Shown one piece after another: positions 1 to 64,000 of a stretch of DNA of 64,000 nt. A program made the position numbers and the translations under genes. Every line of letters begins with the position of its first letter. The first letter of the stretch is position 1. The stretch comes from Kaistella polysaccharea. Its GTDB lineage: Bacteria > Bacteroidota > Bacteroidia > Flavobacteriales > Weeksellaceae. The DNA is taken from positions 1,178,001-1,242,000 of the forward strand of contig NZ_CP084528.1 of NCBI RefSeq assembly GCF_020410745.1, read 5' to 3'. A model generated the notes under the pieces. The model saw only the letters and a program-made list of their open reading frames with translations, was not told where the DNA came from and searched no databases.

Positions 1-161
1 TCTTCTAATAATATTTTTCTGGGGTTTAAGAGTTAAAAGTGGAAATCAAAATTAAACATAATTCACAAAAAAATTTGATCAGAATCCAGTTTTGCTGAAG
101 TCAAGTTTCAGTAATTCGAGAACTTCGGAATTAGCACAAAATTTTCTATGGCGTTGCTTGT
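1..161. other. Partial cassette at the window edge, no ORF visible
   Basis: These 161 bases lie beyond the first visible recombination site and end in TTGCTTGT before its AAC. I see no start-to-stop reading frame of useful length here. It is presumably the gene-proximal end of a further cassette whose body lies outside the window. Confidence 0.5.
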
Positions 162-285
162 AACGGTTGGGTATTTCTGTTGGCGGGGACTTTTTATTAC
201 AAGTCTTTGTAAATATAACAAATTGAACAATTAGCGAAAATCTTGATGATATAAACTTCAGCCCCGCTAATAGAAATACCTTGTT
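162..285 (-). repeat. attC-like site 1 (type 1)
   Basis: Starts AACGGTTGGG and ends AATACCTTGTT. The outer arms GGTATTTCTGTTGGCGGG and CCCGCTAATAGAAATACC pair over 18 bp with two G.T wobbles when the plus strand folds. The right border GTTGTAGGC is the inverse complement of the border GCCTACAAC of site 2, so the gene between them forms one cassette. Confidence 0.85.
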
Positions 286-296
286 GTAGGCAGTGC

Positions 297-1691
297 TTAA
301 TATAGTTTTCCAGGATATTCTTCCGCAATTATTTCCTCGATAGATTTATGATCTTTTATTGAATTTAAATTCTCTAATATTTCTAGAGTTTCACGATATT
401 GCATTGCTTCTGGCAAAACGGTAAATTCAGCTTCAAAGCCAAGTTCAGCAATTTTATTTTCGATTTCGGCTAGACTGACATTAAAAAATTCTTTTCTATA
501 ATTCATCATATTTACCTTTCTTTCACTGAAAGCTTTATGAAGTTCAGCTTCTAGCGTTCTTGCTTCATCAGAATATATCATAGCGTGAACATCAAACTGA
601 AATGGTACTGAAGCATCTCCAAGTTCACGTACTCTATCAATAGGTTCCAATCTTCTGGTCATTCCAATTTTGTAAACGTTTTCACCAAAAGATCCGAGGT
701 TTGAAATTATATAAACATGTCCACGTTTAGTTTGTTGAGCCATCGATAAAGCTCTTTCCTTTTTTTCTTGTGCATTTAGAAGTTCCTGTTCAAGAAGAAG
801 AATTTGTGCATGTAATTGTTGTTGTAGTTCTCCAGTTGCTTTCTCAACTTCTTTTCTAGCTTTTTGTAATGCTTTCTGAAATGTTTCTTCTTCCTTCTCT
901 GCCTTTCTTTGAGCTTGCTCAAATTCACGACGCGCCTTTTCTTCTTCGCGTAATTCTTCTTGAATTGCACGCATTGCTTCTTTCTCGTCTTGGCGTTTTA
1001 CTTGAAACTCATATTCTAAGATTATTTCTTGTAATTTAAGTTCTAAATATTCGTTCGAGAGATAAACAGTAGAGCTTTCACCAAGTTTGTTTAACGTTTC
1101 ATACGATTTTTTAATCCTTTCTTTAATCTGATTGATGTTATTCCATTTAACTTTTGATATTAAAGCATTGCACTCACCATTGAAAGCACGAAGAATTAGT
1201 TTAGTGAATTTTTTTGTCGAAGCTCGCCCTTTTGCCTCACTGCCATCAATGGTCCATCTCGTATTACAAATTGCAGCTGTATCGAGTTGAATCATGCTTT
1301 TTTGTTGTTCGATAATGCTTTTTTGTTCAGCACGGTACTCTTCAGATTTTTCAAAATCGTAAATAGGTTCATAAATTCCAAATTCAATTAAATCTATTTT
1401 CGATTCAAATAAGCTCACATCTTTTCTCAGTCGCGTATAAGTTTCCAAGGAAGCTTGGTAAGTAATATCTAATTTTTCAAAATCACTCTGCAGCTTTTGA
1501 AGTACTTCTGTTTTATTCTCAATTGTTGTATTTAGTTCCTTGGTCTTTTCAAATATTAAAGATTGTATTTCAATTTCTTTGTTGACGATTTCTTGTTCAA
1601 TATTCGAAATTGGTTTGTACTTTTCTAGTTGCGTTTTTAACAGTTTAATTTCATTTAGTTCTTTTCTCTTCAAAAAGTCAAATAATCCCAT
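297..1691 (-). CDS. DUF4041 / T5orf172 (GIY-YIG-like) cassette protein
   Basis: 464 residues. An N-terminal coiled coil (about 10-90) is followed by a DUF4041-like segment, a second long charged coiled coil (about 235-310, rich in E, K, Q) and a C-terminal T5orf172/Mug113-type domain (about 325-405). The last has the GIY-YIG-like core GHVYIISN followed by VYKIGMTRR, with a downstream E and a final N/F-rich strand. Related proteins occur in phages and in phage-defence neighbourhoods, where they are thought to be nucleases or DNA binders. It is the largest cassette gene seen, and the stop lies 11 nt inside the left border of its cassette. The start at MGLFDFLKRK fits family N-termini. A role in phage conflict is inferred. 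Confidence 0.75.
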   Translation of the reverse strand: MGLFDFLKRKELNEIKLLKTQLEKYKPISNIEQEIVNKEIEIQSLIFEKTKELNTTIENKTEVLQKLQSDFEKLDITYQASLETYTRLRKDVSLFESKIDLIEFGIYEPIYDFEKSEEYRAEQKSIIEQQKSMIQLDTAAICNTRWTIDGSEAKGRASTKKFTKLILRAFNGECNALISKVKWNNINQIKERIKKSYETLNKLGESSTVYLSNEYLELKLQEIILEYEFQVKRQDEKEAMRAIQEELREEEKARREFEQAQRKAEKEEETFQKALQKARKEVEKATGELQQQLHAQILLLEQELLNAQEKKERALSMAQQTKRGHVYIISNLGSFGENVYKIGMTRRLEPIDRVRELGDASVPFQFDVHAMIYSDEARTLEAELHKAFSERKVNMMNYRKEFFNVSLAEIENKIAELGFEAEFTVLPEAMQYRETLEILENLNSIKDHKSIEEIIAEEYPGKLY

Positions 1692-1747
1692 ATTTCATGT
1701 TTTTATCTCTATGTTTTTGTATGCGTGATCTTGGTTGCATTGCCTAC

Positions 1748-1867
1748 AACGGTTGGGTATTTATGCAGGCGGGATAAAAATACGAAAACTTTATACTTGC
1801 TAAAAACTTAATTAATCGCTAAAATCTTCGATGAAAACTTCATACCCGCTTGTATAAATACCTTGTT
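1748..1867 (-). repeat. attC-like site 2 (type 2)
   Basis: AACGGTTGGG to AATACCTTGTT. The arms are GGTATTTATGCAGGCGGG and CCCGCTTGTATAAATACC, again 18 pairs with G.T at the same two positions as type 1 but different Watson-Crick pairs at three positions. It is nearly identical to sites 7 and 9 (two differences each). Left border GCCTACAAC, right border GTTATCGGC. Confidence 0.85.
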
Positions 1868-1892
1868 ATCGGCAGTTTATTGTAATCGAAAT

Positions 1893-2798
1893 TTACCGGT
1901 ATTCATAGACTCGTAAAGTGACGTTATCAAGTTTCCCATCAATAGTTTCAATTTTTTGAATCCAATTGCAATAGTTATCATAAACATATTCATAGCGATT
2001 GAATCTATTTCCAGTTTTTGAAGTACATTTCTTTTCTATCATGTTGTTGTTTGCATCAAATTTGTATTCACATTTGAAATTTCCAATAGGTCCATCATAG
2101 TGATAGCCAATTTGATTATTGTTAGAATTATACTTTTTAATCTCAGTACTTTTCACCTTTTTATTTTGTGAATTTAAACCTATTCGTTCTATTTCATTTC
2201 CTCTACCATCATACTTTAGAGAAATTATATCATTAACTAATTTTCCATCTGCATCATATTGATATTCTATGATCGCTTCTTTCTCTCTTTTTCTAATTAC
2301 TTTTGACTTTAAATCATTTCTTTCATATTTGATGACTTCAATTTTCTTTCCAGTAGAATCAAAAACGTTTATTTCTTTTCTAAGTAGAGTAGAAATTGTA
2401 TCTTTTATTTTATATGTTATTTCCTCAATATTTTTTCCATTGCTGTCAAATTTGTAAACGTTTTTTATCAAAATATCCTCAATTTGTGTGTTCGGTTCAT
2501 ATAAATATTGAGCCATTACTTCCTGAACATTTCCATTAATATCAAAAAAGAAGGTTTCGTGAACGTGATTCCGTCTTAAGTCAGTTTTATAAATAAGTTT
2601 ATCCGAATTTGATACTACTTCATGAACTGTTGATTTATATGATCTGACTTTTCCTTTTAAGTTATCATTTGCTAAAGTATTACCTTCATTTAAATTATTT
2701 TCGCAATTAATTCGCTCTTTTTCAGAGTTTGATATTTGTCCAAACATAAATGTTATTTGACAAACCATTAAAATAGGTAGTAAATATTTTTTTTTCAT
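1893..2798 (-). CDS. Secreted YD-repeat-like cassette protein
   Basis: 301 residues with an N-terminal signal peptide (MKKKYLLPILMVCQITFMFGQ). From about residue 85 on it repeats a Y/F-D-x-N/D-G-x-x-I-E pattern, for example YKFDSNGKNIEEI, VFDSTGKKIEVI, YQYDADGKLVNDI, KYDGRGNEIERI and YKFDANNNMIEKK. This is the rhythm of RHS/YD beta-hairpin repeats and of short wall-associated or lipoprotein relatives common in Flavobacteriia. There is no RHS core or toxin tip. It is likely periplasmic or surface exposed. Function unknown; immunity or surface-binding roles are only guesses. It occupies a cassette bounded by GTTATCGGC and GCAGATAAC. Confidence 0.7.
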   Translation of the reverse strand: MKKKYLLPILMVCQITFMFGQISNSEKERINCENNLNEGNTLANDNLKGKVRSYKSTVHEVVSNSDKLIYKTDLRRNHVHETFFFDINGNVQEVMAQYLYEPNTQIEDILIKNVYKFDSNGKNIEEITYKIKDTISTLLRKEINVFDSTGKKIEVIKYERNDLKSKVIRKREKEAIIEYQYDADGKLVNDIISLKYDGRGNEIERIGLNSQNKKVKSTEIKKYNSNNNQIGYHYDGPIGNFKCEYKFDANNNMIEKKCTSKTGNRFNRYEYVYDNYCNWIQKIETIDGKLDNVTLRVYEYR

Positions 2799-2838
2799 TC
2801 TTAATTCTTTCTATCGAAGTGGTGAGTAAATTGCAGAT

Positions 2839-2960
2839 AACGGTTGGGTATTTCTGCAGGCGGGATAAAAATACGAAAATTACATACTTGCTATAAATTT
2901 GACAAATAGCGAAAATCTCCAACTGAAAAACGTCCTACCCGCTTGTATAAATACCTTGTT
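2839..2960 (-). repeat. attC-like site 3 (type 2/3 hybrid)
   Basis: AACGGTTGGG to AATACCTTGTT. The left arm reads GGTATTTCTGCAGGCGGG (as type 3) but the right arm reads CCCGCTTGTATAAATACC (as type 2), giving one C.T mismatch in the stem where the other sites pair. It looks like a recombinant or mutated copy. Confidence 0.8.
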
Positions 2961-3062
2961 GCGCGATGTTTTTATTTGCAGTTTTTTGTTTTTCGATCCT
3001 CAGATATTTTCTTTAAAAAACGGATTTATAATCTTCCACAAAGTTTTAATAAAATAGCGCGC
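2961..3062. other. ORF-less 102 bp cassette
   Basis: This segment between sites 3 and 4 has matching inverted borders (GTTGCGCG on the left, CGCGCAAC on the right), so it qualifies as a cassette, yet no ORF above a dozen codons is present on either strand. It could be a decayed cassette, carry a small RNA or regulatory element, or be filler. No clear promoter or hairpin is visible. Confidence 0.6.
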
Positions 3063-3186
3063 AACGGTTGGGTATTTCTGTTGGCGGGGACTTTTTATAA
3101 CAAGTCTTGGTAAATATAACAAATTGAACAATTAGCGACAATATTCATGATAGGAACTTCCGCCCCGCTAATAGAAATACCATGTT
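3063..3186 (-). repeat. attC-like site 4 (type 1)
   Basis: AACGGTTGGG to AATACCATGTT (CCATG in place of the usual CCTTG). Type 1 arms. Right border GTTGTGCG matches the border CGCACAAC of site 5 across the next cassette. Confidence 0.85.
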
Positions 3187-3198
3187 GTGCGAAGTATT

Positions 3199-3993
3199 TT
3201 ATTTCCAAACTTCAAAAATATTCGAGTCATTCAGTTTGAATAATTTATTCGAAACAATATGATCTCCTGTTTCATTTATTTCTTTTACTCTATTTTTTAG
3301 TTCTTTAATGTCAGATATAGAACTGCTTCCCGTTACAAAAAGTAAATCTCGTGCTGGAATTGCTATGATTATTTCCCCATTAACCGGAAAATTATTATGA
3401 TTCCAAATGTCTAATAATATTAAACTTGATTCATAATTTCCGCCCGCGATTAACATGAAAATTTCTTCGTTGCCATTTCGTTCAATATTCTCAATTATAG
3501 AATTCAAATTATCGATTGCTAAATTTTTAAGTTGATTAAATTCCAAGTTTAAAGACTTTAAATCGTCTTTTTGTAAATAAGAAATATTGCTTTCAAGGTC
3601 TTCGGCGTAGAAAATATACAAATCCGAATTATACTTTTCATAAACGTGGTCCTGAAAATTTTCAGTTAGATTAGATAATTCTATTACAAAGCGGTAGTCT
3701 TTAATTATTGGAATAATCCTAGACAATTCTATTGATTCTTTTTTTGAATACAAAGTTTTAGAAGCGTTTATGTATCGTTCTATTATTTCATCAAGTTCTT
3801 CTGGATTAAAACAATACTCAGAATAACTGTTATTTAAGTAGTGAGAAAATTGTTCACCTTTTCTGTCCTCTGTTTTAATTTCTAAATTATCAATGCTGAG
3901 TAATGAAATCTCCTTTACTTTCTCGCATAGTTTTTCATAGAAAAGATTTGAAAACTGAATTTCTGTTAGAAGTTTATTCTTTAATTTTTCCAT
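3199..3993 (-). CDS. DUF1444 (YtpQ-like) family cassette protein
   Basis: 264 residues. The middle has the DUF1444 pattern: SRIIPIIKDYRFV, then LYIFYAEDLESNISYLQKDDLKSL, then LKNLAIDNLNSII, then a C-terminal IPARDLLFVTGS segment. Members are cytosolic proteins of unknown function, found singly and near toxin-immunity loci. The open frame extends 12 codons further upstream to a TTG inside the cassette border; the ATG of MEKLKNKLL is the likelier start because it leaves the recombination site non-coding. It fills one cassette bounded by GTTGTGCG and CGCACAAC. No private promoter is evident. Confidence 0.75.
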   Translation of the reverse strand: MEKLKNKLLTEIQFSNLFYEKLCEKVKEISLLSIDNLEIKTEDRKGEQFSHYLNNSYSEYCFNPEELDEIIERYINASKTLYSKKESIELSRIIPIIKDYRFVIELSNLTENFQDHVYEKYNSDLYIFYAEDLESNISYLQKDDLKSLNLEFNQLKNLAIDNLNSIIENIERNGNEEIFMLIAGGNYESSLILLDIWNHNNFPVNGEIIIAIPARDLLFVTGSSSISDIKELKNRVKEINETGDHIVSNKLFKLNDSNIFEVWK

Positions 3994-4027
3994 GAATTTA
4001 TAACATACTTTGTGAAATATTGCGCAC

Positions 4028-4151
4028 AACGTTTGGGTATTTCTGTTGGCGGGGACTTTTTATAACAAGTCTTTGTAAATATAACAAATTGAACAACTAG
4101 CGAAAATCTTGATGATAGGAACTTCCGACCCGCTAATAGAAATACCTTGTT
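4028..4151 (-). repeat. attC-like site 5 (type 1)
   Basis: AACGTTTGGG (one change from AACGGTTGGG) to AATACCTTGTT, with type 1 arms. Right border GTTGGCGGC, left border GCGCACAAC. Confidence 0.85.
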
Positions 4152-4164
4152 GGCGGCAGTTTTT

Positions 4165-4623
4165 TTATTCAGTGCCGAATAATTTTCCATTAAAAGTATG
4201 AGTACAGCAGTTACAAAATGTGTTCATATCTTTTGCTTTTAGATTTGGATTCGAGATTTGTAAAATTCCGCTTTTGTCAACATATAAACCAGAAAAATAA
4301 GAGGATTCTCCAGTTCTTACAAAATCTTCTTTTTCATCTTCTCTTAAAGCGACCATCCCAAATATTGCATCAGAACTATTTAATCTAGATTTTGCTTCAC
4401 TAAAAACAGTGTCCCAATCCGATCCAACTTTTGACAACAGAAATCTATAAAGTGGTGTGTAATCTAAACCTCTTTCTTTTCGACCAAACATTTTTCCTTT
4501 CGTTTGTTCTAATGTTTCCTTTTTACTGTTTCTTGTACGTTTAAAATCTCCACCAAAATTATGATGAACATTATATGTTTTAGTATTTACTTTTCTAAAT
4601 AATTTAGATTTTTCTTTGTTCAT
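4165..4623 (-). CDS. Hypothetical cassette protein with C-terminal CNCC motif
   Basis: 152 residues, no signal peptide. The N-terminus is basic (KSKLFRKVNTKTYNVHHNFGGDFKRTRN). The rest is a compact soluble fold containing LYRFLLSKVGSDWDTVFSEAKSRL, and the protein ends FCNCCTHTFNGKLFG, a cysteine cluster that may bind metal. I do not recognise the family. The start ATG follows a short A-rich stretch typical of Flavobacteriia initiation. The gene sits alone in a cassette bounded by GTTGGCGGC and GTCGCCAAC. Confidence 0.7.
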   Translation of the reverse strand: MNKEKSKLFRKVNTKTYNVHHNFGGDFKRTRNSKKETLEQTKGKMFGRKERGLDYTPLYRFLLSKVGSDWDTVFSEAKSRLNSSDAIFGMVALREDEKEDFVRTGESSYFSGLYVDKSGILQISNPNLKAKDMNTFCNCCTHTFNGKLFGTE

Positions 4624-4703
4624 TTTTTACTTTTAAAAAAAAACTGAATATCATTTTTTTTTCGCGGAATATCTTTGATTGCAGTCGGTTTAAAATTGTC
4701 GCC

Positions 4704-4827
4704 AACGGTTGGGTATTTCTGTTGGCGGGGACTTTTTATAAGAAGTCTTTGTAAATATAACGAATTGAACAATTAGCGAAAATCTTCATGATATAAACTT
4801 CCCACCCGCTAATAGAAATACCTTGTT
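4704..4827 (-). repeat. attC-like site 6 (type 1)
   Basis: AACGGTTGGG to AATACCTTGTT, type 1 arms. The right border GTTAGCGG contains the stop codon of the adjacent gene: the TTA that reads TAA on the minus strand starts inside the GTT core. Confidence 0.85.
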
Positions 4828-5368
4828 AGCGGTTCGGCATATTTTCTTGATTTTCTATTAATTTTTTTGTCAAAAGGTTTTCCAAGTCATTAAAGTTACA
4901 TTTTAAAGTGTTGGAAGTTATAGATAATGGTGTTCCATATATTTTATTATTTCCCTGTAAAAGTTTTTTCTTAAAGCCATTTACTCTTTCAACATAATAG
5001 TCAGGATTTGATATATAAATTAATAAAAATTTTGTCGAAGCAACTTTTTCTGTTTTTATTTCGATGATATCATTCCATTTTATAAGTCCAACACTTGAAG
5101 CATTTGAATTATCCAAAATTCCGTCATCATCAACTGTTAATCCAATTTTTCTCTCTAATAATTTTTTAATTCCGTAAATGCCTGTTGCAGAGAAAAAAAT
5201 AATAGCCGCGATACCTGCGATTCTTATTATTTCCAGACTTCTGAAAAACAATGATATAAACATTTCAGGTTTAGTAGAGAATAAAATTCCGCATACTACA
5301 AATAAAATAGACGCAAAAGTTCCAAGAAATAATTTCGTTTTGCTTAATGGAATTTCAATTTTGTTCAT
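4826..5368 (-). CDS. STM3941-like small membrane protein
   Basis: 180 residues. Two transmembrane helices (about 12-34 and 45-68) separate a short loop. A cytosolic beta-rich C-terminal domain follows, with the pattern LTVDDDGILDNSN...VGLIKWNDIIEI typical of STM3941-type proteins (a PH-like fold). Function unknown; relatives are frequent in mobile and toxin-immunity contexts. The TAA stop overlaps the GTT core of attC-like site 6, so the final codons depend on the recombination border, a feature seen in some true integron cassettes. Start ATG at MNKIEIPLSK. Confidence 0.7.
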   Translation of the reverse strand: MNKIEIPLSKTKLFLGTFASILFVVCGILFSTKPEMFISLFFRSLEIIRIAGIAAIIFFSATGIYGIKKLLERKIGLTVDDDGILDNSNASSVGLIKWNDIIEIKTEKVASTKFLLIYISNPDYYVERVNGFKKKLLQGNNKIYGTPLSITSNTLKCNFNDLENLLTKKLIENQENMPNR

Positions 5369-5422
5369 TTTAATTTTTTTCGAAATCTCATTCTTTATTT
5401 CTCGGTTTTTTTGCTGACCGCT

Positions 5423-5542
5423 AACGGTTGGGTATTTATGCAGGCGGGATAAAAATACGAAAACTTTATACTTGCTAAAAACATAATTAATCGCTAAAAT
5501 CTTCGATGAAAACTTCAGACCCGCTTGTATAAATACCTTGTT
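5423..5542 (-). repeat. attC-like site 7 (type 2)
   Basis: AACGGTTGGG to AATACCTTGTT with type 2 arms. Only two bases differ from site 2. Left border ACCGCTAAC, right border GTTACCTG. Confidence 0.85.
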
Positions 5543-5556
5543 ACCTGAGGTCTTTT

Positions 5557-6042
5557 CTACTCACTAAGTTTTCCGTCTTTGTAATTCTGAATTACTTTTT
5601 CCTTTCCATTCTCATTATACATTTCCCATGGTCCGTCATAAATTCCATTTTTCCAATTTCCAATTCCTCTTAATTGTCCGTTTTCGTACCAGTATTTATG
5701 AGTTCCATTTGGTTTACCGTCGATGAATTCTCCTTCACGTGCTTTTTTGCCGTTAGAATGCCAAAATTCCCACTGTCCATTTTCTTTGTGATTTTTAATT
5801 TCACCTTTTGAAAATATATTACCATTTAAGAAGTATGCGGTTTTACTTCCGTCGGTTATAGGTTTGAATTCAAGTTTTTGAGATTTATCTGTCGGTATGT
5901 TCTGAGCATTTTTTAAAAAATCTGATTTTCCGATCAATGTTTCTCCAATATAAATTTCGTAATCATCCATATTGATGTTTTGAGAAAACATATTTAAAAA
6001 ACAGAACATTGTAAAAGTCAATGTAAAAAATATTTTTTTCAT
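5557..6042 (-). CDS. Secreted MORN-like repeat cassette protein
   Basis: 161 residues with a signal peptide (MKKIFFTLTFTMFCFLNMFSQ). The C-terminal half (about 70-161) holds four MORN-variant repeats: NGQWEFWHSNGKKAREGEF, NGTHKYWYENGQLRGIGNW, YDGPWEMYNENGKEKVIQNY and a final KDGKLSE. This variant is common in Bacteroidetes secreted proteins and in proteins linked to toxin-antitoxin or immunity loci. The open frame can be extended 32 codons into the neighbouring recombination site; the ATG before the signal peptide is chosen instead. It sits in its own cassette bounded by GTTACCTG and CAGGTAAC. Confidence 0.75.
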   Translation of the reverse strand: MKKIFFTLTFTMFCFLNMFSQNINMDDYEIYIGETLIGKSDFLKNAQNIPTDKSQKLEFKPITDGSKTAYFLNGNIFSKGEIKNHKENGQWEFWHSNGKKAREGEFIDGKPNGTHKYWYENGQLRGIGNWKNGIYDGPWEMYNENGKEKVIQNYKDGKLSE

Positions 6043-6070
6043 GCGGGATTTTGTTTTTAAGATCGCAGGT

Positions 6071-6193
6071 AACGGTTGGGTATTTCTGTTGGCGGGGACT
6101 TTTAATAAAAGTCTTTGTAAATATAGCAAATTGAACAATTAGCGAAAATCTTGATGATAGGAACTTCCGACCCGCTAATAGAAATACCGTGTT
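6071..6193 (-). repeat. attC-like site 8 (type 1)
   Basis: AACGGTTGGG to AATACCGTGTT, type 1 arms. Right border GTTGGGCG pairs with CGCCCAAC of site 9. Confidence 0.85.
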
Positions 6194-6207
6194 GGGCGAT
6201 CGCTTTT

Positions 6208-6732
6208 TTACGGTTTCTGATATTCTTTTAAATAGTTATAAGTCGCGTCTTTTAACGACTTTTTTAAATTATTCATTTCATCGCCACCACCACTTTTGCG
6301 AATTCCAGTCGCTTGAATTTCTCTATTATCTCTTATGTTTTTGAAATTTATTACCGTTTTTAATGTTGCTACAGAGAAACCAAAATGCCAATTGATTATT
6401 GAAATATCAGTATCAATTATTAAAGGTTCTTCACCATCAACTTCGTCAAAACTTTCAATAAATTTTAAATTTAAATTGGTTTCGTTAGCAAGTTCTTTGA
6501 TAGATAATTTGAAAGTTTCCTTGACATTTGGTTGCGCTATTCCTCCGAACACCGTTCCAACCATTCCTGAGAAGTTTATAGTATTTTGACTTTTAGTGTT
6601 TAATTGGAAATAAATAGTTTTTCCATCGTAGAAGTTTTTATTTAAAGTGCTATTTGTATAATTATGAGAAGTGCCACAACTCAATAATGTCAGCATAGTA
6701 ATAAATTTTAACAATAATTTCAAGTTTTTCAT
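6208..6732 (-). CDS. Cassette lipoprotein, family not recognised
   Basis: 174 residues. MKNLKLLLKFITMLTLLSC is a lipoprotein signal with the lipid-bearing cysteine near residue 19, so the product is expected at a membrane facing the periplasm. The mature part is soluble, with VGTVFGGIAQPNVKETFKLSIKELA and a later DTDISIINWHFGFSVATLKTVINFK segment. I do not recognise the family. The upstream in-frame TTG lies within the recombination border, so the ATG is preferred. Cassette borders are GTTGGGCG and CGCCCAAC. Confidence 0.7.
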   Translation of the reverse strand: MKNLKLLLKFITMLTLLSCGTSHNYTNSTLNKNFYDGKTIYFQLNTKSQNTINFSGMVGTVFGGIAQPNVKETFKLSIKELANETNLNLKFIESFDEVDGEEPLIIDTDISIINWHFGFSVATLKTVINFKNIRDNREIQATGIRKSGGGDEMNNLKKSLKDATYNYLKEYQKP

Positions 6733-6760
6733 ATATATATCTTTTTTTAAAGTGGCGCCC

Positions 6761-6880
6761 AACGGTTGGGTATTTATGCAGGCGGGATAAAAATACGAAA
6801 ACTTTATACTTGCTAAAAACTTTATTAATCGCTAAAATCTTCGATGAAAACTTCATACCCGCTTGTATAAATAGCTTGTT
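6761..6880 (-). repeat. attC-like site 9 (type 2)
   Basis: AACGGTTGGG to AATAGCTTGTT (AGCTT for ACCTT). Type 2 arms, two differences from site 2. Right border GTTAGTGGC. Confidence 0.85.
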
Positions 6881-6895
6881 AGTGGCTGCCAATAT

Positions 6896-7387
6896 TTAAA
6901 GAAATAATCTCTTATCGTTTTTTTTAGCAATTTCTAAAGTGTCCATATTATTTTTAAAATCTTTGTTTTTCTTTAAAAGAACAAATAATTCTTCTTTAAA
7001 CTTATAAATTTTAACTTCTGTCTTCGTAAGTTTTGATTCGGTTAAATTAACTTGTGTTGAAATATAAATCTTGCATTTAAGTTTGTTTCCTTTTTTTAAA
7101 GTAATTTCATCTTTAAAATTCGGCATCATTAGATTTTCTTTTCCAAAAACATAGTTTTTGCCTTTCAATTTTTGAATACTATATTTATAAATCAGTTCAT
7201 TTAAATGGTCTTTTTCATTTTTAGAAAACTCAATATTACTTTTATAATTTTTATACCAGTCTATTTTAAACTCTCCATTTTCAACATTTAGATTATAATT
7301 TACGGTTGAAATATATAAATCAAATTTTTCTTCTTTCGAACAACTTGTTATTAAAATGACAACTAAAATCAAGCAAAAATTTTTCAT
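6896..7387 (-). CDS. Cassette lipoprotein, family not recognised
   Basis: 163 residues with a lipoprotein signal (MKNFCLILVVILITSC, lipobox ITSC). The mature part is lysine-rich and probably beta-rich (NYNLNVENGEFKIDWYKNYKSNIEF; LKCKIYISTQVNLTESKLTKTEVKIYKF). Small periplasmic lipoproteins of this size in Flavobacteriia are often of unknown function. A 36-codon upstream extension of the frame runs through site 10 and is not credible as coding. Cassette borders are GTTAGTGGC and GCCACTAAC. Confidence 0.7.
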   Translation of the reverse strand: MKNFCLILVVILITSCSKEEKFDLYISTVNYNLNVENGEFKIDWYKNYKSNIEFSKNEKDHLNELIYKYSIQKLKGKNYVFGKENLMMPNFKDEITLKKGNKLKCKIYISTQVNLTESKLTKTEVKIYKFKEELFVLLKKNKDFKNNMDTLEIAKKNDKRLFL

Positions 7388-7426
7388 TTTTTCTTCTTTT
7401 TGTTTTCGCGCGGGTTGGTTGCCACT

Positions 7427-7550
7427 AACGGTTGGGTATTTCTGTTGGCGGGGACTTTTTATAACAAGTCTTTGTAAATATAACAAATTGAACAATCAGC
7501 GAAAATCTTGATGATAGGAACTTCCGACCCGCTAATAGAAATACCTTGTT
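7427..7550 (-). repeat. attC-like site 10 (type 1)
   Basis: AACGGTTGGG to AATACCTTGTT, type 1 arms. Right border GTTATGCGAG is matched by CTCGCATAAC at site 11, ten of ten. Confidence 0.85.
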
Positions 7551-7563
7551 ATGCGAGGTTTCT

Positions 7564-8091
7564 TTAATTAGATAACATTGTTAAAAGTTCGCATTTTTGT
7601 TTGTCAGAAATAGTATAAGTTTCACATATTTCATTATGCTTATTATTTTTTATTCCTAATTCTCCAGGAATTGGCCTAAATAGTTGAAAGACATTAACAA
7701 AACTTAAAGCGTTTCTTTTAAAGGAAAGTAACAAATTAGGTTTATTTCCATAGTCATTAACAATTTGAATTTTTAGTAGAAATTTTCCAAAACTTTTTCC
7801 AAAAAAGGTTTCTAAAATGGGATTTAAAATTATTAATAATGCAAACGAAACAGCAAATAATTCATACATGTCATTAAATTTGCGTCCAATTAATTTATAA
7901 ATTATTATTCCTAAAATTACATAAATAATTAAATCAATAATTTTCGCAAAAAGTCTAATGCTAAAATTTCGAATGGTAGGATTGTATTTTATGTCAAAAT
8001 CCACCACTTCTTGGTAACGATTTCCATAAGAATCTTTTTTTATTCTTCTAACTTTTTTTTCGGTTGTTAATTCAGAAATTTTCTTTGACAT
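7564..8091 (-). CDS. RDD-family membrane cassette protein
   Basis: 175 residues. After a charged cytosolic N-terminus (about 1-45) comes FSIRLFAKIIDLIIYVILGIII, the RDD signature region with the conserved R and D. A second helix follows (about 85-105), then GKSFGKFLLKIQIVNDYGNKPNLLLSFKRN, the typical GKxxGKxxxxI segment with a conserved arginine. RDD proteins are small membrane proteins, some acting as ion antiporters. The role here is unknown. The ATG of MSKKISEL is preferred over a TTG ten codons upstream. Borders are GTTATGCGAG and CTCGCATAAC. Confidence 0.75.
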   Translation of the reverse strand: MSKKISELTTEKKVRRIKKDSYGNRYQEVVDFDIKYNPTIRNFSIRLFAKIIDLIIYVILGIIIYKLIGRKFNDMYELFAVSFALLIILNPILETFFGKSFGKFLLKIQIVNDYGNKPNLLLSFKRNALSFVNVFQLFRPIPGELGIKNNKHNEICETYTISDKQKCELLTMLSN

Positions 8092-8140
8092 TTTGAATCC
8101 TATATTAGGTTTTTTACACAATCTTTATGAAATCTCGCAT

Positions 8141-8261
8141 AACGGTTGGGTATTTCTGCAGGCGGGCATAATAACCAAACTTTTTCTACTCGAAATATAC
8201 TAAATATATAACACAAATCTCGTTTTGAAAACTTCCAGCCCGCTTGTAGAAATACCGTGTT
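8141..8261 (-). repeat. attC-like site 11 (type 3)
   Basis: AACGGTTGGG to AATACCGTGTT. The arms are GGTATTTCTGCAGGCGGG and CCCGCTTGTAGAAATACC: a third combination of stem pairs, fully paired and with the same two G.T wobbles. The loop sequence differs from types 1 and 2. Right border GTTGCCCGCA. Confidence 0.85.
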
Positions 8262-8605
8262 GCCCGCAGTGTTTTTTTGCGAAATTTAGTCCAAAATTTC
8301 AGTTGAGTTAAATTCGTAATTATTTAAAAATACCATCATTTAGCTCGATATTTTTTCCTTAGAAATTCCAAAATTTATTTCCGCACATTTGCGGCATTTA
8401 TTCGGTGCGATTTCCAATATTTTTTTTTCGTCGCTATTTTCAATATTTATTCCGGTTTTTTGTCGTCCGCTCTTTAATATTCACGCTGTCTGTTTTGAGA
8501 ATTTCCACACGTTTAGCACGGAATTTTTTAGATTTTTATTTCAGAAATTTTAGCCGTTAAAACAGTAAAATTTTAATTTTGAACGATATTTTTCACATTG
8601 CGGGC
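8262..8605. other. ORF-less 344 bp cassette
   Basis: Bounded by GTTGCCCGCA and TGCGGGCAAC, ten of ten complementary, so it behaves as a cassette. Every frame on both strands is broken by stops; the longest ATG-started frame on the minus strand encodes only about 17 residues. It may hold a decayed gene, a small RNA or a regulatory element. Confidence 0.6.
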
Positions 8606-8729
8606 AACGGTTGGGTATTTCTGTTGGCGGCAACTTTTTATAACAAGTCTTTGTAAATATAACAAATTGAACAATTAGTGAAAATCTTGATGACAGGAAC
8701 TTCCGCCCCGCTAATAGAAATACCGTGTT
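8606..8729 (-). repeat. attC-like site 12 (type 1, recombinase-proximal)
   Basis: AACGGTTGGG to AATACCGTGTT with type 1 arms, but with GGCGGCAAC where other type 1 sites read GGCGGGGAC, shortening the inner stem. Its left border GCGGGCAAC is identical to the attI-like half site at 9133-9141. Confidence 0.85.
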
Positions 8730-8759
8730 GCACGCAGTTTTTTTATTTCTCAATTATTT

Positions 8760-9104
8760 TTAGTTTCTCAAGAGCGTTAGGAAGAAGAAATGTTTTAGTT
8801 TCTCAAGTCTTAATTCGCTTGAAAGTCCGTTTTCAAAGTCGAAAATTTCAGATGATTCCGATTTAATACTCATCATTATGTCAGAGGCGTCATGTTGTAT
8901 AAATTCGGTAGAATTAAAATTTTTCTCAAAAGGTTTTATTTGAGTTTTTATTCTAAAATAATAATTCTTTGAGTATCCTGATTTTATCAATAATATGAAG
9001 ATAATTGTATCGCTACTTTCTAAAAAATAAGAACTTTTAAACTTCTTAAGATTTAATTTTTTACAATTTATATCAAATTCATTTCGAAAATCTTTAATCT
9101 CCAT
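8760..9104 (-). CDS. First cassette gene, small cytosolic protein (possibly DUF4304-like)
   Basis: 114 residues, no signal or membrane segment. The pattern FRNEFDINCKKLNLKKFKSSYFLESSDTIIFILLIKSGYSKNYYFRIKTQIKPF resembles small DUF4304-type proteins, in which a strand-rich core follows a helix and a GF(K)KxG/S stretch; the match is weak. The open frame extends 12 codons upstream to a TTG inside the attI core, so the ATG is chosen. As the cassette nearest the recombinase it should be the most recently inserted one and the best transcribed from the array promoter. Borders GTTGCACGCA and TGCGGGCAAC differ at one position. Confidence 0.6.
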   Translation of the reverse strand: MEIKDFRNEFDINCKKLNLKKFKSSYFLESSDTIIFILLIKSGYSKNYYFRIKTQIKPFEKNFNSTEFIQHDASDIMMSIKSESSEIFDFENGLSSELRLEKLKHFFFLTLLRN

Positions 9105-9132
9105 TCTTTCAACGATCGTGGTTTTTAAAATT

Positions 9133-9141
9133 GCGGGCAAC
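9133..9141 (-). other. attI-like half site (insertion point)
   Basis: On the minus strand GTTGCCCGC follows GAGA and starts the first cassette. It has the same GTT-plus-variable-tail form as every cassette border but no palindrome arm on its recombinase side, as expected of an attI core rather than an attC. A second GTTGCGTAT lies 17 bp further toward the recombinase in the same orientation. Confidence 0.6.
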
Positions 9142-9144
9142 TCT

Positions 9145-9174
9145 CAAATATACGCAACTTTCACAATCCCACAA
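9145..9174 (-). promoter_or_regulatory. Cassette-array promoter (Pc-like)
   Basis: On the minus strand TTTG (its TTG complementing 9172-9174) is followed after 19 nt by TATATTTG (complement of 9145-9152). This is a full match to the Bacteroidetes TTTG/TAnnTTTG promoter. The predicted start of transcription falls a few bases downstream, on the attI-like core, so a cassette inserted there would be transcribed at once. Confidence 0.7.
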
Positions 9175-9281
9175 ATTTTTTTTATTTAGGGTTAATTCCT
9201 CACTATCAGGTATTTATTTTTTTTATACTTTCGTAGTTATACAAAATACGCAAGTTTAACTATTCAAATACGCAGGTCGTA
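9150..9281. repeat. Three ATACGCA direct repeats beside the attI-like core
   Basis: ATACGCAACTTTCAC at 9150, ATACGCAAGTTTAAC at 9246 and ATACGCAGGTCGTAC at 9268. The last two are spaced 22 bp apart, about two helical turns, and the first overlaps the array promoter spacer. They may be accessory binding sites for the recombinase, comparable in position to the direct repeats of integron attI sites. This is inference from position only. Confidence 0.45.
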
Positions 9282-9283
9282 CT

Positions 9284-10369
9284 ATGGAAAATACCTACTC
9301 CACTTTTGATAAGAAATACTTCATTCCCGAAGAATCTACTCACCGGGATCAAAACATTATTCTCCTTAAATTCCCCAAAGATTTCGCTTTGGTCAACATG
9401 CTGAAAAGCGCTGCCAAATGCCGTTGGTCCCAGACCAAAAAATCCTGGTATGTCGCCGACAGCCCTTTCAACCGCGATCTCTTTGGTCTCGATCGGAAAA
9501 TTGTCGGCAAAGAAGTACTGCTCAAAATTCATCCTGTAAACTTAGATGAATTTGCAAAATACCAGAATCACCTTATTCTCAAAGGATTCAGCCAAAACAC
9601 CATACGCGTCTATTCCCTGGAATTTGCGCAGTTGCTTTACATTCTCAAATCATTTCCCATAAAAGACCTCACCAAAGAAAAACTTCAAAGTTATTTTCTC
9701 TACTGCCACAAAGAATTAAAACTTTCCGAAAACCAAATTCACAGCCGAATGAATGCCGTGAAATTTTATTTTGAAAAAGTGCTGCATCAGGAAAAAATCT
9801 TCTTTGATATTCCGCGACCCAAAAAACCTCTACTTCTTCCCAAAGCATTGAACACCACCGAAATTAAAAAACTTCTGAATGTCACGGTGAACCCAAAACA
9901 CAAACTCATTCTTCAATTATGCTATGGCATGGGTTTGCGCGTAAGCGAGATCGTAAATATTAAAATAGAACACATCGATTCTAAAACCATGAAAGTCTTA
10001 ATTGCTTCAGCCAAAGGAAAAAAAGACCGTTACGTAAATCTTCCCCAAACCATACTCCAGGATTTACGGCAATATTACAAAGCATTTACACCCAAAATCT
10101 ATCTTTTCGAAGGACAGTCTGGCGGCAAATACGCCATCAGAAGCGCCCAATTTGTTTTTAAAAACTCCATGAACAAAGCCGGAATAATAAAAACAGTCGG
10201 CATTCACAGTTTACGGCATTCCTACGCCACACATCTTTTAGAATACGGTACCGATATTTCCCTCATCCAAAAATTACTGGGCCACAACGATATCAAAACC
10301 ACGCTCAACTATACGCAGGTCGCCGACCGCACCATTTCCAAAGTCCAGTCACCTTTAGATCACCTCTAA
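9284..10369 (+). CDS. Tyrosine recombinase of the cassette array
   Basis: 361 residues. An N-terminal extension (about 1-80, with CRWSQTKKSWYVADSPFNRDLFGL) precedes a SAM-like core-binding domain (about 85-175) and the catalytic domain (about 185-350). The catalytic set is complete: R219 in GLRVSE, K244 in SAKGKKDR, H308 and R311 in HSLRH, H334 in LLGH and nucleophile Y343 in NYTQV. K244 to H308 spans 64 residues, close to Xer proteins; the additional domain that IntI proteins carry in this interval is missing. Position and divergent orientation make it the likely enzyme acting on the repeats. Base composition is richer in GC than the cassettes and like the chromosomal genes to its right. Confidence 0.9.
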   Translation: MENTYSTFDKKYFIPEESTHRDQNIILLKFPKDFALVNMLKSAAKCRWSQTKKSWYVADSPFNRDLFGLDRKIVGKEVLLKIHPVNLDEFAKYQNHLILKGFSQNTIRVYSLEFAQLLYILKSFPIKDLTKEKLQSYFLYCHKELKLSENQIHSRMNAVKFYFEKVLHQEKIFFDIPRPKKPLLLPKALNTTEIKKLLNVTVNPKHKLILQLCYGMGLRVSEIVNIKIEHIDSKTMKVLIASAKGKKDRYVNLPQTILQDLRQYYKAFTPKIYLFEGQSGGKYAIRSAQFVFKNSMNKAGIIKTVGIHSLRHSYATHLLEYGTDISLIQKLLGHNDIKTTLNYTQVADRTISKVQSPLDHL

Positions 10370-10458
10370 AACGTGGCAAAATAGTTTTTTTGGGAGCAAC
10401 ACGGTTTTGGCTTCTTTGCCAAACCTTACCTGCTCTCCGTTACAATTCCTCATTTCGC

Positions 10459-10482
10459 CGCGCTCCGCCTCGGCGGAGCGCG
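10459..10482. repeat. GC-rich perfect hairpin
   Basis: GCGCTCCGCC, loop TC, GGCGGAGCGC, extended by one further C-G pair: an 11 bp stem with a 2 nt loop, far above the local GC content. It is part of a REP-like intergenic element. Confidence 0.7.
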
Positions 10483-10885
10483 CCTCATTCCGGGATTTTC
10501 ACTGCGATCAGGGCTAGAATGAAGTTTCAGCTTTTTCTCACAGGCCACACGCAGATTTTGTCGCGGTTACTTCCATCTAAAAAAAGATTTTTTAAAACGT
10601 CGAAGTGCAAAAAACATCTTTTTAAAAGCAAACTACTTTCGCAGGTAAAATTTACTTCTGTCAAAATTCTAAAAATTTAAAATGATTAAAGTAAACTTTT
10701 AGCAAAATATTTTACGTGTGAAGAGATTTCATTTTCCGGAAGTTCCGGAGAACAGAAAAGCAAAAAAATATGCTTTTAACGCCATTTTTATTCGAAATAA
10801 AAAACGAAAAAAAAATGCACATTTAACAGCATAATTTTATAAAAGGAAGTTGGGTTAAAGTTTTGCTGGCACCACGCAACGTGAT

Positions 10886-10918
10886 AGCGCTGTTAGAGCT
10901 CAAAGCTCTAACAGCGCT
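10886..10918. repeat. Perfect 15 bp inverted repeat
   Basis: AGCGCTGTTAGAGCT, loop CAA, AGCTCTAACAGCGCT. No T-run follows directly on either strand, so a cruciform or RNA hairpin of unknown role is more likely than a terminator. It stands 7 bp before the first CTCTTTTCGACGC block. Confidence 0.7.
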
Positions 10919-11223
10919 TTAAAACTCTTTTCGACGCTCGCTTCGCTCGCGCCCTGCGCCACTATTTTTCAGTAAATTTTTGGCTGATACAAAGGTAAAT
11001 TTTATCAAAATCGAAAAGAAAGGGCAAAAAACTGAAACTATAAAAACGAAAAAAAAGCACATTTAGCAGCATATTTTTTCAAAACCAATTTCATTTCAAA
11101 TTTTCACCGGTAAGACGCTACAAATACTCTTTTCGGCGCTCGCTTCGCTCGCGCCTCATTCTCAAGCCAAAATAAAATATGCTAAAACACCAAAAAAAAT
11201 CTCCGCCGAAGCAGAGATTCATT

Positions 11224-12600
11224 TTAATTAGAAGCGCTTGTTTTCCGAATGTCGGTTTTGAAAACGCAGTCTTTATAGCGATCGTTGATGGAGATAAATA
11301 TATTCGGTAATTTTTCTTTTACCCATTTTTCTACCATTTCATTTTTCTTTTTGTTCAGCGCCATTTGTTTAATTCTGTTGTAATCTGTCGCAATATCCAG
11401 TTGGTGTGCTGCGATTACATCGTCGATTTTAACAATGGTTACTGTTTTTCGGTCCTGTTCAGCCGTATCTTGAAATACATCAGTAATATCGCCTTTATTC
11501 AGACCCGCAATTTGATACGAGATGGTTGGCGGCAAATTTAATTTTTCAATTTTATCTGACCCATCTTCGGGCGATGTTAGAATTCCCGCGTTAAACTTCG
11601 TTTTCTTATCATCTGAAAAACGGTAAGCGGCATCTTTAAAGCTCATCTTTCCGTCGATAATTAAAGTTCGGATGCTATCCAGTTCTTTTTTAGCGGAGGC
11701 GATTTCTTCCTCATTAGGCTCGGCTTTCAAAAGGATATGACGGGCGTCGTAATTTTTTCCACTTTTCTTCACCAGTTGAATCAGGTGATAGCCGAAATCA
11801 GACTCTACGGGATCCGACATTTCGCCTTCCTGTAAATTCAGCGCTGCGGCTTCAAACGGTTTCACCATTTTCCCTTTAGAAATATTGGTGTAAAGACCGC
11901 CTTTCGACGCCGATCCTGGATCATCAGAATAAATTCTCGCCTGACTTTCAAAGGATTCGCCCGCTATAATATCTTGTTTGATTTTATTCAGTTTAGCAAT
12001 GATTTCGTCTTTGTGCGCATTCGTCAATTTAGGATACATTACGATCTGCGACAGCGAAACTTCATCTTTAACTTCCGGGAGCTGATATTTAAAGGTATTA
12101 TAGAAATCGGTTACTTCATTCGGCGTAACATCGGCTTTTTCTGTAATCCGGCCATATTTACTTTGCCCGTAATAATTATCGGAGTCTATTTTTTCAATGG
12201 CATTTTTCATTTCATAAGACGTCCGGAATTTATACTGCGCAAGCATTGCTTTTTCATCGGCGAACTGACCTAAGATCTGGTTATATTTCTGCGAAGCGTT
12301 TTCTTTAAGTGCCGCCGACCGGTTTTCAATTAAAGTATCACGCTTGGCTTCGTAGATTAAAAGCTTGTTGTTTACGATGCTTTCTACAAATTCACACCGG
12401 TCAGAAACTGGTCCGCCCTGTTGTTTGGCAAAGTTTGCCTGATCTGCAATATCAGATTCCAAAATAATTTCGTCACCCACCACTACTGCAATTCCATCAA
12501 CCAAATCACCGGCTTTCATTTTAGACTGCGCCTTCGTAACAATGCTGAAAAACACCATCATAAGGGTGAGAAGAAAAATATTTTTAACGTTCTTGTTCAT
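11224..12600 (-). CDS. SurA-like peptidyl-prolyl cis-trans isomerase
   Basis: 458 residues with a signal peptide (cleavage near KAQS, residue 25). A SurA-type N-terminal chaperone region starts with DGIAVVVGDEIILESDI and is followed by two parvulin domains: about 175-270 (VSLSQIVMYP ... GSASKGGLYTNISKGKMVKPFEAAALNLQEGEMSDPVESDFGYHLIQL) and about 280-395 (DARHILLKAEP ...). Only the first domain keeps the full parvulin signature. The product should act in the periplasm, helping outer-membrane proteins fold. It lies just after a second PPIase gene on the same strand (65 nt gap), likely co-transcribed. Confidence 0.9.
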   Translation of the reverse strand: MNKNVKNIFLLTLMMVFFSIVTKAQSKMKAGDLVDGIAVVVGDEIILESDIADQANFAKQQGGPVSDRCEFVESIVNNKLLIYEAKRDTLIENRSAALKENASQKYNQILGQFADEKAMLAQYKFRTSYEMKNAIEKIDSDNYYGQSKYGRITEKADVTPNEVTDFYNTFKYQLPEVKDEVSLSQIVMYPKLTNAHKDEIIAKLNKIKQDIIAGESFESQARIYSDDPGSASKGGLYTNISKGKMVKPFEAAALNLQEGEMSDPVESDFGYHLIQLVKKSGKNYDARHILLKAEPNEEEIASAKKELDSIRTLIIDGKMSFKDAAYRFSDDKKTKFNAGILTSPEDGSDKIEKLNLPPTISYQIAGLNKGDITDVFQDTAEQDRKTVTIVKIDDVIAAHQLDIATDYNRIKQMALNKKKNEMVEKWVKEKLPNIFISINDRYKDCVFKTDIRKTSASN

Positions 12601-12665
12601 ATTTAATTTTTAAGGACTTGCAAAATTATAATTCTAATCGAAATAATCTGCATTTTTTATTATAA

Positions 12666-14510
12666 TTATTTCTTAAAGTTCTTCTCTAAACCCGTGATAA
12701 ATTCAGGTTGAACAATGATTTTCGTTTTGGCTTTCTGCTCGGCGATGATCTCATTCATTTTCTGCTCGTTTACTGCATCTCTTACCTCATCCAGGGCTTC
12801 TTCCTGCGTCATTTGTTCCGGTGGCAAAATTTTATCAATGACAATAACCAAAGATCTTGCGCCCAAATCTGCTTTGTGAACGCCTGGTTTAAAAGGAACT
12901 TTGTATTTCGTAAAAACTTCTGCTTCCTTCGCCATTTCTCCTGTTTCGAAAGCTACTAAAACCTGTTTCTTATCATTCAGCTTTCCGGCATATTTTGCTT
13001 TCAGCGCTTCCCAACCTTTTATATTTTTAATTTCTTTTGCGATTTCCTTCTCTAATTTCGGATCTGCAATAATTGCCACGCGACCATCAGCTCTTTCACC
13101 CCACATAAATTTGCTTTTATTTTGGTTGAAATATTCAGTTAGCCATTCTGGATGCTTCGCAATTTCATCTTTCAGATATTTAGATAAAATAAAATCGGAA
13201 TAAAGTCCTCTTTTAAATTCGGTTAACTCTTTATTTACTTCTCTTAAAGTGGTAAAATTTTGGCTGTAAATTCGCATCAGATCCTGGGAGTTTACATTGT
13301 TGATGGCTTCCGTCCAGGCAGCAGGTGCAAGTTTTGCAGCTTCGGCTTTCTTATCGCCCATCATTTTTCTTAAATCTCCAACGGTAACTTTCTGACCTTT
13401 ATATTGGTACAATAAATCCGCATCTTTTGCTGCAGAAAAATTAGCAAACGATTTCTTAATCTGTTGGAAAGCGGGGAACTCCTTGTACGTTTGATCTGTT
13501 TTCAGATATTCCGTCATTTTATCCTGTAGAATTTCTGCATACAGCGAGCTGTTCATTTCCCGAAGTAAAAAAGCACGGTTCTTATCGTTCAGCACATAAG
13601 GATCTACACTGTAAATATTGAAAATAAAATAATTCTCTCCGAAAAGCAAAGGTTCTGGAGTATAATAACCGGCCTTTTGTCCTTTGAAAAGGTCATAAAC
13701 CTCGTTGGGCAAGGTCGGCGAACCCATCACCACGCCTCCGTTTTGTTTTTCGTGCTCGTTTGCACCATACAATTTAGCCACTTCCTGAAAGGATTTTCCG
13801 GCTTTTAAATCGGCGTATATCTTTTGTTGAAGTGCTGCAGAATTTTCATTCTTCGGAAAAGAAATGGTACCGAAAATCATGTAACCAAGACTTGGCCGTG
13901 AATTCACCACTTTCGCAAAACCGATATAAGAGGGCGTATTAAAAAATTGAGTGTACGTATTATTCGCCGCAGTTTTCACCTCGTTGTACATCAAATTATC
14001 CAGACTTCCAGGTTTGATGTAAATGGGTTTACCACTTCCTTTTGTGTATTTGGTAATGGCTTCTTCCATAGTGATTTTACCAGCTTTCACATCTTTATAA
14101 ACCTGCTCGTAATTGTTGGTATCACCTGCTTTCTTTTCCAGAATAAAGACCTGAACTTCTTTCTCCGTCTGATTATCTTTAACATAACCGTTTAAAATCG
14201 GATCGATCACTTGAGCCGGAAAGAAATATTTACTGCGCAATTCAGTTTCTTTTTCCGCCATTTTCTCCCGAAAATCAGACAAAGTATCTGCCTTTTTATC
14301 GGCCGCAAATTGCTGAAATAAATAGAAATTTTGGGTGGTCGCAATTGTCTTTTCGATCCCCGCATTTTCCAGGCCGTATTTGTATTCCGTTTTAAACTGA
14401 TTCAGGGAAATGCTGTCATTCCCAATGATCATATACTGCGCAGACATGGTGCTCACAAGGCCGAACATGGCGATAACGCCAAAAATTTTATTCATTTTTT
14501 TTACTTTCAT
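12666..14510 (-). CDS. Periplasmic peptidyl-prolyl isomerase (PpiC/parvulin type)
   Basis: 614 residues with a signal peptide ending near MSAQ (about residue 24). A parvulin domain covers about 205-300 (GYMIFGTISFPKN ... FQEVAKLYGANEHEKQNGGVVMGSPTLPNEVYDLFKGQKAGYYTPEPLLFGENYFIFNI). Long helical flanks and a C-terminal segment VIVIDKILPPEQMTQEEALDEVRDAV recall SurA/PpiD-like foldases of Bacteroidetes. The start could also be the internal MNKIFG five codons later. It pairs with the next SurA-like gene and probably helps outer-membrane protein maturation; substrates unknown. Confidence 0.88.
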   Translation of the reverse strand: MKVKKMNKIFGVIAMFGLVSTMSAQYMIIGNDSISLNQFKTEYKYGLENAGIEKTIATTQNFYLFQQFAADKKADTLSDFREKMAEKETELRSKYFFPAQVIDPILNGYVKDNQTEKEVQVFILEKKAGDTNNYEQVYKDVKAGKITMEEAITKYTKGSGKPIYIKPGSLDNLMYNEVKTAANNTYTQFFNTPSYIGFAKVVNSRPSLGYMIFGTISFPKNENSAALQQKIYADLKAGKSFQEVAKLYGANEHEKQNGGVVMGSPTLPNEVYDLFKGQKAGYYTPEPLLFGENYFIFNIYSVDPYVLNDKNRAFLLREMNSSLYAEILQDKMTEYLKTDQTYKEFPAFQQIKKSFANFSAAKDADLLYQYKGQKVTVGDLRKMMGDKKAEAAKLAPAAWTEAINNVNSQDLMRIYSQNFTTLREVNKELTEFKRGLYSDFILSKYLKDEIAKHPEWLTEYFNQNKSKFMWGERADGRVAIIADPKLEKEIAKEIKNIKGWEALKAKYAGKLNDKKQVLVAFETGEMAKEAEVFTKYKVPFKPGVHKADLGARSLVIVIDKILPPEQMTQEEALDEVRDAVNEQKMNEIIAEQKAKTKIIVQPEFITGLEKNFKK

Positions 14511-14624
14511 TATTTTCTTAAAATCAAAAGCATTACGCTAAAAGATCGTGAGATTGGTGGAGTATTCAATTTTAAAACCTGTCAAAATTTCAGACTCCTT
14601 AAAGATTACTGTTTAGGTCTAAGG

Positions 14625-15545
14625 TTAAACTTCAACTTCAAATGTTGTTAATTCTTTGAAATTTTTAATTCTCGCGATCATCTCGCCTTCTGCAACTTCC
14701 TGTAGCTTTTGCGTTCCGAATTTTTCCACAGTGAAAGAAGCCATTGCAGAACCTACGATTAAAGCAGACTTCATAGTTTCAAAACTGAAATCTTCTTTCT
14801 TAGCCAAATATGCTGCAAAACCTCCGGCGAAAGTGTCTCCCGCGCCAGTTGGATCATAAACTTCTTCTAACGGTAAAGCTGGTATAGCGAAAATCATATC
14901 GTCATGGAAAAGCAAGGCACCGTGTTCTCCTTTTTTAATGATCACAAAACGAGGTCCCATTTTATGAATTTTTTTAGCTGCTTTTACAAGAGAATATTCT
15001 CCGGATAATTGGCGCGCTTCTTCATCATTAATGGTAATAACATCCGTTTTACCAATGATTTTAACCAAGAGATCCCACGCAGTATCCATCCAGAAATTCA
15101 TGGTATCTAAAATGACCAGTTTCGGTCGGGAAGTCATTTTTTCTAAGACAGAAAGCTGAACGCCAGGATGAAGATTGCCAAGAACTAAAATCTCTGAATC
15201 TTGCATCGAATCTGGAATTTTCGGATCAAAGTTTTCCAGCACGTTTACTTCAGTCACCAACGTATCACGGGAATTTAAATCGTTGTGATATTTACCGCTC
15301 CAAAAAAATGTTTTACCATCTTTTACGACTTCAATACCTTCTATATTAATTCCTCTTTCTTCAAACATGTCTAAGTCACTTTGGGGAAAATCGCCACCAA
15401 CTACGGAAACAATACCAGATTTAACTTTCAATATAGTGGAAGCTAAACTGATATAGGTAGCCGCACCACCCAAAATTTTATCAGTTTTTCCAAAAGGAGT
15501 TTCGATAGCATCGAACGCAACTGAACCTACAACTAATAATTTCAT
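14625..15545 (-). CDS. PfkB-family sugar or nucleoside kinase
   Basis: 306 residues, a full-length ribokinase-like fold. The N-terminus LLVVGSVAFDAIETPFG and GGAATYISLAS match the first PfkB signature region, and DPTGAGDTFAGGFAAYLA (about 245-262) is the C-terminal signature holding the catalytic aspartate and anion hole. ITINDEEARQLSG is also characteristic. The substrate cannot be read from the sequence; Bacteroidetes relatives are often annotated simply as sugar kinase. It is followed on the same strand by the foldase genes and preceded by gldD. Confidence 0.9.
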   Translation of the reverse strand: MKLLVVGSVAFDAIETPFGKTDKILGGAATYISLASTILKVKSGIVSVVGGDFPQSDLDMFEERGINIEGIEVVKDGKTFFWSGKYHNDLNSRDTLVTEVNVLENFDPKIPDSMQDSEILVLGNLHPGVQLSVLEKMTSRPKLVILDTMNFWMDTAWDLLVKIIGKTDVITINDEEARQLSGEYSLVKAAKKIHKMGPRFVIIKKGEHGALLFHDDMIFAIPALPLEEVYDPTGAGDTFAGGFAAYLAKKEDFSFETMKSALIVGSAMASFTVEKFGTQKLQEVAEGEMIARIKNFKELTTFEVEV

Positions 15546-15563
15546 ATTTATTTTTTTTCTAAT

Positions 15564-16118
15564 TTATTTCCACTCGAATGTATCGATCAAGTGAAGTAAG
15601 TCTTTTTTAATATAATCTACCGCCGGACCCAAAGAATCTGGTTTCGGTCGGGAATTAAAATACAAATTGGCGGTGACATAATGCCGCGTAGAATCGGTCA
15701 CAAAAAATTGGAGATTGCTTGCGGTTGGACCTTTAAGCTCATAAAAATTTCCGTACACATTACGTTCCGGATAACTGAAAGATTTGGTATCAATCGCACT
15801 GGCTTTGATGGTATGTTCGTACACCATTTTCTCTGATTCCTGCACATGACGATCAAAATCATTTTTAATGGGAAAGTACGTGATGAATACTTTCGCTTTC
15901 ATTGCAGGATATTCTATATAATACCAGCAGGGATTTTTTGCCTCTTTTACTTTCGCAAATTCCGAATAGTCAAACGAGAAATTGCAAGGTGATATAAACC
16001 GCTGATATTTCGCTTCTGGATACTCTAACCGAAGTTCACCCGTAGGTTTTGGTTTTGTGTCTTCTGCACAAGAAATCAAAACGAATCCTAAAAAAGTTAA
16101 AATGAGTTTTTTAAACAT
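15564..16118 (-). CDS. gldD: Gliding motility lipoprotein GldD
   Basis: 184 residues with a lipoprotein signal (MFKKLILTFLGFVLISC, cysteine 17). The mature part follows the GldD pattern: PKPTGELRLEYPEAKYQRF, FSFDYSEFAKV, CWYYIEYPAMKAKVFITYFPIKND, VYGNFYELKGPTASNLQFFVTDSTRHYVTANLYFNSRPKPDSL. GldD is an essential gliding lipoprotein in Flavobacterium johnsoniae. A TATTTTTG box ends only 4 nt before the ATG, so the mRNA may be almost leaderless. In F. johnsoniae, as I recall, ssb and gldE stand between mutY and gldD; here the gap to mutY is 76 nt and holds neither. Confidence 0.92.
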   Translation of the reverse strand: MFKKLILTFLGFVLISCAEDTKPKPTGELRLEYPEAKYQRFISPCNFSFDYSEFAKVKEAKNPCWYYIEYPAMKAKVFITYFPIKNDFDRHVQESEKMVYEHTIKASAIDTKSFSYPERNVYGNFYELKGPTASNLQFFVTDSTRHYVTANLYFNSRPKPDSLGPAVDYIKKDLLHLIDTFEWK

Positions 16119-16122
16119 TGCG

Positions 16123-16130
16123 CAAAAATA
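16123..16130 (-). promoter_or_regulatory. -7 box of gldD
   Basis: TATTTTTG on the minus strand, 4 nt before the gldD ATG. No good -33 element at the normal distance, so confidence is moderate. Confidence 0.45.
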
Positions 16131-16194
16131 CGAATTACTTTTAAATTTTAAGTATCAATATAAGGAGTGTTTCACAGAAAATAATTAATGATAA

Positions 16195-17232
16195 TTAGTT
16201 CTCACAAACCGAACTCAAATAGGTTTCTAAGGGTTTGGGAAAGGATTTCTGTTTCGCCTCTTCTTCATTAATGATAATATATCCTTCTTTCTGCGCAAAA
16301 TTCATTAGCATTGTCCTTGAAGGGAGTTGAATATGATCAAACTGAATCGTCAGATTCTTATGCGTAAGTTTATGCAAAACCGTTTTTTGGTTCACCAAAT
16401 AATCGCTCCAGTCGGCTGGAACTTCCATCGGAAAATCGTAGAGTTTCTTCCAGATGAAATCTTCTTTGCGCTGTCGAATTAAAAAGGAACCTTTAAATTC
16501 TACAAAAGAATACTTTAATTTTAAATCGGTCGGCTTCGTCTTCTTCGTTTTTACGGGAAAATCTTGTACTCGCCCGAATTCGAAGGCGAGACAATCATTA
16601 TTTAAAGGACAACTTTCGCACACTGGATTTTTGGGTTTACAGATCGCCGATCCCAAATCCATAATGGCTTCATTGAAATGTCCGGCTTCATTTTCGGGCA
16701 TTATTTGCCTCGCGAGGTCGGAGAAATACCCAAATGCTTTACTATTTGAAACATCAAAATTATCGGCAAAGATGCGCGATAAAACACGGTAAAAATTGCC
16801 ATCGACGGCGGGAATACTTTTTCCAAAACAAATACTGGAAATTGCAGCCGCCGTATATTTGCCAACTCCTTTTAAGGTTAGTATATCTTCATATTCCTGG
16901 GGGAAAACCCCTTTAAAATCATTAATAATTTGCAGAGATGCTTTGTGTAAATTTAAAGCTCTGGAATAATAACCAAGTCCTTTCCAATATAATAAAACAT
17001 CATCTGTGGAGGCTTCAGCTAAAGTTTGAACATCCGGAAATCTTTCGATAAATAGATTGTAATGATTTAAGCCCTGTTCAATACGGGTTTGCTGGAAAAT
17101 AATTTCACAAATCCAGATCTTGTAAGGATCATTGGTTTTTCGGAAGGGTAAATCGCGTCCGTGGATTTGATACCAATCGAGCAGTTTCCTACCAACATGA
17201 AGAAAATCAGCATTTTGTTTTTTTGTTTTCAA
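16195..17232 (-). CDS. mutY: A/G-specific adenine glycosylase MutY
   Basis: 345 residues. It removes adenine mispaired with 8-oxoguanine. The catalytic glutamate lies in WICEIIFQQTRIEQ, the helix-hairpin-helix in LTLKGVGKYTAAAISS, and the catalytic aspartate in IPAVDGNFYRVLSRIF. The iron-sulfur ligands are spaced CKPKNPVCESCPLNNDC (C-x6-C-x2-C-x5-C). A NUDIX-like C-terminal domain (about 235-345) completes the family architecture. It is divergent from the HU gene, with which it shares a short promoter region. Confidence 0.95.
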   Translation of the reverse strand: MKTKKQNADFLHVGRKLLDWYQIHGRDLPFRKTNDPYKIWICEIIFQQTRIEQGLNHYNLFIERFPDVQTLAEASTDDVLLYWKGLGYYSRALNLHKASLQIINDFKGVFPQEYEDILTLKGVGKYTAAAISSICFGKSIPAVDGNFYRVLSRIFADNFDVSNSKAFGYFSDLARQIMPENEAGHFNEAIMDLGSAICKPKNPVCESCPLNNDCLAFEFGRVQDFPVKTKKTKPTDLKLKYSFVEFKGSFLIRQRKEDFIWKKLYDFPMEVPADWSDYLVNQKTVLHKLTHKNLTIQFDHIQLPSRTMLMNFAQKEGYIIINEEEAKQKSFPKPLETYLSSVCEN

Positions 17233-17250
17233 AAATTCTTGTTATATTTG
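17223..17250 (+). promoter_or_regulatory. Promoter of the HU gene
   Basis: TTTG, 17 nt spacer, TATATTTG: a full match to the Bacteroidetes consensus. It lies 29 nt before the HU ATG and overlaps the first codons of divergent mutY. Confidence 0.75.
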
Positions 17251-17278
17251 CACACCAAAAATATAAATAAATAAAGGA

Positions 17279-17569
17279 ATGACAAAGGCAGAATTGGTGA
17301 ATACCATCTCAAATAAATTGGGAACTGAAAAGAATGAAACACAGAAGGTTATAGAAGCTTTTATGCAGGAGATCAGAACATCAATGTACAATGGAGACAA
17401 TGTTTACTTAAGAGGTTTTGGATCATTCATTATAAAAACCAGAGCTGCAAAGACGGGAAGAAACATTTCTAAGAACACAGCAATAGAAATTCCTGCACAC
17501 AATATTCCGGCTTTCAAACCGTCAAAAACGTTTGTAGAGAAAGTAAAAACCAAAGTTGCAGTAAAATAG
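17279..17569 (+). CDS. HU-family DNA-binding protein
   Basis: 96 residues, the usual HU length. It has the N-terminal helices MTKAELVNTISNKLGTEKNETQKVIEAFMQEI, the VYLRGFGSFIIKTRAAKTGRNISKNTAIEIPAHNIPAFKPSKTF arm, and the proline in the IPAHNIPAF strand. It binds and bends DNA as part of the nucleoid. Placed before a tiny basic protein gene and RNase G. Confidence 0.95.
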   Translation: MTKAELVNTISNKLGTEKNETQKVIEAFMQEIRTSMYNGDNVYLRGFGSFIIKTRAAKTGRNISKNTAIEIPAHNIPAFKPSKTFVEKVKTKVAVK

Positions 17570-17637
17570 TCAAGCAGTAAATAGTTATAAAACAATTAAC
17601 AAAAGAAATATACGTTACAAACCAAAAAATTTAAATT

Positions 17638-17727
17638 ATGCCAAGCGGAAAGAAAAGAAAGAGACATAAGGTTGCGACCCACAAAAGAAAGAAAAGAAGA
17701 AGAGCAAACAGACACAAGAAAAAATAA
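17638..17727 (+). CDS. 29-residue basic protein (AURKAIP1/COX24 type, probable small ribosomal protein)
   Basis: The frame reads MPSGKKRKRHKVATHKRKKR followed by RRANRHKKK and TAA: 29 residues, about two thirds of them K, R or H. Related tiny proteins in Bacteroidetes carry the label AURKAIP1/COX24 domain, a family whose eukaryotic member mS38 is a mitochondrial ribosomal protein. I recall an equivalent peptide being seen in a Flavobacterium ribosome structure, but cannot check it here. The A-rich leader and the strong terminator just downstream support expression. It is easily missed by gene finders. Confidence 0.8.
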   Translation: MPSGKKRKRHKVATHKRKKRRRANRHKKK

Positions 17728-17752
17728 TCTCTTTGCGATTAACAATATAATA

Positions 17753-17799
17753 ATATAGTTGGTGTTTTTATACGTATAAATTTCACCGACTATATTTTT
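17753..17799 (+). terminator. Rho-independent terminator after the small basic protein
   Basis: ATATAGTTGGTG and CACCGACTATAT form a 12 bp stem with one G.T pair around a 19 nt loop, followed by TTTTG. Confidence 0.6.
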
Positions 17800-17965
17800 G
17801 TTTTTATCCAGCGGTAAACGGCGAATATTTAGTATTTTTACGAAGGATTTCGTCTTTCCTTACCCCAAAAACAAAAAACACAAACCATTAAAAAAATTGA
17901 GTCATTGTATTTTGAATTATCGAAATGTAAACCACACTCAATTATTTTAATCCCTTACTAAAAGA

Positions 17966-19528
17966 ATGAAGAAAGAACTGATAATATCACATGAAGATGC
18001 GCAATCAAAAATTGCCCTACTCGAAGACGGCCGTCTCTTTGAACTTCACGAACAGGAAGACAAAAGAGATTTTGTTGTTGGCGATTTATTTATCGGTAAA
18101 GTAAAAAAACTCGCGCCCAATTTAAATGCGGCTTTCGTCTCTATTGGTTACGAAAAGGATGCATTTCTTCACTATCAGGATTTGGGTCCTCAGTTTCTGA
18201 CGTATAAAAAATTTCTTCAGGATACCGTCACCAACAAACAGCAAAACTCCTCATTGAAGAATTTCGAAATTCAAAAGGAAATTCATAAGAACGGTCTCAT
18301 TGAGAAAGTTTTAGCAAAAGATGACAGCGTTATTCTTCAAATTACCAAAGAACCTATTTCTACAAAAGGTCCCAGAATTTCTACCCAAATTTCCCTCACG
18401 GGACGTTTTTTGGTTTTAATTCCCTTTGATAAAAGTGTTTCTATTTCGAAGAAGATTGGAAATGGTGAAGAAAAAGAACGGCTTCGTACTCTTATTGAAA
18501 GCATTAAACCAGAAGGTTTTGGCGTAATCATCCGTACGGTAGCAGAAGGAAAGAAAGTAGCAGAACTTCACAACGACATGAATCAGCTGATTCAGAAATG
18601 GGAAACTGCTTTTAAAAATCTTCAGAAAAACAAAGTTCCCAGCAAAGTATTGAGCGAAGAAGATAAAGCCTCTTCGATCTTGCGCGATAACTTCAATGCA
18701 GATTTCGTTAATATTTACTGTGATGATAAACAGATGGTTGACGATATGCGCAATTACCTGGAAGTAATCGCACCCGAACGTAAAAATATCGTTCAGTTCT
18801 ACGACAAACCAATTCCTTTAATGGAATATTATAACGTAGAAAAACAACTGAAACAAAGTTTTGGCAAACACGTAAACATTCCAAGTTCAAAAGGTGCTTA
18901 TCTTGTGATCGAACATACGGAAGCACTTCACGTCATCGATGTAAACTCCGGAAACAACCTATCTTCCGGCGCTGGTGCTGGCAGTAAAGAACACGCTTTA
19001 AACGTAAACAAAATGGCAGCAACGGAAATTGCACGTCAGCTTCGTTTGCGCGATATGGGAGGAATTATCGTCGTCGACTTCATCGATATGATCAGCGCGG
19101 ATCACCGTAGAGATTTATACGAACATTTTAAAGAAGAAATGCAACGTGATAAAGCACGTCACAAAATTTTACCGCCAAGTAAATTCGGACTTATTCAATT
19201 GACGAGACAGCGAACGCGACCGGAAAAACAGATTAAAACCAAAGAAGACAATCCAAACATCGATGGGGAAATTCTGGCGCCAATTGTGGTGGTAGAAAGA
19301 ATGGAAGAAGTGATTCGTAATCTGATTCAGACCGAGAAAGGCAAACTTTTTCTGCATGTTCACCCTTTTGTAGAAGCTTATCTGACCAAAGGTTTAATCA
19401 GCATTCAGGTGAGATGGTTTTTGAAATATAAAAAATGGGTAACAATTATCCCAAGAGATTCTTTTAAATATTTAGAATACAAAATGGTAAATTCTAAAAA
19501 AGAAGAATTGATGAGCTATTCTAATTAA
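17966..19528 (+). CDS. rng: Ribonuclease G/E family endoribonuclease
   Basis: 520 residues, the length of RNase G rather than RNase E. An S1-like domain near the start (GDLFIGKVKKLAPNLNAAFVSIGYEKDAFLHYQDL, about 40-75) is followed by the catalytic DNase I-like region with magnesium ligands in LHVIDVNSGNN (about 325) and GGIIVVDFIDM (about 370), then LTRQRTR. It cleaves single-stranded RNA in rRNA maturation and mRNA turnover. The C-terminal degradosome scaffold of RNase E is absent. HU, the tiny basic protein and rng form a cluster usual in Flavobacteriia. Confidence 0.93.
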   Translation: MKKELIISHEDAQSKIALLEDGRLFELHEQEDKRDFVVGDLFIGKVKKLAPNLNAAFVSIGYEKDAFLHYQDLGPQFLTYKKFLQDTVTNKQQNSSLKNFEIQKEIHKNGLIEKVLAKDDSVILQITKEPISTKGPRISTQISLTGRFLVLIPFDKSVSISKKIGNGEEKERLRTLIESIKPEGFGVIIRTVAEGKKVAELHNDMNQLIQKWETAFKNLQKNKVPSKVLSEEDKASSILRDNFNADFVNIYCDDKQMVDDMRNYLEVIAPERKNIVQFYDKPIPLMEYYNVEKQLKQSFGKHVNIPSSKGAYLVIEHTEALHVIDVNSGNNLSSGAGAGSKEHALNVNKMAATEIARQLRLRDMGGIIVVDFIDMISADHRRDLYEHFKEEMQRDKARHKILPPSKFGLIQLTRQRTRPEKQIKTKEDNPNIDGEILAPIVVVERMEEVIRNLIQTEKGKLFLHVHPFVEAYLTKGLISIQVRWFLKYKKWVTIIPRDSFKYLEYKMVNSKKEELMSYSN

Positions 19529-19556
19529 GACTACTAAAAATCGCACTAAAATATAC

Positions 19557-19585
19557 AACTTCCGAAAATTATCGGAAGTTTTTTT
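19557..19585 (+). terminator. Terminator of rng
   Basis: ACTTCCGA and TCGGAAGT pair around a short AAATTA loop and are followed by a run of T. Confidence 0.8.
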
Positions 19586-19659
19586 GTGGTTTAAATCCGT
19601 AGAAGACAATTCGGAAAATAGTTTTATATTTAAAATTCAAAACACAAAAAACATTCATT

Positions 19660-20193
19660 ATGAAAATCAAAATCTCTGTAGTAATTCTTCTTTTTTCTTT
19701 TACGGCTTTGATGAGCCAAAAATTCGACAAGTTAATCTATTCGAAAAAAGATAAACCGACGGTTATTATTAATGAAATTATCATCGCCAATTGGGAATTA
19801 TTAAATTCAATCCCAAGCAGTAAAATAAAGAAAATGGATGTCATGAAATCCAAGTCGAACGAAGCGGATCAATATTCCGCAAAATATCCTAATTTAAGTC
19901 AATATGGATTAATCGTCTGTACTGCAGATGTTGCTCAACTTGAGTCGAAAACCCAAAATCAAATTCGAACTTTCTTTGGCACAGATCCAAAAACTAAAAT
20001 ATATGTGGATGGTTTTCTCTTGGTAAATAATGATTTCCGGATCGCTACAAAAAGCATCAGAGAAATTGAAATGATCAAACCCAACGAAGAGGAATTCAAT
20101 ACAGAAATGATTATTAATGTTTGGACTTTGGATAAAGAGAACAGAATATCGTCTTTGACAATATCAAAAAATGAAATTATAAAAGATTTTTAA
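19660..20193 (+). CDS. Secreted hypothetical protein
   Basis: 177 residues with a signal peptide (MKIKISVVILLFSFTALMSQ). The mature chain has KPTVIINEIIIANWELLNSIPSSKIKKMDVMKSKSNEADQYSAKYPNLSQYGLIVCTA, reminiscent of the small plug-like segments of TonB-dependent receptor domains in which a name-like strand, a P-x-x-I-x-x-I/M turn and YG-x-I-x-x follow each other. No barrel is present. I do not assign a function. A periplasmic location is likely. Confidence 0.65.
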   Translation: MKIKISVVILLFSFTALMSQKFDKLIYSKKDKPTVIINEIIIANWELLNSIPSSKIKKMDVMKSKSNEADQYSAKYPNLSQYGLIVCTADVAQLESKTQNQIRTFFGTDPKTKIYVDGFLLVNNDFRIATKSIREIEMIKPNEEEFNTEMIINVWTLDKENRISSLTISKNEIIKDF

Positions 20194-20206
20194 TAATTTC
20201 AAAAGA

Positions 20207-20414
20207 ATGCGCAATATTTTCCGAGTACTTGTGGCGTTAACTTTTGCATTAATTTCGTGTAATCCTAAAACCGAAAAAACCATGAACTCTACGAACTGCG
20301 CTTGATGAAACCCAGTTTGAACTCGCCATCTGCACTATTTTCACTTTGGAAAGTGGCCTTATAACGAAAGACTTCACCTATTATGATAATTTCGATGAGG
20401 AGGAAATGAAATAA
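20207..20414 (+). pseudogene. Frameshifted small lipoprotein gene
   Basis: The frame starts MRNIFRVLVALTFALISC, a clear lipoprotein signal, continues NPKTEKTMNSTNCA and stops. A different frame then runs open for about 42 codons (LDETQFELAICTIFTLESGL, then ITKDFTYYDNFDEEEMK, then stop). The second part reads like the end of an NTF2/SnoaL-like or similar small domain. The simplest reading is a gene broken by at least one frameshift and shortened by a deletion. Confidence 0.55.
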
Positions 20415-20510
20415 TTTAGATCAAAAAATTAATATTTCTTAAGAAATCTTTTTTACATTAAATTTTCAGTAATTTAGGTTTTTATTAATTTTCAGATTTA
20501 CAATTAACGC

Positions 20511-21086
20511 ATGTCCGATTCTTTTTTCATCGACCAAACTTTTGACAAAATAGACTTTACTTTAAATCAATTACCAAAAGGCGAATATGAAAACTGTATT
20601 TTCCGAAACTGTGATCTTAGCGATTATAATTTGTCTGACTTTAAATTTAATGAGTGTGAATTTGTAGATTGTAATTTGAGTTTAGCCCAATTACATGGAA
20701 CGGTTTTTCGGGATGTTAAATTTAAAGAATGCAAAATGCTGGGACTTCAGTTTGAAAATTGCAATGATTTCGGTCTTGCTTTTACTTTCGCGCAATGTCA
20801 GTTGAATCACTCCTCTTTTTTCCAGCTTAAAATAAGAAAAACAGTTTTTAAAGAGTGTCAACTGCGTGAAATCTATTTTTCCGAAGCTGATTTAAGTTTC
20901 GCAACCTTCGCAGATTGTGATTTATCGTTATCTAACTTTTACCAAACTGTTCTCGAAAAAGCCGATTTTCGGACGGCTCAAAATTATTCTATCGATCCGG
21001 AAAATAACCGCATCAAAGGCGCTAAGTTTTCCTTATCAGGAATTTCTGGCCTACTCTACAAATATCAAATTAAGATTGAGGAATAA
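20511..21086 (+). CDS. Pentapeptide-repeat protein
   Basis: 191 residues made largely of A(D/N)LxF-type five-residue repeats, for example CIFRNCDLSDYNLSDFKFNECEFVDCNLSLAQL and CQLREIYFSEADLSFATFADCDLSLSNFYQTVLEKADF. The array is split by a short non-repeat stretch and closes with the C-terminal KGAKFSLSGISGLLYKYQIKI. This is the layout of Qnr/MfpA-like right-handed beta-helix proteins, some of which protect DNA gyrase. Chromosomal relatives are common and their natural role is uncertain; quinolone protection is not claimed. Confidence 0.85.
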   Translation: MSDSFFIDQTFDKIDFTLNQLPKGEYENCIFRNCDLSDYNLSDFKFNECEFVDCNLSLAQLHGTVFRDVKFKECKMLGLQFENCNDFGLAFTFAQCQLNHSSFFQLKIRKTVFKECQLREIYFSEADLSFATFADCDLSLSNFYQTVLEKADFRTAQNYSIDPENNRIKGAKFSLSGISGLLYKYQIKIEE

Positions 21087-21373
21087 GTAGAATTACAATT
21101 CTTTCTACATTCAACTTTAATCTAAAAGCACTAATTTATTTCTTGCTCTATGAAGTTCATAAATCTTCATTGTTTTTCCCTTTCAACATGATTTGAAAAA
21201 GGAATCGGCAGGTCATTTTCTTGGACTTATATTTGTTGCTATGGAACGGATTTGCAAAACAGACATTTCATGCCTTGCGTAAATGAACGATAATGTTGTG
21301 AAATAATTTCACATCCTTTAAAACTATATTGTAATACATTTCGTATTTTACAGATACTAACAGAAAGTGAGAA

Positions 21374-22528
21374 ATGATGGATAAGAGGAAAAATAGTGAT
21401 TTAAATTTTGGAAAGGGTTTCACGTTTAGCAAACACACCCCAGAAGAAATTTCTCATTTTGATCGGGTTTTCGATGTTTTTAAAGATCTTCTCACCCATA
21501 CTTCGGGTGACATTGAAGAAGCCTTTGAATGGCTGGAAATGCTGGATAAAGAATATGACATTTTCACCGATGAATATACCTTGGAGAATTTTGAAGAAGA
21601 CCTTAAGAAAAGAGGCTACATCAAAGAAGAAATAGATCCAAAAGACGGAAATGCTGGAACTGGGAAAGGTAAAAATATTTTAACCGCTAAACTAGAAGCT
21701 GCTTTGCGGGAATTTGCTTTAGACCAAATTTTTGGGAAACTGAAAAAAAGCGGCATCGGAAATCACAATACCAAAAAAGTTGGCGTTGGTGATGAACGCG
21801 ACGGTGAAAATCGAAACTTTCAATATGGTGATGATCTATCAACCATCAACATGACCGAAAGTTTAAAAAATGCTCAGATTAATAATGGAATCTCAGATTT
21901 ACGCTTAACCGAAGACGACCTCATCGTTGAGGAAACAAAACACAAAGCGCAAATGAGTACGGTTTTGATGATTGACATCAGCCACTCCATGATTTTATAC
22001 GGCGAAGATCGGATCACGCCCGCGAAAAAAGTGGCCATGGCTTTGGTGGAACTCATCAATCGAAAATACCCAAAAGACTCCATTGACATTATTGTTTTTG
22101 GAAACGAAGCGTGGCCCATAAAAGTGAAAGACCTTCCCTATTTACAAGTCGGACCTTACCACACAAATACGGTTGCAGGTTTAGAATTGGCGATGGATAT
22201 TTTGCGTAGAAAGCGAAATACAAACAAGCAGATTTTCATGATTACAGATGGAAAACCGAGTTGCATCACCTTGCCAACGGGGGAATTTTACATGAACAGC
22301 AATGGTTTGGATGAAATGATAGTTTCCCAATGTTTGACAAAAGCTGCACAAGCCCGAAAATTGAAAATTCCAATCACCACTTTTATGATTGCACAAGATC
22401 CTTATTTACGGAAATTTGTGGAAGCTTTTACCGCACTTAACAAAGGAAAAGCATTTCTAACAGGACTTTCCGGATTGGGCCAAATGATTTTTGAAGATTA
22501 CGAGAAAAACAGAATAAAAAGAATTTAA
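21374..22528 (+). CDS. VWA-domain protein, partner of the MoxR-like ATPase
   Basis: 384 residues. A helical N-terminal half (about 1-180) precedes a von Willebrand A domain whose metal-binding motif is DISHSM in TVLMIDISHSMILYG (about residue 200). The conserved threonine and aspartate follow in HTNTVAGLELAMDILRR and FMITDGKPSC. With the ATPase gene 77 nt downstream it forms a MoxR/VWA pair, comparable to magnesium-chelatase I and D subunits, which remodel or insert cofactors into target proteins. The target is unknown. The frame begins with two successive ATG codons. Confidence 0.85.
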   Translation: MMDKRKNSDLNFGKGFTFSKHTPEEISHFDRVFDVFKDLLTHTSGDIEEAFEWLEMLDKEYDIFTDEYTLENFEEDLKKRGYIKEEIDPKDGNAGTGKGKNILTAKLEAALREFALDQIFGKLKKSGIGNHNTKKVGVGDERDGENRNFQYGDDLSTINMTESLKNAQINNGISDLRLTEDDLIVEETKHKAQMSTVLMIDISHSMILYGEDRITPAKKVAMALVELINRKYPKDSIDIIVFGNEAWPIKVKDLPYLQVGPYHTNTVAGLELAMDILRRKRNTNKQIFMITDGKPSCITLPTGEFYMNSNGLDEMIVSQCLTKAAQARKLKIPITTFMIAQDPYLRKFVEAFTALNKGKAFLTGLSGLGQMIFEDYEKNRIKRI

Positions 22529-22605
22529 CGATTGTACAAAGTATAATATACCAGGTAAATTACTTCGTACATTTTTACATTTGACATCGTACAACTAAAA
22601 AGAAT

Positions 22606-24060
22606 ATGAAAACAGATATTACATTTAAAGAATTAAAAGATTCCGGTTACCAACATAAAACCATTAACCAGGAAATTCAGGCAAATTTAATTGCAAAAAT
22701 AAAGGCAAAAGAACCTGTTTTCGAAGGTCTTTGGGGTTATGAAGATACGGTTGTTCCGCAATTGAAAAAAGCAATATTAGCAGGACATCACATCAATCTC
22801 TTAGGTTTACGCGGACAGGCAAAAACAAAGATTGCACGAAGTATGGTGAGTTTGCTGGATGAATATATGCCGATTGTGAAAGGTTCTGAAATTAACGACA
22901 GTCCTTTTATTCCAATCTCAAAATACGCAAGAGATCTTATTGAGGAACACGCCGATGAAACTATGATTTCCTGGGTTCACCGTTCTAACCGTTTCTTTGA
23001 AAAACTGGCAACTCCCGATGTGAATGTAGCCGATTTAATTGGTGACATCGATCCGATTAAAGCAGCAACTTTAAAATTGCCCTATTCCGATGAACGCGTT
23101 TTGCATTACGGAATGATTCCACGAGCAAACCGCTGTATTTTCGTATTGAATGAATTGCCCGATTTACAGGCGAGAATTCAGGTTTCTTTGTTTAATATTT
23201 TGCAGGAAGGTGATATTCAAATCCGTGGTTTTCAGTTGAGAATGCCACTGGATATTCAGTTTGTGTTTACGGCAAATCCAGAAGATTATACGAACCGAGG
23301 AAGTATAGTAACTCCTTTGAAAGATAGAATTGGATCTCAAATTTTTACCCATTATCCAAAAACAATTGCACTGGCGCGTCAGATTACGGAACAGGAAGCC
23401 ATGATTTCTTCCGAGGATCAATCGCAAATTCAAGTCCCAAGTTTGGCAAAAGATTTATTAGAAGAAGTTGCGTTTGCAGCGCGAGATAGTGAATATGTAG
23501 ATGCAAAAAGTGGCGTAAGCGCGCGACTCACCATTAGCGCCATGGAAAACTTAATCGCCGCAGCAAAATTAAGATTGATTGAATCAGATGCGACAAAAAC
23601 TTCAGTTCGACTGGTCGATTTTATGTCCATTATTCCATCCATTACCGGAAAAATTGAACTCGTTTATGAAGGCGAGCAGGAAGGTGCGGATCACGTTGCG
23701 AAGTTGTTAATCGACAAAGCAGTCATGACCCAGTTTGAAATGATATTCCCGCGCGTTCCGAAGTTAGAAAAAGAAGGTATTAAAACGCCATACACCGATT
23801 TAATTAATTGGTTTAACAAAAAATCAGTTCAACTCAATTACGCTGATTCTGACGAAGAATTCCATACCAAACTGAACAGCATTACTCCGCTTCACGACAT
23901 CGTAGCCGAATATGCGGAACAATTGGACGACGATGATCAGGACTTTTGCAAAGAACTCATTTTGTGGGCATTAACCATCAGTAAGAAATTAGACAAGTCG
24001 GAAAGTGAAAATGCTTTTACCTTTGATTCTGCGGGAATTGGTAAATATTACAGCAATTAA
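22606..24060 (+). CDS. MoxR-like AAA+ ATPase (magnesium-chelatase I type)
   Basis: 484 residues. A Walker A-like loop GLRGQAKTKIARSM (about 66-79) and Walker B CIFVLNELPDL (about 178-188, with NE where many family members have DE) frame an AAA+ core. The arginine-finger region is TNRGSIVTPLKDRIGSQI. A C-terminal helical lid contains GVSARLTISAMENLIAAAKLR. The P-loop GLRGQAKTK departs slightly from GxxGxGKT. It should work with the upstream VWA protein as a chaperone-like unit. Confidence 0.85.
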   Translation: MKTDITFKELKDSGYQHKTINQEIQANLIAKIKAKEPVFEGLWGYEDTVVPQLKKAILAGHHINLLGLRGQAKTKIARSMVSLLDEYMPIVKGSEINDSPFIPISKYARDLIEEHADETMISWVHRSNRFFEKLATPDVNVADLIGDIDPIKAATLKLPYSDERVLHYGMIPRANRCIFVLNELPDLQARIQVSLFNILQEGDIQIRGFQLRMPLDIQFVFTANPEDYTNRGSIVTPLKDRIGSQIFTHYPKTIALARQITEQEAMISSEDQSQIQVPSLAKDLLEEVAFAARDSEYVDAKSGVSARLTISAMENLIAAAKLRLIESDATKTSVRLVDFMSIIPSITGKIELVYEGEQEGADHVAKLLIDKAVMTQFEMIFPRVPKLEKEGIKTPYTDLINWFNKKSVQLNYADSDEEFHTKLNSITPLHDIVAEYAEQLDDDDQDFCKELILWALTISKKLDKSESENAFTFDSAGIGKYYSN

Positions 24061-24131
24061 AAACAGATTTTCAGATTAAAGAATTTCAATTAATTTAAAG
24101 TTTTTTTTTCAACTTTGAATTTTATTAATTT

Positions 24132-24165
24132 AACCTCTCTTAAATATTATAAGAGAGGTTTTTTT
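24132..24165 (+). terminator. Terminator after the AAA+/VWA pair
   Basis: AACCTCTCTTA and TAAGAGAGGTT form an 11 bp stem followed by T7. Confidence 0.85.
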
Positions 24166-24297
24166 AATATAATTGCGGAAAATTATCCTACTTTGTACTC
24201 AATAAAAATGAGGTAATTTTGAAGTTTAAATTTAATTTTTAAAGGAGCTTATTATCAAAAAAAATCTTCTTTTTAAATCCGTGTAAAACAGAAAGAA

Positions 24298-24750
24298 ATG
24301 GACTTACTCAGCAATATAACCTGGAGCTTTACCGAAAAAGGATACGATTTGCAAAATGAATTCAATGCCGATATTTCAGAATACCAAAAGGAAATCAAGC
24401 AAGAAAAATCATCCTGGAATCCAACTGAAATCGTGATTGAACATCCGAGCGTGGATATCGTTTTCGTAGCCTGGATCGATGTTAATGGTTTGGCTGAAAA
24501 CGAAATTCTTTTAGAAGACGAGGATTTTTTTGATGATGAAAGAACCAGTGAATTTGGTTTATTTCAAGCTGACATTCAGGCTCGTCTCCACGCTGAAAAT
24601 GGAAAGAATTTCTCTGCTTTAGAATTAATGTATAAGCTCGATCAACAGTTAAAACCCAAAGAACTTGGTGATGATCTCTTTTTTGAGGGTTTGGGAAGTC
24701 TTGAAAGTGACGGTAATATTCCTAAATTTTATTTATTCTGTGGCAGTTGA
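24298..24750 (+). CDS. Acidic hypothetical protein
   Basis: 150 residues, no signal or membrane helix, strongly acidic (ENEILLEDEDFFDDERTSEF). It begins MDLLSNITWSFTEKGYDLQNEF and ends KFYLFCGS. I do not recognise the family. It stands alone between a terminator and an acetyltransferase gene. ATG start after an A-rich leader. Confidence 0.65.
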   Translation: MDLLSNITWSFTEKGYDLQNEFNADISEYQKEIKQEKSSWNPTEIVIEHPSVDIVFVAWIDVNGLAENEILLEDEDFFDDERTSEFGLFQADIQARLHAENGKNFSALELMYKLDQQLKPKELGDDLFFEGLGSLESDGNIPKFYLFCGS

Positions 24751-24919
24751 GATTGGATAAATAGAACAACTTTTCGCACAAATTCTACTGGTGATCAGAA
24801 AATGTACTTTTAAGAAATTTAGAAATCTTTAATCCCAAAAGCAATAAGCGACAATTGCGATAAATTAAGGGTTTTAGATATATTTGTCTTCAATAAGCTC
24901 AACTTAAAATCTGAAAAAG

Positions 24920-25387
24920 ATGACGCAAAATAAAATTGAAATAATCAATTTTTCGGAAGGTTTGGAAGAACCCATAAAAACCCTCAATTATGAATGGCTG
25001 GAAAAATATTTCCGAGTTGAAGAAAGTGACATCCGTTCTCTTTCAAATCCAAAAGAAGAAATTATTGACAGAGGCGGATTTATTTTTTATGCAAAACTAA
25101 ATGATGTTATCGTTGGGACCTGTTCTCTTCTGAAGAAAGATGAAACTGTTTTCGAATTAGGGAAAATGGCCGTGTCAGCAAACGCACAAGGACACAAAAT
25201 CGGGACAATTTTACTGGAACACTGTTTAAATTTTGCCAAAGAAAAACAAATTAAAACGCTTATTTTATACTCAAATACGCAATTAAAATCTGCCATTCAC
25301 CTTTATCTTAAATACGGCTTCAGGGAAATAGCCCTGGAAAAAGGATTGTATGAAAGAGCAGATATTAAAATGGAAAAGCAACTTTAG
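24920..25387 (+). CDS. GNAT-family N-acetyltransferase
   Basis: 155 residues, one GNAT domain. The acetyl-CoA binding motif A is VFELGKMAVSANAQGHKIGTILLEHCLNFAKEK (about 75-107), with the Q-x-x-G-x-G/I loop somewhat relaxed. The C-terminal pattern SAIHLYLKYGFREIALE is also typical. The substrate is unknown. Confidence 0.88.
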   Translation: MTQNKIEIINFSEGLEEPIKTLNYEWLEKYFRVEESDIRSLSNPKEEIIDRGGFIFYAKLNDVIVGTCSLLKKDETVFELGKMAVSANAQGHKIGTILLEHCLNFAKEKQIKTLILYSNTQLKSAIHLYLKYGFREIALEKGLYERADIKMEKQL

Positions 25388-25480
25388 TCAAATTAAAATC
25401 TTCTGATTTTATTTGAATATTATACGTTATTTTGGGAAAAGAAGGATCAAGCCCAAATCAAAATTTTGACTCAACTTCCA

Positions 25481-25511
25481 AAAAAAAACGGCACCTTTCG
25501 GTGCCGTTTAT
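25481..25511 (-). terminator. Terminator of the M16 protease operon
   Basis: AAACGGCACC and GGTGCCGTTT form a 10 bp stem. On the minus strand it is followed by a run of eight or more T. Confidence 0.85.
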
Positions 25512-25530
25512 CAATTATTTAAAACAGAAA

Positions 25531-27579
25531 TTATTTAAAATCCGCTTCTGTCGCGTTGTTTAATTCATACGACTGAACATCCAACTGCATGTCTTGTCCC
25601 ATTTGATTTACTTTGATGGTAAACGGTAATTTCACACCGTCAACTTCTTTGTAATTGGAATAGTACGTTGGGGTTTCAATTTCTTTCCCCTGCATTTTCT
25701 GCTTCTTCACTTCACCTACTTTTAAGCCCGTTTTCACGTCATAGTAGTAAGTAGCATCAGCTGTTTTGACTGCGTACGCATCAGCACCGTCAATTTTTTC
25801 GATACCTCCCAACGTGTAATCTTTAGAAGTTCCAAAAGTTAATTCCGGGAAAAGACTTTTCTCTTTGGCATAGGCTGCCTGCATTTCTGCGGGCATATCC
25901 ATCTTATTTCCCTGTGCGGACATTGAACCTTTGTTTCCGTCATACGTCATTTTCTGCACTACATTACCCATCATGGAAACTTCCATATTTACTTTTCCAC
26001 CAAGAGCTTGTGTATTTTTGATACCCAATTCCATTCCCTGCATTTTTGTGGTCGCAACAGAAGTAATAGAGTTAATTTTAGAAACTTTGTCTTTACCGCC
26101 GATAGCAGCAATGTACTTATCTCCAATACTTGCAACAGTTACATTGGCATCAACCTTCTTCACTTCTGGTTTTGCAACCGGATTTCCGTAGGTGTCAAAA
26201 TATTTTACCGGATAACCTAAACCATCCAGCTGATCCGCAAACTGACTCGATTTGCCTGCCACAAATATTCTCATATTGTTCGGCTTAATAAAATAATCAG
26301 ATGCTTTTTGAACTTGATCAATCGTCAATCCATCAACCGATTTCAGATAATTGGTGTAGAAATCTTTTGGTAAATCCTGCGTAATTAAATTTAAGGCAAA
26401 ACGCGCAACCGTTTCCGGTCTTTCTAAGGACATGATAAATGTACCTTTTAACTTCTCTTTTGCATTCTTCAATTCTTCCGGTTTAATGGTTTTGATGCCT
26501 TTAATTTCCGTCATGAATTCTTTGATCGCTTTGTCGGTTACTTCACCACGAACATTCGCAGTTCCGCCAAAATTAGAATCGTATTTCGATGTGTCTAAGG
26601 CAGTATAAGCTCCATAAGTAAACCCGTTTTTCTCCCGAAGGTTCATGTTCACTCGCGTTTCCAAACTTCCGCCTCCTAAAATATAATTGGCTGTAGTCGC
26701 TGCAAAATACTGTGGATCTTTCATTTTTAAATTATGAAGATCTCCTAATTTAATTACAGACTGTGCTGCCGTTGGAACATCCACCACATCGATTTCAGTT
26801 TTGGCAACATTGGTAAACTTCGGTAAAGAAGGATATTTGTAATCTGATTTTTTCCAACCTTCAAACGCATTTTCAACCATTTTCTTCACCTCGTTGTACT
26901 TCACATCCCCGATAACAACAAGGTATGCGTTGTTCGGTGCGTAAGATTTTTTGTAATAATCCTGAACATCAGCCAAATTAATGGCATTTAAAGTTTGCTC
27001 AGTTTCATACTCACCTAAAGCAGAATTTTTGCCATAAGTTAAAACATTGAAAACACGTCTTCCGATTACTTCGGCGCTTAGTTCACTTGATTTTAAACCT
27101 GCAATTCCTCTTTCTTTTGATTTACTTAATTCTTCATTCGAGAATTTTGCATCGGTAGCTCCAGCAGCAAAAAGGGTTAAAATTTCTGGGTAATATTTTG
27201 AAAGTGTACTTGCGCTCGCGCCATTTCCTCCATAATTAATGCTAGCTCCCAGGAAATCTATTTTTTTGTTAAACTCGTCTTTCGATATTTTCGAAGTTCC
27301 ACCGCCCAAAAGATCGGCCATCATACTACTTACACCTGCTTTGCTTCCTTCCACCATCGGCGGACGATCAAAGGTTAAAGTAGTACTTACACGCGGTAAT
27401 TTGTGATCTTCTACCACCATAACAGTTAAACCATTTTTCAGTTTAAAGGTTTGGGGCGTTGCAATATTTACAGTCGGCGTAGGTCCTGGTTTTGGCATTT
27501 GGTTAAGGTCGATAACCTGTGCACTCATAAAGCCAGAAATAAAAAATACGGCGGCAATACTATATAATGATTTTTTCAT
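25531..27579 (-). CDS. Inactive M16-type (insulinase-like) peptidase partner with a C-terminal domain
   Basis: 682 residues with a signal peptide (about 20 residues, ending MSAQ). Residues about 40-440 are two M16 half-domains (FKLKNGLTVMVVEDHKLPRVSTTLTFDRPP...). The HxxEH zinc motif is replaced by SSMMADLLGGGTS, so this subunit should not bind zinc. The second half-domain keeps the GxxxYxx substrate-binding pattern (REKNGFTYGAYTAL). A roughly 200-residue tail (about 480-682, starting near ASIGDKYIAAIGG) resembles a lipoprotein-carrier-like beta domain. It lies 6 nt after the active partner and should form a heterodimer with it in the periplasm. Confidence 0.88.
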   Translation of the reverse strand: MKKSLYSIAAVFFISGFMSAQVIDLNQMPKPGPTPTVNIATPQTFKLKNGLTVMVVEDHKLPRVSTTLTFDRPPMVEGSKAGVSSMMADLLGGGTSKISKDEFNKKIDFLGASINYGGNGASASTLSKYYPEILTLFAAGATDAKFSNEELSKSKERGIAGLKSSELSAEVIGRRVFNVLTYGKNSALGEYETEQTLNAINLADVQDYYKKSYAPNNAYLVVIGDVKYNEVKKMVENAFEGWKKSDYKYPSLPKFTNVAKTEIDVVDVPTAAQSVIKLGDLHNLKMKDPQYFAATTANYILGGGSLETRVNMNLREKNGFTYGAYTALDTSKYDSNFGGTANVRGEVTDKAIKEFMTEIKGIKTIKPEELKNAKEKLKGTFIMSLERPETVARFALNLITQDLPKDFYTNYLKSVDGLTIDQVQKASDYFIKPNNMRIFVAGKSSQFADQLDGLGYPVKYFDTYGNPVAKPEVKKVDANVTVASIGDKYIAAIGGKDKVSKINSITSVATTKMQGMELGIKNTQALGGKVNMEVSMMGNVVQKMTYDGNKGSMSAQGNKMDMPAEMQAAYAKEKSLFPELTFGTSKDYTLGGIEKIDGADAYAVKTADATYYYDVKTGLKVGEVKKQKMQGKEIETPTYYSNYKEVDGVKLPFTIKVNQMGQDMQLDVQSYELNNATEADFK

Positions 27580-27585
27580 CTTCGA

Positions 27586-28899
27586 TTATTTTTTTTCTGG
27601 TAAATAATTAATAATAACTCTTTGGTTGCTGTTCAGATATTTCTTTGCAACGTCGCGAATATCTTCACGGGTAATGTTTCGGTAGATTTCAATTTCTTTA
27701 TTAATTAAATTGGCATCGCCCTGTAAAACGTGATAGGTCGCCAAAGAACTTGCAATTCCCTGAATACTGGAGTTCGCATTTACAAACTGATTTTCAAACT
27801 GGTTTTGCAATTTTTGGAAATCTTCTTCACTGATTAAAGTAGTCTGTAATTTTTTTATCTCAGCATCGATATCTGATCTTAACGTAGCTTCAGTCGTCGT
27901 TCCTAATGGAATCGCAAAAAATGCAAACACACTATAATCTTCTTCACCTAAATTGATCGCCTGCACCTGAAGCGCTTTTTTATCTTGATCAACCAGTTTC
28001 TTGTAAAGCACAGATGATTTACCGTTACTTAAATACGAAGAAATCATATCCAAAACTTTAGAATCACGTGTTTTATCACTCGGCGTTCTATAGGTGTAAA
28101 GGTAAGCTGGCAACTGAATATTAGGATCAGTAAAAGTCATTACCGTTTCTTTTGTAATCGGATCTTCCTGTGGTAAGTTTCTTACAATTGGCGCTCCTTT
28201 AGGGATGCTTGCAAAATAAGTATCAATTAATTTCTTTGTTTCCTCCTTTTTAAAATCTCCCGCTACAACTAAAGTTGCGTTATTTGGAACGTAATATTTT
28301 TTAAAGAAAGTTAAAAATTCTTCCAATTTTGCAGAATCTAAATCTTCCATTTCACCAATGGTCGTGTTTTTATAAGGGTGTTTTTTAAAAAGTCCGGTTT
28401 TAATGGCTTTCATAATATTCCCGTAAGGCTGATTATCAACACGCATTCTTTTCTCTTCTTTCACCACTTCATTTTGAGTATCAACTCCAATTTGATTGAT
28501 GACAGGATGTCTCAAACGTTCTGATTCCATCCACAATCCAAGCTGAAGATTATTGGAAGGGAAAGTTTCGTAATAATACGTACGGTCGTCTGTCGTGTTG
28601 GCATTGTTTGTACCGCCGTTGGCACCCACAATTTTCATCCATTCACCACGTTTGATGTTCGGTGTTCCTTCGAAAAGCAAATGTTCGAAGAAGTGTGCAA
28701 ACCCAGTACGGTTTGCGATTTCATCTTTTGCACCTACGTGATACATCACAGCAGTGGTAACAACAGGCGCCTTATTGTCCTGATGCAGAATAACATGCAT
28801 ACCGTTTGGCAAATCATATTCTTCAAATTTAATTTCCTGAGCCTGTGACAAAACTCCCAAAAGAAGGAGGCCAAAAGCTGAAAAAGATTTTTTTATCAT
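27586..28899 (-). CDS. Active M16-family zinc peptidase
   Basis: 437 residues with a signal peptide ending near LSQAQ. The inverted zinc motif HFFEH (about residue 66) with the downstream glutamate in NTTDDRTYYYETFPSNNLQLGLWMESERL is intact. It supplies the catalytic half of an M16 pair with the downstream gene. The expected role is degradation of peptides in the periplasm or at the outer membrane. No clear promoter box was found in the 240 nt upstream gap shared with the divergent oxidoreductase. Confidence 0.9.
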   Translation of the reverse strand: MIKKSFSAFGLLLLGVLSQAQEIKFEEYDLPNGMHVILHQDNKAPVVTTAVMYHVGAKDEIANRTGFAHFFEHLLFEGTPNIKRGEWMKIVGANGGTNNANTTDDRTYYYETFPSNNLQLGLWMESERLRHPVINQIGVDTQNEVVKEEKRMRVDNQPYGNIMKAIKTGLFKKHPYKNTTIGEMEDLDSAKLEEFLTFFKKYYVPNNATLVVAGDFKKEETKKLIDTYFASIPKGAPIVRNLPQEDPITKETVMTFTDPNIQLPAYLYTYRTPSDKTRDSKVLDMISSYLSNGKSSVLYKKLVDQDKKALQVQAINLGEEDYSVFAFFAIPLGTTTEATLRSDIDAEIKKLQTTLISEEDFQKLQNQFENQFVNANSSIQGIASSLATYHVLQGDANLINKEIEIYRNITREDIRDVAKKYLNSNQRVIINYLPEKK

Positions 28900-29116
28900 A
28901 ATGTTGAATTATATTATTTTCAATAAGTAGCAAATTCTCTATAAAAGTTACATAATCATATAAATTATTATCGTCATCGTCTTAATTATTATTGATATTA
29001 ATAAAATAGTTCAAAATCATCAGCGTAAGGTCAATTGATTAACACACGTATCTTTTTGTTGATTAGAAGTTGCGGAAATAATGAAAATGCATTTTTACTA
29101 TTTAAAAAAGCTTTTC

Positions 29117-29124
29117 TACATTTG
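29117..29124 (+). promoter_or_regulatory. -7 box of the Gfo/Idh/MocA gene
   Basis: TACATTTG, a full match to TAnnTTTG, 14 nt before the ATG. The -33 element is poor. Confidence 0.5.
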
Positions 29125-29138
29125 TTAAAATTTTAGAA

Positions 29139-30203
29139 ATGCAATTGATAAAAGTGGGACTTTGCGCCTTTGGAATGAGTGGAAGAGTATTCCACGCACC
29201 ATTTTTAAAAGAACATCCGGGATTTTTTATGGCAGCGATCGTAGAACGAACCAAAGAAGAATCTAAATCCTACTATCCCGAAACCGATATTTACAGATCG
29301 GTAGAAGAAATGCTTCAACATGCTGATATCGAATTAGTTGTTGTGAACACACCCGTTCAAACACATTTTGAATACGTAAAAAAAGCACTGGAAGCCGGCA
29401 AAAATGTTATTGTCGAAAAACCATTTACCGTAAATGTTACCGAAGCTGTGGAACTCGTAACGTTAGCAAAAGAAAAAAAGCGCTTCCTCAGCGTCTATCA
29501 AAACCGCCGATTTGATCGTGATTATCTTCAAGTTCAGAAAATTTTAAAAAGTGAAAAATTAGGAAATATAAAAGAAGTTGAAATTCGTTTCGACCGTTTT
29601 CGTACTGAACCGAGCGCAAAAGAACATAAAGAAAATCCACAATTAAAGGGTTCTGGCGCCTTGCACGATTTGGGATCACATCTGATTGATCAGGCAACGC
29701 AACTTTTTGGTTTCCCCGAGAAAATTTTCGCTGATGTAACTTCAATGAAAGGTCCTGAATTCGCCAATGACTATTTTGAAATCATCCTTTACTATCAAGA
29801 TGGTCTGCGCGTCCGATTAAAATCCTCGGTTTTCAGCAAGGAAGCGCATTACGCCTATATAATTCACGGCGACAAAGGAAGTTTTTTACAGGAAAGAAGC
29901 GATGATCAGGAAAAAGAATTGGTTGCTGGCGCAATTCCCACATTCAATGAAGATTGGACAAAACCGTTAAATGAACCCGACGGAATTCTAAATTATAGAA
30001 CAGAAAATTCCGACACCAAAAGAAGTTTAACGTTGAGCGAACCCGGCAATTATATGACCTACTATCAGGAGATTTACGAACATATCGCTTTCGGATATCC
30101 GTTACCTTCGTCAGGAGAAGAAATTATTCAGAATATGAGAATTATTGAAGCTGCGTTGGAAAGCTCGAAAGAAAACAAAACGATTGCCCTATCTCATCAT
30201 TAA
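29139..30203 (+). CDS. Gfo/Idh/MocA-family oxidoreductase
   Basis: 354 residues. The Rossmann fold begins LIKVGLCAFGMSGRVFHAPFL, with a GxxGxxG-like turn, followed by the family EKP motif in NVIVEKPFTVNVTEA (about 90). The C-terminal beta-sheet domain contains GSGALHDLGSHLIDQATQLFG, with the usual catalytic D and H. It should be an NAD(P)-dependent sugar or related dehydrogenase. The substrate is not evident. Confidence 0.9.
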   Translation: MQLIKVGLCAFGMSGRVFHAPFLKEHPGFFMAAIVERTKEESKSYYPETDIYRSVEEMLQHADIELVVVNTPVQTHFEYVKKALEAGKNVIVEKPFTVNVTEAVELVTLAKEKKRFLSVYQNRRFDRDYLQVQKILKSEKLGNIKEVEIRFDRFRTEPSAKEHKENPQLKGSGALHDLGSHLIDQATQLFGFPEKIFADVTSMKGPEFANDYFEIILYYQDGLRVRLKSSVFSKEAHYAYIIHGDKGSFLQERSDDQEKELVAGAIPTFNEDWTKPLNEPDGILNYRTENSDTKRSLTLSEPGNYMTYYQEIYEHIAFGYPLPSSGEEIIQNMRIIEAALESSKENKTIALSHH

Positions 30204-30535
30204 GTAGGCTTTTGAGGAAAGGTTTCACGAGAAAGATATGTAATATTTGGGCACCTTTTTCCTTCCTCCACGCTCACTTTTTTATCAGTGGTTTTGACTT
30301 CCTTCAGCAATCATTAAAAAAAGTATTCCATTCATTCCGCGTCTCGGCTTGGGAATTAAAAAGTATTGTGGTAAACCGCTGGACAATATAACCTACAAAA
30401 AAGTTATGAAATTGTTAAATGAAACGCACTTTAATGTTAATCTGATGTTAAACCACAGCTCAATTTTTCAAAATAACGCCGTATTTCATATCTTTAATTG
30501 AAAGTATAAATAAACACTTTAAACGTTAAAAAAAT
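30204..30535. other. Intergenic stretch, no supported gene
   Basis: An open frame without a usable start (about 66 codons, ending FHIFN near 30501) crosses this gap. Nothing in it is recognised. The first part (GGGCACCTTTTTCC...) resembles short dispersed intergenic elements of Flavobacteriia. No tRNA or clear hairpin was seen. Confidence 0.4.
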
Positions 30536-30850
30536 ATGGAAATCTTAATCAACACCGACAACAATATTACTGCAAGTGCATAGATGAGAACGCATCTAAC
30601 AGCAGATTTAGAAGCAAACTTCGAACGTTTTGCCGAGCATCTATCCCGCCTGGAAGTGAAAATTAGCGATGAAAATAGCCACAAAGAAGGTGAAAATGAT
30701 AAAAAATGTGTGCTCGAAGCCCGCTTGCGCGGAATGAAACCTATAGCCGTAACAGGTCAAGGAAATTCGATTGATCAGGCGCTGAGTGACGCTTCTACCA
30801 AGTTGAAAACCTCCCTGGATACGACCATGGGAAAATTACGCAGCTATTAA
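30536..30850 (+). pseudogene. HPF/RaiA-like ribosome-associated protein gene interrupted by an in-frame TAG
   Basis: The frame begins MEILINTDNNITASA, then TAG at 30581-30583, and resumes in the same frame with MRTHLTADLEANFERFAEHLSRLEVKISDENSHKEGENDKKCVLEARLRG and on to KLKTSLDTTMGKLRSY. The first 15 residues form the expected beta-1 strand and turn of the HPF/RaiA fold, so the intact protein would be about 104 residues. An ATG directly after the TAG could restart translation and make an 88-residue protein without strand 1. A terminator follows at 30875. The gene may be recently broken or still partly functional. Confidence 0.6.
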
Positions 30851-30874
30851 GAAGAACTTACTATTGCTCATTAT

Positions 30875-30908
30875 AAAGACGTTTTCTCAAGCGTCTTTAT
30901 TTTTTTGC
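30875..30908 (+). terminator. Terminator after the HPF-like gene
   Basis: AAAGACG and CGTCTTT pair around a 10 nt loop, followed by ATTTTTTTG. Confidence 0.75.
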
Positions 30909-31122
30909 CTTTCAGTTTCTGGAGATGTATGTTTTTTTATAAATCATGTAATTTTCGGTCTGCTTTTGACTAAAATTTCTCATAAAACGTATTATTTATA
31001 AATTAACGAAAACATTTTTATCTAATAATTCTCTTTGGTATCTTTGTCACCTGTTCGAAAGTATGAGAAAACACCCACAAAATAGATTACAAACTCAAAC
31101 TTCGACAACCGCCTAAAAGTTG

Positions 31123-32577
31123 ATGAAAAAGGAACAAAACAATTGGACTTTCTGCCCAGACTGTCAGAGTCTTGGCAAAAAAAAGCGCAGAATTAAAAAA
31201 AGTCTGAGACTTCGCTACCAAGAGGAACTGGAAAAATTCGAAAAGGCAAATGGCAAAGGAACTCCTCCAGTTCGTCCCGAAGCTCAACTTTATACTTGTC
31301 CAACTTGTTCTGGCGCTGGAATAATTCCTTTGGAACACCCGCCGATTCCAGATCCTGATAATTATCCAAACGTTGCCATTATTGGCGGCGGAATTGGCGG
31401 CGTTGCTTTGGCAGTCGCTTGTCTCCATCGCGGAATCCCTTTTACACTTTATGAACGTGATCAAAGTTTTGATGAACGCTCGCAAGGATATGGACTAACG
31501 TTGCAACAGGCGAGCAAAGCCATCGAAGGATTTGGAATTTTAAAGCTGGAAAAAGGCGTAGTTTCTACGCGACATTTAGTTCACACGACCGACGGGAAAG
31601 TGGTCGGCGAATGGGGAATGCGGAAATGGTTGGAAACTGAAACCGAACAGAAAACTTCTCCAAAAAAAACCAATATTCATATAGCGAGACAATCTCTGCG
31701 CCTGGCACTACTGGAACAACTCGGCGGAAATAAAGCGGTCAAATGGGGATATCAACTCCTCGATTTTAAAGAAAATAAAGGCAATGGAATTGAGCTCAAC
31801 TTTCAAGTCGACGGGAAAATAAAAACCACCAAAGCAGATCTTATTGTTGGCGCGGATGGAATTCGCAGTGCTGTCCGGAACTTGCTGATTGACGAGGAAA
31901 TCTCTCCATTGCGTTATCTGGATTGCATCGTGATTTTGGGAATTTGCCCTCTATCTGCGTTGCAAAATATTGAGAGTGATTTATTAGATTCCGCTACCGT
32001 ATTTCAAACAGCCAACGGCAAGGAGCGAATCTACATCATGCCTTTTGATTCCGACTCGGTAATGTGGCAATTGAGTTTTCCTATGTCAGAAAAGGAAGCC
32101 AAAGAATTGAGCGCAAAAGGAAGTAAAGCGCTGAAAGAAGAAGCAATTCGCAGAACACAATGGCACGTTCCAGTTCCCCAGATTTTAGCAGCTACTCAGG
32201 AAGCTCAGATTTCCGGTTATCCAGTTTATGATCGCGCTCTGCTCACTTCAGAATTATTAAAAAATGCTGGGGCTGCAACCTTGATCGGCGATGCCGCACA
32301 TCCGATGAGTCCATTTAAAGGTCAGGGCGCGAATCAAGCTTTGCTGGATGCCCTTTCTTTAGCCCGTGAAATTTTTAAAAAATGCAAACCATTATCTCAA
32401 TGGAAAGAAAGTGGAATTAGAGAAAGTGTTTTAACTGATTTTGAAAATGAAATGTTAGAACGCAGCAAATCGAAAGTCGAGGATTCTGCCGCCGCCGCAA
32501 AATTTCTCCATTCTGAAATAGCTATTTATGAAGGTGATGAACCGAGAGGAAGGGTTTTGAAGAGGAACGAAGTCTGA
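31123..32577 (+). CDS. FAD-dependent monooxygenase with an N-terminal CxxC-pair domain
   Basis: 484 residues. Residues about 85-110 are a dinucleotide-binding motif (VAIIGGGIGGVALAVAC), GADGIRS is the middle FAD signature and GDAAHPMSPFKGQGANQAL the C-terminal one, so the core is a PHBH-type aromatic hydroxylase or TetX-like enzyme. The first 70 residues are unusual: CPDC at 11-14 and CPTC at 59-62, separated by a very basic stretch, forming a zinc-ribbon or DnaJ-like metal site ahead of the FAD domain. The ATG is chosen over a TTG one codon earlier. The substrate is unknown. Confidence 0.88.
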   Translation: MKKEQNNWTFCPDCQSLGKKKRRIKKSLRLRYQEELEKFEKANGKGTPPVRPEAQLYTCPTCSGAGIIPLEHPPIPDPDNYPNVAIIGGGIGGVALAVACLHRGIPFTLYERDQSFDERSQGYGLTLQQASKAIEGFGILKLEKGVVSTRHLVHTTDGKVVGEWGMRKWLETETEQKTSPKKTNIHIARQSLRLALLEQLGGNKAVKWGYQLLDFKENKGNGIELNFQVDGKIKTTKADLIVGADGIRSAVRNLLIDEEISPLRYLDCIVILGICPLSALQNIESDLLDSATVFQTANGKERIYIMPFDSDSVMWQLSFPMSEKEAKELSAKGSKALKEEAIRRTQWHVPVPQILAATQEAQISGYPVYDRALLTSELLKNAGAATLIGDAAHPMSPFKGQGANQALLDALSLAREIFKKCKPLSQWKESGIRESVLTDFENEMLERSKSKVEDSAAAAKFLHSEIAIYEGDEPRGRVLKRNEV

Positions 32578-32659
32578 ATTTCGACTTTATTTGCTGCTAC
32601 TTTTTTGTACCTTCTTTTTAGCAATCTATATTCTAACAGTAAAATTCAGAACAAAAACG

Positions 32660-32693
32660 AACAAAAAAAGCACAATCCCTTTCGAAATTGTGC
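32660..32693 (-). terminator. Terminator of the J-domain/KTSC gene
   Basis: GCACAAT and ATTGTGC pair around 10 nt. On the minus strand the stem is followed by T7. Confidence 0.75.
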
Positions 32694-32720
32694 ATCTATA
32701 TTTTATAAAATAACAGAAAA

Positions 32721-33167
32721 TTAATCCGCCATTGCTTCACCTGCTTTTCTGTAGGTGTAATTTCCGTAAATGTGTCTTCGTGCAAAACGGCTCGGCGAAT
32801 CTGAATTTACCATTTTGATGTAGGCATTTCTAGGAACACCAATGTATTCGAACATTTTTCCATTCAAATGCTGAACTTTCAATATCGATTTTTCTAAATA
32901 GAAATCCTGAATATTTGATTTTGATATCGTTTCGGTATATTCTTCTTTGTACTTTTCCTGCGTCTCTGGGTTGATGCTTACCAAAAAGTGGTAGGCTTCA
33001 ATCACCGACTTGCTTTTTTCTTCAGCGTCGAGTTTCGCAGCTTCGTCGTTTACAAATTTATCTGGATGAGAATCTTTCATCGTATTCCGGTAAATTGTTT
33101 TTAAATCTTTTAAGGTGGCGGTTTTATCTACTCCAAGAAGCTTTCTGTGCTCTCCAATTTTTTTCAT
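32721..33167 (-). CDS. J-domain protein with a C-terminal KTSC domain
   Basis: 148 residues. A J domain (about 5-70) carries the HPD tripeptide in SHPDKF, needed to stimulate Hsp70. A KTSC-like domain (about 85-140) has SKSNIQDFYLEKSILKVQHLNGKMFEYIGVPRNAYIKMVNSDSPSRFARRHI; this small domain is usually written K-T/S-S at its start and may bind RNA or ribosomes. The fusion is common in Flavobacteriia. Its own TAATTTTG box stands 24 nt upstream and a terminator follows. Confidence 0.85.
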   Translation of the reverse strand: MKKIGEHRKLLGVDKTATLKDLKTIYRNTMKDSHPDKFVNDEAAKLDAEEKSKSVIEAYHFLVSINPETQEKYKEEYTETISKSNIQDFYLEKSILKVQHLNGKMFEYIGVPRNAYIKMVNSDSPSRFARRHIYGNYTYRKAGEAMAD

Positions 33168-33191
33168 GTACTGAATTTATTTTTGCGGGTG

Positions 33192-33199
33192 CAAAATTA
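33192..33199 (-). promoter_or_regulatory. -7 box of the J-domain/KTSC gene
   Basis: TAATTTTG on the minus strand, a full match to TAnnTTTG, 24 nt before the ATG. Confidence 0.5.
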
Positions 33200-33351
33200 G
33201 GCTTTTTATATTTAATAGGAATATTAAAAAGCTTCAACTTCCTCAAATTCATCACAAAATTTATCTAATCGCCGACAGTAGGACTTCACACAGAATATTG
33301 CCAAAGACGATCAGTGTTGTAAGAATTGCTCAACTGAAGCACGATGCAGTT

Positions 33352-34275
33352 TTACCGAACAGCGCCTTCGGGGAATTTAACCTGGTTAGGAGATTCATTC
33401 AGCTTTGGTAAAGCGTATTTTAAAATTCGAGTTCGGCGACCAGTCGTATCGGTCGGTTCTACTGGATAAGAAACCACGGCTTCCATCCAGGCGTAAACAT
33501 TATTCCTAAAATAAACAGCTGGTTCCCATTGTCGGTGCTTTCGCATATCAATTCTCGGATATCTTTCATTAAAATCCTGTCGTGCAGCTTCTAGCAGACA
33601 ATCTTCTACAAATTGTAAATCACTCGTGTATGCAACCTGAATCGCCGTTTCATTCCAGATAAAAGGAACTTGCGGACCGGAATAATTAATGATTTCTTCG
33701 CGCAAAATTAAACTGTTTGGAAAACGAACAGTTCTACCACTTCGTCGGTCATTGCCAAGATAGTCTCCGCTACATTCTAAAATAGAAGTGTCTAAGTAAT
33801 TAATTTCAATGACATCGCCACGAAACCCTTTGATCTGAATTCGATCGCCTACCAAATAAGAACGGCGCAAAATCAAATAAATCCACGCGATAAAGGAGGA
33901 AATGGGTGCCTGCAAAGCAAAACCTAAAACCAAAGAAATCAAACCGAAACTTACGGCGGCGGCCATTAAATTTTGAAAAAGAAAAGATGCCGCCACAATA
34001 AGACTGAAAACGAGGGCAAGAAAACGTACGATTCGCAACAGATTATACCGGTCGCCTTCCAGATGGTTTTGACTGTAGATCAGTTTATCGATGAATTTAC
34101 TGATGAGGTAAATGATGGATATTAGAAATAAACTGATACTCAACTTTCTAATAAAAGGAATATAATGACCCCAAGAATTGAAAATCGGCAAATTCACGAG
34201 ATAATAGATTGCAATTAAAGCCACGGCGATGGAACTATAAATGATAATCCATTTTTTATTATTGTGCTTGTCCAT
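33352..34275 (-). CDS. MscS-family mechanosensitive channel
   Basis: 307 residues. Several transmembrane helices (about 8-28, 40-62, 85-105 and the pore helix region near 105-135) lead into the MscS beta domain: YLVGDRIQIKGFRGDVIEINYLDTSILE, then RTVRFPNSLILREEIINYS. The start ATG of MDKHNNKKW is preferred over an upstream TTG. It should release osmolytes on hypo-osmotic shock. Confidence 0.88.
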   Translation of the reverse strand: MDKHNNKKWIIIYSSIAVALIAIYYLVNLPIFNSWGHYIPFIRKLSISLFLISIIYLISKFIDKLIYSQNHLEGDRYNLLRIVRFLALVFSLIVAASFLFQNLMAAAVSFGLISLVLGFALQAPISSFIAWIYLILRRSYLVGDRIQIKGFRGDVIEINYLDTSILECSGDYLGNDRRSGRTVRFPNSLILREEIINYSGPQVPFIWNETAIQVAYTSDLQFVEDCLLEAARQDFNERYPRIDMRKHRQWEPAVYFRNNVYAWMEAVVSYPVEPTDTTGRRTRILKYALPKLNESPNQVKFPEGAVR

Positions 34276-34426
34276 AGAAAAGGTGTTCAAATTTAAAGTC
34301 GAAAGGAAAAAGAATTCTTTAATATAAACTTTAAAGTTAAAAAAAGATATTAAAAAAATACCCCCGTCGTAAACCTTTGCTGAAATTAATCACTGAAAGG
34401 TTTTTAAAAAAAATAGAAAATAGCCG

Positions 34427-35587
34427 CTAACCTCTGAACAAAAAGAAATCATCTTTCATATCCTCAATTTGCGAATCTTCGTTGGTAATGATATAATCAA
34501 TCGCTCTCGTGGTGAATTCATTTCCCTTTTCAGTTAACGAAACGATACCATGTTGGATGGTGAAGAGATTATTTTTCAATCCTAAATTCAAGACGGTTTT
34601 ACTGCGTATTTTTTGCCAGTTGATGTGTTCATTAAGATGGTGAACGTGTCGCTCTTTCACTTCGTGATGATTTTTAAGATGCAGAATAAAAGTGATTAAG
34701 GAGACTTCGATTCGTTGTTGCTTTTCTCGATAAAGTACCGCGAATAAACCTTTGCTTGGCGCAAATAAATACACTATTAAAAACACAACGCCCAACATGG
34801 TAGCAATACTTCCGGCAATAGAAGCATCTAGATAATTGGCAGCCCAATAACCTGCAACAGCGCTGAAGACGCCAAAGAAGCAAGCCAGCAGAATCATTTT
34901 CGTGAGATTTGTCGTCAGCAAATAAGCAGAGGCTGCGGGAGCAATCATCAATGCCACTACCAGAATTGCACCTACGGCATCGAAGGCTCCAACAGTTGTA
35001 ACCGACGCCACACTCATTAAACCATAATGAATGATCGCTGGAGAGAAGCCCAGTGAAGTCGCCAGTCCCGCATCAAAAGTGCTGATTTTTAACTCTTTAT
35101 AAAAAGCCAGTAAAAGCGTAATTGTTATCAGCAATATAATCCCGATTACCCACATTGATTTAGGGCCAAGATCAAATCCGTCATAATAAATACGGTCAAA
35201 AGGAGTAAAAGCCAATTCGCCCAAAAGCACCGCATCGATATCCAAATGTATATCATTGGCATATTTGGCAATCATAATAACGCCAATACTGAAGAGCGCC
35301 GGAAATACCAATCCGATGGCTGTATCTTCTTTGACCAGTTTGGTTTGCTGAATTTTTTCCACCATTACCACGGTAAGCACGCCCGTTAAAGCGGCTAGTA
35401 AAATGAGCAAAGGCGAATTTAAATCTTGCGTGATAAAAAACCCGATTACCAATCCAGGTAGAATAGAATGACTGATCGCATCGCTGATCATCGCCATTTT
35501 CCGAAGGACTAAGAAGGTTCCCGGAATAGCGCAGGCAATCGCTACCAAACTGGCAATGATCTGTATTTCTAATTGAGCACTACTCAT
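34427..35587 (-). CDS. Mn/Zn ABC transporter permease with a C-terminal winged-helix domain (second permease)
   Basis: 386 residues. About eight transmembrane helices with the ABC-3 family signatures ISHSILPGLVIGF and FDAVGAILVVALMIAPAASAYLLT occupy residues 1-285. A soluble tail (about 290-386) reads like a DtxR-type winged helix (LKNHHEVKERHVHHLNEHINW ... LFTIQHGIVSLTEKGNEFTTRAI). It overlaps the first permease gene by 8 nt. The two permeases would form the membrane channel of the importer. Confidence 0.9.
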   Translation of the reverse strand: MSSAQLEIQIIASLVAIACAIPGTFLVLRKMAMISDAISHSILPGLVIGFFITQDLNSPLLILLAALTGVLTVVMVEKIQQTKLVKEDTAIGLVFPALFSIGVIMIAKYANDIHLDIDAVLLGELAFTPFDRIYYDGFDLGPKSMWVIGIILLITITLLLAFYKELKISTFDAGLATSLGFSPAIIHYGLMSVASVTTVGAFDAVGAILVVALMIAPAASAYLLTTNLTKMILLACFFGVFSAVAGYWAANYLDASIAGSIATMLGVVFLIVYLFAPSKGLFAVLYREKQQRIEVSLITFILHLKNHHEVKERHVHHLNEHINWQKIRSKTVLNLGLKNNLFTIQHGIVSLTEKGNEFTTRAIDYIITNEDSQIEDMKDDFFLFRG

Positions 35588-36704
35588 CCTTCAGGTTTTG
35601 ATTATACATATTGGTAGCTGCTTTTACGCCTGCTGGCGTCAGACTCCACATGTTTCCATGGAGCGTCACATAGTTTTTATTGACGAGCTGTCGAAGTCCT
35701 TTTCGGCTGTAACCTTGGAAATTATTCAAAATTTTAATTGCGTGCGGATGCGAACTGTCTTCGTGATCTTCAATAATATGATACATAAAGGCCAATGTTT
35801 TCTGAAATTCTAAATCGTTTCTATTTTGGATCAATCTAATTTGTTTGAATAAAAGTCCGCGGGTCGGTGAAAAAATAAAGGAGAATAAAACAAAAACCGA
35901 AGCGACTAAAACAATCACAGGTCCGGTTGATAAATTATTTTGAGTAGAACTGATGGCCGTTCCAAAAACTCCAGCACTTGCTCCTAATATTGCGGCGAGA
36001 AAAACCATTAATCCTAGACTATTTGTCCATTGTCTGGCCGCAGCTGCAGGTGCTAAAAGCATAGCGCTCATTAAAACCACGCCGACCGTCTGTAAGCCAA
36101 GAACAATGGCTAGGACAATAAAACTTGTTATTAAAAGATCAATGAACTTGGTGTTAAAGCCTAAAGTTTGCGCGTAATCTTTATCAAAAAGTAGGATTTT
36201 AAATTCTTTCCAGAAAAGTAAAAGAACGATTAAACATAAACCGGTGACAATACTCATTAACCACACATCACTTTCTACCAAAGTGGCGGCTTGTCCGAAA
36301 AGATATTTATCTAAACCCGCCTGATTGGCGTTGGGTTGTTTCTGAATGAAAGTCAAAAGTAACATTCCGAATCCAAAGAACACAGAAAGAATTAATCCTA
36401 AAGCAGTATCAGATTTTAAATGGGTTTTGGTGGTAATTCCACGAATCCATAAAGTGCCGATGAGTCCACTTATTAAGGCTCCAATTAACAGAACATTGGT
36501 GTCTTTGGAACCGGTAATTAGAAAGGCTATAGCAATTCCCGGCAAGGCAGCATGAGAAATAGCATCGCCCAGTAAACTTTGTTTTCGCAACACGGCAAAA
36601 CTCCCCAACATTCCAGTAACTCCGCCCAAAACAGCGGTGCCCAAAGTGATGGTTCGCAAAGTATAATCGCTAAAAACGAGTTTGATGTATTCTACGATAT
36701 CCAT
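35580..36704 (-). CDS. Mn/Zn ABC transporter permease with a C-terminal winged-helix domain (first permease)
   Basis: 374 residues of the ABC-3 family: LLGDAISHAALPGIAIAFL and LQTVGVVLMSAMLLAPAAAARQWT are the membrane signatures. The tail (about 300-374, HAIKILNNFQGYSRKGLRQLVNKNYVTLHGNMWSLTPAGVKAA) is a winged helix of the iron/manganese repressor type. A permease-regulator fusion may sense metal at the membrane, or the tail may only serve assembly. It sits 1 nt after the ATPase gene. Confidence 0.9.
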   Translation of the reverse strand: MDIVEYIKLVFSDYTLRTITLGTAVLGGVTGMLGSFAVLRKQSLLGDAISHAALPGIAIAFLITGSKDTNVLLIGALISGLIGTLWIRGITTKTHLKSDTALGLILSVFFGFGMLLLTFIQKQPNANQAGLDKYLFGQAATLVESDVWLMSIVTGLCLIVLLLFWKEFKILLFDKDYAQTLGFNTKFIDLLITSFIVLAIVLGLQTVGVVLMSAMLLAPAAAARQWTNSLGLMVFLAAILGASAGVFGTAISSTQNNLSTGPVIVLVASVFVLFSFIFSPTRGLLFKQIRLIQNRNDLEFQKTLAFMYHIIEDHEDSSHPHAIKILNNFQGYSRKGLRQLVNKNYVTLHGNMWSLTPAGVKAATNMYNQNLKDE

Positions 36705-36705
36705 T

Positions 36706-37440
36706 TTATTTCTGAATACTTACTTTGTAATTAATGCCGTAGGTCTTCGTCAGATTATCATCATTAAAAATATCTTTCACGGGACCAGTCGCAATTTTCT
36801 TAACGTTTAAAAAAGTGACCCAATCGAAATATTCGGGAACGGTTTGCAAATCGTGATGGACAACCACCACCGTTTTATTGGCTTTTCGAAGTTCTTTTAA
36901 AATATTGATAATCGCTACTTCAGTTGTGGCATCAACTCCCTGAAAAGGTTCATCCATAAAATAAATTTCTGCGTCCTGAACTAAGGCACGCGCTAAAAAT
37001 ATACGCTGTTGTTGGCCACCAGAAAGCTGGCTGATCTGTCGATCTTTAAAAGAAAGCATTCCCACTTTTTCTAAGGCTTCCAAAGCTTGTTTTTTTTCTT
37101 TTTCTCTCGGTCGCTTAATCCAACCTAAATTTCCGTAGGTTCCCATCATGACGACATCAACGGCAGTGGTTGGGAAATCCCAGTCGACACTTCCCTTTTG
37201 AGGAACATACGCTACTTTTTTTCTTTGCGAATCGTAAGGTTGATCGAAAATGGTTACACTTCCGGCGATGGGTTTTAAAATTCCTAAAATAGCTTTAATC
37301 AATGTTGATTTTCCAGCACCATTTGGTCCGACAATCGCCATCAACACGCCTTCTGGAATCTGCAAATCAATATCCCACAAAACCGGTTTGTAATTATATG
37401 CGACCGTAAGATCATCTACTTTAACTGCTATTTTTTCCAT
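36706..37440 (-). CDS. Mn/Zn ABC transporter ATP-binding protein
   Basis: 244 residues. Walker [12 protein letters not shown] (about 38-48), the Q-loop [15 protein letters not shown], signature [15 protein letters not shown], Walker B EIYFMDEP and the H-loop VVVVHHD are all present, as in ZnuC/MntB/TroB proteins. Its start overlaps the stop of the binding-protein gene by 1 nt, so translation is probably coupled. Confidence 0.93.
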
Positions 37441-38351
37441 TATTTTAAAGCGCTGACGATGGTGTGAACATTAAATTTAAACATGCCGATATAAGTACCT
37501 TCTGGAGTTCCAGGATTCCCTAACGCATCAGAAAACAAAGTTCCCCCGATTTTCACGTCGTGATTCTTAGAATTTACCGCAGCCTGCAAAGCTTCCACAG
37601 TTCGTCTCGGAACAGAACTTTCAATGAAAACAGCTTTTACTTTATGGTCGATGATATAAGCGGCAGTTTTCTGAACATCTTGCACGCCGGCTTCCGTTGC
37701 GGTAGATAATCCTTGCAAACCAACAACATCAAATTTATAGGCTTTTCCAAAATAATTAAAAGCATCGTGAGCCGTAACCAGTCGACGTTGATCTTGGGGA
37801 AGTGTGGCGATTTCCGCTTCAATTTCCTGCTGTGAAATTTCTAATTTTTCTAAATATAACTTGGCATTCTTTTGAAAAAATTCTTTATTTTCCGGCATTG
37901 CAGCTGAAAGTTGTTTTTCGACAAAAACGGTAATTTTCTTCCAATTATTAACATCAAACCAAATATGAGGATCGTAATTCGACGCAAAAAGCGTGGAACC
38001 AATTAAATCTTTTTTATCTAAAGCATCCGACACCGCTACCGTATTGATTTTTTGTCTTTTCATCTTTTCAAAAACTTCTACCAGTTTACCTTCCAAATGA
38101 AGACCGCTGTATAAAATCATATTTGCATTGGATAATTTAGAAACATCACCTTCACTGGCTTTATAGAGATGTGGATCTACACCTGCGCCCATTAAACCTT
38201 CTATCACCACTTTGTCACCACCGATATTTTTAACCAGATCCGTAATCATGGAAGTCGTAGTGACGATATGGAATTTACCGTCTTTGGGTCTGGTATCTTT
38301 ACAACCGAGAAGAAAGAAGCTTAAAAAGGCGATGAGTAAAAATTGTTTCAT
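37440..38351 (-). CDS. Mn/Zn ABC transporter substrate-binding lipoprotein
   Basis: 303 residues with a lipoprotein signal ([17 protein letters not shown]). It is a cluster A-I metal-binding protein: ligands H in DPHLYKAS, H in [14 protein letters not shown] in [12 protein letters not shown] and D in GTLFSDALG. Two H with E and D is the set of manganese or zinc binders. The histidine-rich loop of dedicated zinc proteins (ZnuA) is missing, which leans toward manganese; this is inference. First gene of the four-gene importer. Confidence 0.92.
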
Positions 38352-38499
38352 TAATCTAACATTTGAAGCGAAGTTATAAAAAAAAGCTGGCTTACAACTC
38401 ATAAAATAATCAAAGACAATAAATTGACGGTCAAAAATTCAAAATAATTTTTCCTGAAAAAAATCAAAAGTTACTATCACTACAGGAATTTTAGTGAGG

Positions 38500-38530
38500 T
38501 TGACCGCTCTGTGTTATAATCTTATATTTG
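38500..38530 (+). promoter_or_regulatory. Promoter of the YeeE/YedE pair
   Basis: TTG, 20 nt, TATATTTG, 12 nt before the ATG. A good match to the Bacteroidetes consensus. Confidence 0.65.
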
Positions 38531-38542
38531 CCGCAAAAAAAA

Positions 38543-39106
38543 ATGAACCTGATTCACGAACCGTGGCCGTGGTATGTTGCCGGACCCATGATCGCCTTAA
38601 CCATGTTTTTATTACTCTACTCGGGAAAACATTTTGGAATGTCATCGAATTTAAGAACGATATGTTCGATGGGTGGCGCAGGGAAAATCTCTTCCTTCTT
38701 TCAATTTGACTGGAAAAAAGAACGTTGGAATTTAATGGTGGTGGTTGGTGCCATCATCGGTGGATTTTTAGCCTCTAAATACATGTCGAATAATGTAGTA
38801 GAAATCAACCCAGAAATCGCCTCTCAACTTTCCGAAAAATACGGAATTGAAAGTGCCAACGCAGGTTATTTGCCAACGGAAATATTTAGTTCAGAAAATC
38901 TCTCTAATCCTTTTACGCTGGGAATTTTAATCTTGGGTGGATTCCTGGTTGGTTTCGGAGCAAGATATGCTGGCGGATGTACTTCTGGTCACGCCATTTC
39001 TGGCTTAAGCAACTTACAAGTTCCTTCCTTGATCGCGGTTATTGGCTTTTTCGCAGGTGGTTTAGTGATGATTCATTTATTATATCCTTTCATTTTCGGT
39101 GTATGA
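38543..39106 (+). CDS. YeeE/YedE-family transporter, first half
   Basis: 187 residues, four or five membrane helices. The conserved cysteine-glycine segment FGARYAGGCTSGHAISGLSNLQ (about 140) marks the YeeE/YedE sulfur-compound transporter family, whose studied members move thiosulfate-type ions. It is split from its second half, which follows with a 4 nt ATGA overlap. The ATG at MNLIHEPWPW is chosen over an upstream TTG. Confidence 0.85.
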   Translation: MNLIHEPWPWYVAGPMIALTMFLLLYSGKHFGMSSNLRTICSMGGAGKISSFFQFDWKKERWNLMVVVGAIIGGFLASKYMSNNVVEINPEIASQLSEKYGIESANAGYLPTEIFSSENLSNPFTLGILILGGFLVGFGARYAGGCTSGHAISGLSNLQVPSLIAVIGFFAGGLVMIHLLYPFIFGV

Positions 39107-39516
39107 AATATTTAAAATTTTTAGCAGTAGGTATCTTTTTCGGAATTGTGATGTACAAATCAGAGGCAGCGTCATGGTTTCGAATTTACGAGATGTTTCA
39201 TTTTGCCTCTTTCCACATGTATGGAATTATTGGCTCCGCAGTGATTATCGGCTTAATTGGCGTACAGTTGATTAAAAGAAAAGATTTAAAAACATACGAA
39301 AATCAGGAAATGTCTTTAACGCCAAAGAAGCCGGGAATCTCTAGATATTTAATTGGAGGAACCATTTTCGGGCTTGGTTGGGCATTGACAGGAGCATGTC
39401 CCGGACCGATGTTCGTCTTAGCAGGTGCAGGATTTTATTCAATTTTAATAGTGATTGCGGGATCAATCTTGGGAACTTTAGTTTATGGAGTACTGCATAA
39501 AAAACTTCCTCATTAA
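39103..39516 (+). CDS. YeeE/YedE-family transporter, second half (DUF6691 type)
   Basis: 137 residues, four membrane helices. The second conserved cysteine site is GGTIFGLGWALTGACPGPMFVLAGAG (about 90-115). Together with the upstream gene it makes one pseudo-symmetric transporter. Sulfur chemistry nearby is limited to the distant TauE gene, so the substrate is not assigned. Confidence 0.85.
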   Translation: MKYLKFLAVGIFFGIVMYKSEAASWFRIYEMFHFASFHMYGIIGSAVIIGLIGVQLIKRKDLKTYENQEMSLTPKKPGISRYLIGGTIFGLGWALTGACPGPMFVLAGAGFYSILIVIAGSILGTLVYGVLHKKLPH

Positions 39517-39652
39517 TAATGTAAATGATCAATAATATCGCTTTTATAAGGTTGAATTTAATTTGAAAATTATTCATCACCATTAATAAAAATAGGAAAT
39601 CCATTCTCGAAAACTTGACGATTGTACTCCTCTCCATCTCCCTCAAAATTCC

Positions 39653-39660
39653 TACCTTTG
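39653..39660 (+). promoter_or_regulatory. -7 box of tyrS
   Basis: TACCTTTG, full match to TAnnTTTG, 22 nt before the ATG. The best upstream TTG is too far (28 nt). Confidence 0.5.
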
Positions 39661-39682
39661 CGTCTTAAAATTTTGCAAGAAA

Positions 39683-40978
39683 ATGAACGCTTTTATTGAA
39701 GAACTGAAATGGCGCGGCCTGTTTGCCGACATGATGCCGGGAACCGAAGAACAACTGAATAAGGAAATGACCACGGCCTATATTGGCTTTGATCCTACCG
39801 CAGATTCGTTGCATATCGGAAGTTTAATTCCAATCAAAGTTCTGGCCCATTATCAGCAACATGGTCATAAACCCATCGCTTTAGTGGGTGGTGCTACAGG
39901 AATGATCGGTGATCCATCTGGAAAATCGAATGAGCGAAATGCTTTAGATGAAGATACGCTGAATCATTATGTGGAATGCTTGAAGGGTCAACTTTCTAAG
40001 TTTTTAAATTTCGACGGTACCGAAACCAATAATGCAGAACTCGTCAACAATTACGATTGGATGAAAGAAATTTCTTTCCTGGAATTCATTCGGGATATCG
40101 GTAAAAATCTTACGGTAAATTATATGATGGCTAAAGAGTCGGTGAAGAAAAGAATTACTGGCGAAGGCGGCGCAGAAGGAATGAGTTTCACAGAATTCTC
40201 TTATCAACTCTTGCAAGGTTATGATTTTCTGCATTTGTACAAAGAAAAAAATGTACGATTGCAAATGGGTGGTTCTGATCAGTGGGGGAATATTACGACC
40301 GGAACAGAATTGATCCGTAGAAAAGTGCAAGGTGAAGCTTTTGCTTTAACCGTTCCATTAATCACCAAAGCTGATGGTTCTAAATTCGGAAAATCGGAAG
40401 CGGGTGAAAATTACTGGCTCGATCCGAAAAGAACGTCACCTTATAAATTCTACCAATTTTGGGTAAATGCTACAGATGCAGACGCTGAACGTTTTATAAA
40501 ATTTTATACATTTTTGAGCAAAGAAGAAATTGAATCTTTAATTGAAGACCATAAAACCGCTCCGCACGAAAGAAAGTTGCAGAAAAAATTAGCGGAAGAA
40601 GTAACCGTTTGGGTTCATAACCAGGAAGAATTTGAGAAAGCGGTAAAAGCTTCAGAGATTTTATTTGGTCGTTCGACAGCAGAAGATTTAGTGAGTTTGG
40701 ATGAAGCTACCTTTTTGGAAGTTTTCGAAGGTGTTCCACAAAAAGAGATCCTGAAATCTGAAGTAATTGGCAGCAACATCGTCGATTTAATTTCTGAGAA
40801 ATCAGGTTTCCTTAAATCAAAAGGAGAAGCAAAAAGAGAATTGACCAGCAACGCCATTTCCATTAATAAAGAAAAAATAAGCGAAACCTTCGAAGTAGCA
40901 GAAAAAGACCTTATCGACGGTAAATTTCTTCTTTTACAAAAAGGAAAGAAAAATTACTTCATTTTAAAAGTGATCTAA
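39683..40978 (+). CDS. tyrS: Tyrosyl-tRNA synthetase
   Basis: 431 residues. Class I signature [15 protein letters not shown] (HIGH as HIGS), the tyrosine-binding region [13 protein letters not shown] and the KMSKS-type loop [11 protein letters not shown] are present. A C-terminal S4 RNA-binding domain (about 365-431, [25 protein letters not shown]) completes the bacterial TyrRS form. It charges tRNA-Tyr. Stands alone on the plus strand. Confidence 0.96.
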
Positions 40979-41088
40979 CAAAATAGAATGCAACTCGTAA
41001 CAATTAGTATGTCGAACCGCGTTAAACTTTCACAAACAATCTAATTTTAGAAGCATTTCGTATATCTTTACACCAAATAATTTAATCA

Positions 41089-41841
41089 ATGACAATCATT
41101 ATATTCATCATCGTTCTCTGGTATTCAGGGTTATTTTTTCAAACTTTTTTCCTGCACCGTTATGCAGCACATCAATCCTTCAAAATGTCAAAATTTGGCG
41201 AAAAGTTGTGTTATGTTTTAACGTGGGTTACACAGGGTTCTAATTATTTATCCGCTTACGGATACGGCGTTATGCACAGAATGCATCATGCTTATGCTGA
41301 TACCGAAAAAGATCCTCATTCTCCGAAATACGATGATAATTTATTCACCATGATGTGGCGTACAAAAAAAATCTACGCAGATATCAACAGTCAGAAAGCG
41401 ATCATCGAAGAAAAATTCACGAAGAATGTTCCGCAGTGGGAAGCTTTTGATAAGTTCGCCAGTTCTTGGGGTTCCAGATTAGCTTGGGGAATTGCTTATA
41501 CCGCATTTTTCTACTTTTTCGCAACCGCTTGGTGGCAGTGGCTTTTGCTTCCTGTTGCTTACATGATGGCGCCAATTCACGGCGTAATCATCAACTGGTT
41601 TGCACACATTTATGGTTATACCAACTTTAAAGTTTCTGATACTTCTAAAAATTTATTGAAATTTGATTGGTTAATGATGGGTGAAGCCTATCACAACAAT
41701 CACCACAAACACGGTGGACGAGCGAATTTCGGTGGAGTAAGATGGCATGAAATGGATGTCACATATCAGATCATGATTTTGTTAGACAAAATGAAACTGA
41801 TTAAACTGAATCCAGTTGCAGTGGTTAAAAGAGAACATTAA
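41089..41841 (+). CDS. Membrane fatty-acid desaturase
   Basis: 250 residues. Three histidine boxes are present: HRYAAH (about 20), HRMHHAYAD (about 65) and HNNHHKHGG (about 205), the diiron ligands of the acyl-lipid/acyl-CoA desaturase family. Membrane helices lie at the start and at about 130-165. It should introduce a double bond into membrane fatty acids. Short for the family but complete. Confidence 0.9.
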   Translation: MTIIIFIIVLWYSGLFFQTFFLHRYAAHQSFKMSKFGEKLCYVLTWVTQGSNYLSAYGYGVMHRMHHAYADTEKDPHSPKYDDNLFTMMWRTKKIYADINSQKAIIEEKFTKNVPQWEAFDKFASSWGSRLAWGIAYTAFFYFFATAWWQWLLLPVAYMMAPIHGVIINWFAHIYGYTNFKVSDTSKNLLKFDWLMMGEAYHNNHHKHGGRANFGGVRWHEMDVTYQIMILLDKMKLIKLNPVAVVKREH

Positions 41842-41846
41842 AAATA

Positions 41847-41871
41847 AACCGAGTTTACGCTCGGTTTTTTT
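41847..41871 (+). terminator. Terminator of the desaturase gene
   Basis: AACCGAG and CTCGGTT around TTTACG, followed by T6. Confidence 0.85.
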
Positions 41872-41952
41872 GTGATTAATTTTAAAGTTGGGTTATTTAT
41901 TTATTATAAACGAAAGGTTCGAACTTGCAATCTATTATCATATTATAATATA

Positions 41953-42426
41953 CTACTCTACAATAATTTTTCCTTTCATTACGACATGAACCGTGCAGTA
42001 ATAGTCTGAGGTTTTTTCTGGTGTAAATGTCCACGACTGGCCGTTTGCCAAAAGCGGCGAAGCCCAGGAATTGCCCTTCTCAGTAGCATTGTGCTGCACA
42101 ATATCATCATTACTGAATTTTACTTTATCGCCTTTTTTTACGGTAATTGTGGCAGGATTAAATTTCATATTATTGATGGTCACCACATGAGTTTCTGCTT
42201 TTGAAGCAACCGCATCGCTTACCTTTTCATTTTCAGTTGTCACGACACCACCGACTGGCAAAGCACTGGAAGAATCTATTGGAGAACTTGCGTTCGTGCT
42301 ATCACTAGTAGTTTGCGTATTTGCTTGAACAGCAACTTCCTTATTTTCTGAATGACAACTCCCAGCACTTAATAAACTTCCAATCGCAATCAATGCTACT
42401 CGTGATCTGTATAATTTTGAAAGCAT
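41953..42426 (-). CDS. Cupredoxin (plastocyanin-like) lipoprotein
   Basis: 157 residues. A signal ending SLLSAGSC suggests lipidation at about residue 24. A low-complexity S/T/V linker (about 30-75) precedes a plastocyanin-like domain. The copper ligands are H in DIVQHNATEKG, then C, H and M in DYYCTVHVVMKGKIIVE. It is likely a periplasmic electron carrier or copper protein. It follows the DUF4142 gene by 2 nt. Confidence 0.85.
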   Translation of the reverse strand: MLSKLYRSRVALIAIGSLLSAGSCHSENKEVAVQANTQTTSDSTNASSPIDSSSALPVGGVVTTENEKVSDAVASKAETHVVTINNMKFNPATITVKKGDKVKFSNDDIVQHNATEKGNSWASPLLANGQSWTFTPEKTSDYYCTVHVVMKGKIIVE

Positions 42427-42428
42427 GA

Positions 42429-42986
42429 TTATTTTTTAGGAGTGTTAAATCCTTTCTGAACCATTTTCGCATGGTCAAGGTGCATTTGCAAAGTCGGCAT
42501 AATTTTTACGAGCAAGGCTTTGAGTTCTGCATTTTGTGCTTGTGGAATCAACATTTTCTCAACGGCATTGATGACCGCTTCATGATAACTTACTTCATTA
42601 TCAATATATGCTTTGTCAAAGGCATGTCCTTTTTTCATATTCAATGTGGCTTTTTCTTTCGCAGCTCCGGCTAACAAAGATTTCGAAACATCATTTGTTT
42701 CTGGGGTCACATTGAGTTTTGTAACAAGCTTAACCGCCATATCAATTACTGCAGCATGATCTCGCTTCATCGTATTTGCAAAGTTTTTTACTTCTTTGTT
42801 GGTTGATTTTTTTAAGGCGATTTGAGCGTAATCCACATCTATTTGGTTGGCAACAACGGCTACAGAGGCAATTTCAGGATCAGTGAGTTTTGGAGTTTTT
42901 GGGTCTTGAGCGTTCACGTTGGTAGAAAGTGAAACAGCAATTAAGAGCATTGTTCCACTTAAAGCTAAATTTTTTAGCGTTTTCAT
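42429..42986 (-). CDS. DUF4142-family periplasmic protein
   Basis: 185 residues with a signal peptide ending NVNAQ. The mature part is all helical with the DUF4142 pattern: ALKKSTNKEVKNFANTMKRDHAAVIDMAVKL, then KGHAFDKAYIDNEVSYHEAVINAVEKML, ending in LQMHLDHAKMVQKGF. This is a ferritin-like bundle of unknown function. It precedes the cupredoxin gene and is probably co-transcribed with it. Confidence 0.88.
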   Translation of the reverse strand: MKTLKNLALSGTMLLIAVSLSTNVNAQDPKTPKLTDPEIASVAVVANQIDVDYAQIALKKSTNKEVKNFANTMKRDHAAVIDMAVKLVTKLNVTPETNDVSKSLLAGAAKEKATLNMKKGHAFDKAYIDNEVSYHEAVINAVEKMLIPQAQNAELKALLVKIMPTLQMHLDHAKMVQKGFNTPKK

Positions 42987-43288
42987 TTTGTCTATTTTTA
43001 AGTTAATATTTAGGTTTTTTTTCGCTGTTAATGAAATTCAGAGGACAGGAAAATTTTTATATTATTTTTAAGAATGTAAATGGTAAGATTAAACTGTATA
43101 GAAATTGTATAAAACTTCGAGGCAAGTCAACCCAATCACTATTGCAGACTTTTTTCTAAATATATAGAGTTTGGCAAACAGGAAAAGGTTACAAAAACTT
43201 TAACCCAAAGAATATTTTAACTCATTTTAGAAAAAAAATAGGTAGTAAAACAGGATCGATGATGATCTCCGAATTTATCCTAAAACCT

Positions 43289-43296
43289 TATCTTTG
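43289..43296 (+). promoter_or_regulatory. -7 box of the carboxylesterase gene
   Basis: TATCTTTG, 4 nt before the ATG at 43301. It supports that ATG over the in-frame ATG at 43259, which would lie upstream of the promoter box. Confidence 0.55.
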
Positions 43297-43300
43297 CTTC

Positions 43301-43939
43301 ATGGATTTACATTATCGCGTTCGCGAACCTCAAATAATTACTTCAAAAACCCCTTTACTTATTCTCCTCCACGGTTACGGCAGCAACGAAGAAGATCTCT
43401 TCAGTTTTACGCCGACATTGCCAGAGGATTGGTTAATCGTAAGTTTTCGTGCACCTTTTAGCAGCGCTTATGAAGGTTATTCCTGGTACGATATCGATTT
43501 AATGAATCAGGAGAACCGCATCGATCTTCCGCAGGCGAAAGAATCATTGCAGACCGTTCTAGAAAACATCATGAAAATTACCAATCATTACGAGTTGACC
43601 GACAATCAAACGCATTTAGCAGGTTTTTCTCAAGGCGGAATTTTGAGTTACGCTTTGGCTTTGCAGAATCCAGATCTTTTCACAAAAGTGGCGTGCCTAA
43701 GCTGTTATTTCGAAGAGAAGTTAGTTGGAAATATCAGCGGTAACAAAAAGAAAATCGAAAAACAGCGTTTCTTTATTTCTCACGGAACGGACGATGCAGT
43801 TATTCCGCTGGAATGGGGCCGAAAAGCTGCCGATATTTTATATGATTTAGGCGCCTATTTTTCGTTCCGCGAATATATGAGCGGACATGACGTCAATCAG
43901 AAAAACTATATGGATCTGATGGAATTTTTCGAAAAGTAA
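43301..43939 (+). CDS. Phospholipase/carboxylesterase-type alpha/beta hydrolase
   Basis: 212 residues. The nucleophile elbow is AGFSQGGIL (about 105), with acid and base in HGTDDAVIPLEWG and SGHDVNQ. LLHGYGSNEEDLF is the oxyanion-hole strand. Esterase activity is expected; the substrate is unknown. An in-frame ATG 42 nt upstream is rejected because the TAnnTTTG box lies between the two. Confidence 0.9.
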   Translation: MDLHYRVREPQIITSKTPLLILLHGYGSNEEDLFSFTPTLPEDWLIVSFRAPFSSAYEGYSWYDIDLMNQENRIDLPQAKESLQTVLENIMKITNHYELTDNQTHLAGFSQGGILSYALALQNPDLFTKVACLSCYFEEKLVGNISGNKKKIEKQRFFISHGTDDAVIPLEWGRKAADILYDLGAYFSFREYMSGHDVNQKNYMDLMEFFEK

Positions 43940-44007
43940 ACCGAAATTATTTTACTATTTCTAAAGAATAATCCTTAATAATTCAATTCATTAACAATCA
44001 AAAACCT

Positions 44008-45372
44008 ATGAAAAAACTTTTCCTTTTGGTCATTTTAATATCTACTAGTGTAGTCGCACAAATTACACTCAAGATTACGGCCGTTCCTACCAATACTCCA
44101 GCTGGAGCCACCATCTATGTTGCTGGAAATTTTAATGGTTGGAATCCGAGCGCAACTCCGATGGTCGCCGATGGTGCCGGAAATTATACCTACACTGTAG
44201 CTGAAGGTAGCGGTGTTTTAGAATATAAATTTACACGCGGAGCCTGGTCTTCAGTGGAAGGAACCGCAACCGGAGATGAGCTATCGAATCGTACTGCTAC
44301 TTTCACCGGAACTGCACAAACATTAAATTTGACTGTTGCTTCTTGGAAAGACTTAGGTGGAACGGCAAATCCAAGTACGGCAGCTTCAAATGTGAAGATT
44401 TTAAGTAACGACTTTTTAATTCCACAATTGAATAGGACTAGAAAGATCTGGATTTATCTACCACCGGATTACGAAACGTCCACGAAAAGATATCCCGTGT
44501 TGTATATGCAGGACGGTCAGAATTTGTTTGATGACAAAACTTCTTTTTCGGGAGAATGGCAAGTTGATGAAACCTTGAACAGACTTTTCAGCGAAGGCGA
44601 CTACGGTGCAATCGTGATTGGTATTGAAAATGGGGGCGAAAGTCGTATCAACGAATATACGCCTTGGAACAATCCAAAATATGGCGGCGGTGAAGGTGAT
44701 CTTTACATGAAATTTATGGTGGAAACCCTGAAACCTTACGTAGATAAAAACTATCGAACACGACCTGGAAAAGAATATAATGCATTGATAGGAAGTTCTT
44801 TGGGTGCTTTAATTTCAAACTATGGCGGCGTAAAATATAGCGACACTTTTTCTAAAATAGGATCTTTCAGTCCGGCGTATTGGATCGTAGCTTCGGAATT
44901 TAATAGTTTTATTACCAATTCAACTGCAGATTTATCGGGATCGCGAATTTATTTTGTGGCTGGTTCTAAAGAAAGTGAAACGATGGCAAGCGACATCGAA
45001 AGCGTAAAAAATAAGATGTTCACCAAAGGACTTACCGCAGCAAATACTTTAATAAAACTGGACGCTGAAGGACAACACAATGAAAATTACTGGAAACGTG
45101 AATTCGGAGCTGCATATGAATGGCTCTTCAAAACCACCGTATTGAAAACCACTGATGTTGTTAAAAAAAAACTCGTTGTTGGTTTCGAAAAAAATCAAAT
45201 CTTCGTTAAAGGATTAACTGGAAAATCGGAGGCGAGAGTTTACGACATGTCTGGAAGATTGCTGCAGAAACTCCAACTGAATAATGGTTGGAATACTTTT
45301 AAAAATTCTTTACAGAAAGGTAATTATATTCTGCAGACCGAAACAGAATCTATTCGTTTCATCTACAAATAA
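44008..45372 (+). CDS. Secreted esterase with a starch-binding-like N-domain and T9SS sorting tail
   Basis: 454 residues. Signal peptide MKKLFLLVILISTSVVA. A CBM48/CBM20-like domain (about 19-110) has IYVAGNFNGWNPSATPMVADGAGNYTYTV. An esterase D-like alpha/beta hydrolase (about 130-375) carries GSSLGALIS as its serine elbow and GQHNENYW for the histidine. The last 70 residues (ARVYDMSGRLLQKLQLNNGWNTFKNSLQKGNYILQTETES) are a type A sorting domain for type IX secretion. It should be exported and act on an ester at the cell surface or outside, perhaps a carbohydrate ester. Confidence 0.88.
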   Translation: MKKLFLLVILISTSVVAQITLKITAVPTNTPAGATIYVAGNFNGWNPSATPMVADGAGNYTYTVAEGSGVLEYKFTRGAWSSVEGTATGDELSNRTATFTGTAQTLNLTVASWKDLGGTANPSTAASNVKILSNDFLIPQLNRTRKIWIYLPPDYETSTKRYPVLYMQDGQNLFDDKTSFSGEWQVDETLNRLFSEGDYGAIVIGIENGGESRINEYTPWNNPKYGGGEGDLYMKFMVETLKPYVDKNYRTRPGKEYNALIGSSLGALISNYGGVKYSDTFSKIGSFSPAYWIVASEFNSFITNSTADLSGSRIYFVAGSKESETMASDIESVKNKMFTKGLTAANTLIKLDAEGQHNENYWKREFGAAYEWLFKTTVLKTTDVVKKKLVVGFEKNQIFVKGLTGKSEARVYDMSGRLLQKLQLNNGWNTFKNSLQKGNYILQTETESIRFIYK

Positions 45373-45392
45373 GCAAGGAATACAAAATTTAA

Positions 45393-45428
45393 AAAAACGA
45401 AGTTGATTTTTTCAGCTTCGTTTTTTTT
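45393..45428 (+). terminator. Terminator of the esterase gene
   Basis: AACGAAGTTGA and TCAGCTTCGTT pair (one G.T) around T-rich loop, followed by T8. Confidence 0.85.
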
Positions 45429-45460
45429 ATGCAGTAAATAGTTGCAATTTTCTTTTATTT

Positions 45461-45919
45461 CTATGGTTCAATAACGGTAGAATTCTTAACTTCTTTGATC
45501 ATAAACGAACTTTGTGTACTCCCAATATGTTGTAGATTCGTGAGTTTACTCACCATAAATTCCCGATATTCAGAAATATCTGCGACACAGATTTTTAAAA
45601 TATAATCGTAATCACCAGAGACATGAAAACATTCTAAAACCTCCGGAAATTGCGTGATTTCTTTTTCAAATTGAACAATATATTCTTTCTTGTGTTGTGC
45701 TAATTTTACGTGACACAAAACAACAAAGCTCTTATTCAGTAGGCTTTTATTGACCAACGCCACATATTTCTCGATTACTTCGTGTTTCTCTAATTTTTTA
45801 ATACGCTCGAAAACTGCAGTAACAGACAAATCCAAGTCTGCAGCCAGTTGTTTGGTGGTTTTCTTGGAATCATTCTGCAGCAAAATGAGTAATTTTTTAT
45901 CTTTTAGATCTAAGTTCAT
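45461..45919 (-). CDS. Lrp/AsnC-family regulator
   Basis: 152 residues: N-terminal helix-turn-helix (LLILLQNDSKKTTKQLAADLDLSVTAVFERIKKLEKHEVI) and a C-terminal RAM/AsnC ligand domain (FPEVLECFHVSGDYDYILKICVADISEYREF). It is divergent from the PLP lyase gene, the usual arrangement for a regulator of amino acid catabolism, so it may control that gene. Confidence 0.92.
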   Translation of the reverse strand: MNLDLKDKKLLILLQNDSKKTTKQLAADLDLSVTAVFERIKKLEKHEVIEKYVALVNKSLLNKSFVVLCHVKLAQHKKEYIVQFEKEITQFPEVLECFHVSGDYDYILKICVADISEYREFMVSKLTNLQHIGSTQSSFMIKEVKNSTVIEP

Positions 45920-46071
45920 CTGTAATATTTTCGGGATTTATTTTAATAATCATTCAAATATAAAATTAAAAACTAAATTTTATTAGTTTTACCGTTTTAT
46001 TTTCTAAAAATATGGGAAGTTATTGGTTAAGAATTGGAATTTTAGCAATTTTATCAAAACAAAATAATATC

Positions 46072-47274
46072 ATGGAAAATTTTAATCCGGCAAACAACAT
46101 TCAGGATTTGCAATACTTTGGGGAATTCGGGGGCGTAAATCCATCTATTTCAGACAGTTCTACATATACGTTCCTTTCGGCAAAAACCATGTTCGATACT
46201 TTTGAAGGCAACACCGAAGGATGTTATTTATATTCAAGACATTCCTCGCCAAGCAACCTTTATCTCTCTGAAGCTTTAGCCCAGATGGAAGGTACAGAAA
46301 GCGCCAATGTAACAGCCTCTGGAATGGGAGCGATCACTTCTACCCTTCTTCAACTCTGCAAAAGTGGAAATCACATTATTTCCAGCCGAACGATTTACGG
46401 TGGAACTTATGCGTTCATGAAAAATTTTCTGCCAGACTTTAATATTAGAACTTCTTTTGTAGATATTACCGACCTTTCGATCGTTGAAAGCGCAATCACC
46501 GAAAATACAAAAGTGATCTTTTGCGAAACTGTCAGCAATCCTTTATTGGAAGTTGCGGATTTAAAAGCCTTGGCCGCAATTGCTAAAAAACACAATCTAA
46601 AATTGATCGTTGATAACACCTTTTCACCCCTTTCAATTTCCCCGACCATTTTAGGAACAGATATTACGATTCACAGTTTGACCAAATTTATTAATGGGAG
46701 CAGTGACGCTGTAGCAGGCGTTGTTTGTGCATCGTCGCAGTTTGTAAATGATTTGAAGGATGTAAATTCGGGCGCCTGCATGCTTTTGGGACCAACGTTG
46801 GACAGTTTGCGTGCTTCGAGTATTCTTAAAAATTTACGGACGCTCCATATCAGAATAAAAAAACACAGTGAGAATGCGCAGTATTTAGCAGAAAAATTTG
46901 AAAAAGACGGATTAACGATTAAATATCCAGGCTTGGAAAGTCATCCGCAACATGAGCTTTTTAAAAGTATGATGAATGTAGAATATGGCTTCGGCGGATT
47001 GCTCACGCTGGATGTAAAAACCGTAGAAAAAGCAAATGAATTGATGGAGTTAATGCAGAAAGAAAACCTCGGTTATCTTGCGGTGAGTCTTGGTTTTTAC
47101 AAAACACTTTTCTCAGCTTCCGGAAGTTCAACCTCGTCAGAAATTCCAGAAGATGAACAAAAAGAGATGGGACTTTCCCAAGGATTAATCAGAATGTCTA
47201 TCGGTTTAGATCACGATATCAAAAGAACGTATGAAAAAATGAAATGGTGTATGCAGCAAGTTCATATTTTGTAA
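46072..47274 (+). CDS. PLP-dependent Cys/Met metabolism enzyme (methionine gamma-lyase type)
   Basis: 400 residues. The Cys/Met PLP family pattern is clear: YLYSRHSSPSNLYLSEALAQMEGTESA, then SGMGAITSTL, then KLIVDNTFSPLS, then the PLP lysine in IHSLTKFINGSSDAVAGVV. The exact reaction (methionine gamma-lyase or cystathionine lyase) cannot be fixed by eye. The ATG of MENFNPANN fits family lengths better than one 60 nt upstream. Its divergent Lrp neighbour suggests amino-acid control. Confidence 0.88.
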   Translation: MENFNPANNIQDLQYFGEFGGVNPSISDSSTYTFLSAKTMFDTFEGNTEGCYLYSRHSSPSNLYLSEALAQMEGTESANVTASGMGAITSTLLQLCKSGNHIISSRTIYGGTYAFMKNFLPDFNIRTSFVDITDLSIVESAITENTKVIFCETVSNPLLEVADLKALAAIAKKHNLKLIVDNTFSPLSISPTILGTDITIHSLTKFINGSSDAVAGVVCASSQFVNDLKDVNSGACMLLGPTLDSLRASSILKNLRTLHIRIKKHSENAQYLAEKFEKDGLTIKYPGLESHPQHELFKSMMNVEYGFGGLLTLDVKTVEKANELMELMQKENLGYLAVSLGFYKTLFSASGSSTSSEIPEDEQKEMGLSQGLIRMSIGLDHDIKRTYEKMKWCMQQVHIL

Positions 47275-47311
47275 TCATAGAAAGCAGAATCAAGTTTTTA
47301 AAATTTTAACC

Positions 47312-47345
47312 AAAAAAACAACCACATTATTCTGGTTGTTTTTTG
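47312..47345. terminator. Bidirectional terminator between converging genes
   Basis: AAACAACCA and TGGTTGTTT with A-run on the left and T-run on the right. It serves the lyase gene on plus and purE on minus. Confidence 0.85.
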
Positions 47346-47369
47346 GTATTTAAGAAAAAATTCTGCAAT

Positions 47370-47873
47370 TTAAAGATCAAAATTATTGGGATGCACTTTT
47401 TTAAGCTCAGTTACCGTTCCCAAGACTTTATCTTTTAGTGAAACCTGATAATCCTCCAATTTCTTCGAGATTTGCTCATCCGAAGTTCCTAATATTTTCG
47501 CCGCCAGAATCCCGGCGTTTGCAGCACCATTCAAGGCGACCGTTGCCACAGGAATTCCGGATGGCATTTGCAAGATAGAAAGTACAGAATCCCAACCATC
47601 AATAGAATTCGAAGATAAAATAGGTACACCAATCACGGGCAACGTTGTACCACTCGCCACCATGCCAGGCAAATGCGCTGCACCGCCGGCACCAGCAATG
47701 ATAACTTTCAAACCACGAGATTTTGCAGATTTTGCATATTCGAACATCCTTTCCGGCGTTCTGTGCGCGGAAACTACCGTCAATTCATAAGGAATTTCCA
47801 GGGAGTTAAGAAATTCAGCGGCCTGTTCCATGATTGCAAGATCACTTTGGCTTCCCATTATAATTCCGACCAT
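47370..47873 (-). CDS. purE: N5-carboxyaminoimidazole ribonucleotide mutase PurE
   Basis: 167 residues. [13 protein letters not shown] and [18 protein letters not shown] are the substrate-binding signatures, followed by [13 protein letters not shown]. It works with PurK in purine synthesis; purK lies 5 kb away on the same strand, not adjacent. Confidence 0.95.
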
Positions 47874-47917
47874 ATTGATATAAATTTTAAGTTTTAAAGA
47901 TAAGAAAATTTAGGTGT

Positions 47918-49102
47918 TTACTCATCAATATCCATTTCAAAATCGGCTATCGCCTTTGCAACCCACACACCCGTACTAAAACAGGCTTGCAAAAGATAAC
48001 CTCCTGTCGGCGCTTCCCAATCAACCATTTCCCCAACGCAATAAACATTTGGAAAGTCTTTTAGTTCGAAGTTTGATTTTAAAGAGGGAAATGAAACACC
48101 GCCCGCCGTAGAAATTACTTCATCAATCGGTCGAAAACTTAAAACTTCTATGGGAAATTTTTTGATTAATTTCGACAGTTTATCCACATCAGTATAATTT
48201 TCTTTATCCAATGTTTTTAAAAGATTTAACGCGGTAGTTGACAGCTTGAATTTCTTTTTTAAAACCGAACTTATTTTATCAATTCCGCTTAAACCTACTA
48301 CTATTTCTTGCTCCGTCAAATTTGGTTTCAGATCAATATTGATCGTCAGCGGAAAATTGTATTTCCTTGTAAAACGATTCAGATAATAAATTGGACTGCC
48401 TTCAATACCGTATTTTGTAAAAACTATTTCACCCGTTTTTTGGTGACCTTCAAAAGAAACTTTGATATTTTTTAGATATTGACCTTGTAACTGATGAAAA
48501 ACAGAATTCGTTTCATACCCCGAATTCGCAGATTCTAAGGGCGTTATAGAAATATTTTTCTGCTCTAGTATTTCAACCCATTTCGCATCTGATCCGGTTT
48601 TTTTCCACGAGCCACCTCCCATCGCCAGAATTAGTTTTGAATAATTTACTTCTATTTCCTCTCCATTTTTACGTAAAATAACGGTAGAAAGATCAAAGTT
48701 TAAAAAAGTATGCTCGTAATGAATGATGACTCCAAGTTCTTCCAAACGATCAAGCCAAGCTTTTAGGACGTGAATTGGTTTAAAGTTTTTGGTCGGAAAA
48801 ACTTTGCCTGAACTTCCAACATAAGTCGTAATTCCCAAATCAGCAAGCCACTGAACAACTTTCTGATTATCAAAATTCTGTACGATATTCCGGATTTCCG
48901 GAGATCCATATTTATCTAAAAATGATTCTAGATTTTCGCTGTGTGTCAGGTTAAATCCTCCATTACCAGCAACTAAAAACTTACGTGCGGCGGCTTTATT
49001 CTGCTCATAAATATGCACTTTAAAACCTTTTAAAGCCAAATGCTGAGCTGCCATTAAACCCGCGGGACCGGCTCCAATTATGATGATTTTATTTTCGTGC
49101 AT
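47918..49102 (-). CDS. BaiN/HI0933-like flavoprotein
   Basis: 394 residues. FAD-binding motif KIIIIGAGPAGLMAAQHLA at the start, AGNGGFNLTHSE (about 50), LILAMGGGSWKKTGSD (about 165) and the C-terminal FPNVYCVGEMVDWEAPTGGYLLQACFSTG, all standard for the HI0933/YhiN group. Enzymatic role uncertain. The ATG of MHENK is chosen since a TATTTTTG box stands 7 nt upstream and inside the longer frame. Confidence 0.9.
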   Translation of the reverse strand: MHENKIIIIGAGPAGLMAAQHLALKGFKVHIYEQNKAAARKFLVAGNGGFNLTHSENLESFLDKYGSPEIRNIVQNFDNQKVVQWLADLGITTYVGSSGKVFPTKNFKPIHVLKAWLDRLEELGVIIHYEHTFLNFDLSTVILRKNGEEIEVNYSKLILAMGGGSWKKTGSDAKWVEILEQKNISITPLESANSGYETNSVFHQLQGQYLKNIKVSFEGHQKTGEIVFTKYGIEGSPIYYLNRFTRKYNFPLTINIDLKPNLTEQEIVVGLSGIDKISSVLKKKFKLSTTALNLLKTLDKENYTDVDKLSKLIKKFPIEVLSFRPIDEVISTAGGVSFPSLKSNFELKDFPNVYCVGEMVDWEAPTGGYLLQACFSTGVWVAKAIADFEMDIDE

Positions 49103-49109
49103 CGTCCTG

Positions 49110-49117
49110 CAAAAATA
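49110..49117 (-). promoter_or_regulatory. -7 box of the BaiN-like gene
   Basis: TATTTTTG on the minus strand, 7 nt before the chosen ATG. Confidence 0.45.
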
Positions 49118-49162
49118 CGATTTAAGTTTCTTTGAGAACAATAGATTACTTGAGTTGAAGTC

Positions 49163-49633
49163 CTATTTCCAGTCCTTATAAGGTAAAAGCGTCAGGTTTG
49201 AATTGTAATATTTATCCTCACCTGTTACTTCATCTGTAATCCAGGAAGGAATGTTGAATTTTTCGTTTTCACTTTTGAGTTCAATTTCGGCCACGATAAG
49301 TCCTTTATTGTCCGCCAGAAATTCATCAACTTCCCACAAATGACCATCAAACCATATTTTATATCTGATTTTTGAAAGTGCACTGGCTGAAAATTGATCT
49401 AATAATTCACCCGCCTCTAAAAACGGAATTTCATATTCAAATTCAGATCTTGTTGCGCCAACTGAAATTCCTTTGATGGTTAGAAAACCTTTATCTGGAG
49501 TTTGTCGCACGCGAATCGTTTTTTCTGGATCCGTCAATAAATATCCCTGTCGGTAATTTTCTCCCTCAGGTTTTTCCAAATGATCCCATTGTTGCTGATC
49601 CACCAAAAATTTTCTCTCTATTTCTATTCCCAT
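49163..49633 (-). CDS. CYTH-domain protein
   Basis: 156 residues: starts MGIEIERKFLVD, the ExExK triphosphate-tunnel motif, and continues with YRQGYLLTDPEKTIRVRQTPDKGFLTIKG and WEVDEFLADNKGLIVAEIEL. CYTH enzymes act on triphosphates (often triphosphatases). The longer frame starting 12 codons upstream is rejected because the family starts at the ExExK strand. Confidence 0.9.
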   Translation of the reverse strand: MGIEIERKFLVDQQQWDHLEKPEGENYRQGYLLTDPEKTIRVRQTPDKGFLTIKGISVGATRSEFEYEIPFLEAGELLDQFSASALSKIRYKIWFDGHLWEVDEFLADNKGLIVAEIELKSENEKFNIPSWITDEVTGEDKYYNSNLTLLPYKDWK

Positions 49634-49838
49634 CACACTTTTATAAATTCTGCATTCACTTACCCACAAAGTACAAATATTTCAAGTCTAAAAACAAGCT
49701 TTAAACGTAAGTTCTCCGAAATAATTTAGCCAACTTTATTGCTCATCGGCGACATAAAATTTATCTTTGCAAAGTTACAGCAATCGCCTTTTTTTAAAAA
49801 TTCAGGTGCTTTCTCTATCCCATAATCCTTCATTTTAC

Positions 49839-50738
49839 ATGTTCAAAGATCCCAAATTAGTTATCGCCATCGTTACCGTTGCATTAGTTTGGGGCACAAC
49901 TTTCTTGGGAATTCGTATTGCTGTAGAGACTATTCCACCTTGGTTTGTTGCGGGAATACGCCAGTTTTTAGCAGGGATTTTACTCTTAATAATTCTTCTT
50001 TTTTCAAAAAATCTAAAGTGGATCGGCTGGAAAAATTTTGGAAATCAAATTATATTATCTTCTTTAATGCTTATTGTTGCCAATGGGATGACGACCGTTG
50101 CAGAAAAACAACTCACGAGCAGTTTGGCTTCTTTAATTAGCGCAACTTCGCCCCTTTTGGTATTCATTCTCAGTATTTTTTTTAGTTTACAGAAATTCCG
50201 ATTTCGTGGATTAATAGGAGTTTTACTGGGATTTTCCGGAATATTCCTCATTTTCAAAGATGGCTTACAGGACCTATTGGATCCAGAATACAGAATGGGC
50301 GTAATTTTTATGTTTTTCGCGATTTCGGGCTGGGCTTTCGGAACAATTTTTACAAAAAAAATAAATCATCAACCCCAAAATATTTCGCTGAACCTTTTCT
50401 ATCAGTTTAGTTTTGCCGGAATCGTACAAATTATCTTTGGTTTCATCGCTGCAGATCAGATCGATGTTTCTACGTGGACACTCACCAGCATTCTAGCAAC
50501 GGTTTATTTGGCAATATTTGGATCTGTAATCGCTTTTTTCGCTTTCCATTTTGCCTTAAAAAAAATTACACCCACACAGATATCAATTCTCTCCTACGTT
50601 AATACGATTATCGCCATTTTCCTCGGTTGGCTCATTTTGAACGAAACAATTTCAGCGACATTTATTACCGCTACCGCGCTGATTATTTGTGGAGTTTTCA
50701 TCACGAATTATAAACCGGGCATGTTCAGAAGATCCTGA
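49839..50738 (+). CDS. EamA/DMT-family transporter
   Basis: 299 residues, about ten membrane helices in two EamA repeats: VTVALVWGTTFLGIRIAVETIPPWFVAGIRQFLAG and VTAISGWAFGTIFTKKINH-type second repeat, ending LGWLILNETISATFITATALIICGVFI. It should export or import a small metabolite; substrate unknown. The ATG of MFKDPK is preferred to one 72 nt upstream. Confidence 0.9.
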   Translation: MFKDPKLVIAIVTVALVWGTTFLGIRIAVETIPPWFVAGIRQFLAGILLLIILLFSKNLKWIGWKNFGNQIILSSLMLIVANGMTTVAEKQLTSSLASLISATSPLLVFILSIFFSLQKFRFRGLIGVLLGFSGIFLIFKDGLQDLLDPEYRMGVIFMFFAISGWAFGTIFTKKINHQPQNISLNLFYQFSFAGIVQIIFGFIAADQIDVSTWTLTSILATVYLAIFGSVIAFFAFHFALKKITPTQISILSYVNTIIAIFLGWLILNETISATFITATALIICGVFITNYKPGMFRRS

Positions 50739-50806
50739 TTTTAGCTGTAATTTTGGCTATTCTTGATTTTACAGAACTCCCGTTTTTGCGTCCCTATCTA
50801 TTCGCT

Positions 50807-52837
50807 TTAAAAATCAACTTTTATCCCCACATTCAAATTTCGTTTCGCTGATGGATTATAATAACGATTTCCAAATGCGTTAATATCGTACCCTAAAACA
50901 TATTCTGAATTGTATAAATTCTGAACCTGAACTCTAAGGTCAAGTGTGGTTTTTCCAAAATTCAGCGGATATCTCACCTGAATATTTCCTACAAAACTCG
51001 GATCGGCCCAAACGGAACTGGCATCATTCAAAGGCATTTTTGAAGTATAAAAATGAGAGAAATCAACGCCTAATTTTTTAAAGAAAACAAAATTCAAAAG
51101 ACTGCTGAAACTTTGAGAAGGAACGCCTGTTAGATCATTTCGAGAAAAATCATTTTTTCCCTGAAGGTATTCCCCAAATTTAAACTGATACAAATTTCCA
51201 GAAAATCTAAATTTAAAATTGTTGAAAAGATCATTTTGTAAATTGAAATTTTTCGACTCCAAAAGAATCTCCAACCCTTTTTGAACTGTATTTCCCTGAT
51301 TTAAAAAATATTCCTGCCCGTTTTCATTTTGCCGTCGGACGATTGCATCTTTCAACCGAAAATCAAAATAACTTGCCTCTACAAATAAAGAATTGATAAA
51401 CTCTTTTCTGATACCAATTTCTTTGCTCCAGCCATATTCCGGCGAGAGATTGGTATTAAATTCCTGCGTCGAAGAACGAATTTCCTCATTCGTAGGCGCT
51501 GAATTTCCTTTTCCAATTTTTCCGCGGACTGAAAAGCCTTTTGCGAAGACATAAGTAACTCCAAAATTTGGCAGCATCTGATTCTTAAATTTCACATGTC
51601 CCATTTCAGGAGAGGGATAAATTTTTTCCCAATCGTAAGAATTGTAGTTTAAACTTAAAGAAATATCAGTGAAAAATTTCTCACTAAAATTTAGTTTTTG
51701 AGAAAGGAAATAAAATCCAGAATTATTTCGAAGCTTGTCAAAGTTCTGCGGATTTCCTTGAATTCCTTTATTATTATCAAAGTTTTTAATAAAAATAGAA
51801 TTGGTGGCACCTTCGAAGCCGCCACGCCATTCAACGTTTACATGAGCCCAATTTTTCGCATAATTCAAATGTGTTCTCAGCGCGAAATTGCTTTCAAAAC
51901 GATTTTCAAAGTTTGTAATAAAGGGATTTTCAAAATCAACGTATGAACCCTGAACCAAAACAAAATGCGATAAATCGGGGCGTAACTTGATTTCATGTGA
52001 AATTCCGCCTAAAATCATTTTATTTCGAATTCCGGCATTTTGCTCTTTAGCACCGGGAAGTTTTGCGGTTGCTGGTCGCGCTTGTCTTCGATCAGCAATC
52101 ATCTGTTCAAAGGTCAATCCACCCGGAGTTTCGTAATCTAGATCCGAATACAAAATCATGGTTTTTAGTGCGGCGTTTGCAGCGTAAGAATAATCATCTT
52201 TTAGAAATATCTGTTTCCGCTGTACTGCAGATTGTTCCCGATAGGAATCGGTTTGAAAAAAGTTCTGAAAAAGCTGAAAAAAATGTTTACCTGAAGTTTT
52301 TGAAAAAATAATGCTTTCATTAAACGTATTATAGCTACCCGCAGAAACATTAACGGACGAATTTTCAGAATGGCGTGTTTTCAATAAAAGTGTCCCACCA
52401 GTGACGGCACCAAAATCACCACTTTCTGGCCCTTTATAAATTTCAATTTTATCTATTAATTCGGGAGAAATTACATTAAAATAGGTATTTCCAGAGGCAT
52501 CAGATAAAATGAAATCGTCCAGATAAACCTTAATATTTCTCACTCCGAACGGAGAACGCAACGAACTTCCCCGCACAGAAATACGGTAACTTCCCGGCGA
52601 CCGCTCCTCCACTTTGCTGCCTGGATTTTGGTTGATTGATTCCAGTAATCGTTCTGGTGTATTGCTGTCGAGTAAATTTCGTGAAATTAAACCTACCGAT
52701 TTTGTAGAAAAAAGAAAAGAAGTCGGCTTTTTGTAAGCTTCTATTTTAACTTCAGAAATTAATGTTGCAGAATCCTCTTCCTGTGCGAAGACGACGAAGA
52801 AACTGGCAAGAAATAGTAATAAGTAAAATTTATTCAT
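50807..52837 (-). CDS. TonB-dependent outer-membrane receptor
   Basis: 676 residues with a signal peptide (about 18). A plug domain (about 45-150, with LLESINQNPGSKVEERSPGSYRISVRGSSLRSPFGVRNIKVYLDDF and IEIYKGPESGDFGAVTGGTLLLKT) leads into a 22-strand-type barrel ending NRYYNPSAKRNLNVGIKVDF with the terminal aromatic. The carboxypeptidase-D-like N-terminal domain frequent in Bacteroidetes receptors is absent. The barrel shape suggests a siderophore or cofactor receptor; ligand unknown. Confidence 0.9.
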   Translation of the reverse strand: MNKFYLLLFLASFFVVFAQEEDSATLISEVKIEAYKKPTSFLFSTKSVGLISRNLLDSNTPERLLESINQNPGSKVEERSPGSYRISVRGSSLRSPFGVRNIKVYLDDFILSDASGNTYFNVISPELIDKIEIYKGPESGDFGAVTGGTLLLKTRHSENSSVNVSAGSYNTFNESIIFSKTSGKHFFQLFQNFFQTDSYREQSAVQRKQIFLKDDYSYAANAALKTMILYSDLDYETPGGLTFEQMIADRRQARPATAKLPGAKEQNAGIRNKMILGGISHEIKLRPDLSHFVLVQGSYVDFENPFITNFENRFESNFALRTHLNYAKNWAHVNVEWRGGFEGATNSIFIKNFDNNKGIQGNPQNFDKLRNNSGFYFLSQKLNFSEKFFTDISLSLNYNSYDWEKIYPSPEMGHVKFKNQMLPNFGVTYVFAKGFSVRGKIGKGNSAPTNEEIRSSTQEFNTNLSPEYGWSKEIGIRKEFINSLFVEASYFDFRLKDAIVRRQNENGQEYFLNQGNTVQKGLEILLESKNFNLQNDLFNNFKFRFSGNLYQFKFGEYLQGKNDFSRNDLTGVPSQSFSSLLNFVFFKKLGVDFSHFYTSKMPLNDASSVWADPSFVGNIQVRYPLNFGKTTLDLRVQVQNLYNSEYVLGYDINAFGNRYYNPSAKRNLNVGIKVDF

Positions 52838-52864
52838 AAAATTGAAAACTCAGCGGAGCTTTTA

Positions 52865-53977
52865 TTATTCTGAAATAACTTGTACCAACGATTTTATATG
52901 AATGAGCTGATCCAAAAGTTCTTCCCGCGAATTTGCTAAAACATTGATGTGTCCCATTTTGCGACCAGGTTTTGTGTCGGTTTTACCGTAGAGATGAATA
53001 TAAGTGTTTGGTAATTTCAAAACATTTTCCAAACCATCATATTTCGCTTTTCCCGTAAAGTTTTCTTCGCCAACTAAATTGAGCATTCCAGAAAACTGGT
53101 ACGATGAAGTATCCGCTAAAGGAAGGTTTTTCAAAACACGATAAAACTGCTCAAATTGCGAGTTTGCATTTCCTTCCTGCGTTTGATGCCCCGAATTGTG
53201 TAAGCGTGGCGCGGTCTCATTAACCCAAACTTTTCCCTCTTTATCCAGGAATAATTCAATGGCGAATAATCCTGCGGAATCAGCAGCGTTCATAAACTGA
53301 TCCGTAATTTTATCAATTTGGTTTTGAACTTCTCCCGAAATTTGCGCGGGACAAATATTGAAATCCAGTAAGTTCAATTTTGGGTCGGCAATCATCTCTG
53401 TAACCGGAAATGTTTTGATTTCGCCTTCTTCATTTTTGGCAATAATAATGGATAATTCTTTATCAATATCTACCAAGCTTTCCAATACTGAAGGTTCGTC
53501 CCACATTTTTTCTAAATCATTTTCAGTACGAATGACCTGAACACCTTTACCGTCGTAACCACCCGTATTTAATTTCTGAACAAATGGAAAACCAATACGG
53601 ATTTCCTCCTTTAATGATTGAATTATCTGAAAATCCGGACTCGGAATCTGGTGGTGTTTATAGAATTTTTTCTGCAAAATTTTCTGCTGAATAATTTTTA
53701 TAATTTTTGAATTTGGAATCACCTTTATACCTTGATTTTCAAGTTCTTCCAATGCTTCTGCGTTCACATGTTCAATCTCGATGGAAACTACATCTTTCCC
53801 TTTTCCAAAATCAAGAACATCTTGCTGGCTATTAAAATTTCCTTTGGTGAAAAAAGAAATATTTGCGCAGGAACAATCGGCATTTGGATCGAGAACGTAA
53901 AACTCATCATCGTATTTTAATGCGTCCTGAATTAACATGCGTCCCAACTGTCCGCCTCCTAAAATCCCTATTTTCAT
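52865..53977 (-). CDS. purK: N5-carboxyaminoimidazole ribonucleotide synthase PurK
   Basis: 370 residues, ATP-grasp. MKIGILGGGQLGRMLI at the start; ATP-grasp region GFPFVQKLNTGGYDGKGVQVI; and the C-terminal APRLHNSGHQTQEG signature. It converts AIR, ATP and bicarbonate to N5-CAIR for PurE. It follows the DUF1543 gene by 7 nt on the same strand. Confidence 0.95.
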   Translation of the reverse strand: MKIGILGGGQLGRMLIQDALKYDDEFYVLDPNADCSCANISFFTKGNFNSQQDVLDFGKGKDVVSIEIEHVNAEALEELENQGIKVIPNSKIIKIIQQKILQKKFYKHHQIPSPDFQIIQSLKEEIRIGFPFVQKLNTGGYDGKGVQVIRTENDLEKMWDEPSVLESLVDIDKELSIIIAKNEEGEIKTFPVTEMIADPKLNLLDFNICPAQISGEVQNQIDKITDQFMNAADSAGLFAIELFLDKEGKVWVNETAPRLHNSGHQTQEGNANSQFEQFYRVLKNLPLADTSSYQFSGMLNLVGEENFTGKAKYDGLENVLKLPNTYIHLYGKTDTKPGRKMGHINVLANSREELLDQLIHIKSLVQVISE

Positions 53978-53984
53978 TGTTTAT

Positions 53985-54536
53985 TTACTTTAATTTACTG
54001 AGTGCCAAATAGCCGATGAAAGTGTAATTTTCCTGATTTTCAACCCCGGTTTTCTCTAAGATAATTGAATACTTTTCTTTCATTTCCTGTGGGAGGATAT
54101 CATCTATTTTGAAAATTTCATCAATGTCAACGCCATATTTATCATCAATATGACTCTCTGCATTTTTAAATCCCATTGTTTTATAAAAATCAGTTTTTTT
54201 CACTCTTCTGATTATTTCCGCCAATGATTTACCAACCATTAAATATTGCTGATGTTTTTCCTCAAACTTTCCGGGTTCATAACCACCAAGATTTATAAAA
54301 AAAAGATAATCGTCCGACGGGTCTGATATTTTTTCCACGATTTTAACTTCAAAACCATCTACAAATTGTACTTCCTTGTAACCATCGATATGAATTTTAC
54401 CTTTTGCCTCTGGCCAGAATCTTTTCATTTCAGGCACCAGTTCTATCAAAGAATCGGCAATGCCAAAGAACACATCGTGTTGCTCCGTATTTCTTCCTTT
54501 GGGCGTGGCGCCAAGAATGGTGTAAAACAGTTTCAT
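53985..54536 (-). CDS. DUF1543-family protein
   Basis: 183 residues. The start MKLFYTILGATPKGRNTEQHDVFFGIADSL fits the DUF1543 pattern, followed by HIDGYKEVQFVDGFEVKIVEK and NLGGYEPGKFEEKHQQYLMVGKS. Cytosolic, function unknown. The ATG is chosen over a TTG three codons earlier. It probably shares a transcript with purK. Confidence 0.85.
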   Translation of the reverse strand: MKLFYTILGATPKGRNTEQHDVFFGIADSLIELVPEMKRFWPEAKGKIHIDGYKEVQFVDGFEVKIVEKISDPSDDYLFFINLGGYEPGKFEEKHQQYLMVGKSLAEIIRRVKKTDFYKTMGFKNAESHIDDKYGVDIDEIFKIDDILPQEMKEKYSIILEKTGVENQENYTFIGYLALSKLK

Positions 54537-54630
54537 GCTGAACAAAAAACAAAAATACGGTTTAAATAAGTTCTGTAAAATTAAAACTCAAATTATAAGG
54601 TTCAAATTTTTCAGGAAAGCAGATAATTCT

Positions 54631-54638
54631 TAAATTTG
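54631..54638 (+). promoter_or_regulatory. -7 box of the TauE gene
   Basis: TAAATTTG, 4 nt before the ATG, another case of a very short predicted leader. Confidence 0.45.
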
Positions 54639-54642
54639 TGAA

Positions 54643-55473
54643 ATGTCGGAAATCTTAATTCTGTTCTTTGGTGCCGTCTGCGCGGGTTTACTTGGTTCTT
54701 TAACCGGTCTCGGCGGTGGCGTTGTAATCATCCCTTTATTAACCCTTGGCTTTGGAGTTCCCATGCACTACGCGATCGGAGCATCATTAATATCAGTTAT
54801 CGGGACATCTTCTGGTGCGGCGGCCGCCTTCGTGAAAGAAGGTTTTACGAACGTACGAATCGGTATGTTTCTGGAAATCGCGACGACCACCGGAGCGATT
54901 GTTGGCGCCTTAGTATCGGGACTTTTAAATCCAAATACCATTGGGATTATTTTTGCGAGTATTCTAATTCTGACGGTCATTTTAAATCTGAGAGCAAAAC
55001 CTGATCATCAGGAAATATTAATTAAAGGAAGTTTAGAACATAAACTACAACTCTACGGCTCTTTTCCAGACAAAGGAATTATTAAAGATTATTCAGCCAG
55101 AAATACAGTTTCAGGTTTTTTCATGATGGCTTTTGCTGGAGTGATGTCCGGACTTCTAGGAATTGGATCTGGTGCGCTAAAAGTTTTAGCGATGGATAAC
55201 ATGATGAAACTGCCTTTTAAAGTCTCAACGACAACGAGTAATTTTATGATTGGAGTGACCGCTGTCGCGAGTTCTCTTATTTATTTTCAGCGCGGTGAAA
55301 TTATTCCTGTAATTGTAGCGCCTGTATTAATCGGTGTGGTGGTGGGCAGTTATATCGGGTCAAAAACACTTATTGTTTCCCAAACCAAAAAACTAAAATT
55401 GGTCTTCGGTGTGGTGGTCACCATTTTATCAATTTATATGATGTATAATGGTATCAGTCAAAATTTCAAATAG
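54643..55473 (+). CDS. TauE/SafE-family anion exporter
   Basis: 276 residues, about eight membrane helices. The family motif GSLTGLGGGVVIIPLLTLGFGVPMHYAIGASL is at the start of repeat 1 and SGLLGIGSGALKVLAMDNMMKLPFKVSTTTSNFMIG in repeat 2. Members export sulfite or sulfoacetate-type anions. The next gene starts immediately after its stop. Confidence 0.9.
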   Translation: MSEILILFFGAVCAGLLGSLTGLGGGVVIIPLLTLGFGVPMHYAIGASLISVIGTSSGAAAAFVKEGFTNVRIGMFLEIATTTGAIVGALVSGLLNPNTIGIIFASILILTVILNLRAKPDHQEILIKGSLEHKLQLYGSFPDKGIIKDYSARNTVSGFFMMAFAGVMSGLLGIGSGALKVLAMDNMMKLPFKVSTTTSNFMIGVTAVASSLIYFQRGEIIPVIVAPVLIGVVVGSYIGSKTLIVSQTKKLKLVFGVVVTILSIYMMYNGISQNFK

Positions 55474-55851
55474 ATGAAGCGTCATTTTACAGATCTAGAT
55501 CTAAACCGTTCCGTCGGAAATCTCTTGCGGATTGGCGTCGTTTTATCCGTTGTAACCTCATTTATTGGATTTCTGAAATTATATAAAGAAGGTTTTGAAA
55601 TGCCAAAAGACTATGCGGCACTCGAAGTTCCGGAAGGTAAAATTTGGGGCAGTTTCTGGACTTCACTTTTAAATCTGGAAGGTGTCGCCATTATTCAGCT
55701 GGGAATATTACTGCTGATTTTCACGCCTTTGGTGCGTATTATTTTTGCGATGGTTGGTTATCTGAAAGAGAAAGATTACACGTATGTTATCGTTTCCCTA
55801 ATTGTTTTGGGAATAATGGTGGTCAGTTTTCTGATGGGATTTTCGCACTAA
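55474..55851 (+). CDS. DUF1634 membrane protein
   Basis: 125 residues, three membrane helices (about 18-38, 62-88 and 100-120). The DUF1634 pattern LLRIGVVLSVVTSFIGFLKLY and WTSLLNLEGVAIIQLGILLLIFTPLVRIIF is clear. It begins 1 nt after the TauE gene, and the two are found together in many genomes, so it may be an accessory subunit. Confidence 0.9.
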   Translation: MKRHFTDLDLNRSVGNLLRIGVVLSVVTSFIGFLKLYKEGFEMPKDYAALEVPEGKIWGSFWTSLLNLEGVAIIQLGILLLIFTPLVRIIFAMVGYLKEKDYTYVIVSLIVLGIMVVSFLMGFSH

Positions 55852-55902
55852 ATTCTGCTAATTCTAATTTATTTAGAACCTAAAATTTCCTTTAAAAGTC
55901 CC

Positions 55903-56880
55903 TTAATCTTCACTAAAACACAGATTATTCAAAATAGCCTCCGCTTTTAACTCAGTTTCCTGCCATTCTTTTTCGGGTGAACTGTCGGCCGTAATGCCAC
56001 CACCAACGTAAATGAATGCTGCATTATTCAAAAATTCTGCACACCGCAAATTAACGAAGTACTGAATATCCTGCGAAGTTTCAACTTTGATAAAACCTGA
56101 ATAAAAATTTCGGGGATATTTTTCAAATTCAAGAATCGCTTTTTTACAGAAATCTTTTGGAATGCCACAAACTGCCGGCGTTGGGTGAAGCGCTTCGATG
56201 ATACTTTCCACATCTTCCGATTTTATTTTAGCTTTAAAATCAGTCCTCAAATGTTTTATATTTCCTGAAATATGATCGTAGGTTTCCGATTGTTCTACCT
56301 GATCTGAGAAACCGTTCAAGGTTGTTTTAATGAAATCTGTTACCGGTTTCTGTTCTTCAATTTCTTTGGTATTCCAGCTTTCTTCGAGTGGAAGCGTGGC
56401 TGCCAAACTCATGGTTTCAAACTGGCAGGTTTCTTTATTAAATTTTCCTAAAACTTCAGAAAATGCACCGATCCAACATTTTCCATTTTCCAGAAACAAG
56501 TAGACAAAAGCGTTTGGATAGCTTTCGCATAAATTTAAAAAAGTTTGGGTGAGATTAAGCTTTCTATTTTTATACTTTACCAATTTACGCCGGGAAATGA
56601 CGAGTTTTGAGAGGTTTTCGGTTTTGACAAAACTAATAACATCGGCGATTTTATCAATATATTCGCCTTTTTCTTCGGGCATAAATTCATACAATACCTC
56701 TGAAATATCTTCATTAGATAGTACACTTTGTTGAAATTTCTCTTTGGATATTTCTTTGATATTTCCTTTAAAATGAATGTGTTGCGCACGATCAAACGAA
56801 AAAAAAGAAACTACATTATTATCTGACGAATGATCAGCAGTTAAGATGTGATCTGAAAAAGGAAAGCGAAAATAAACCAT
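55903..56880 (-). CDS. menF: Chorismate-binding enzyme, probable isochorismate synthase
   Basis: 325 residues, somewhat short for the family. The chorismate-binding core appears in KLVISRRKLVKYKNRKLN, SLAATLPLEESW, LHPTPAVCGIPKDFCKKAILEFEKYPRNFYSGFIKVE and FVNLRCAEFLNNAAFIYVGGGITADSSPEKEWQETELKAEAIL. The PTPAVCG and GGGI(T) segments are typical of MenF/EntC. With the hotdog thioesterase next to it, menaquinone synthesis is the likely pathway. Confidence 0.85.
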   Translation of the reverse strand: MVYFRFPFSDHILTADHSSDNNVVSFFSFDRAQHIHFKGNIKEISKEKFQQSVLSNEDISEVLYEFMPEEKGEYIDKIADVISFVKTENLSKLVISRRKLVKYKNRKLNLTQTFLNLCESYPNAFVYLFLENGKCWIGAFSEVLGKFNKETCQFETMSLAATLPLEESWNTKEIEEQKPVTDFIKTTLNGFSDQVEQSETYDHISGNIKHLRTDFKAKIKSEDVESIIEALHPTPAVCGIPKDFCKKAILEFEKYPRNFYSGFIKVETSQDIQYFVNLRCAEFLNNAAFIYVGGGITADSSPEKEWQETELKAEAILNNLCFSED

Positions 56881-56937
56881 TGATTTACAAAACTTTAAAT
56901 ACAAAGAAGGTTACAATAAAGTAAAAACTGCCGATGT

Positions 56938-57354
56938 TTAGCGCGGAATTATATTATTGGTCATGGTCGTATGATTGATAAGCGTGCCTTTTTCATCACG
57001 AATTTCTATTTCAGAAACGTGCATCGTATTCCCTTTTCGGATAAACCGAGCGGTTCCTGTAACCATTCCTTCTTTTTTACTGCGCAGATGGTTTGAATTA
57101 ATGTTCGTTCCAACGGGCGCGTATTTTTCAATATCCACATGCAAAACCGATAAACAAGAACCTAATGTTTCTGCCAAAACACAACTTGCTCCACCGTGCA
57201 TAATGCCGTACGGCTGATGAATTTTTGGCGTAACTGGCATTGTTGCAGTGAGTGATTCATCGGTAACATCAGTAAAAAGAATGTCTAAAGTTTTACCGAG
57301 CGTTTCGCCGCCCCACGTATTTAATTTTTCTAAAATCTGCTCTTTATTTTCCAT
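56938..57354 (-). CDS. PaaI-type hotdog thioesterase
   Basis: 138 residues. HQPYGIMHGGASCVLAETLGS carries the active-site region of the 4HBT/PaaI family, followed by GTNINSNHLRSKKEGMVTGTARFIRKGNTMHVSEIEIRDEKG. DHNA-CoA hydrolysis in menaquinone synthesis would suit its place next to the isochorismate synthase; inferred from position. Confidence 0.88.
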   Translation of the reverse strand: MENKEQILEKLNTWGGETLGKTLDILFTDVTDESLTATMPVTPKIHQPYGIMHGGASCVLAETLGSCLSVLHVDIEKYAPVGTNINSNHLRSKKEGMVTGTARFIRKGNTMHVSEIEIRDEKGTLINHTTMTNNIIPR

Positions 57355-57397
57355 GGATGATTTATACTATTTCTAAAATTCTGGTATTAAAATTTAA

Positions 57398-57964
57398 TTA
57401 ATAAATCTTCGGATTCCACTGCTCAGGAAATTTCGGATGTATCTTTTTATAATATTCTTCCATTTCTGCCATGATCTCTTCGTACGTGCGGGTTTCTAAA
57501 TCTTGCACCGAAATTTTTCGGCCTAAATACATTATTTTTTCTTTGAAATCACCTGCAGCAAATACGATAGGAACTTTGGCAGCCAAAGCCATATGATAAA
57601 ATCCTTTCCGCCATTTCGGCACCCAACTTCTTGTCCCTTCTGGAGTAATTACCAAACTAAAATCTTCTTTATTAAAGAGATCTACGACAAATTTCACAAG
57701 ATCATTTTTCTGAGACCGGTCTATGCCAATACCGCCAATGGCTTTCACTAAAAAACCATACCATGCTTTGGTATGCTCATCTTTGATAATAACCTTCAAA
57801 GGTTTTCCTAAAGACCAATATGCAAGGTTGCCCAGCAAATATTCTTCATTTGCGGTATGCGGAGCCACTACAAGTATGCAGCGATCCAGATTATCAACAT
57901 CACCTTCCAGCACCACTTTCCAGCCTACCAGTTTAAGCATCAATTTGCCAAATAGTTTTTTCAT
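57398..57964 (-). CDS. Lysophospholipid acyltransferase-like protein (PlsC family)
   Basis: 188 residues. VVAPHTANEEYLLGNLAYWSLG replaces the usual N-H-x4-D with H-x4-E, and LVITPEGTRSWVPKWRKGFYHMALAAKVPIV is the second PlsC motif (EGTRS). It should transfer an acyl chain to a glycerolipid or similar. Likely the first gene of the run with the thioesterase and isochorismate synthase. Confidence 0.85.
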   Translation of the reverse strand: MKKLFGKLMLKLVGWKVVLEGDVDNLDRCILVVAPHTANEEYLLGNLAYWSLGKPLKVIIKDEHTKAWYGFLVKAIGGIGIDRSQKNDLVKFVVDLFNKEDFSLVITPEGTRSWVPKWRKGFYHMALAAKVPIVFAAGDFKEKIMYLGRKISVQDLETRTYEEIMAEMEEYYKKIHPKFPEQWNPKIY

Positions 57965-58013
57965 AAAATTGAAGTTTCAAGTCGTAATTCCCGTAGAGAG
58001 ATGGGAACATTAA

Positions 58014-58050
58014 ACAAAAAAGTATAACCAAACTCAACTGGTTATACTTT
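58014..58050 (-). terminator. Terminator of the 20-residue peptide gene
   Basis: AGTATAACCA and TGGTTATACT form a 10 bp stem, 8 nt loop; on the minus strand it is followed by TTTTTTGTTT. It stands 27 nt after the stop of the tiny ORF and 50 nt before the acyltransferase gene. Confidence 0.8.
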
Positions 58051-58076
58051 ACAAAGATATTGAATTATAATTCGTC

Positions 58077-58139
58077 TTATAATAAATTGCTGACGAAATC
58101 TACAATTTTGATGGCTATTTCTAATACAAATTGTACCAT
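58077..58139 (-). CDS. 20-residue amphipathic peptide
   Basis: ATG to TAA encodes MVQFVLEIAIKIVDFVSNLL. Polar residues fall at 3, 7, 11, 14 and 17/18 and all others are hydrophobic, the spacing of an amphipathic helix like phenol-soluble modulins or type I toxin peptides. The stop is followed 27 nt later by a strong terminator on the same strand, and the leader is A/T-rich as usual for translated Bacteroidetes genes. There is no other gene in this 337 nt gap. It could also be a chance frame inside a small RNA. No clear promoter was identified. Confidence 0.5.
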   Translation of the reverse strand: MVQFVLEIAIKIVDFVSNLL

Positions 58140-58301
58140 AATTTAAAATTTAAAATGTTAATCGGTCTCAATAAAATTAACTGTACGAAATTAGGGATTA
58201 AAACTAATATAAAAAACTTTATAAGTGTTAATTTTTATTAAACTTTGAAGAATCGTAAAAGCTCTTGAAAGTCTGTTGAGAAATCTGCACTTAAAAACAT
58301 T

Positions 58302-59999
58302 CTACTTGGTTTTAATAGAAATTTCTTTTTTTCCGTCTTTAATAGAAATGTTTAAATCTTTAATATTATCAGAATCGAATTTCATTTTTTTAATCATAAG
58401 CTCCGCTTCTTTTTTTCCAACCTTTTTTCCGTTGACAATAATACTATCTGGATTGCCAGATGGAAGTACGATAGAATTTGAATTCGTATTCACGGTTACC
58501 GAATCATCGTCACTTGAATTATCATCATTATCGGTTGCGCCATCGTCGTTTACAGAAAATCCTCTTTCGTCATGTAGCGCAATCACTTTCATATTTTGGG
58601 GAACAATCAACTCATAATCTACGCGGTAATCGCGGAAACGGTCTTGATAAGGATATGAAAAATAGTTCGGAAGTATTATTTTATTATCTACAATCTGAAC
58701 AGGAACCGATACTTTTAAAGGAATATTATAACCATCAGCTCTTTTTTTAATTTCGAGATAAGGTGCTTTCACGTCTTTTCTGATGACATCAATTCGTGGA
58801 TAGTCTTCTTTGTAGATCGTTTTCCCATCAGAATAAACATCGTCCCAGTATGCTTTGAAATTTTGTGGAATAACGACTTTATTTACATCGATCAAAATAG
58901 AATCGGAGACCGTATTAATCGCGACATTTTGTGTGTCATCATTATTACCACTGTACTGAGATTTAAATTTAATAGCGCTGAAACCTGTTATCGCAACCAA
59001 AGCAATCCAAAGGAAGACCAAGGCACCAATCACATAACCTGTATTGTTAAATTTGGTTTTTGGGGAAAATAACTTCAAGGCAATATAACAGAAAATAAGA
59101 GCTGGAATAAAAGTGGTCAAAAACCCTAAAGCAATGACTAAAAAGCCAATATTACTGTCTTGAAGATAAAATCCAAGATTGTTGAAAAAATTGAAATTGC
59201 TGCTTCCTGAGAAACCGAAACCTAACAGCGTAAAAGCACCAATCAGCATGGAAACGCCCATCACCGCAAAAATGGCTCCCAACAAATACCGCAATACATT
59301 CCAAATACCGCTCCCGGCTTTATTGATGTACGGTTTATTTTCGTTGTAAATTTCGCCTACGCGTTGTGTTGATTCGTTCGCAAACTGTACAACTTTGGTC
59401 GATTCCTGTTTTAAATTATCAAAATTTAAGGGCTTTCCCTTCATTTTCAAAAAATCTGTGGCCGTTTGAGCATTGGGCAAAACAATCCAAAGAATAATGT
59501 AAAGGAGAATGATCAACGACGTTGAAATCGCAGCCGTGAAAACACCTAAAAGTGCAATTCCAAACCAGATGGCACGCATCGCGCTCATATCTAACCCAAC
59601 ATAATGGGCAAGTCCTGCGCAAACACCACCAATTTTAGCATGTTCTGGATCGCGAAAAAGTTGCTTTTGGCCTGTGAAAGCAGTGGATGTTTTTTCTTCT
59701 TTTCTTTTACCGTTTGGCTTTTCAGAAAAATACACTTCTTCCTGTTCTTCGATCATTTCTGGAGATCCGATTTGTGAGATCACCTTTTCAACATCGATAT
59801 CGTTAATTACTTCACGCTTTCCCAAGAGATCGTTGAAGATTTCAACCATTCTTATTTCGATGTCGTGCATCACTTCTTCAGCTTCGGTGGCATCTAACGA
59901 GCTTCTAAGCGCATTCAGATAATCACTGAGTTTTATGTAAGCGTGTTCCTCTATGGTGAAAGAGTAGCCCGCAAGTCCTATAGAGAGTGTCTTGTTCAT
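58302..59999 (-). CDS. PspC-domain membrane protein
   Basis: 565 residues. A helical HAAS-like N-terminus (about 1-95) is followed by a PspC domain (about 108-172: LFRDPEHAKIGGVCAGLAHYVGLDMSAMRAIWFG then two helices), two more membrane pairs (about 230-345), and a soluble beta-rich C-terminus with an acidic run DDGATDNDDNSSDDDS (about 490-505). The padR gene starts upstream and ends 4 nt before it, so they form an operon. A membrane-stress role is inferred from PspC. Confidence 0.88.
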   Translation of the reverse strand: MNKTLSIGLAGYSFTIEEHAYIKLSDYLNALRSSLDATEAEEVMHDIEIRMVEIFNDLLGKREVINDIDVEKVISQIGSPEMIEEQEEVYFSEKPNGKRKEEKTSTAFTGQKQLFRDPEHAKIGGVCAGLAHYVGLDMSAMRAIWFGIALLGVFTAAISTSLIILLYIILWIVLPNAQTATDFLKMKGKPLNFDNLKQESTKVVQFANESTQRVGEIYNENKPYINKAGSGIWNVLRYLLGAIFAVMGVSMLIGAFTLLGFGFSGSSNFNFFNNLGFYLQDSNIGFLVIALGFLTTFIPALIFCYIALKLFSPKTKFNNTGYVIGALVFLWIALVAITGFSAIKFKSQYSGNNDDTQNVAINTVSDSILIDVNKVVIPQNFKAYWDDVYSDGKTIYKEDYPRIDVIRKDVKAPYLEIKKRADGYNIPLKVSVPVQIVDNKIILPNYFSYPYQDRFRDYRVDYELIVPQNMKVIALHDERGFSVNDDGATDNDDNSSDDDSVTVNTNSNSIVLPSGNPDSIIVNGKKVGKKEAELMIKKMKFDSDNIKDLNISIKDGKKEISIKTK

Positions 60000-60003
60000 A
60001 GTT

Positions 60004-60375
60004 TTAAGAATTTGGTTGGAACGTACTTTCGGCAGCGTTCGCTGGGTTATTGTTTTTAGTAATTTGATTCACGGAGTCAGTCAGATCGATCCAGGTATTT
60101 TGAAGTTCGGTAAGGAATAATTTTCCTTTTTCCGTCATCTGATAATACTTTCGGGGCGGTCCGCCTGTTGATTCTTCCCAACGGTAGGAAAGAAATTCGC
60201 CATTTTTCAGGCGGGTCAGCAACGGGTAGAGAGTTCCCTCCACCACATCCAGTTTTCCTTTTTTAAGCTCTTCGATGAGATCGGAAACATACATTTCACG
60301 ACCATTGATCAAACTTAAAATACAGAATTCCAGAATGCCTTTTCGCATTTGCGCTTTGGTGTTTTCTGTGTTCAT
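60004..60375 (-). CDS. PadR-family regulator
   Basis: 123 residues. The winged helix shows GILEFCILSLINGREMYVSDLIEELKKGKLDVVEGTLYPLLTRLKNGEFLSYRWEESTGGPPRKYYQMTEKGK, the PadR signature. First gene of the padR-pspC operon, a recurrent pair in Bacteroidetes; it probably represses its own promoter. Confidence 0.93.
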   Translation of the reverse strand: MNTENTKAQMRKGILEFCILSLINGREMYVSDLIEELKKGKLDVVEGTLYPLLTRLKNGEFLSYRWEESTGGPPRKYYQMTEKGKLFLTELQNTWIDLTDSVNQITKNNNPANAAESTFQPNS

Positions 60376-60477
60376 ATTAATTAGGTTATTATTTGGTTCA
60401 ATTTTGCAAGAAGTTTAGATTTAAAGATTTTCTTCTCGATTATTTCTAAAGTTAATATCTCAACCTCTCCATTCTTA

Positions 60478-60521
60478 CAATACAAAGATATAAATAAATA
60501 ATAGTATTATGCAATACAAAG
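60478..60521 (-). promoter_or_regulatory. padR-pspC promoter with a repeated CTTTGTATTG motif
   Basis: On the minus strand TTG (60512-60514), 21 nt, TATCTTTG (60483-60490). CTTTGTATTG occurs twice, overlapping both the -33 and the -7 elements 34 bp apart, so it is a candidate PadR operator. The mRNA leader would be about 100 nt. Confidence 0.6.
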
Positions 60522-60587
60522 TAGTAAATATTTTAAAATTATTATAATATTTAATTTCCAGTCCCTCTTTTCAAAATACAATTCAGT

Positions 60588-60613
60588 AAAAAACCGCCTG
60601 TAAAAAGCGGTTT
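60588..60613 (-). terminator. Terminator of the cbpA-cbpM operon
   Basis: AAACCGC and GCGGTTT pair around a 9 nt loop; on the minus strand T6 follows. Confidence 0.75.
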
Positions 60614-60718
60614 GATGATATTTTGCGCGCAAGAAATAACTTTGCAAATTTATTTGAATGTTAGATAAATTGTTTAACTTTTAGATAATTATCCATTAAA
60701 TTCCCTAAAAAAAGCACT

Positions 60719-61009
60719 TTATTCTTCTGGCCATTTTAATGAATGACGGTTTAGTTGCCGATTTTCTGACCGCAATTTCTCTAATTGTTCCAACAGATGA
60801 TTGATGACTTCCAGGCCGGGCAAATTCACTTCCAAATCATAATACCAGGTTGTAAACCTTTCAAATGCAGGCAATTCTTCGTACATCAAATATTTGATTT
60901 CATTTTCGGTGATGGTGGAAACCAGACCCGCTTCTTCCAGAGAATCAAAGAAGGTGATTTCTACATTATATATTTTTACGAGTTCTTCTCGGGATATTCT
61001 TTCGCTCAT
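60719..61009 (-). CDS. cbpM: CbpM-like chaperone modulator
   Basis: 96 residues, a MerR-like helical protein: [73 protein letters not shown]. In E. coli CbpM binds and inhibits CbpA. Its start overlaps the cbpA stop by 4 nt, which supports the pairing. Confidence 0.88.
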
Positions 61010-61929
61010 TTCGCTAGATTTTTAAGTTGAAGGAATAATTCTTTTTCTTCTTCTGACAAACTTTTCGGAAGCTGCACATTATAAGTCACTAGCAAGTCTC
61101 CAAATTCGCCCTCATTTTTATATACAGGAAAACCTTTTCCTTTCAGCCGAACAGTCGTACCATTCTGTATTCCGGGTTTTACTTTCAGATTTACATTTCC
61201 GTCCAGAGTTTCCACATGAACTTCTCCACCCAAAACTGCGGTATATAGATCAATATTTAGCGGCGCACTTAAGTTGTCGCCTTTCCGTTTAAAGTGAGAA
61301 TCTTCTTGAATATTAAAAGTTATGAATAAATCACCGTTTGGTCCGCCGTTATGACCCTGATTGCCGTGCCCTTTCACTTTTATTTTTTGACCATCGGCAA
61401 TTCCTGCGGGAATGGTAATTCGTACTTTCTTACCATTAATTTCAAATGTTTGCTGATGGGTTTTCGCAGCATCTCGCAGGTGCAGATTCAAAGTTGCTTC
61501 CACGTCCTGACCTTTAAATTTTCCTGCAGCACTGCCCCGTGTTCTACCACCGAAACCGCCGCCACCGCCGCCGAACATGCTTTGGAAGAAATCTGAGAAG
61601 TCTGCGCCATCGGAAAAATCATCTGCGCCAAAACCTGCGTATGCACCTTGCTGTCCGCCAGGTTGACCACGATATTGATTTTGTGCTTTCTGATATTCTT
61701 CGCCATGCTTCCAGTTTTCCCCATATTTATCATATTTCGCACGATTTTCTTTATGACTCAAAACTTCGTTGGCCTCATTTATTTCTTTAAATTTACGTTC
61801 TGCCTCTTGGTTGCCAGGATTCACGTCGGGATGATATTTTCGAGCCAATTTCCGATAGGCTTTTTTGATCTGATCCGCCGAAGCTTTGGAATCAATCCCT
61901 AAGACTTTATAATAATCGATATATGCCAT
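61006..61929 (-). CDS. cbpA: CbpA-like DnaJ-family co-chaperone
   Basis: 307 residues. J domain (1-70) with HPD in KYHPDVNPG, a G/F linker (about 85-135, GGGGGFGG), then two C-terminal substrate-binding domains ([25 protein letters not shown] ...). The zinc-finger of true DnaJ is missing, as in CbpA. It stimulates Hsp70. Confidence 0.93.
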
Positions 61930-62130
61930 GAAATAATGCTTTCTTCAAATTTATAAAATCTAAAATGGTTTTTCCTTTAAAATTATGTTAAAAATTTGTC
62001 GCAGATTTTATTTAAAAATTGATTTCTTAAGATGTAGGAGATTATTTGATTGACGAGAATTACCATTAATAATTACCAGGTGAAATAATTGAGCGATCTT
62101 TCATCTGTTTTAATTTCATTACCTATCAGA

Positions 62131-62862
62131 ATGTACCAACAGTTTAAAAGAATCATTAAGACGATTATTCCGCAAAAAATTCTGTTTGAGCAGGAAGAAA
62201 ATTTGCGCAGAGTTTTATTGCCATTTTATAAGGGAAATGACCATACGTGTGTGATCTGCGAGACAAATCTTAGCATTTTCGCTGAGGCTGAATATGGAAC
62301 CTTACTCTGCCCTATTTGCGGAAGTTTACCCAGAACCCGTAGATTGTGGAAACTTTTGAGTGAGGAATTTCTAAAAAATGGAATTTCCGTGTTGGATTTC
62401 TCCCCTTCCAGATCAATCTACAGAAAGTTAAAAAAAGTTGAAAATATCCATTATTTTTCTAGTGATTTTGAAAACGAATTTTTAGCTGATTATCGGTTTG
62501 ACATCACCAAAATTGAAAAAACCGATAATACCTTTGATTTAATAATATGCTATCATATTTTGGAACATATTGTTGATGACGTTTCGGCAATCAGTGAACT
62601 GTATCGCGTTTTAAAACCTGGCGGTCACATTTTAGTTCAAACTCCATTCAGAGAGGGAAATATTTACGAAGACTCTTCGATTGTAACAGAAATTGATCGA
62701 GAGAAATTTTTTGGGCAAAATGATCATGTGAGGATTTATTCTGCAAACGGCTTACAGGAAAGGTTAGAGAATAGCGGCTTTATCACGCAAATCCGTACGT
62801 TAAAAAAGGATCGCTATTTAGGTTTGGTGGAAAACGAGCGAGTAATTGTTTGCACAAAATAA
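62131..62862 (+). CDS. SAM-dependent methyltransferase with an N-terminal zinc ribbon
   Basis: 243 residues. Four cysteines in CVICETNLSIF...LLCPICGSLPRTR form a zinc ribbon (about 45-75), followed by a class I methyltransferase core with a worn motif I (VLDFSPSRSIY), DLIICYHILEHIVDDVSAISELYRVLKPGGHILVQTPF and a C-terminal beta segment. The ATG is chosen over a TTG 14 codons upstream. The substrate is unknown; relatives are often near sugar or surface genes. Confidence 0.82.
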   Translation: MYQQFKRIIKTIIPQKILFEQEENLRRVLLPFYKGNDHTCVICETNLSIFAEAEYGTLLCPICGSLPRTRRLWKLLSEEFLKNGISVLDFSPSRSIYRKLKKVENIHYFSSDFENEFLADYRFDITKIEKTDNTFDLIICYHILEHIVDDVSAISELYRVLKPGGHILVQTPFREGNIYEDSSIVTEIDREKFFGQNDHVRIYSANGLQERLENSGFITQIRTLKKDRYLGLVENERVIVCTK

Positions 62863-62918
62863 AATACTGCTAATTCTATATATTTGTTTAATTTCCCTTT
62901 AATTTATTTCTGATTCAC

Positions 62919-63551
62919 ATGAAATCTCCATACTATTTGATCACATTACTTTTTCTATTTAATTGCACAAAGGAGCCGGTTGTTGATTATACCGATTCAT
63001 TAACAAAAGATTCCATCACTATTTCTGCGGAACCCACGATTAATAAAAATAGTGAAGACTTTATTTTAAAGGATTTTAACGACAAGGTTTTAAAAAGTTT
63101 GAAAGAAAAAGATTATAATCAATTTGCCACTTTCATTCATCCCGAAAAGGGGATTTCGTTTTCGATGTACGGGTTCATCAATCCAAAAAAAGACAAACAT
63201 TTCACGCCTGCCGAATTTAAAAAATATATTTCAACTGATATCAAATTTACATGGGGCGAAAAAGATGGAACCGGGGATTTACTTCAAATGTCGCTCAAAA
63301 ATTATCTGGAAAAATGGGTCTTTGTGAAAGATTTTACGCAAGGTGAGTTTTCTTTAAACGAAATTAAACACAGCGGAAATACCATTAATAACCTCAAAGA
63401 AGTTTATCCAAATTCGATCTTTACCGAAAATTATTTAAAAGGCACGAAAGAATATGCTGAAATGGATTGGAATTCACTGAAACTGGTTTTTCAGGAATAT
63501 AAAGGAAAATTATTTCTGGTCGGTATCATTAATAATCAGTGGACGATTTGA
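62919..63551 (+). CDS. Hypothetical lipoprotein
   Basis: 210 residues with a lipobox (LLFLFNC, cysteine about 16). The mature part has FATFIHPEKGISFSMYGFINPKKDKHFTPAEFKKY, then FTWGEKDGTGDLLQMSLKNYLEKWVF, a pattern seen in many Flavobacteriia lipoproteins of unknown role. It ends GKLFLVGIINNQWTI, complete. Confidence 0.75.
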   Translation: MKSPYYLITLLFLFNCTKEPVVDYTDSLTKDSITISAEPTINKNSEDFILKDFNDKVLKSLKEKDYNQFATFIHPEKGISFSMYGFINPKKDKHFTPAEFKKYISTDIKFTWGEKDGTGDLLQMSLKNYLEKWVFVKDFTQGEFSLNEIKHSGNTINNLKEVYPNSIFTENYLKGTKEYAEMDWNSLKLVFQEYKGKLFLVGIINNQWTI

Positions 63552-63598
63552 TTCTGAACTAACCAAAATTACATTTACCTTTGCTCAAATTAAAATAA

Positions 63599-64000
63599 AT
63601 GAAGACCATTTTACAAAATTATTCCGGAATTATTTTGCTTTTGGGCGGCATTATCATCGGAAGTTTCATTGGAATTTTTTCTCCAGATTTCGTCATTTAT
63701 TTAAAACCACTTGGTGATATTTTCCTGAATTTATTATTTGTAAGCGTGGTTCCGCTCGTTTATTTTGCGGTGGCAAATTCCATTGCAAGTGTCGAAAAAG
63801 AAGGCAAATTTGGAAAAATTATTTTCTCCATGATTTTTACCTTTCTACTTTTTATTATAATTGCTGCACTTTTTACCATTTTAGTGGTCTATTTATTTCC
63901 CACCGAAGCCTTGCCTTCCACTTCTCAAGATATCATTGAAAGTAATGTAGATGAAAGTTGGGGAGACCGAATTGTAAGTTTTTTCACCGTGGGCGAATTC
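63599..64000 (+). CDS. Dicarboxylate/amino acid:cation symporter (partial)
   Basis: The first 134 codons, cut by the window edge. The frame reads MKTILQNYSGIILLLGGIII, then FVIYLKPLGDIFLNLLFVSVVPLVYFAVANSIASV, the early DAACS/GltP family pattern. Three membrane helices are visible. The rest, with the substrate-binding hairpins, lies outside. Confidence 0.85.
   Translation, partial: MKTILQNYSGIILLLGGIIIGSFIGIFSPDFVIYLKPLGDIFLNLLFVSVVPLVYFAVANSIASVEKEGKFGKIIFSMIFTFLLFIIIAALFTILVVYLFPTEALPSTSQDIIESNVDESWGDRIVSFFTVGEF

Follow-up and report, generated by a model that had tools for sequence, protein, structure and literature searches.

The window analysed here is a 64,000-nt stretch of the Kaistella polysaccharea chromosome (NZ_CP084528.1, positions 1,178,001 to 1,242,000). 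At its left end it carries attC-like sites alternating with cassettes, followed by an attI core and a divergently oriented tyrosine recombinase gene (Table 1). The sequence-only reading had described palindromic sites in the layout of an integron, with the recombinase diverging from the array behind an attI-like half site, and this arrangement was confirmed.

Table 1. Features of the cassette array and the adjoining recombinase gene, in window coordinates.
Feature	Position	Strand	Remark
attC-like site, 124 nt, bottom strand as written	162–285	+	3' site of cassette with ORF 297–1691
DUF4041/T5orf172 protein, PADLOC PD-Lambda-1 (anti-phage), E 1.5e-181	297–1691	-	
attC-like site, 120 nt	1748–1867	+	
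Cassette gene, 301 aa, without Pfam match at E ≤ 0.01	1893–2798	-	
attC-like site, 122 nt	2839–2960	+	
Gene-less cassette, 102 nt between sites	2961–3062		91–93% copies in relative locus L124
attC-like site, 124 nt	3063–3186	+	
Cassette gene, DUF1444	3199–3993	-	
attC-like site, 124 nt	4028–4151	+	
Cassette gene, 152 aa, no family named	4165–4623	-	
attC-like site, 124 nt	4704–4827	+	
Cassette gene, STM3941 family	4826–5368	-	identical second array copy (c12/c34)
attC-like site, 120 nt	5423–5542	+	
Cassette gene, MORN_2 repeats	5557–6042	-	identical second copy (c06/c35)
attC-like site, 123 nt	6071–6193	+	
Cassette gene, no family named	6208–6732	-	identical second copy (c11/c36)
attC-like site, 120 nt	6761–6880	+	
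Cassette gene, no family named	6896–7387	-	identical second copy (c13/c37)
attC-like site, 124 nt	7427–7550	+	
Cassette gene, RDD family membrane protein	7564–8091	-	
attC-like site, 121 nt	8141–8261	+	
Cassette without convincing gene	8262–8605		identical second copy (c19/c39); 79% relative (c27)
attC-like site, 124 nt, attI-proximal	8606–8729	+	
First cassette gene, 114 aa	8760–9104	-	identical second copy (c20/c40)
attI core AACTCTCAAATATACGCAA	9139–9157	+	between array and recombinase gene
Tyrosine recombinase, 361 aa, without IntI additional domain	9284–10369	+	N-terminal domain at about residues 14–66

A covariance model trained on 54 sites from relatives and two from the window gave, at E ≤ 0.01 in the whole 64 kb, exactly the 12 sites of 120–124 nt at 162–8729. 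These are the attI-proximal 12 of 41 same-orientation sites in an array of about 30 kb that extends leftward beyond the window and begins at G000:C1:1158321 of the source genome; the number is 43 when two divergent distal sites, beginning at 1156426, are counted. A generic stem detector (threshold 30) recovered 41/41 array sites, none in a base shuffle (n = 1), three in the reversed sequence and two chance matches in window positions 10370–64000, and chance palindromes were ruled out by these controls as the source of the sites. The detector is biased to unbroken stems, and bulged sites are perhaps under-found everywhere; bulges were nonetheless present in 20 of the 21 IntI sites that it found. 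It picked up arrays that were missed by exact 13-mer repeat counting. A search of window positions 1–12000 gave no match of a site to a known RNA family at E ≤ 1. One degenerate site lies at 898731 of the same genome.

In 36 of the 41 cassettes the - strand carries the longest ORF. Single-gene cassettes, as originally described, account for 10 of the 12 in the window, each with one ORF on that strand, but the cassettes at 2961–3062 and 8262–8605 have no convincing gene. Anti-phage cargo occurs in known integrons, and the PD-Lambda-1 cassette is a likeness to the sedentary chromosomal type.

Eight cassettes are present twice in the array at 99.6–100% identity, seven of the eight pairs being 100% identical. 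Their 3' sites are identical (100%) in all eight pairs; of the seven pairs with a 5' site on both sides, six have different 5' sites (73–97%) and the remaining one moved along with its neighbour. Six of the seven attI-proximal cassettes are members of duplicate pairs. When 18 related arrays were compared, as the sequence-only reading had suggested, cassette content was almost completely different and not in identical order, with sharing at the nucleotide level confined to two cassettes, one with a gene and one without. The cassette common to the source genome and genome G007, whose proteins are 88.7% identical (81% for the recombinases), may hint weakly at exchange.

A second identical copy of the attI core is located at G000:C1:901399. 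The core was found in 12 of 15 rows, in which the cassette side beside it varies in silico, and it occupies several positions in some genomes. Judged in silico from the core rows and the attI-proximal duplicates, insertion takes place at an attI beside the recombinase, as in integrons.

The two ends of each cassette are complementary at 399 of 480 positions, as compared with 251 in the best of 10,000 permutations, and the flanks within one site match like unrelated flanks (5.0 versus 4.9 of 12). Among the 34 distinct circularised sites out of 41, covariation was 0.362 against 0.119 ± 0.008 after shuffling, with both partners changed in 185 cells, and the paired stretch reaches 12 bp outside AAC/GTT. 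Relatives were assigned to groups A, B and C, named after a first site survey of the loci and before the tree was made. In 31 group A and B loci with at least three sites (group C being left out), 199 neighbour pairs had 5.81 of 8 positions paired, and none of 200 permutations gave more than 4.10. In 40 of 41 sites the fold of the bottom strand is more stable than that of the top strand, a count that is not independent because the sites within an array are related. Each cassette ends, as in integrons, in a palindromic site with AAC/GTT cores. AACG is present in 34/34 distinct circularised sites; for integron sites, PMC2727003 describes a G directly following the bottom-strand AAC.

Extrahelical bases on the R''-L'' arm, which integron integrases depend on and I2 docks, are missing from the array sites. 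A bulge on this arm was seen in 0/33 sites here (41 before removal of duplicates and of sites more than 3 kb from the next) and in 20/234 sites of hand-chosen relatives (13/172 in 23 group A loci, 7/62 in 15 group B and C loci). The corresponding figure for the IntI control was 20/21, or 14/15 without L362, whose ends pair poorly; this control is small, its 21 sites coming from the 4 of 20 loci with at least three detected sites. The G-T wobbles are one-sided, with G on the 5' arm in ratios of 86:2 here and 351:12 in group A, versus 9:9 in the IntI control; these conserved pairs may help to choose the strand. An asymmetric spacer was dropped as a special feature, since IntI control sites also have it (4/0 in 12 of 21).

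The reading frame of the recombinase is intact, and R219, K244, H308, R311, H334 and Y343, which we take to be the catalytic residues, are invariant in 51/51 recombinases. Its scores were 170 bits against a cut-off of 265 for IntI (TIGR02249), and 158 against 335.15 and 155 against 329.6 for the XerC and XerD equivalogs, respectively. It also falls below the cut-off of NF040815 (193.2 versus 220 bits), a XerA family whose further name 'integron integrase' is an annotation and not the outcome of a test. TIGR02249 positions 179–242 are unmatched, with 22 residues instead, and the distance from K to HxxR is 65 residues, about 42 fewer than the IntI median of 107. The reported absence of the IntI additional domain (I2) was borne out; the reported Xer-like spacing holds insofar as it is far below that of IntI, but it is even shorter than in XerD (73) and XerC (70). 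The N-terminal part, rightly noticed as distinct, is a domain that matched DUF5710 in 25 of 40 members at E ≤ 10 (best 8e-6) and HARP in 1 of 40; a PDB search with it gave no match below E 0.24. An SPL[DSE] tail ends 25/25 group A, 15/20 group B, 2/12 group C, 8/19 IntI and 0/16 XerC/D proteins. This SPxD-type tail was discarded as an IntI signature because TnpF-like and IS91-companion rows carry it too. Phage integrase was likewise rejected as an assignment: 30 phage records matched, none over 80% of the query, and the 20 listed were 28–38% identical. Recombinase matches in the source genome included no IntI at the cut-off; the others are XerD (over its cut-off), one assigned as XerC-like and one 21-bit fragment.

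In the tree, IntI-type rows are united with 100/100 support, and the window recombinase groups with XerA/TnpF-like recombinases. A position inside the IntI clade was rejected by the AU test (p = 0.0006). By cut-off, missing I2, tree and AU test, the recombinase is not IntI. XerC and XerD, which are related and also have no I2, form clades separate from it. The tree places 24 of 25 group A rows together. The XerA/TnpF-like and IS91-companion recombinases (NF040815, plasmid copies) are the nearest to groups A and B among the sampled rows. Their K-to-H spacing is about 63–64 in the XerA-like rows measured and 71 in the IS91 companion; the flanks of five of seven copies from these families were checked and showed no cassette chain, and several copies are without the N-terminal domain. 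The sequence-only reading had offered independent origin or far divergence from integrons. A place outside the IntI clade is sustained, whereas independent origin stays unsupported because IntI as sister of groups A and B also fits (p-AU 0.30).

Recombinase relatives across Bacteroidota adjoin arrays of the same site architecture, and the system is wider than the Flavobacteriia to which it had been ascribed: among the best 80 of 208 named loci, 79 bear Bacteroidota names (one title gives no phylum), including Sphingobacteriaceae, Chitinophagaceae and Cytophagales. Around group A recombinases the sites lie upstream (206 in 386 kb, against 5 in 206 kb downstream), and around group B recombinases they lie downstream (66 in 216 kb, against 15 in 430 kb upstream). 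L043, L045 and L054, which coincide with L124, L127 and L125, were omitted from these counts and from the neighbour-pair test. Fewer than two sites on the array side were found in 12/40 group A, 43/59 group B and 9/18 group C loci, some contigs ending early. In group C, a chain with paired ends was found in only 5/18 loci and two sites on the other side in 2/13; its arrays were hidden when only 1.5 kb downstream was searched and were seen with a longer flank.

The site model finds arrays of this kind in 70 of 100 related genomes. At least five sites occur in 47/54 genomes with an A/B/C-type recombinase (best E under 1e-40, a cut set after the recombinase matches were seen) versus 10/46 without, six of these ten belonging to the same genus. 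Hence arrays can persist without the recombinase or be served otherwise. IntI exceeds its cut-off in 84 of 296 genomes of GTDB's wider phylum and in none of the source order. Close to an IntI gene, at about 4 kb, L363 has four site-model matches; a group C recombinase is present in that genome too, and neither class fits cleanly. The account of Bacteroidetes in the IntegronFinder 2.0 paper (PMC9024848) names one complete integron, from Salinibacter ruber, and surveys based on IntI would probably miss arrays such as these. A search of titles and abstract openings in the open-licence PMC literature gave no paper on I2-less integrons or Flavobacteriia integron arrays.

The locus has cassette units with specifically pairing ends, an attI junction, and cassette duplication and turnover, and both I2 and extrahelical bases are missing from this integron-like system. 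We read it, at a probability of about 0.87, as an integron-like platform for cassettes on the chromosome, with a recombinase from a non-IntI clade. Gene-plus-3'-site cassettes in one main orientation, attI beside the recombinase, AACG/GTT cores, hairpin sites, asymmetric spacer, duplication and large array size are shared with sedentary chromosomal integrons; unlike these, the platform has ends pairing 12 bp beyond the core and, in some genomes, attI cores at several places. That it is nevertheless a true integron, with a divergent IntI that lost I2 secondarily, is improbable. The common core scheme of AACG, GTT, attI and a gene with its 3' site, the tail shared with many IntI and the admissible sister position would fit, but the deficit of 170 versus 265 bits, the rejected placement, the IntI clade with its 100/100 support, the grouping with XerA/TnpF-like recombinases and the wider occurrence of the tail speak against it. 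With IntI the protein shares the tyrosine recombinase domain and the recognised catalytic residues, and it differs by an N-terminal domain of its own. There is also only a slender chance that the recombinase is a passenger and that host XerC/XerD mobilise the cassettes, as they do Xer-exploiting elements. An XerD and an XerC-like gene are present, and some arrays lack an A/B/C recombinase; however, sites cluster on one side, clade by clade, according to the recombinase, attI abuts its gene, and its presence predicts arrays outside the genus (17/24 versus 4/40), while XerD over the cut-off is widespread, being present in 10 of the 12 genomes searched.

The window recombinase would act on the array sites, and its substrate is likely to be single-stranded. 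The folded bottom strand (the + strand of the window) of a circular cassette's site would be recognised by the recombinase, and its exchange with the double-stranded attI at 9139, made at the AAC/GTT core, would stack cassettes beside attI; recombination between two sites could excise and re-copy cassettes. Covariation and wobble asymmetry may point to such bottom-strand-specific recombination. The sites might instead act as double-stranded palindromes in ordinary tyrosine-recombinase exchange, with no single-stranded hairpin, which the missing I2, the missing extrahelical bases and the near-perfect stems would suit; CTXphi-type sites are described as mimicking dsDNA with near-perfect stems (PMC4792948). 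We regard this as unlikely, since arm covariation over 12 bp beyond the core is explained by base pairing and not by double-stranded recognition, and the one-sided wobbles also oppose it. A decaying array, with recombinase and cassettes as fossils, is very unlikely: the two gene-less cassettes and the degenerate site elsewhere in the genome are in its favour, but the frame is intact with recognised catalytic residues, seven duplicate pairs are fully identical and the cassette common with G007 may weakly hint at exchange.

On balance we lean towards the integron-like platform being a second natural route to cassette capture by folded DNA, used by an I2-less clade of Bacteroidota recombinases on sites without extrahelical bases, with two G-T wobbles at a spacing of three pairs marking the strand and several attI per genome served in trans. 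The passages on I2 in PMC7790495 and PMC4792948 report it in no other protein, say that it gives integron integrases single-strand recombination, note that direct proof of this role is lacking, I2 deletion having killed IntI1, and name a chicken-and-egg problem of I2 versus attC sites. If the proposed route is real, the combination of I2 and extrahelical bases would represent one route out of two, or else a refinement added later to an older integron without I2, and a natural integron-like system without either would make the question of I2 and attC directly testable.

The window starts inside a cassette array of the Kaistella polysaccharea genome (G000), a single contig (C1) of 2.69 Mb. A search with the left arm of the attC-like palindromes found 42 matches in forward orientation and none in reverse. 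All except one fall within a single interval (see table). Pairing of left and right arms defined 41 sites, 12 of them inside the window. Two further divergent sites lie distally. At the threshold chosen, a custom stem detector recovered 41 of 41 sites and made no calls in a single base-shuffled sequence and three in the reversed one. A second site length class of ~185 nt, intermixed within one array with 124-nt sites, was seen at L128, L093 and other loci.

The segments between sites are 102-1462 nt long, and the longest ORF is on the minus strand in 36 of 41. The decisive sign that these segments are cassettes is reverse complementarity between the stretch that follows GTT in one site and the stretch that precedes AAC in the next, holding at 399 of 480 positions in 40 cassettes (10,000 permutations, at most 251). 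The two flanks within a single site matched at 5.0 of 12 positions, as compared with 4.9 of 12 for unrelated flanks. Thus, a circularised cassette forms one long hairpin. Among 34 distinct circularised sites, 90.2% of cells were paired in this structure, both partners were changed in 185 cells, and the covariation score was 0.362 versus 0.119 (sd 0.008) in shuffled and at most 0.090 in slid alignments. Pairing extends 12 bp outside the core, with the outermost four columns mostly unpaired.

Eight cassettes are present twice (seven pairs 100% and one 99.6% identical), and a further cassette, c27, resembles one of these at 79%. In 8 of 8 pairs the two copies have identical 3' sites. Seven pairs have a 5' site on both sides; it differs in 6 of these, and the remaining pair moved together with its neighbour. 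Therefore, the unit is a gene plus its 3' site. Among the seven cassettes closest to attI, six belong to duplicate pairs (16 of 41 overall; hypergeometric 0.009) and are ordered differently from their partners. This order and placement are as would be expected if copies re-enter at attI. At the nucleotide level, 18 related arrays share with this one only one gene cassette (92%, protein 88.7%; in genome G007, which has an 81% identical recombinase) and one gene-less cassette (three copies in Kaistella antarctica, L124, 91-93%); at the protein level there was one further match, of 31%.

Coordinates of features
Feature	Sequence	Coordinates	Strand
Window	G000:C1	1178001-1242000	+
Left-arm matches (all except one)	G000:C1	1158321-1186631	
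Divergent distal sites	G000:C1	1156426; 1157038	
Array terminus, AAC then TCTCAAATATACGCAA	Window	9139	
attI core	Window	9139-9157	
AAATACGCA-type repeats	Window	9146-9283	
Recombinase gene	Window	9284-10369	+
Flavo-1 RNA (RF01705)	Window	10422-10519	-
Second exact attI core	G000:C1	901399	
Short array with second attI core (L364)	G000:C1	898731-901417	
13-site array, viral contig	L263	715-10795	
Site-model matches near IntI gene	L363	3007-5670	

In the 170 bases upstream of the recombinase, the attI core was found in 12 of 15 group A rows, some with changes and with varying cassette-side sequence, and was not found in the other three. Allowing one mismatch at most, 28 of the 36 congeneric genomes contain the core, and the backward control gave no match. 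The second of two exact copies in G000 terminates a short array with one degenerate site, and no recombinase was found within the 6 kb examined. This suggests action of a single recombinase on several platforms in trans. A further 20 copies in related genomes (L366-L385), selected at positions apart from group A recombinases, have flanks that, by eye, resemble cassette ends. A site was detected within 3 kb of 6 of the 20, two (L373 and L382) each head an 11-site chain, and 12 had no site detected in the stretch examined; the array side held 43 sites in 206 kb versus 4 in 80 kb on the other side. The stretch from attI to the start of the recombinase gene holds several AAATACGCA-type repeats, which are shared with some relatives and may be recombinase binding or operator sites. 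Directly behind the recombinase gene lies a Flavo-1 RNA (43.6 bits, gathering 42).

The recombinase has the recognised catalytic residues, invariant in 51 of 51. Its matches to TIGR02249 (IntI; 170 bits, cut-off 265) and NF040815 (193 bits, cut-off 220) fall below the cut-offs, and XerC and XerD matched at 158 and 155 bits. Spacing between K and HxxR is 64-65 among 25 rows of group A and 65-68 among 20 of group B, as compared with a median of 107 in 19 IntI rows, one of which was misread by the pattern to give a negative minimum. IntI-type rows form a clade (100/100) excluding the recombinase in trees of 95 and 83 rows, both of which carried long-branch warnings. Placement inside that clade was rejected (p-AU 0.0006); A and B together as the sister of IntI were not (p-AU 0.30). 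The N-terminal domain is modelled as beta-beta-alpha-beta-beta-alpha (mean pLDDT 83.5, pTM 0.59), with no more than a weak likeness to DUF5710. On a 170-kb viral contig, 13 sites (10 site-model matches) form an array beside a short related recombinase that lacks I2, the IntI additional domain, and that seems to be without the N-terminal domain.

The groups were named after the array-survey result had been seen. Group A recombinases diverge from their arrays; those of B and C lie upstream and read in the same direction. At least two sites were found on the array side in 28 of 40 A, 16 of 59 B and 9 of 18 C loci (five of the nine being chains with paired ends), and on the other side in 0 of 40, 1 of 59 and 2 of 13. 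Among 100 related genomes, 54 have an A/B/C-type recombinase (best E under 1e-40, our own cut), and 47 of these carry at least five sites, versus 10 of the 46 without; a count of 35 means at least 35, and the site model includes sites from some of the same genomes. Of 296 genomes sampled from the phylum, IntI exceeded its cut-off in 84, none of which belongs to this order. At locus L363, four site-model matches lie ~4 kb away from an IntI gene; the genome also carries a group C recombinase, and this may be a mixed system. Species of Parapedobacter and Sphingobacterium share highly similar group A recombinases (L065, L066, L068, L070, L073), which points to recent transfer between genera. Group C recombinases were also seen on Chryseobacterium plasmids (L343; NZ_CP041688, NZ_CP094530), one with IS91 transposases each adjoining another tyrosine recombinase, relatives of which (group M) have many copies in G007.

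Eleven arrays yielded 139 cassette proteins, 30 of them from the present array. For this set, the best 25 of 68 Pfam families included streptomycin adenylyltransferase in five, GNAT Acetyltransf_1 in three, LinB-like in two, and single cases of EcoRV, PvuRts1I-like and methylases; the best 25 of 88 PADLOC models included PD-Lambda-1, AriAB and restriction-modification parts.

The I2 domain docks extrahelical bases, according to PMC4792948, PMC7790495 and PMC2727003. IntI sites have a bulge on the R''-L'' arm of the core-adjacent stem in 20 of 21 cases (14 of 15 when L362, a doubtful locus, is excluded). None of 33 distinct sites of the present array has one; it occurs in 13 of 172 group A sites and in 7 of 62 from B and C. 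Absence of I2 and of the bases that it docks occur together. Two G-T wobbles three pairs apart are present in 31 of 33 present-array, 133 of 170 group A, 20 of 58 B and C and 1 of 20 IntI sites, so the pattern is weaker in B and C than in A. The wobble G is on the 5' arm at 86:2, 351:12, 80:8 and 9:9, respectively, and these positions would become A-C mismatches on the opposite strand. The bottom strand (window plus strand) is more stable in 32 of 33 present-array, 146 of 172 group A, 44 of 62 B and C and 8 of 21 IntI sites. An asymmetric spacer did not distinguish IntI sites from the present ones.

Searches of open-licence papers turned up no description of such a system. In the mechanism favoured here, the recombinase would recombine bottom-strand hairpins of circular cassettes with attI, the strand being chosen by the one-sided wobble pairs. 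By inference, blocking of the second strand exchange, the role of I2 in IntI, may fall to the wobbles or to the N-terminal domain.
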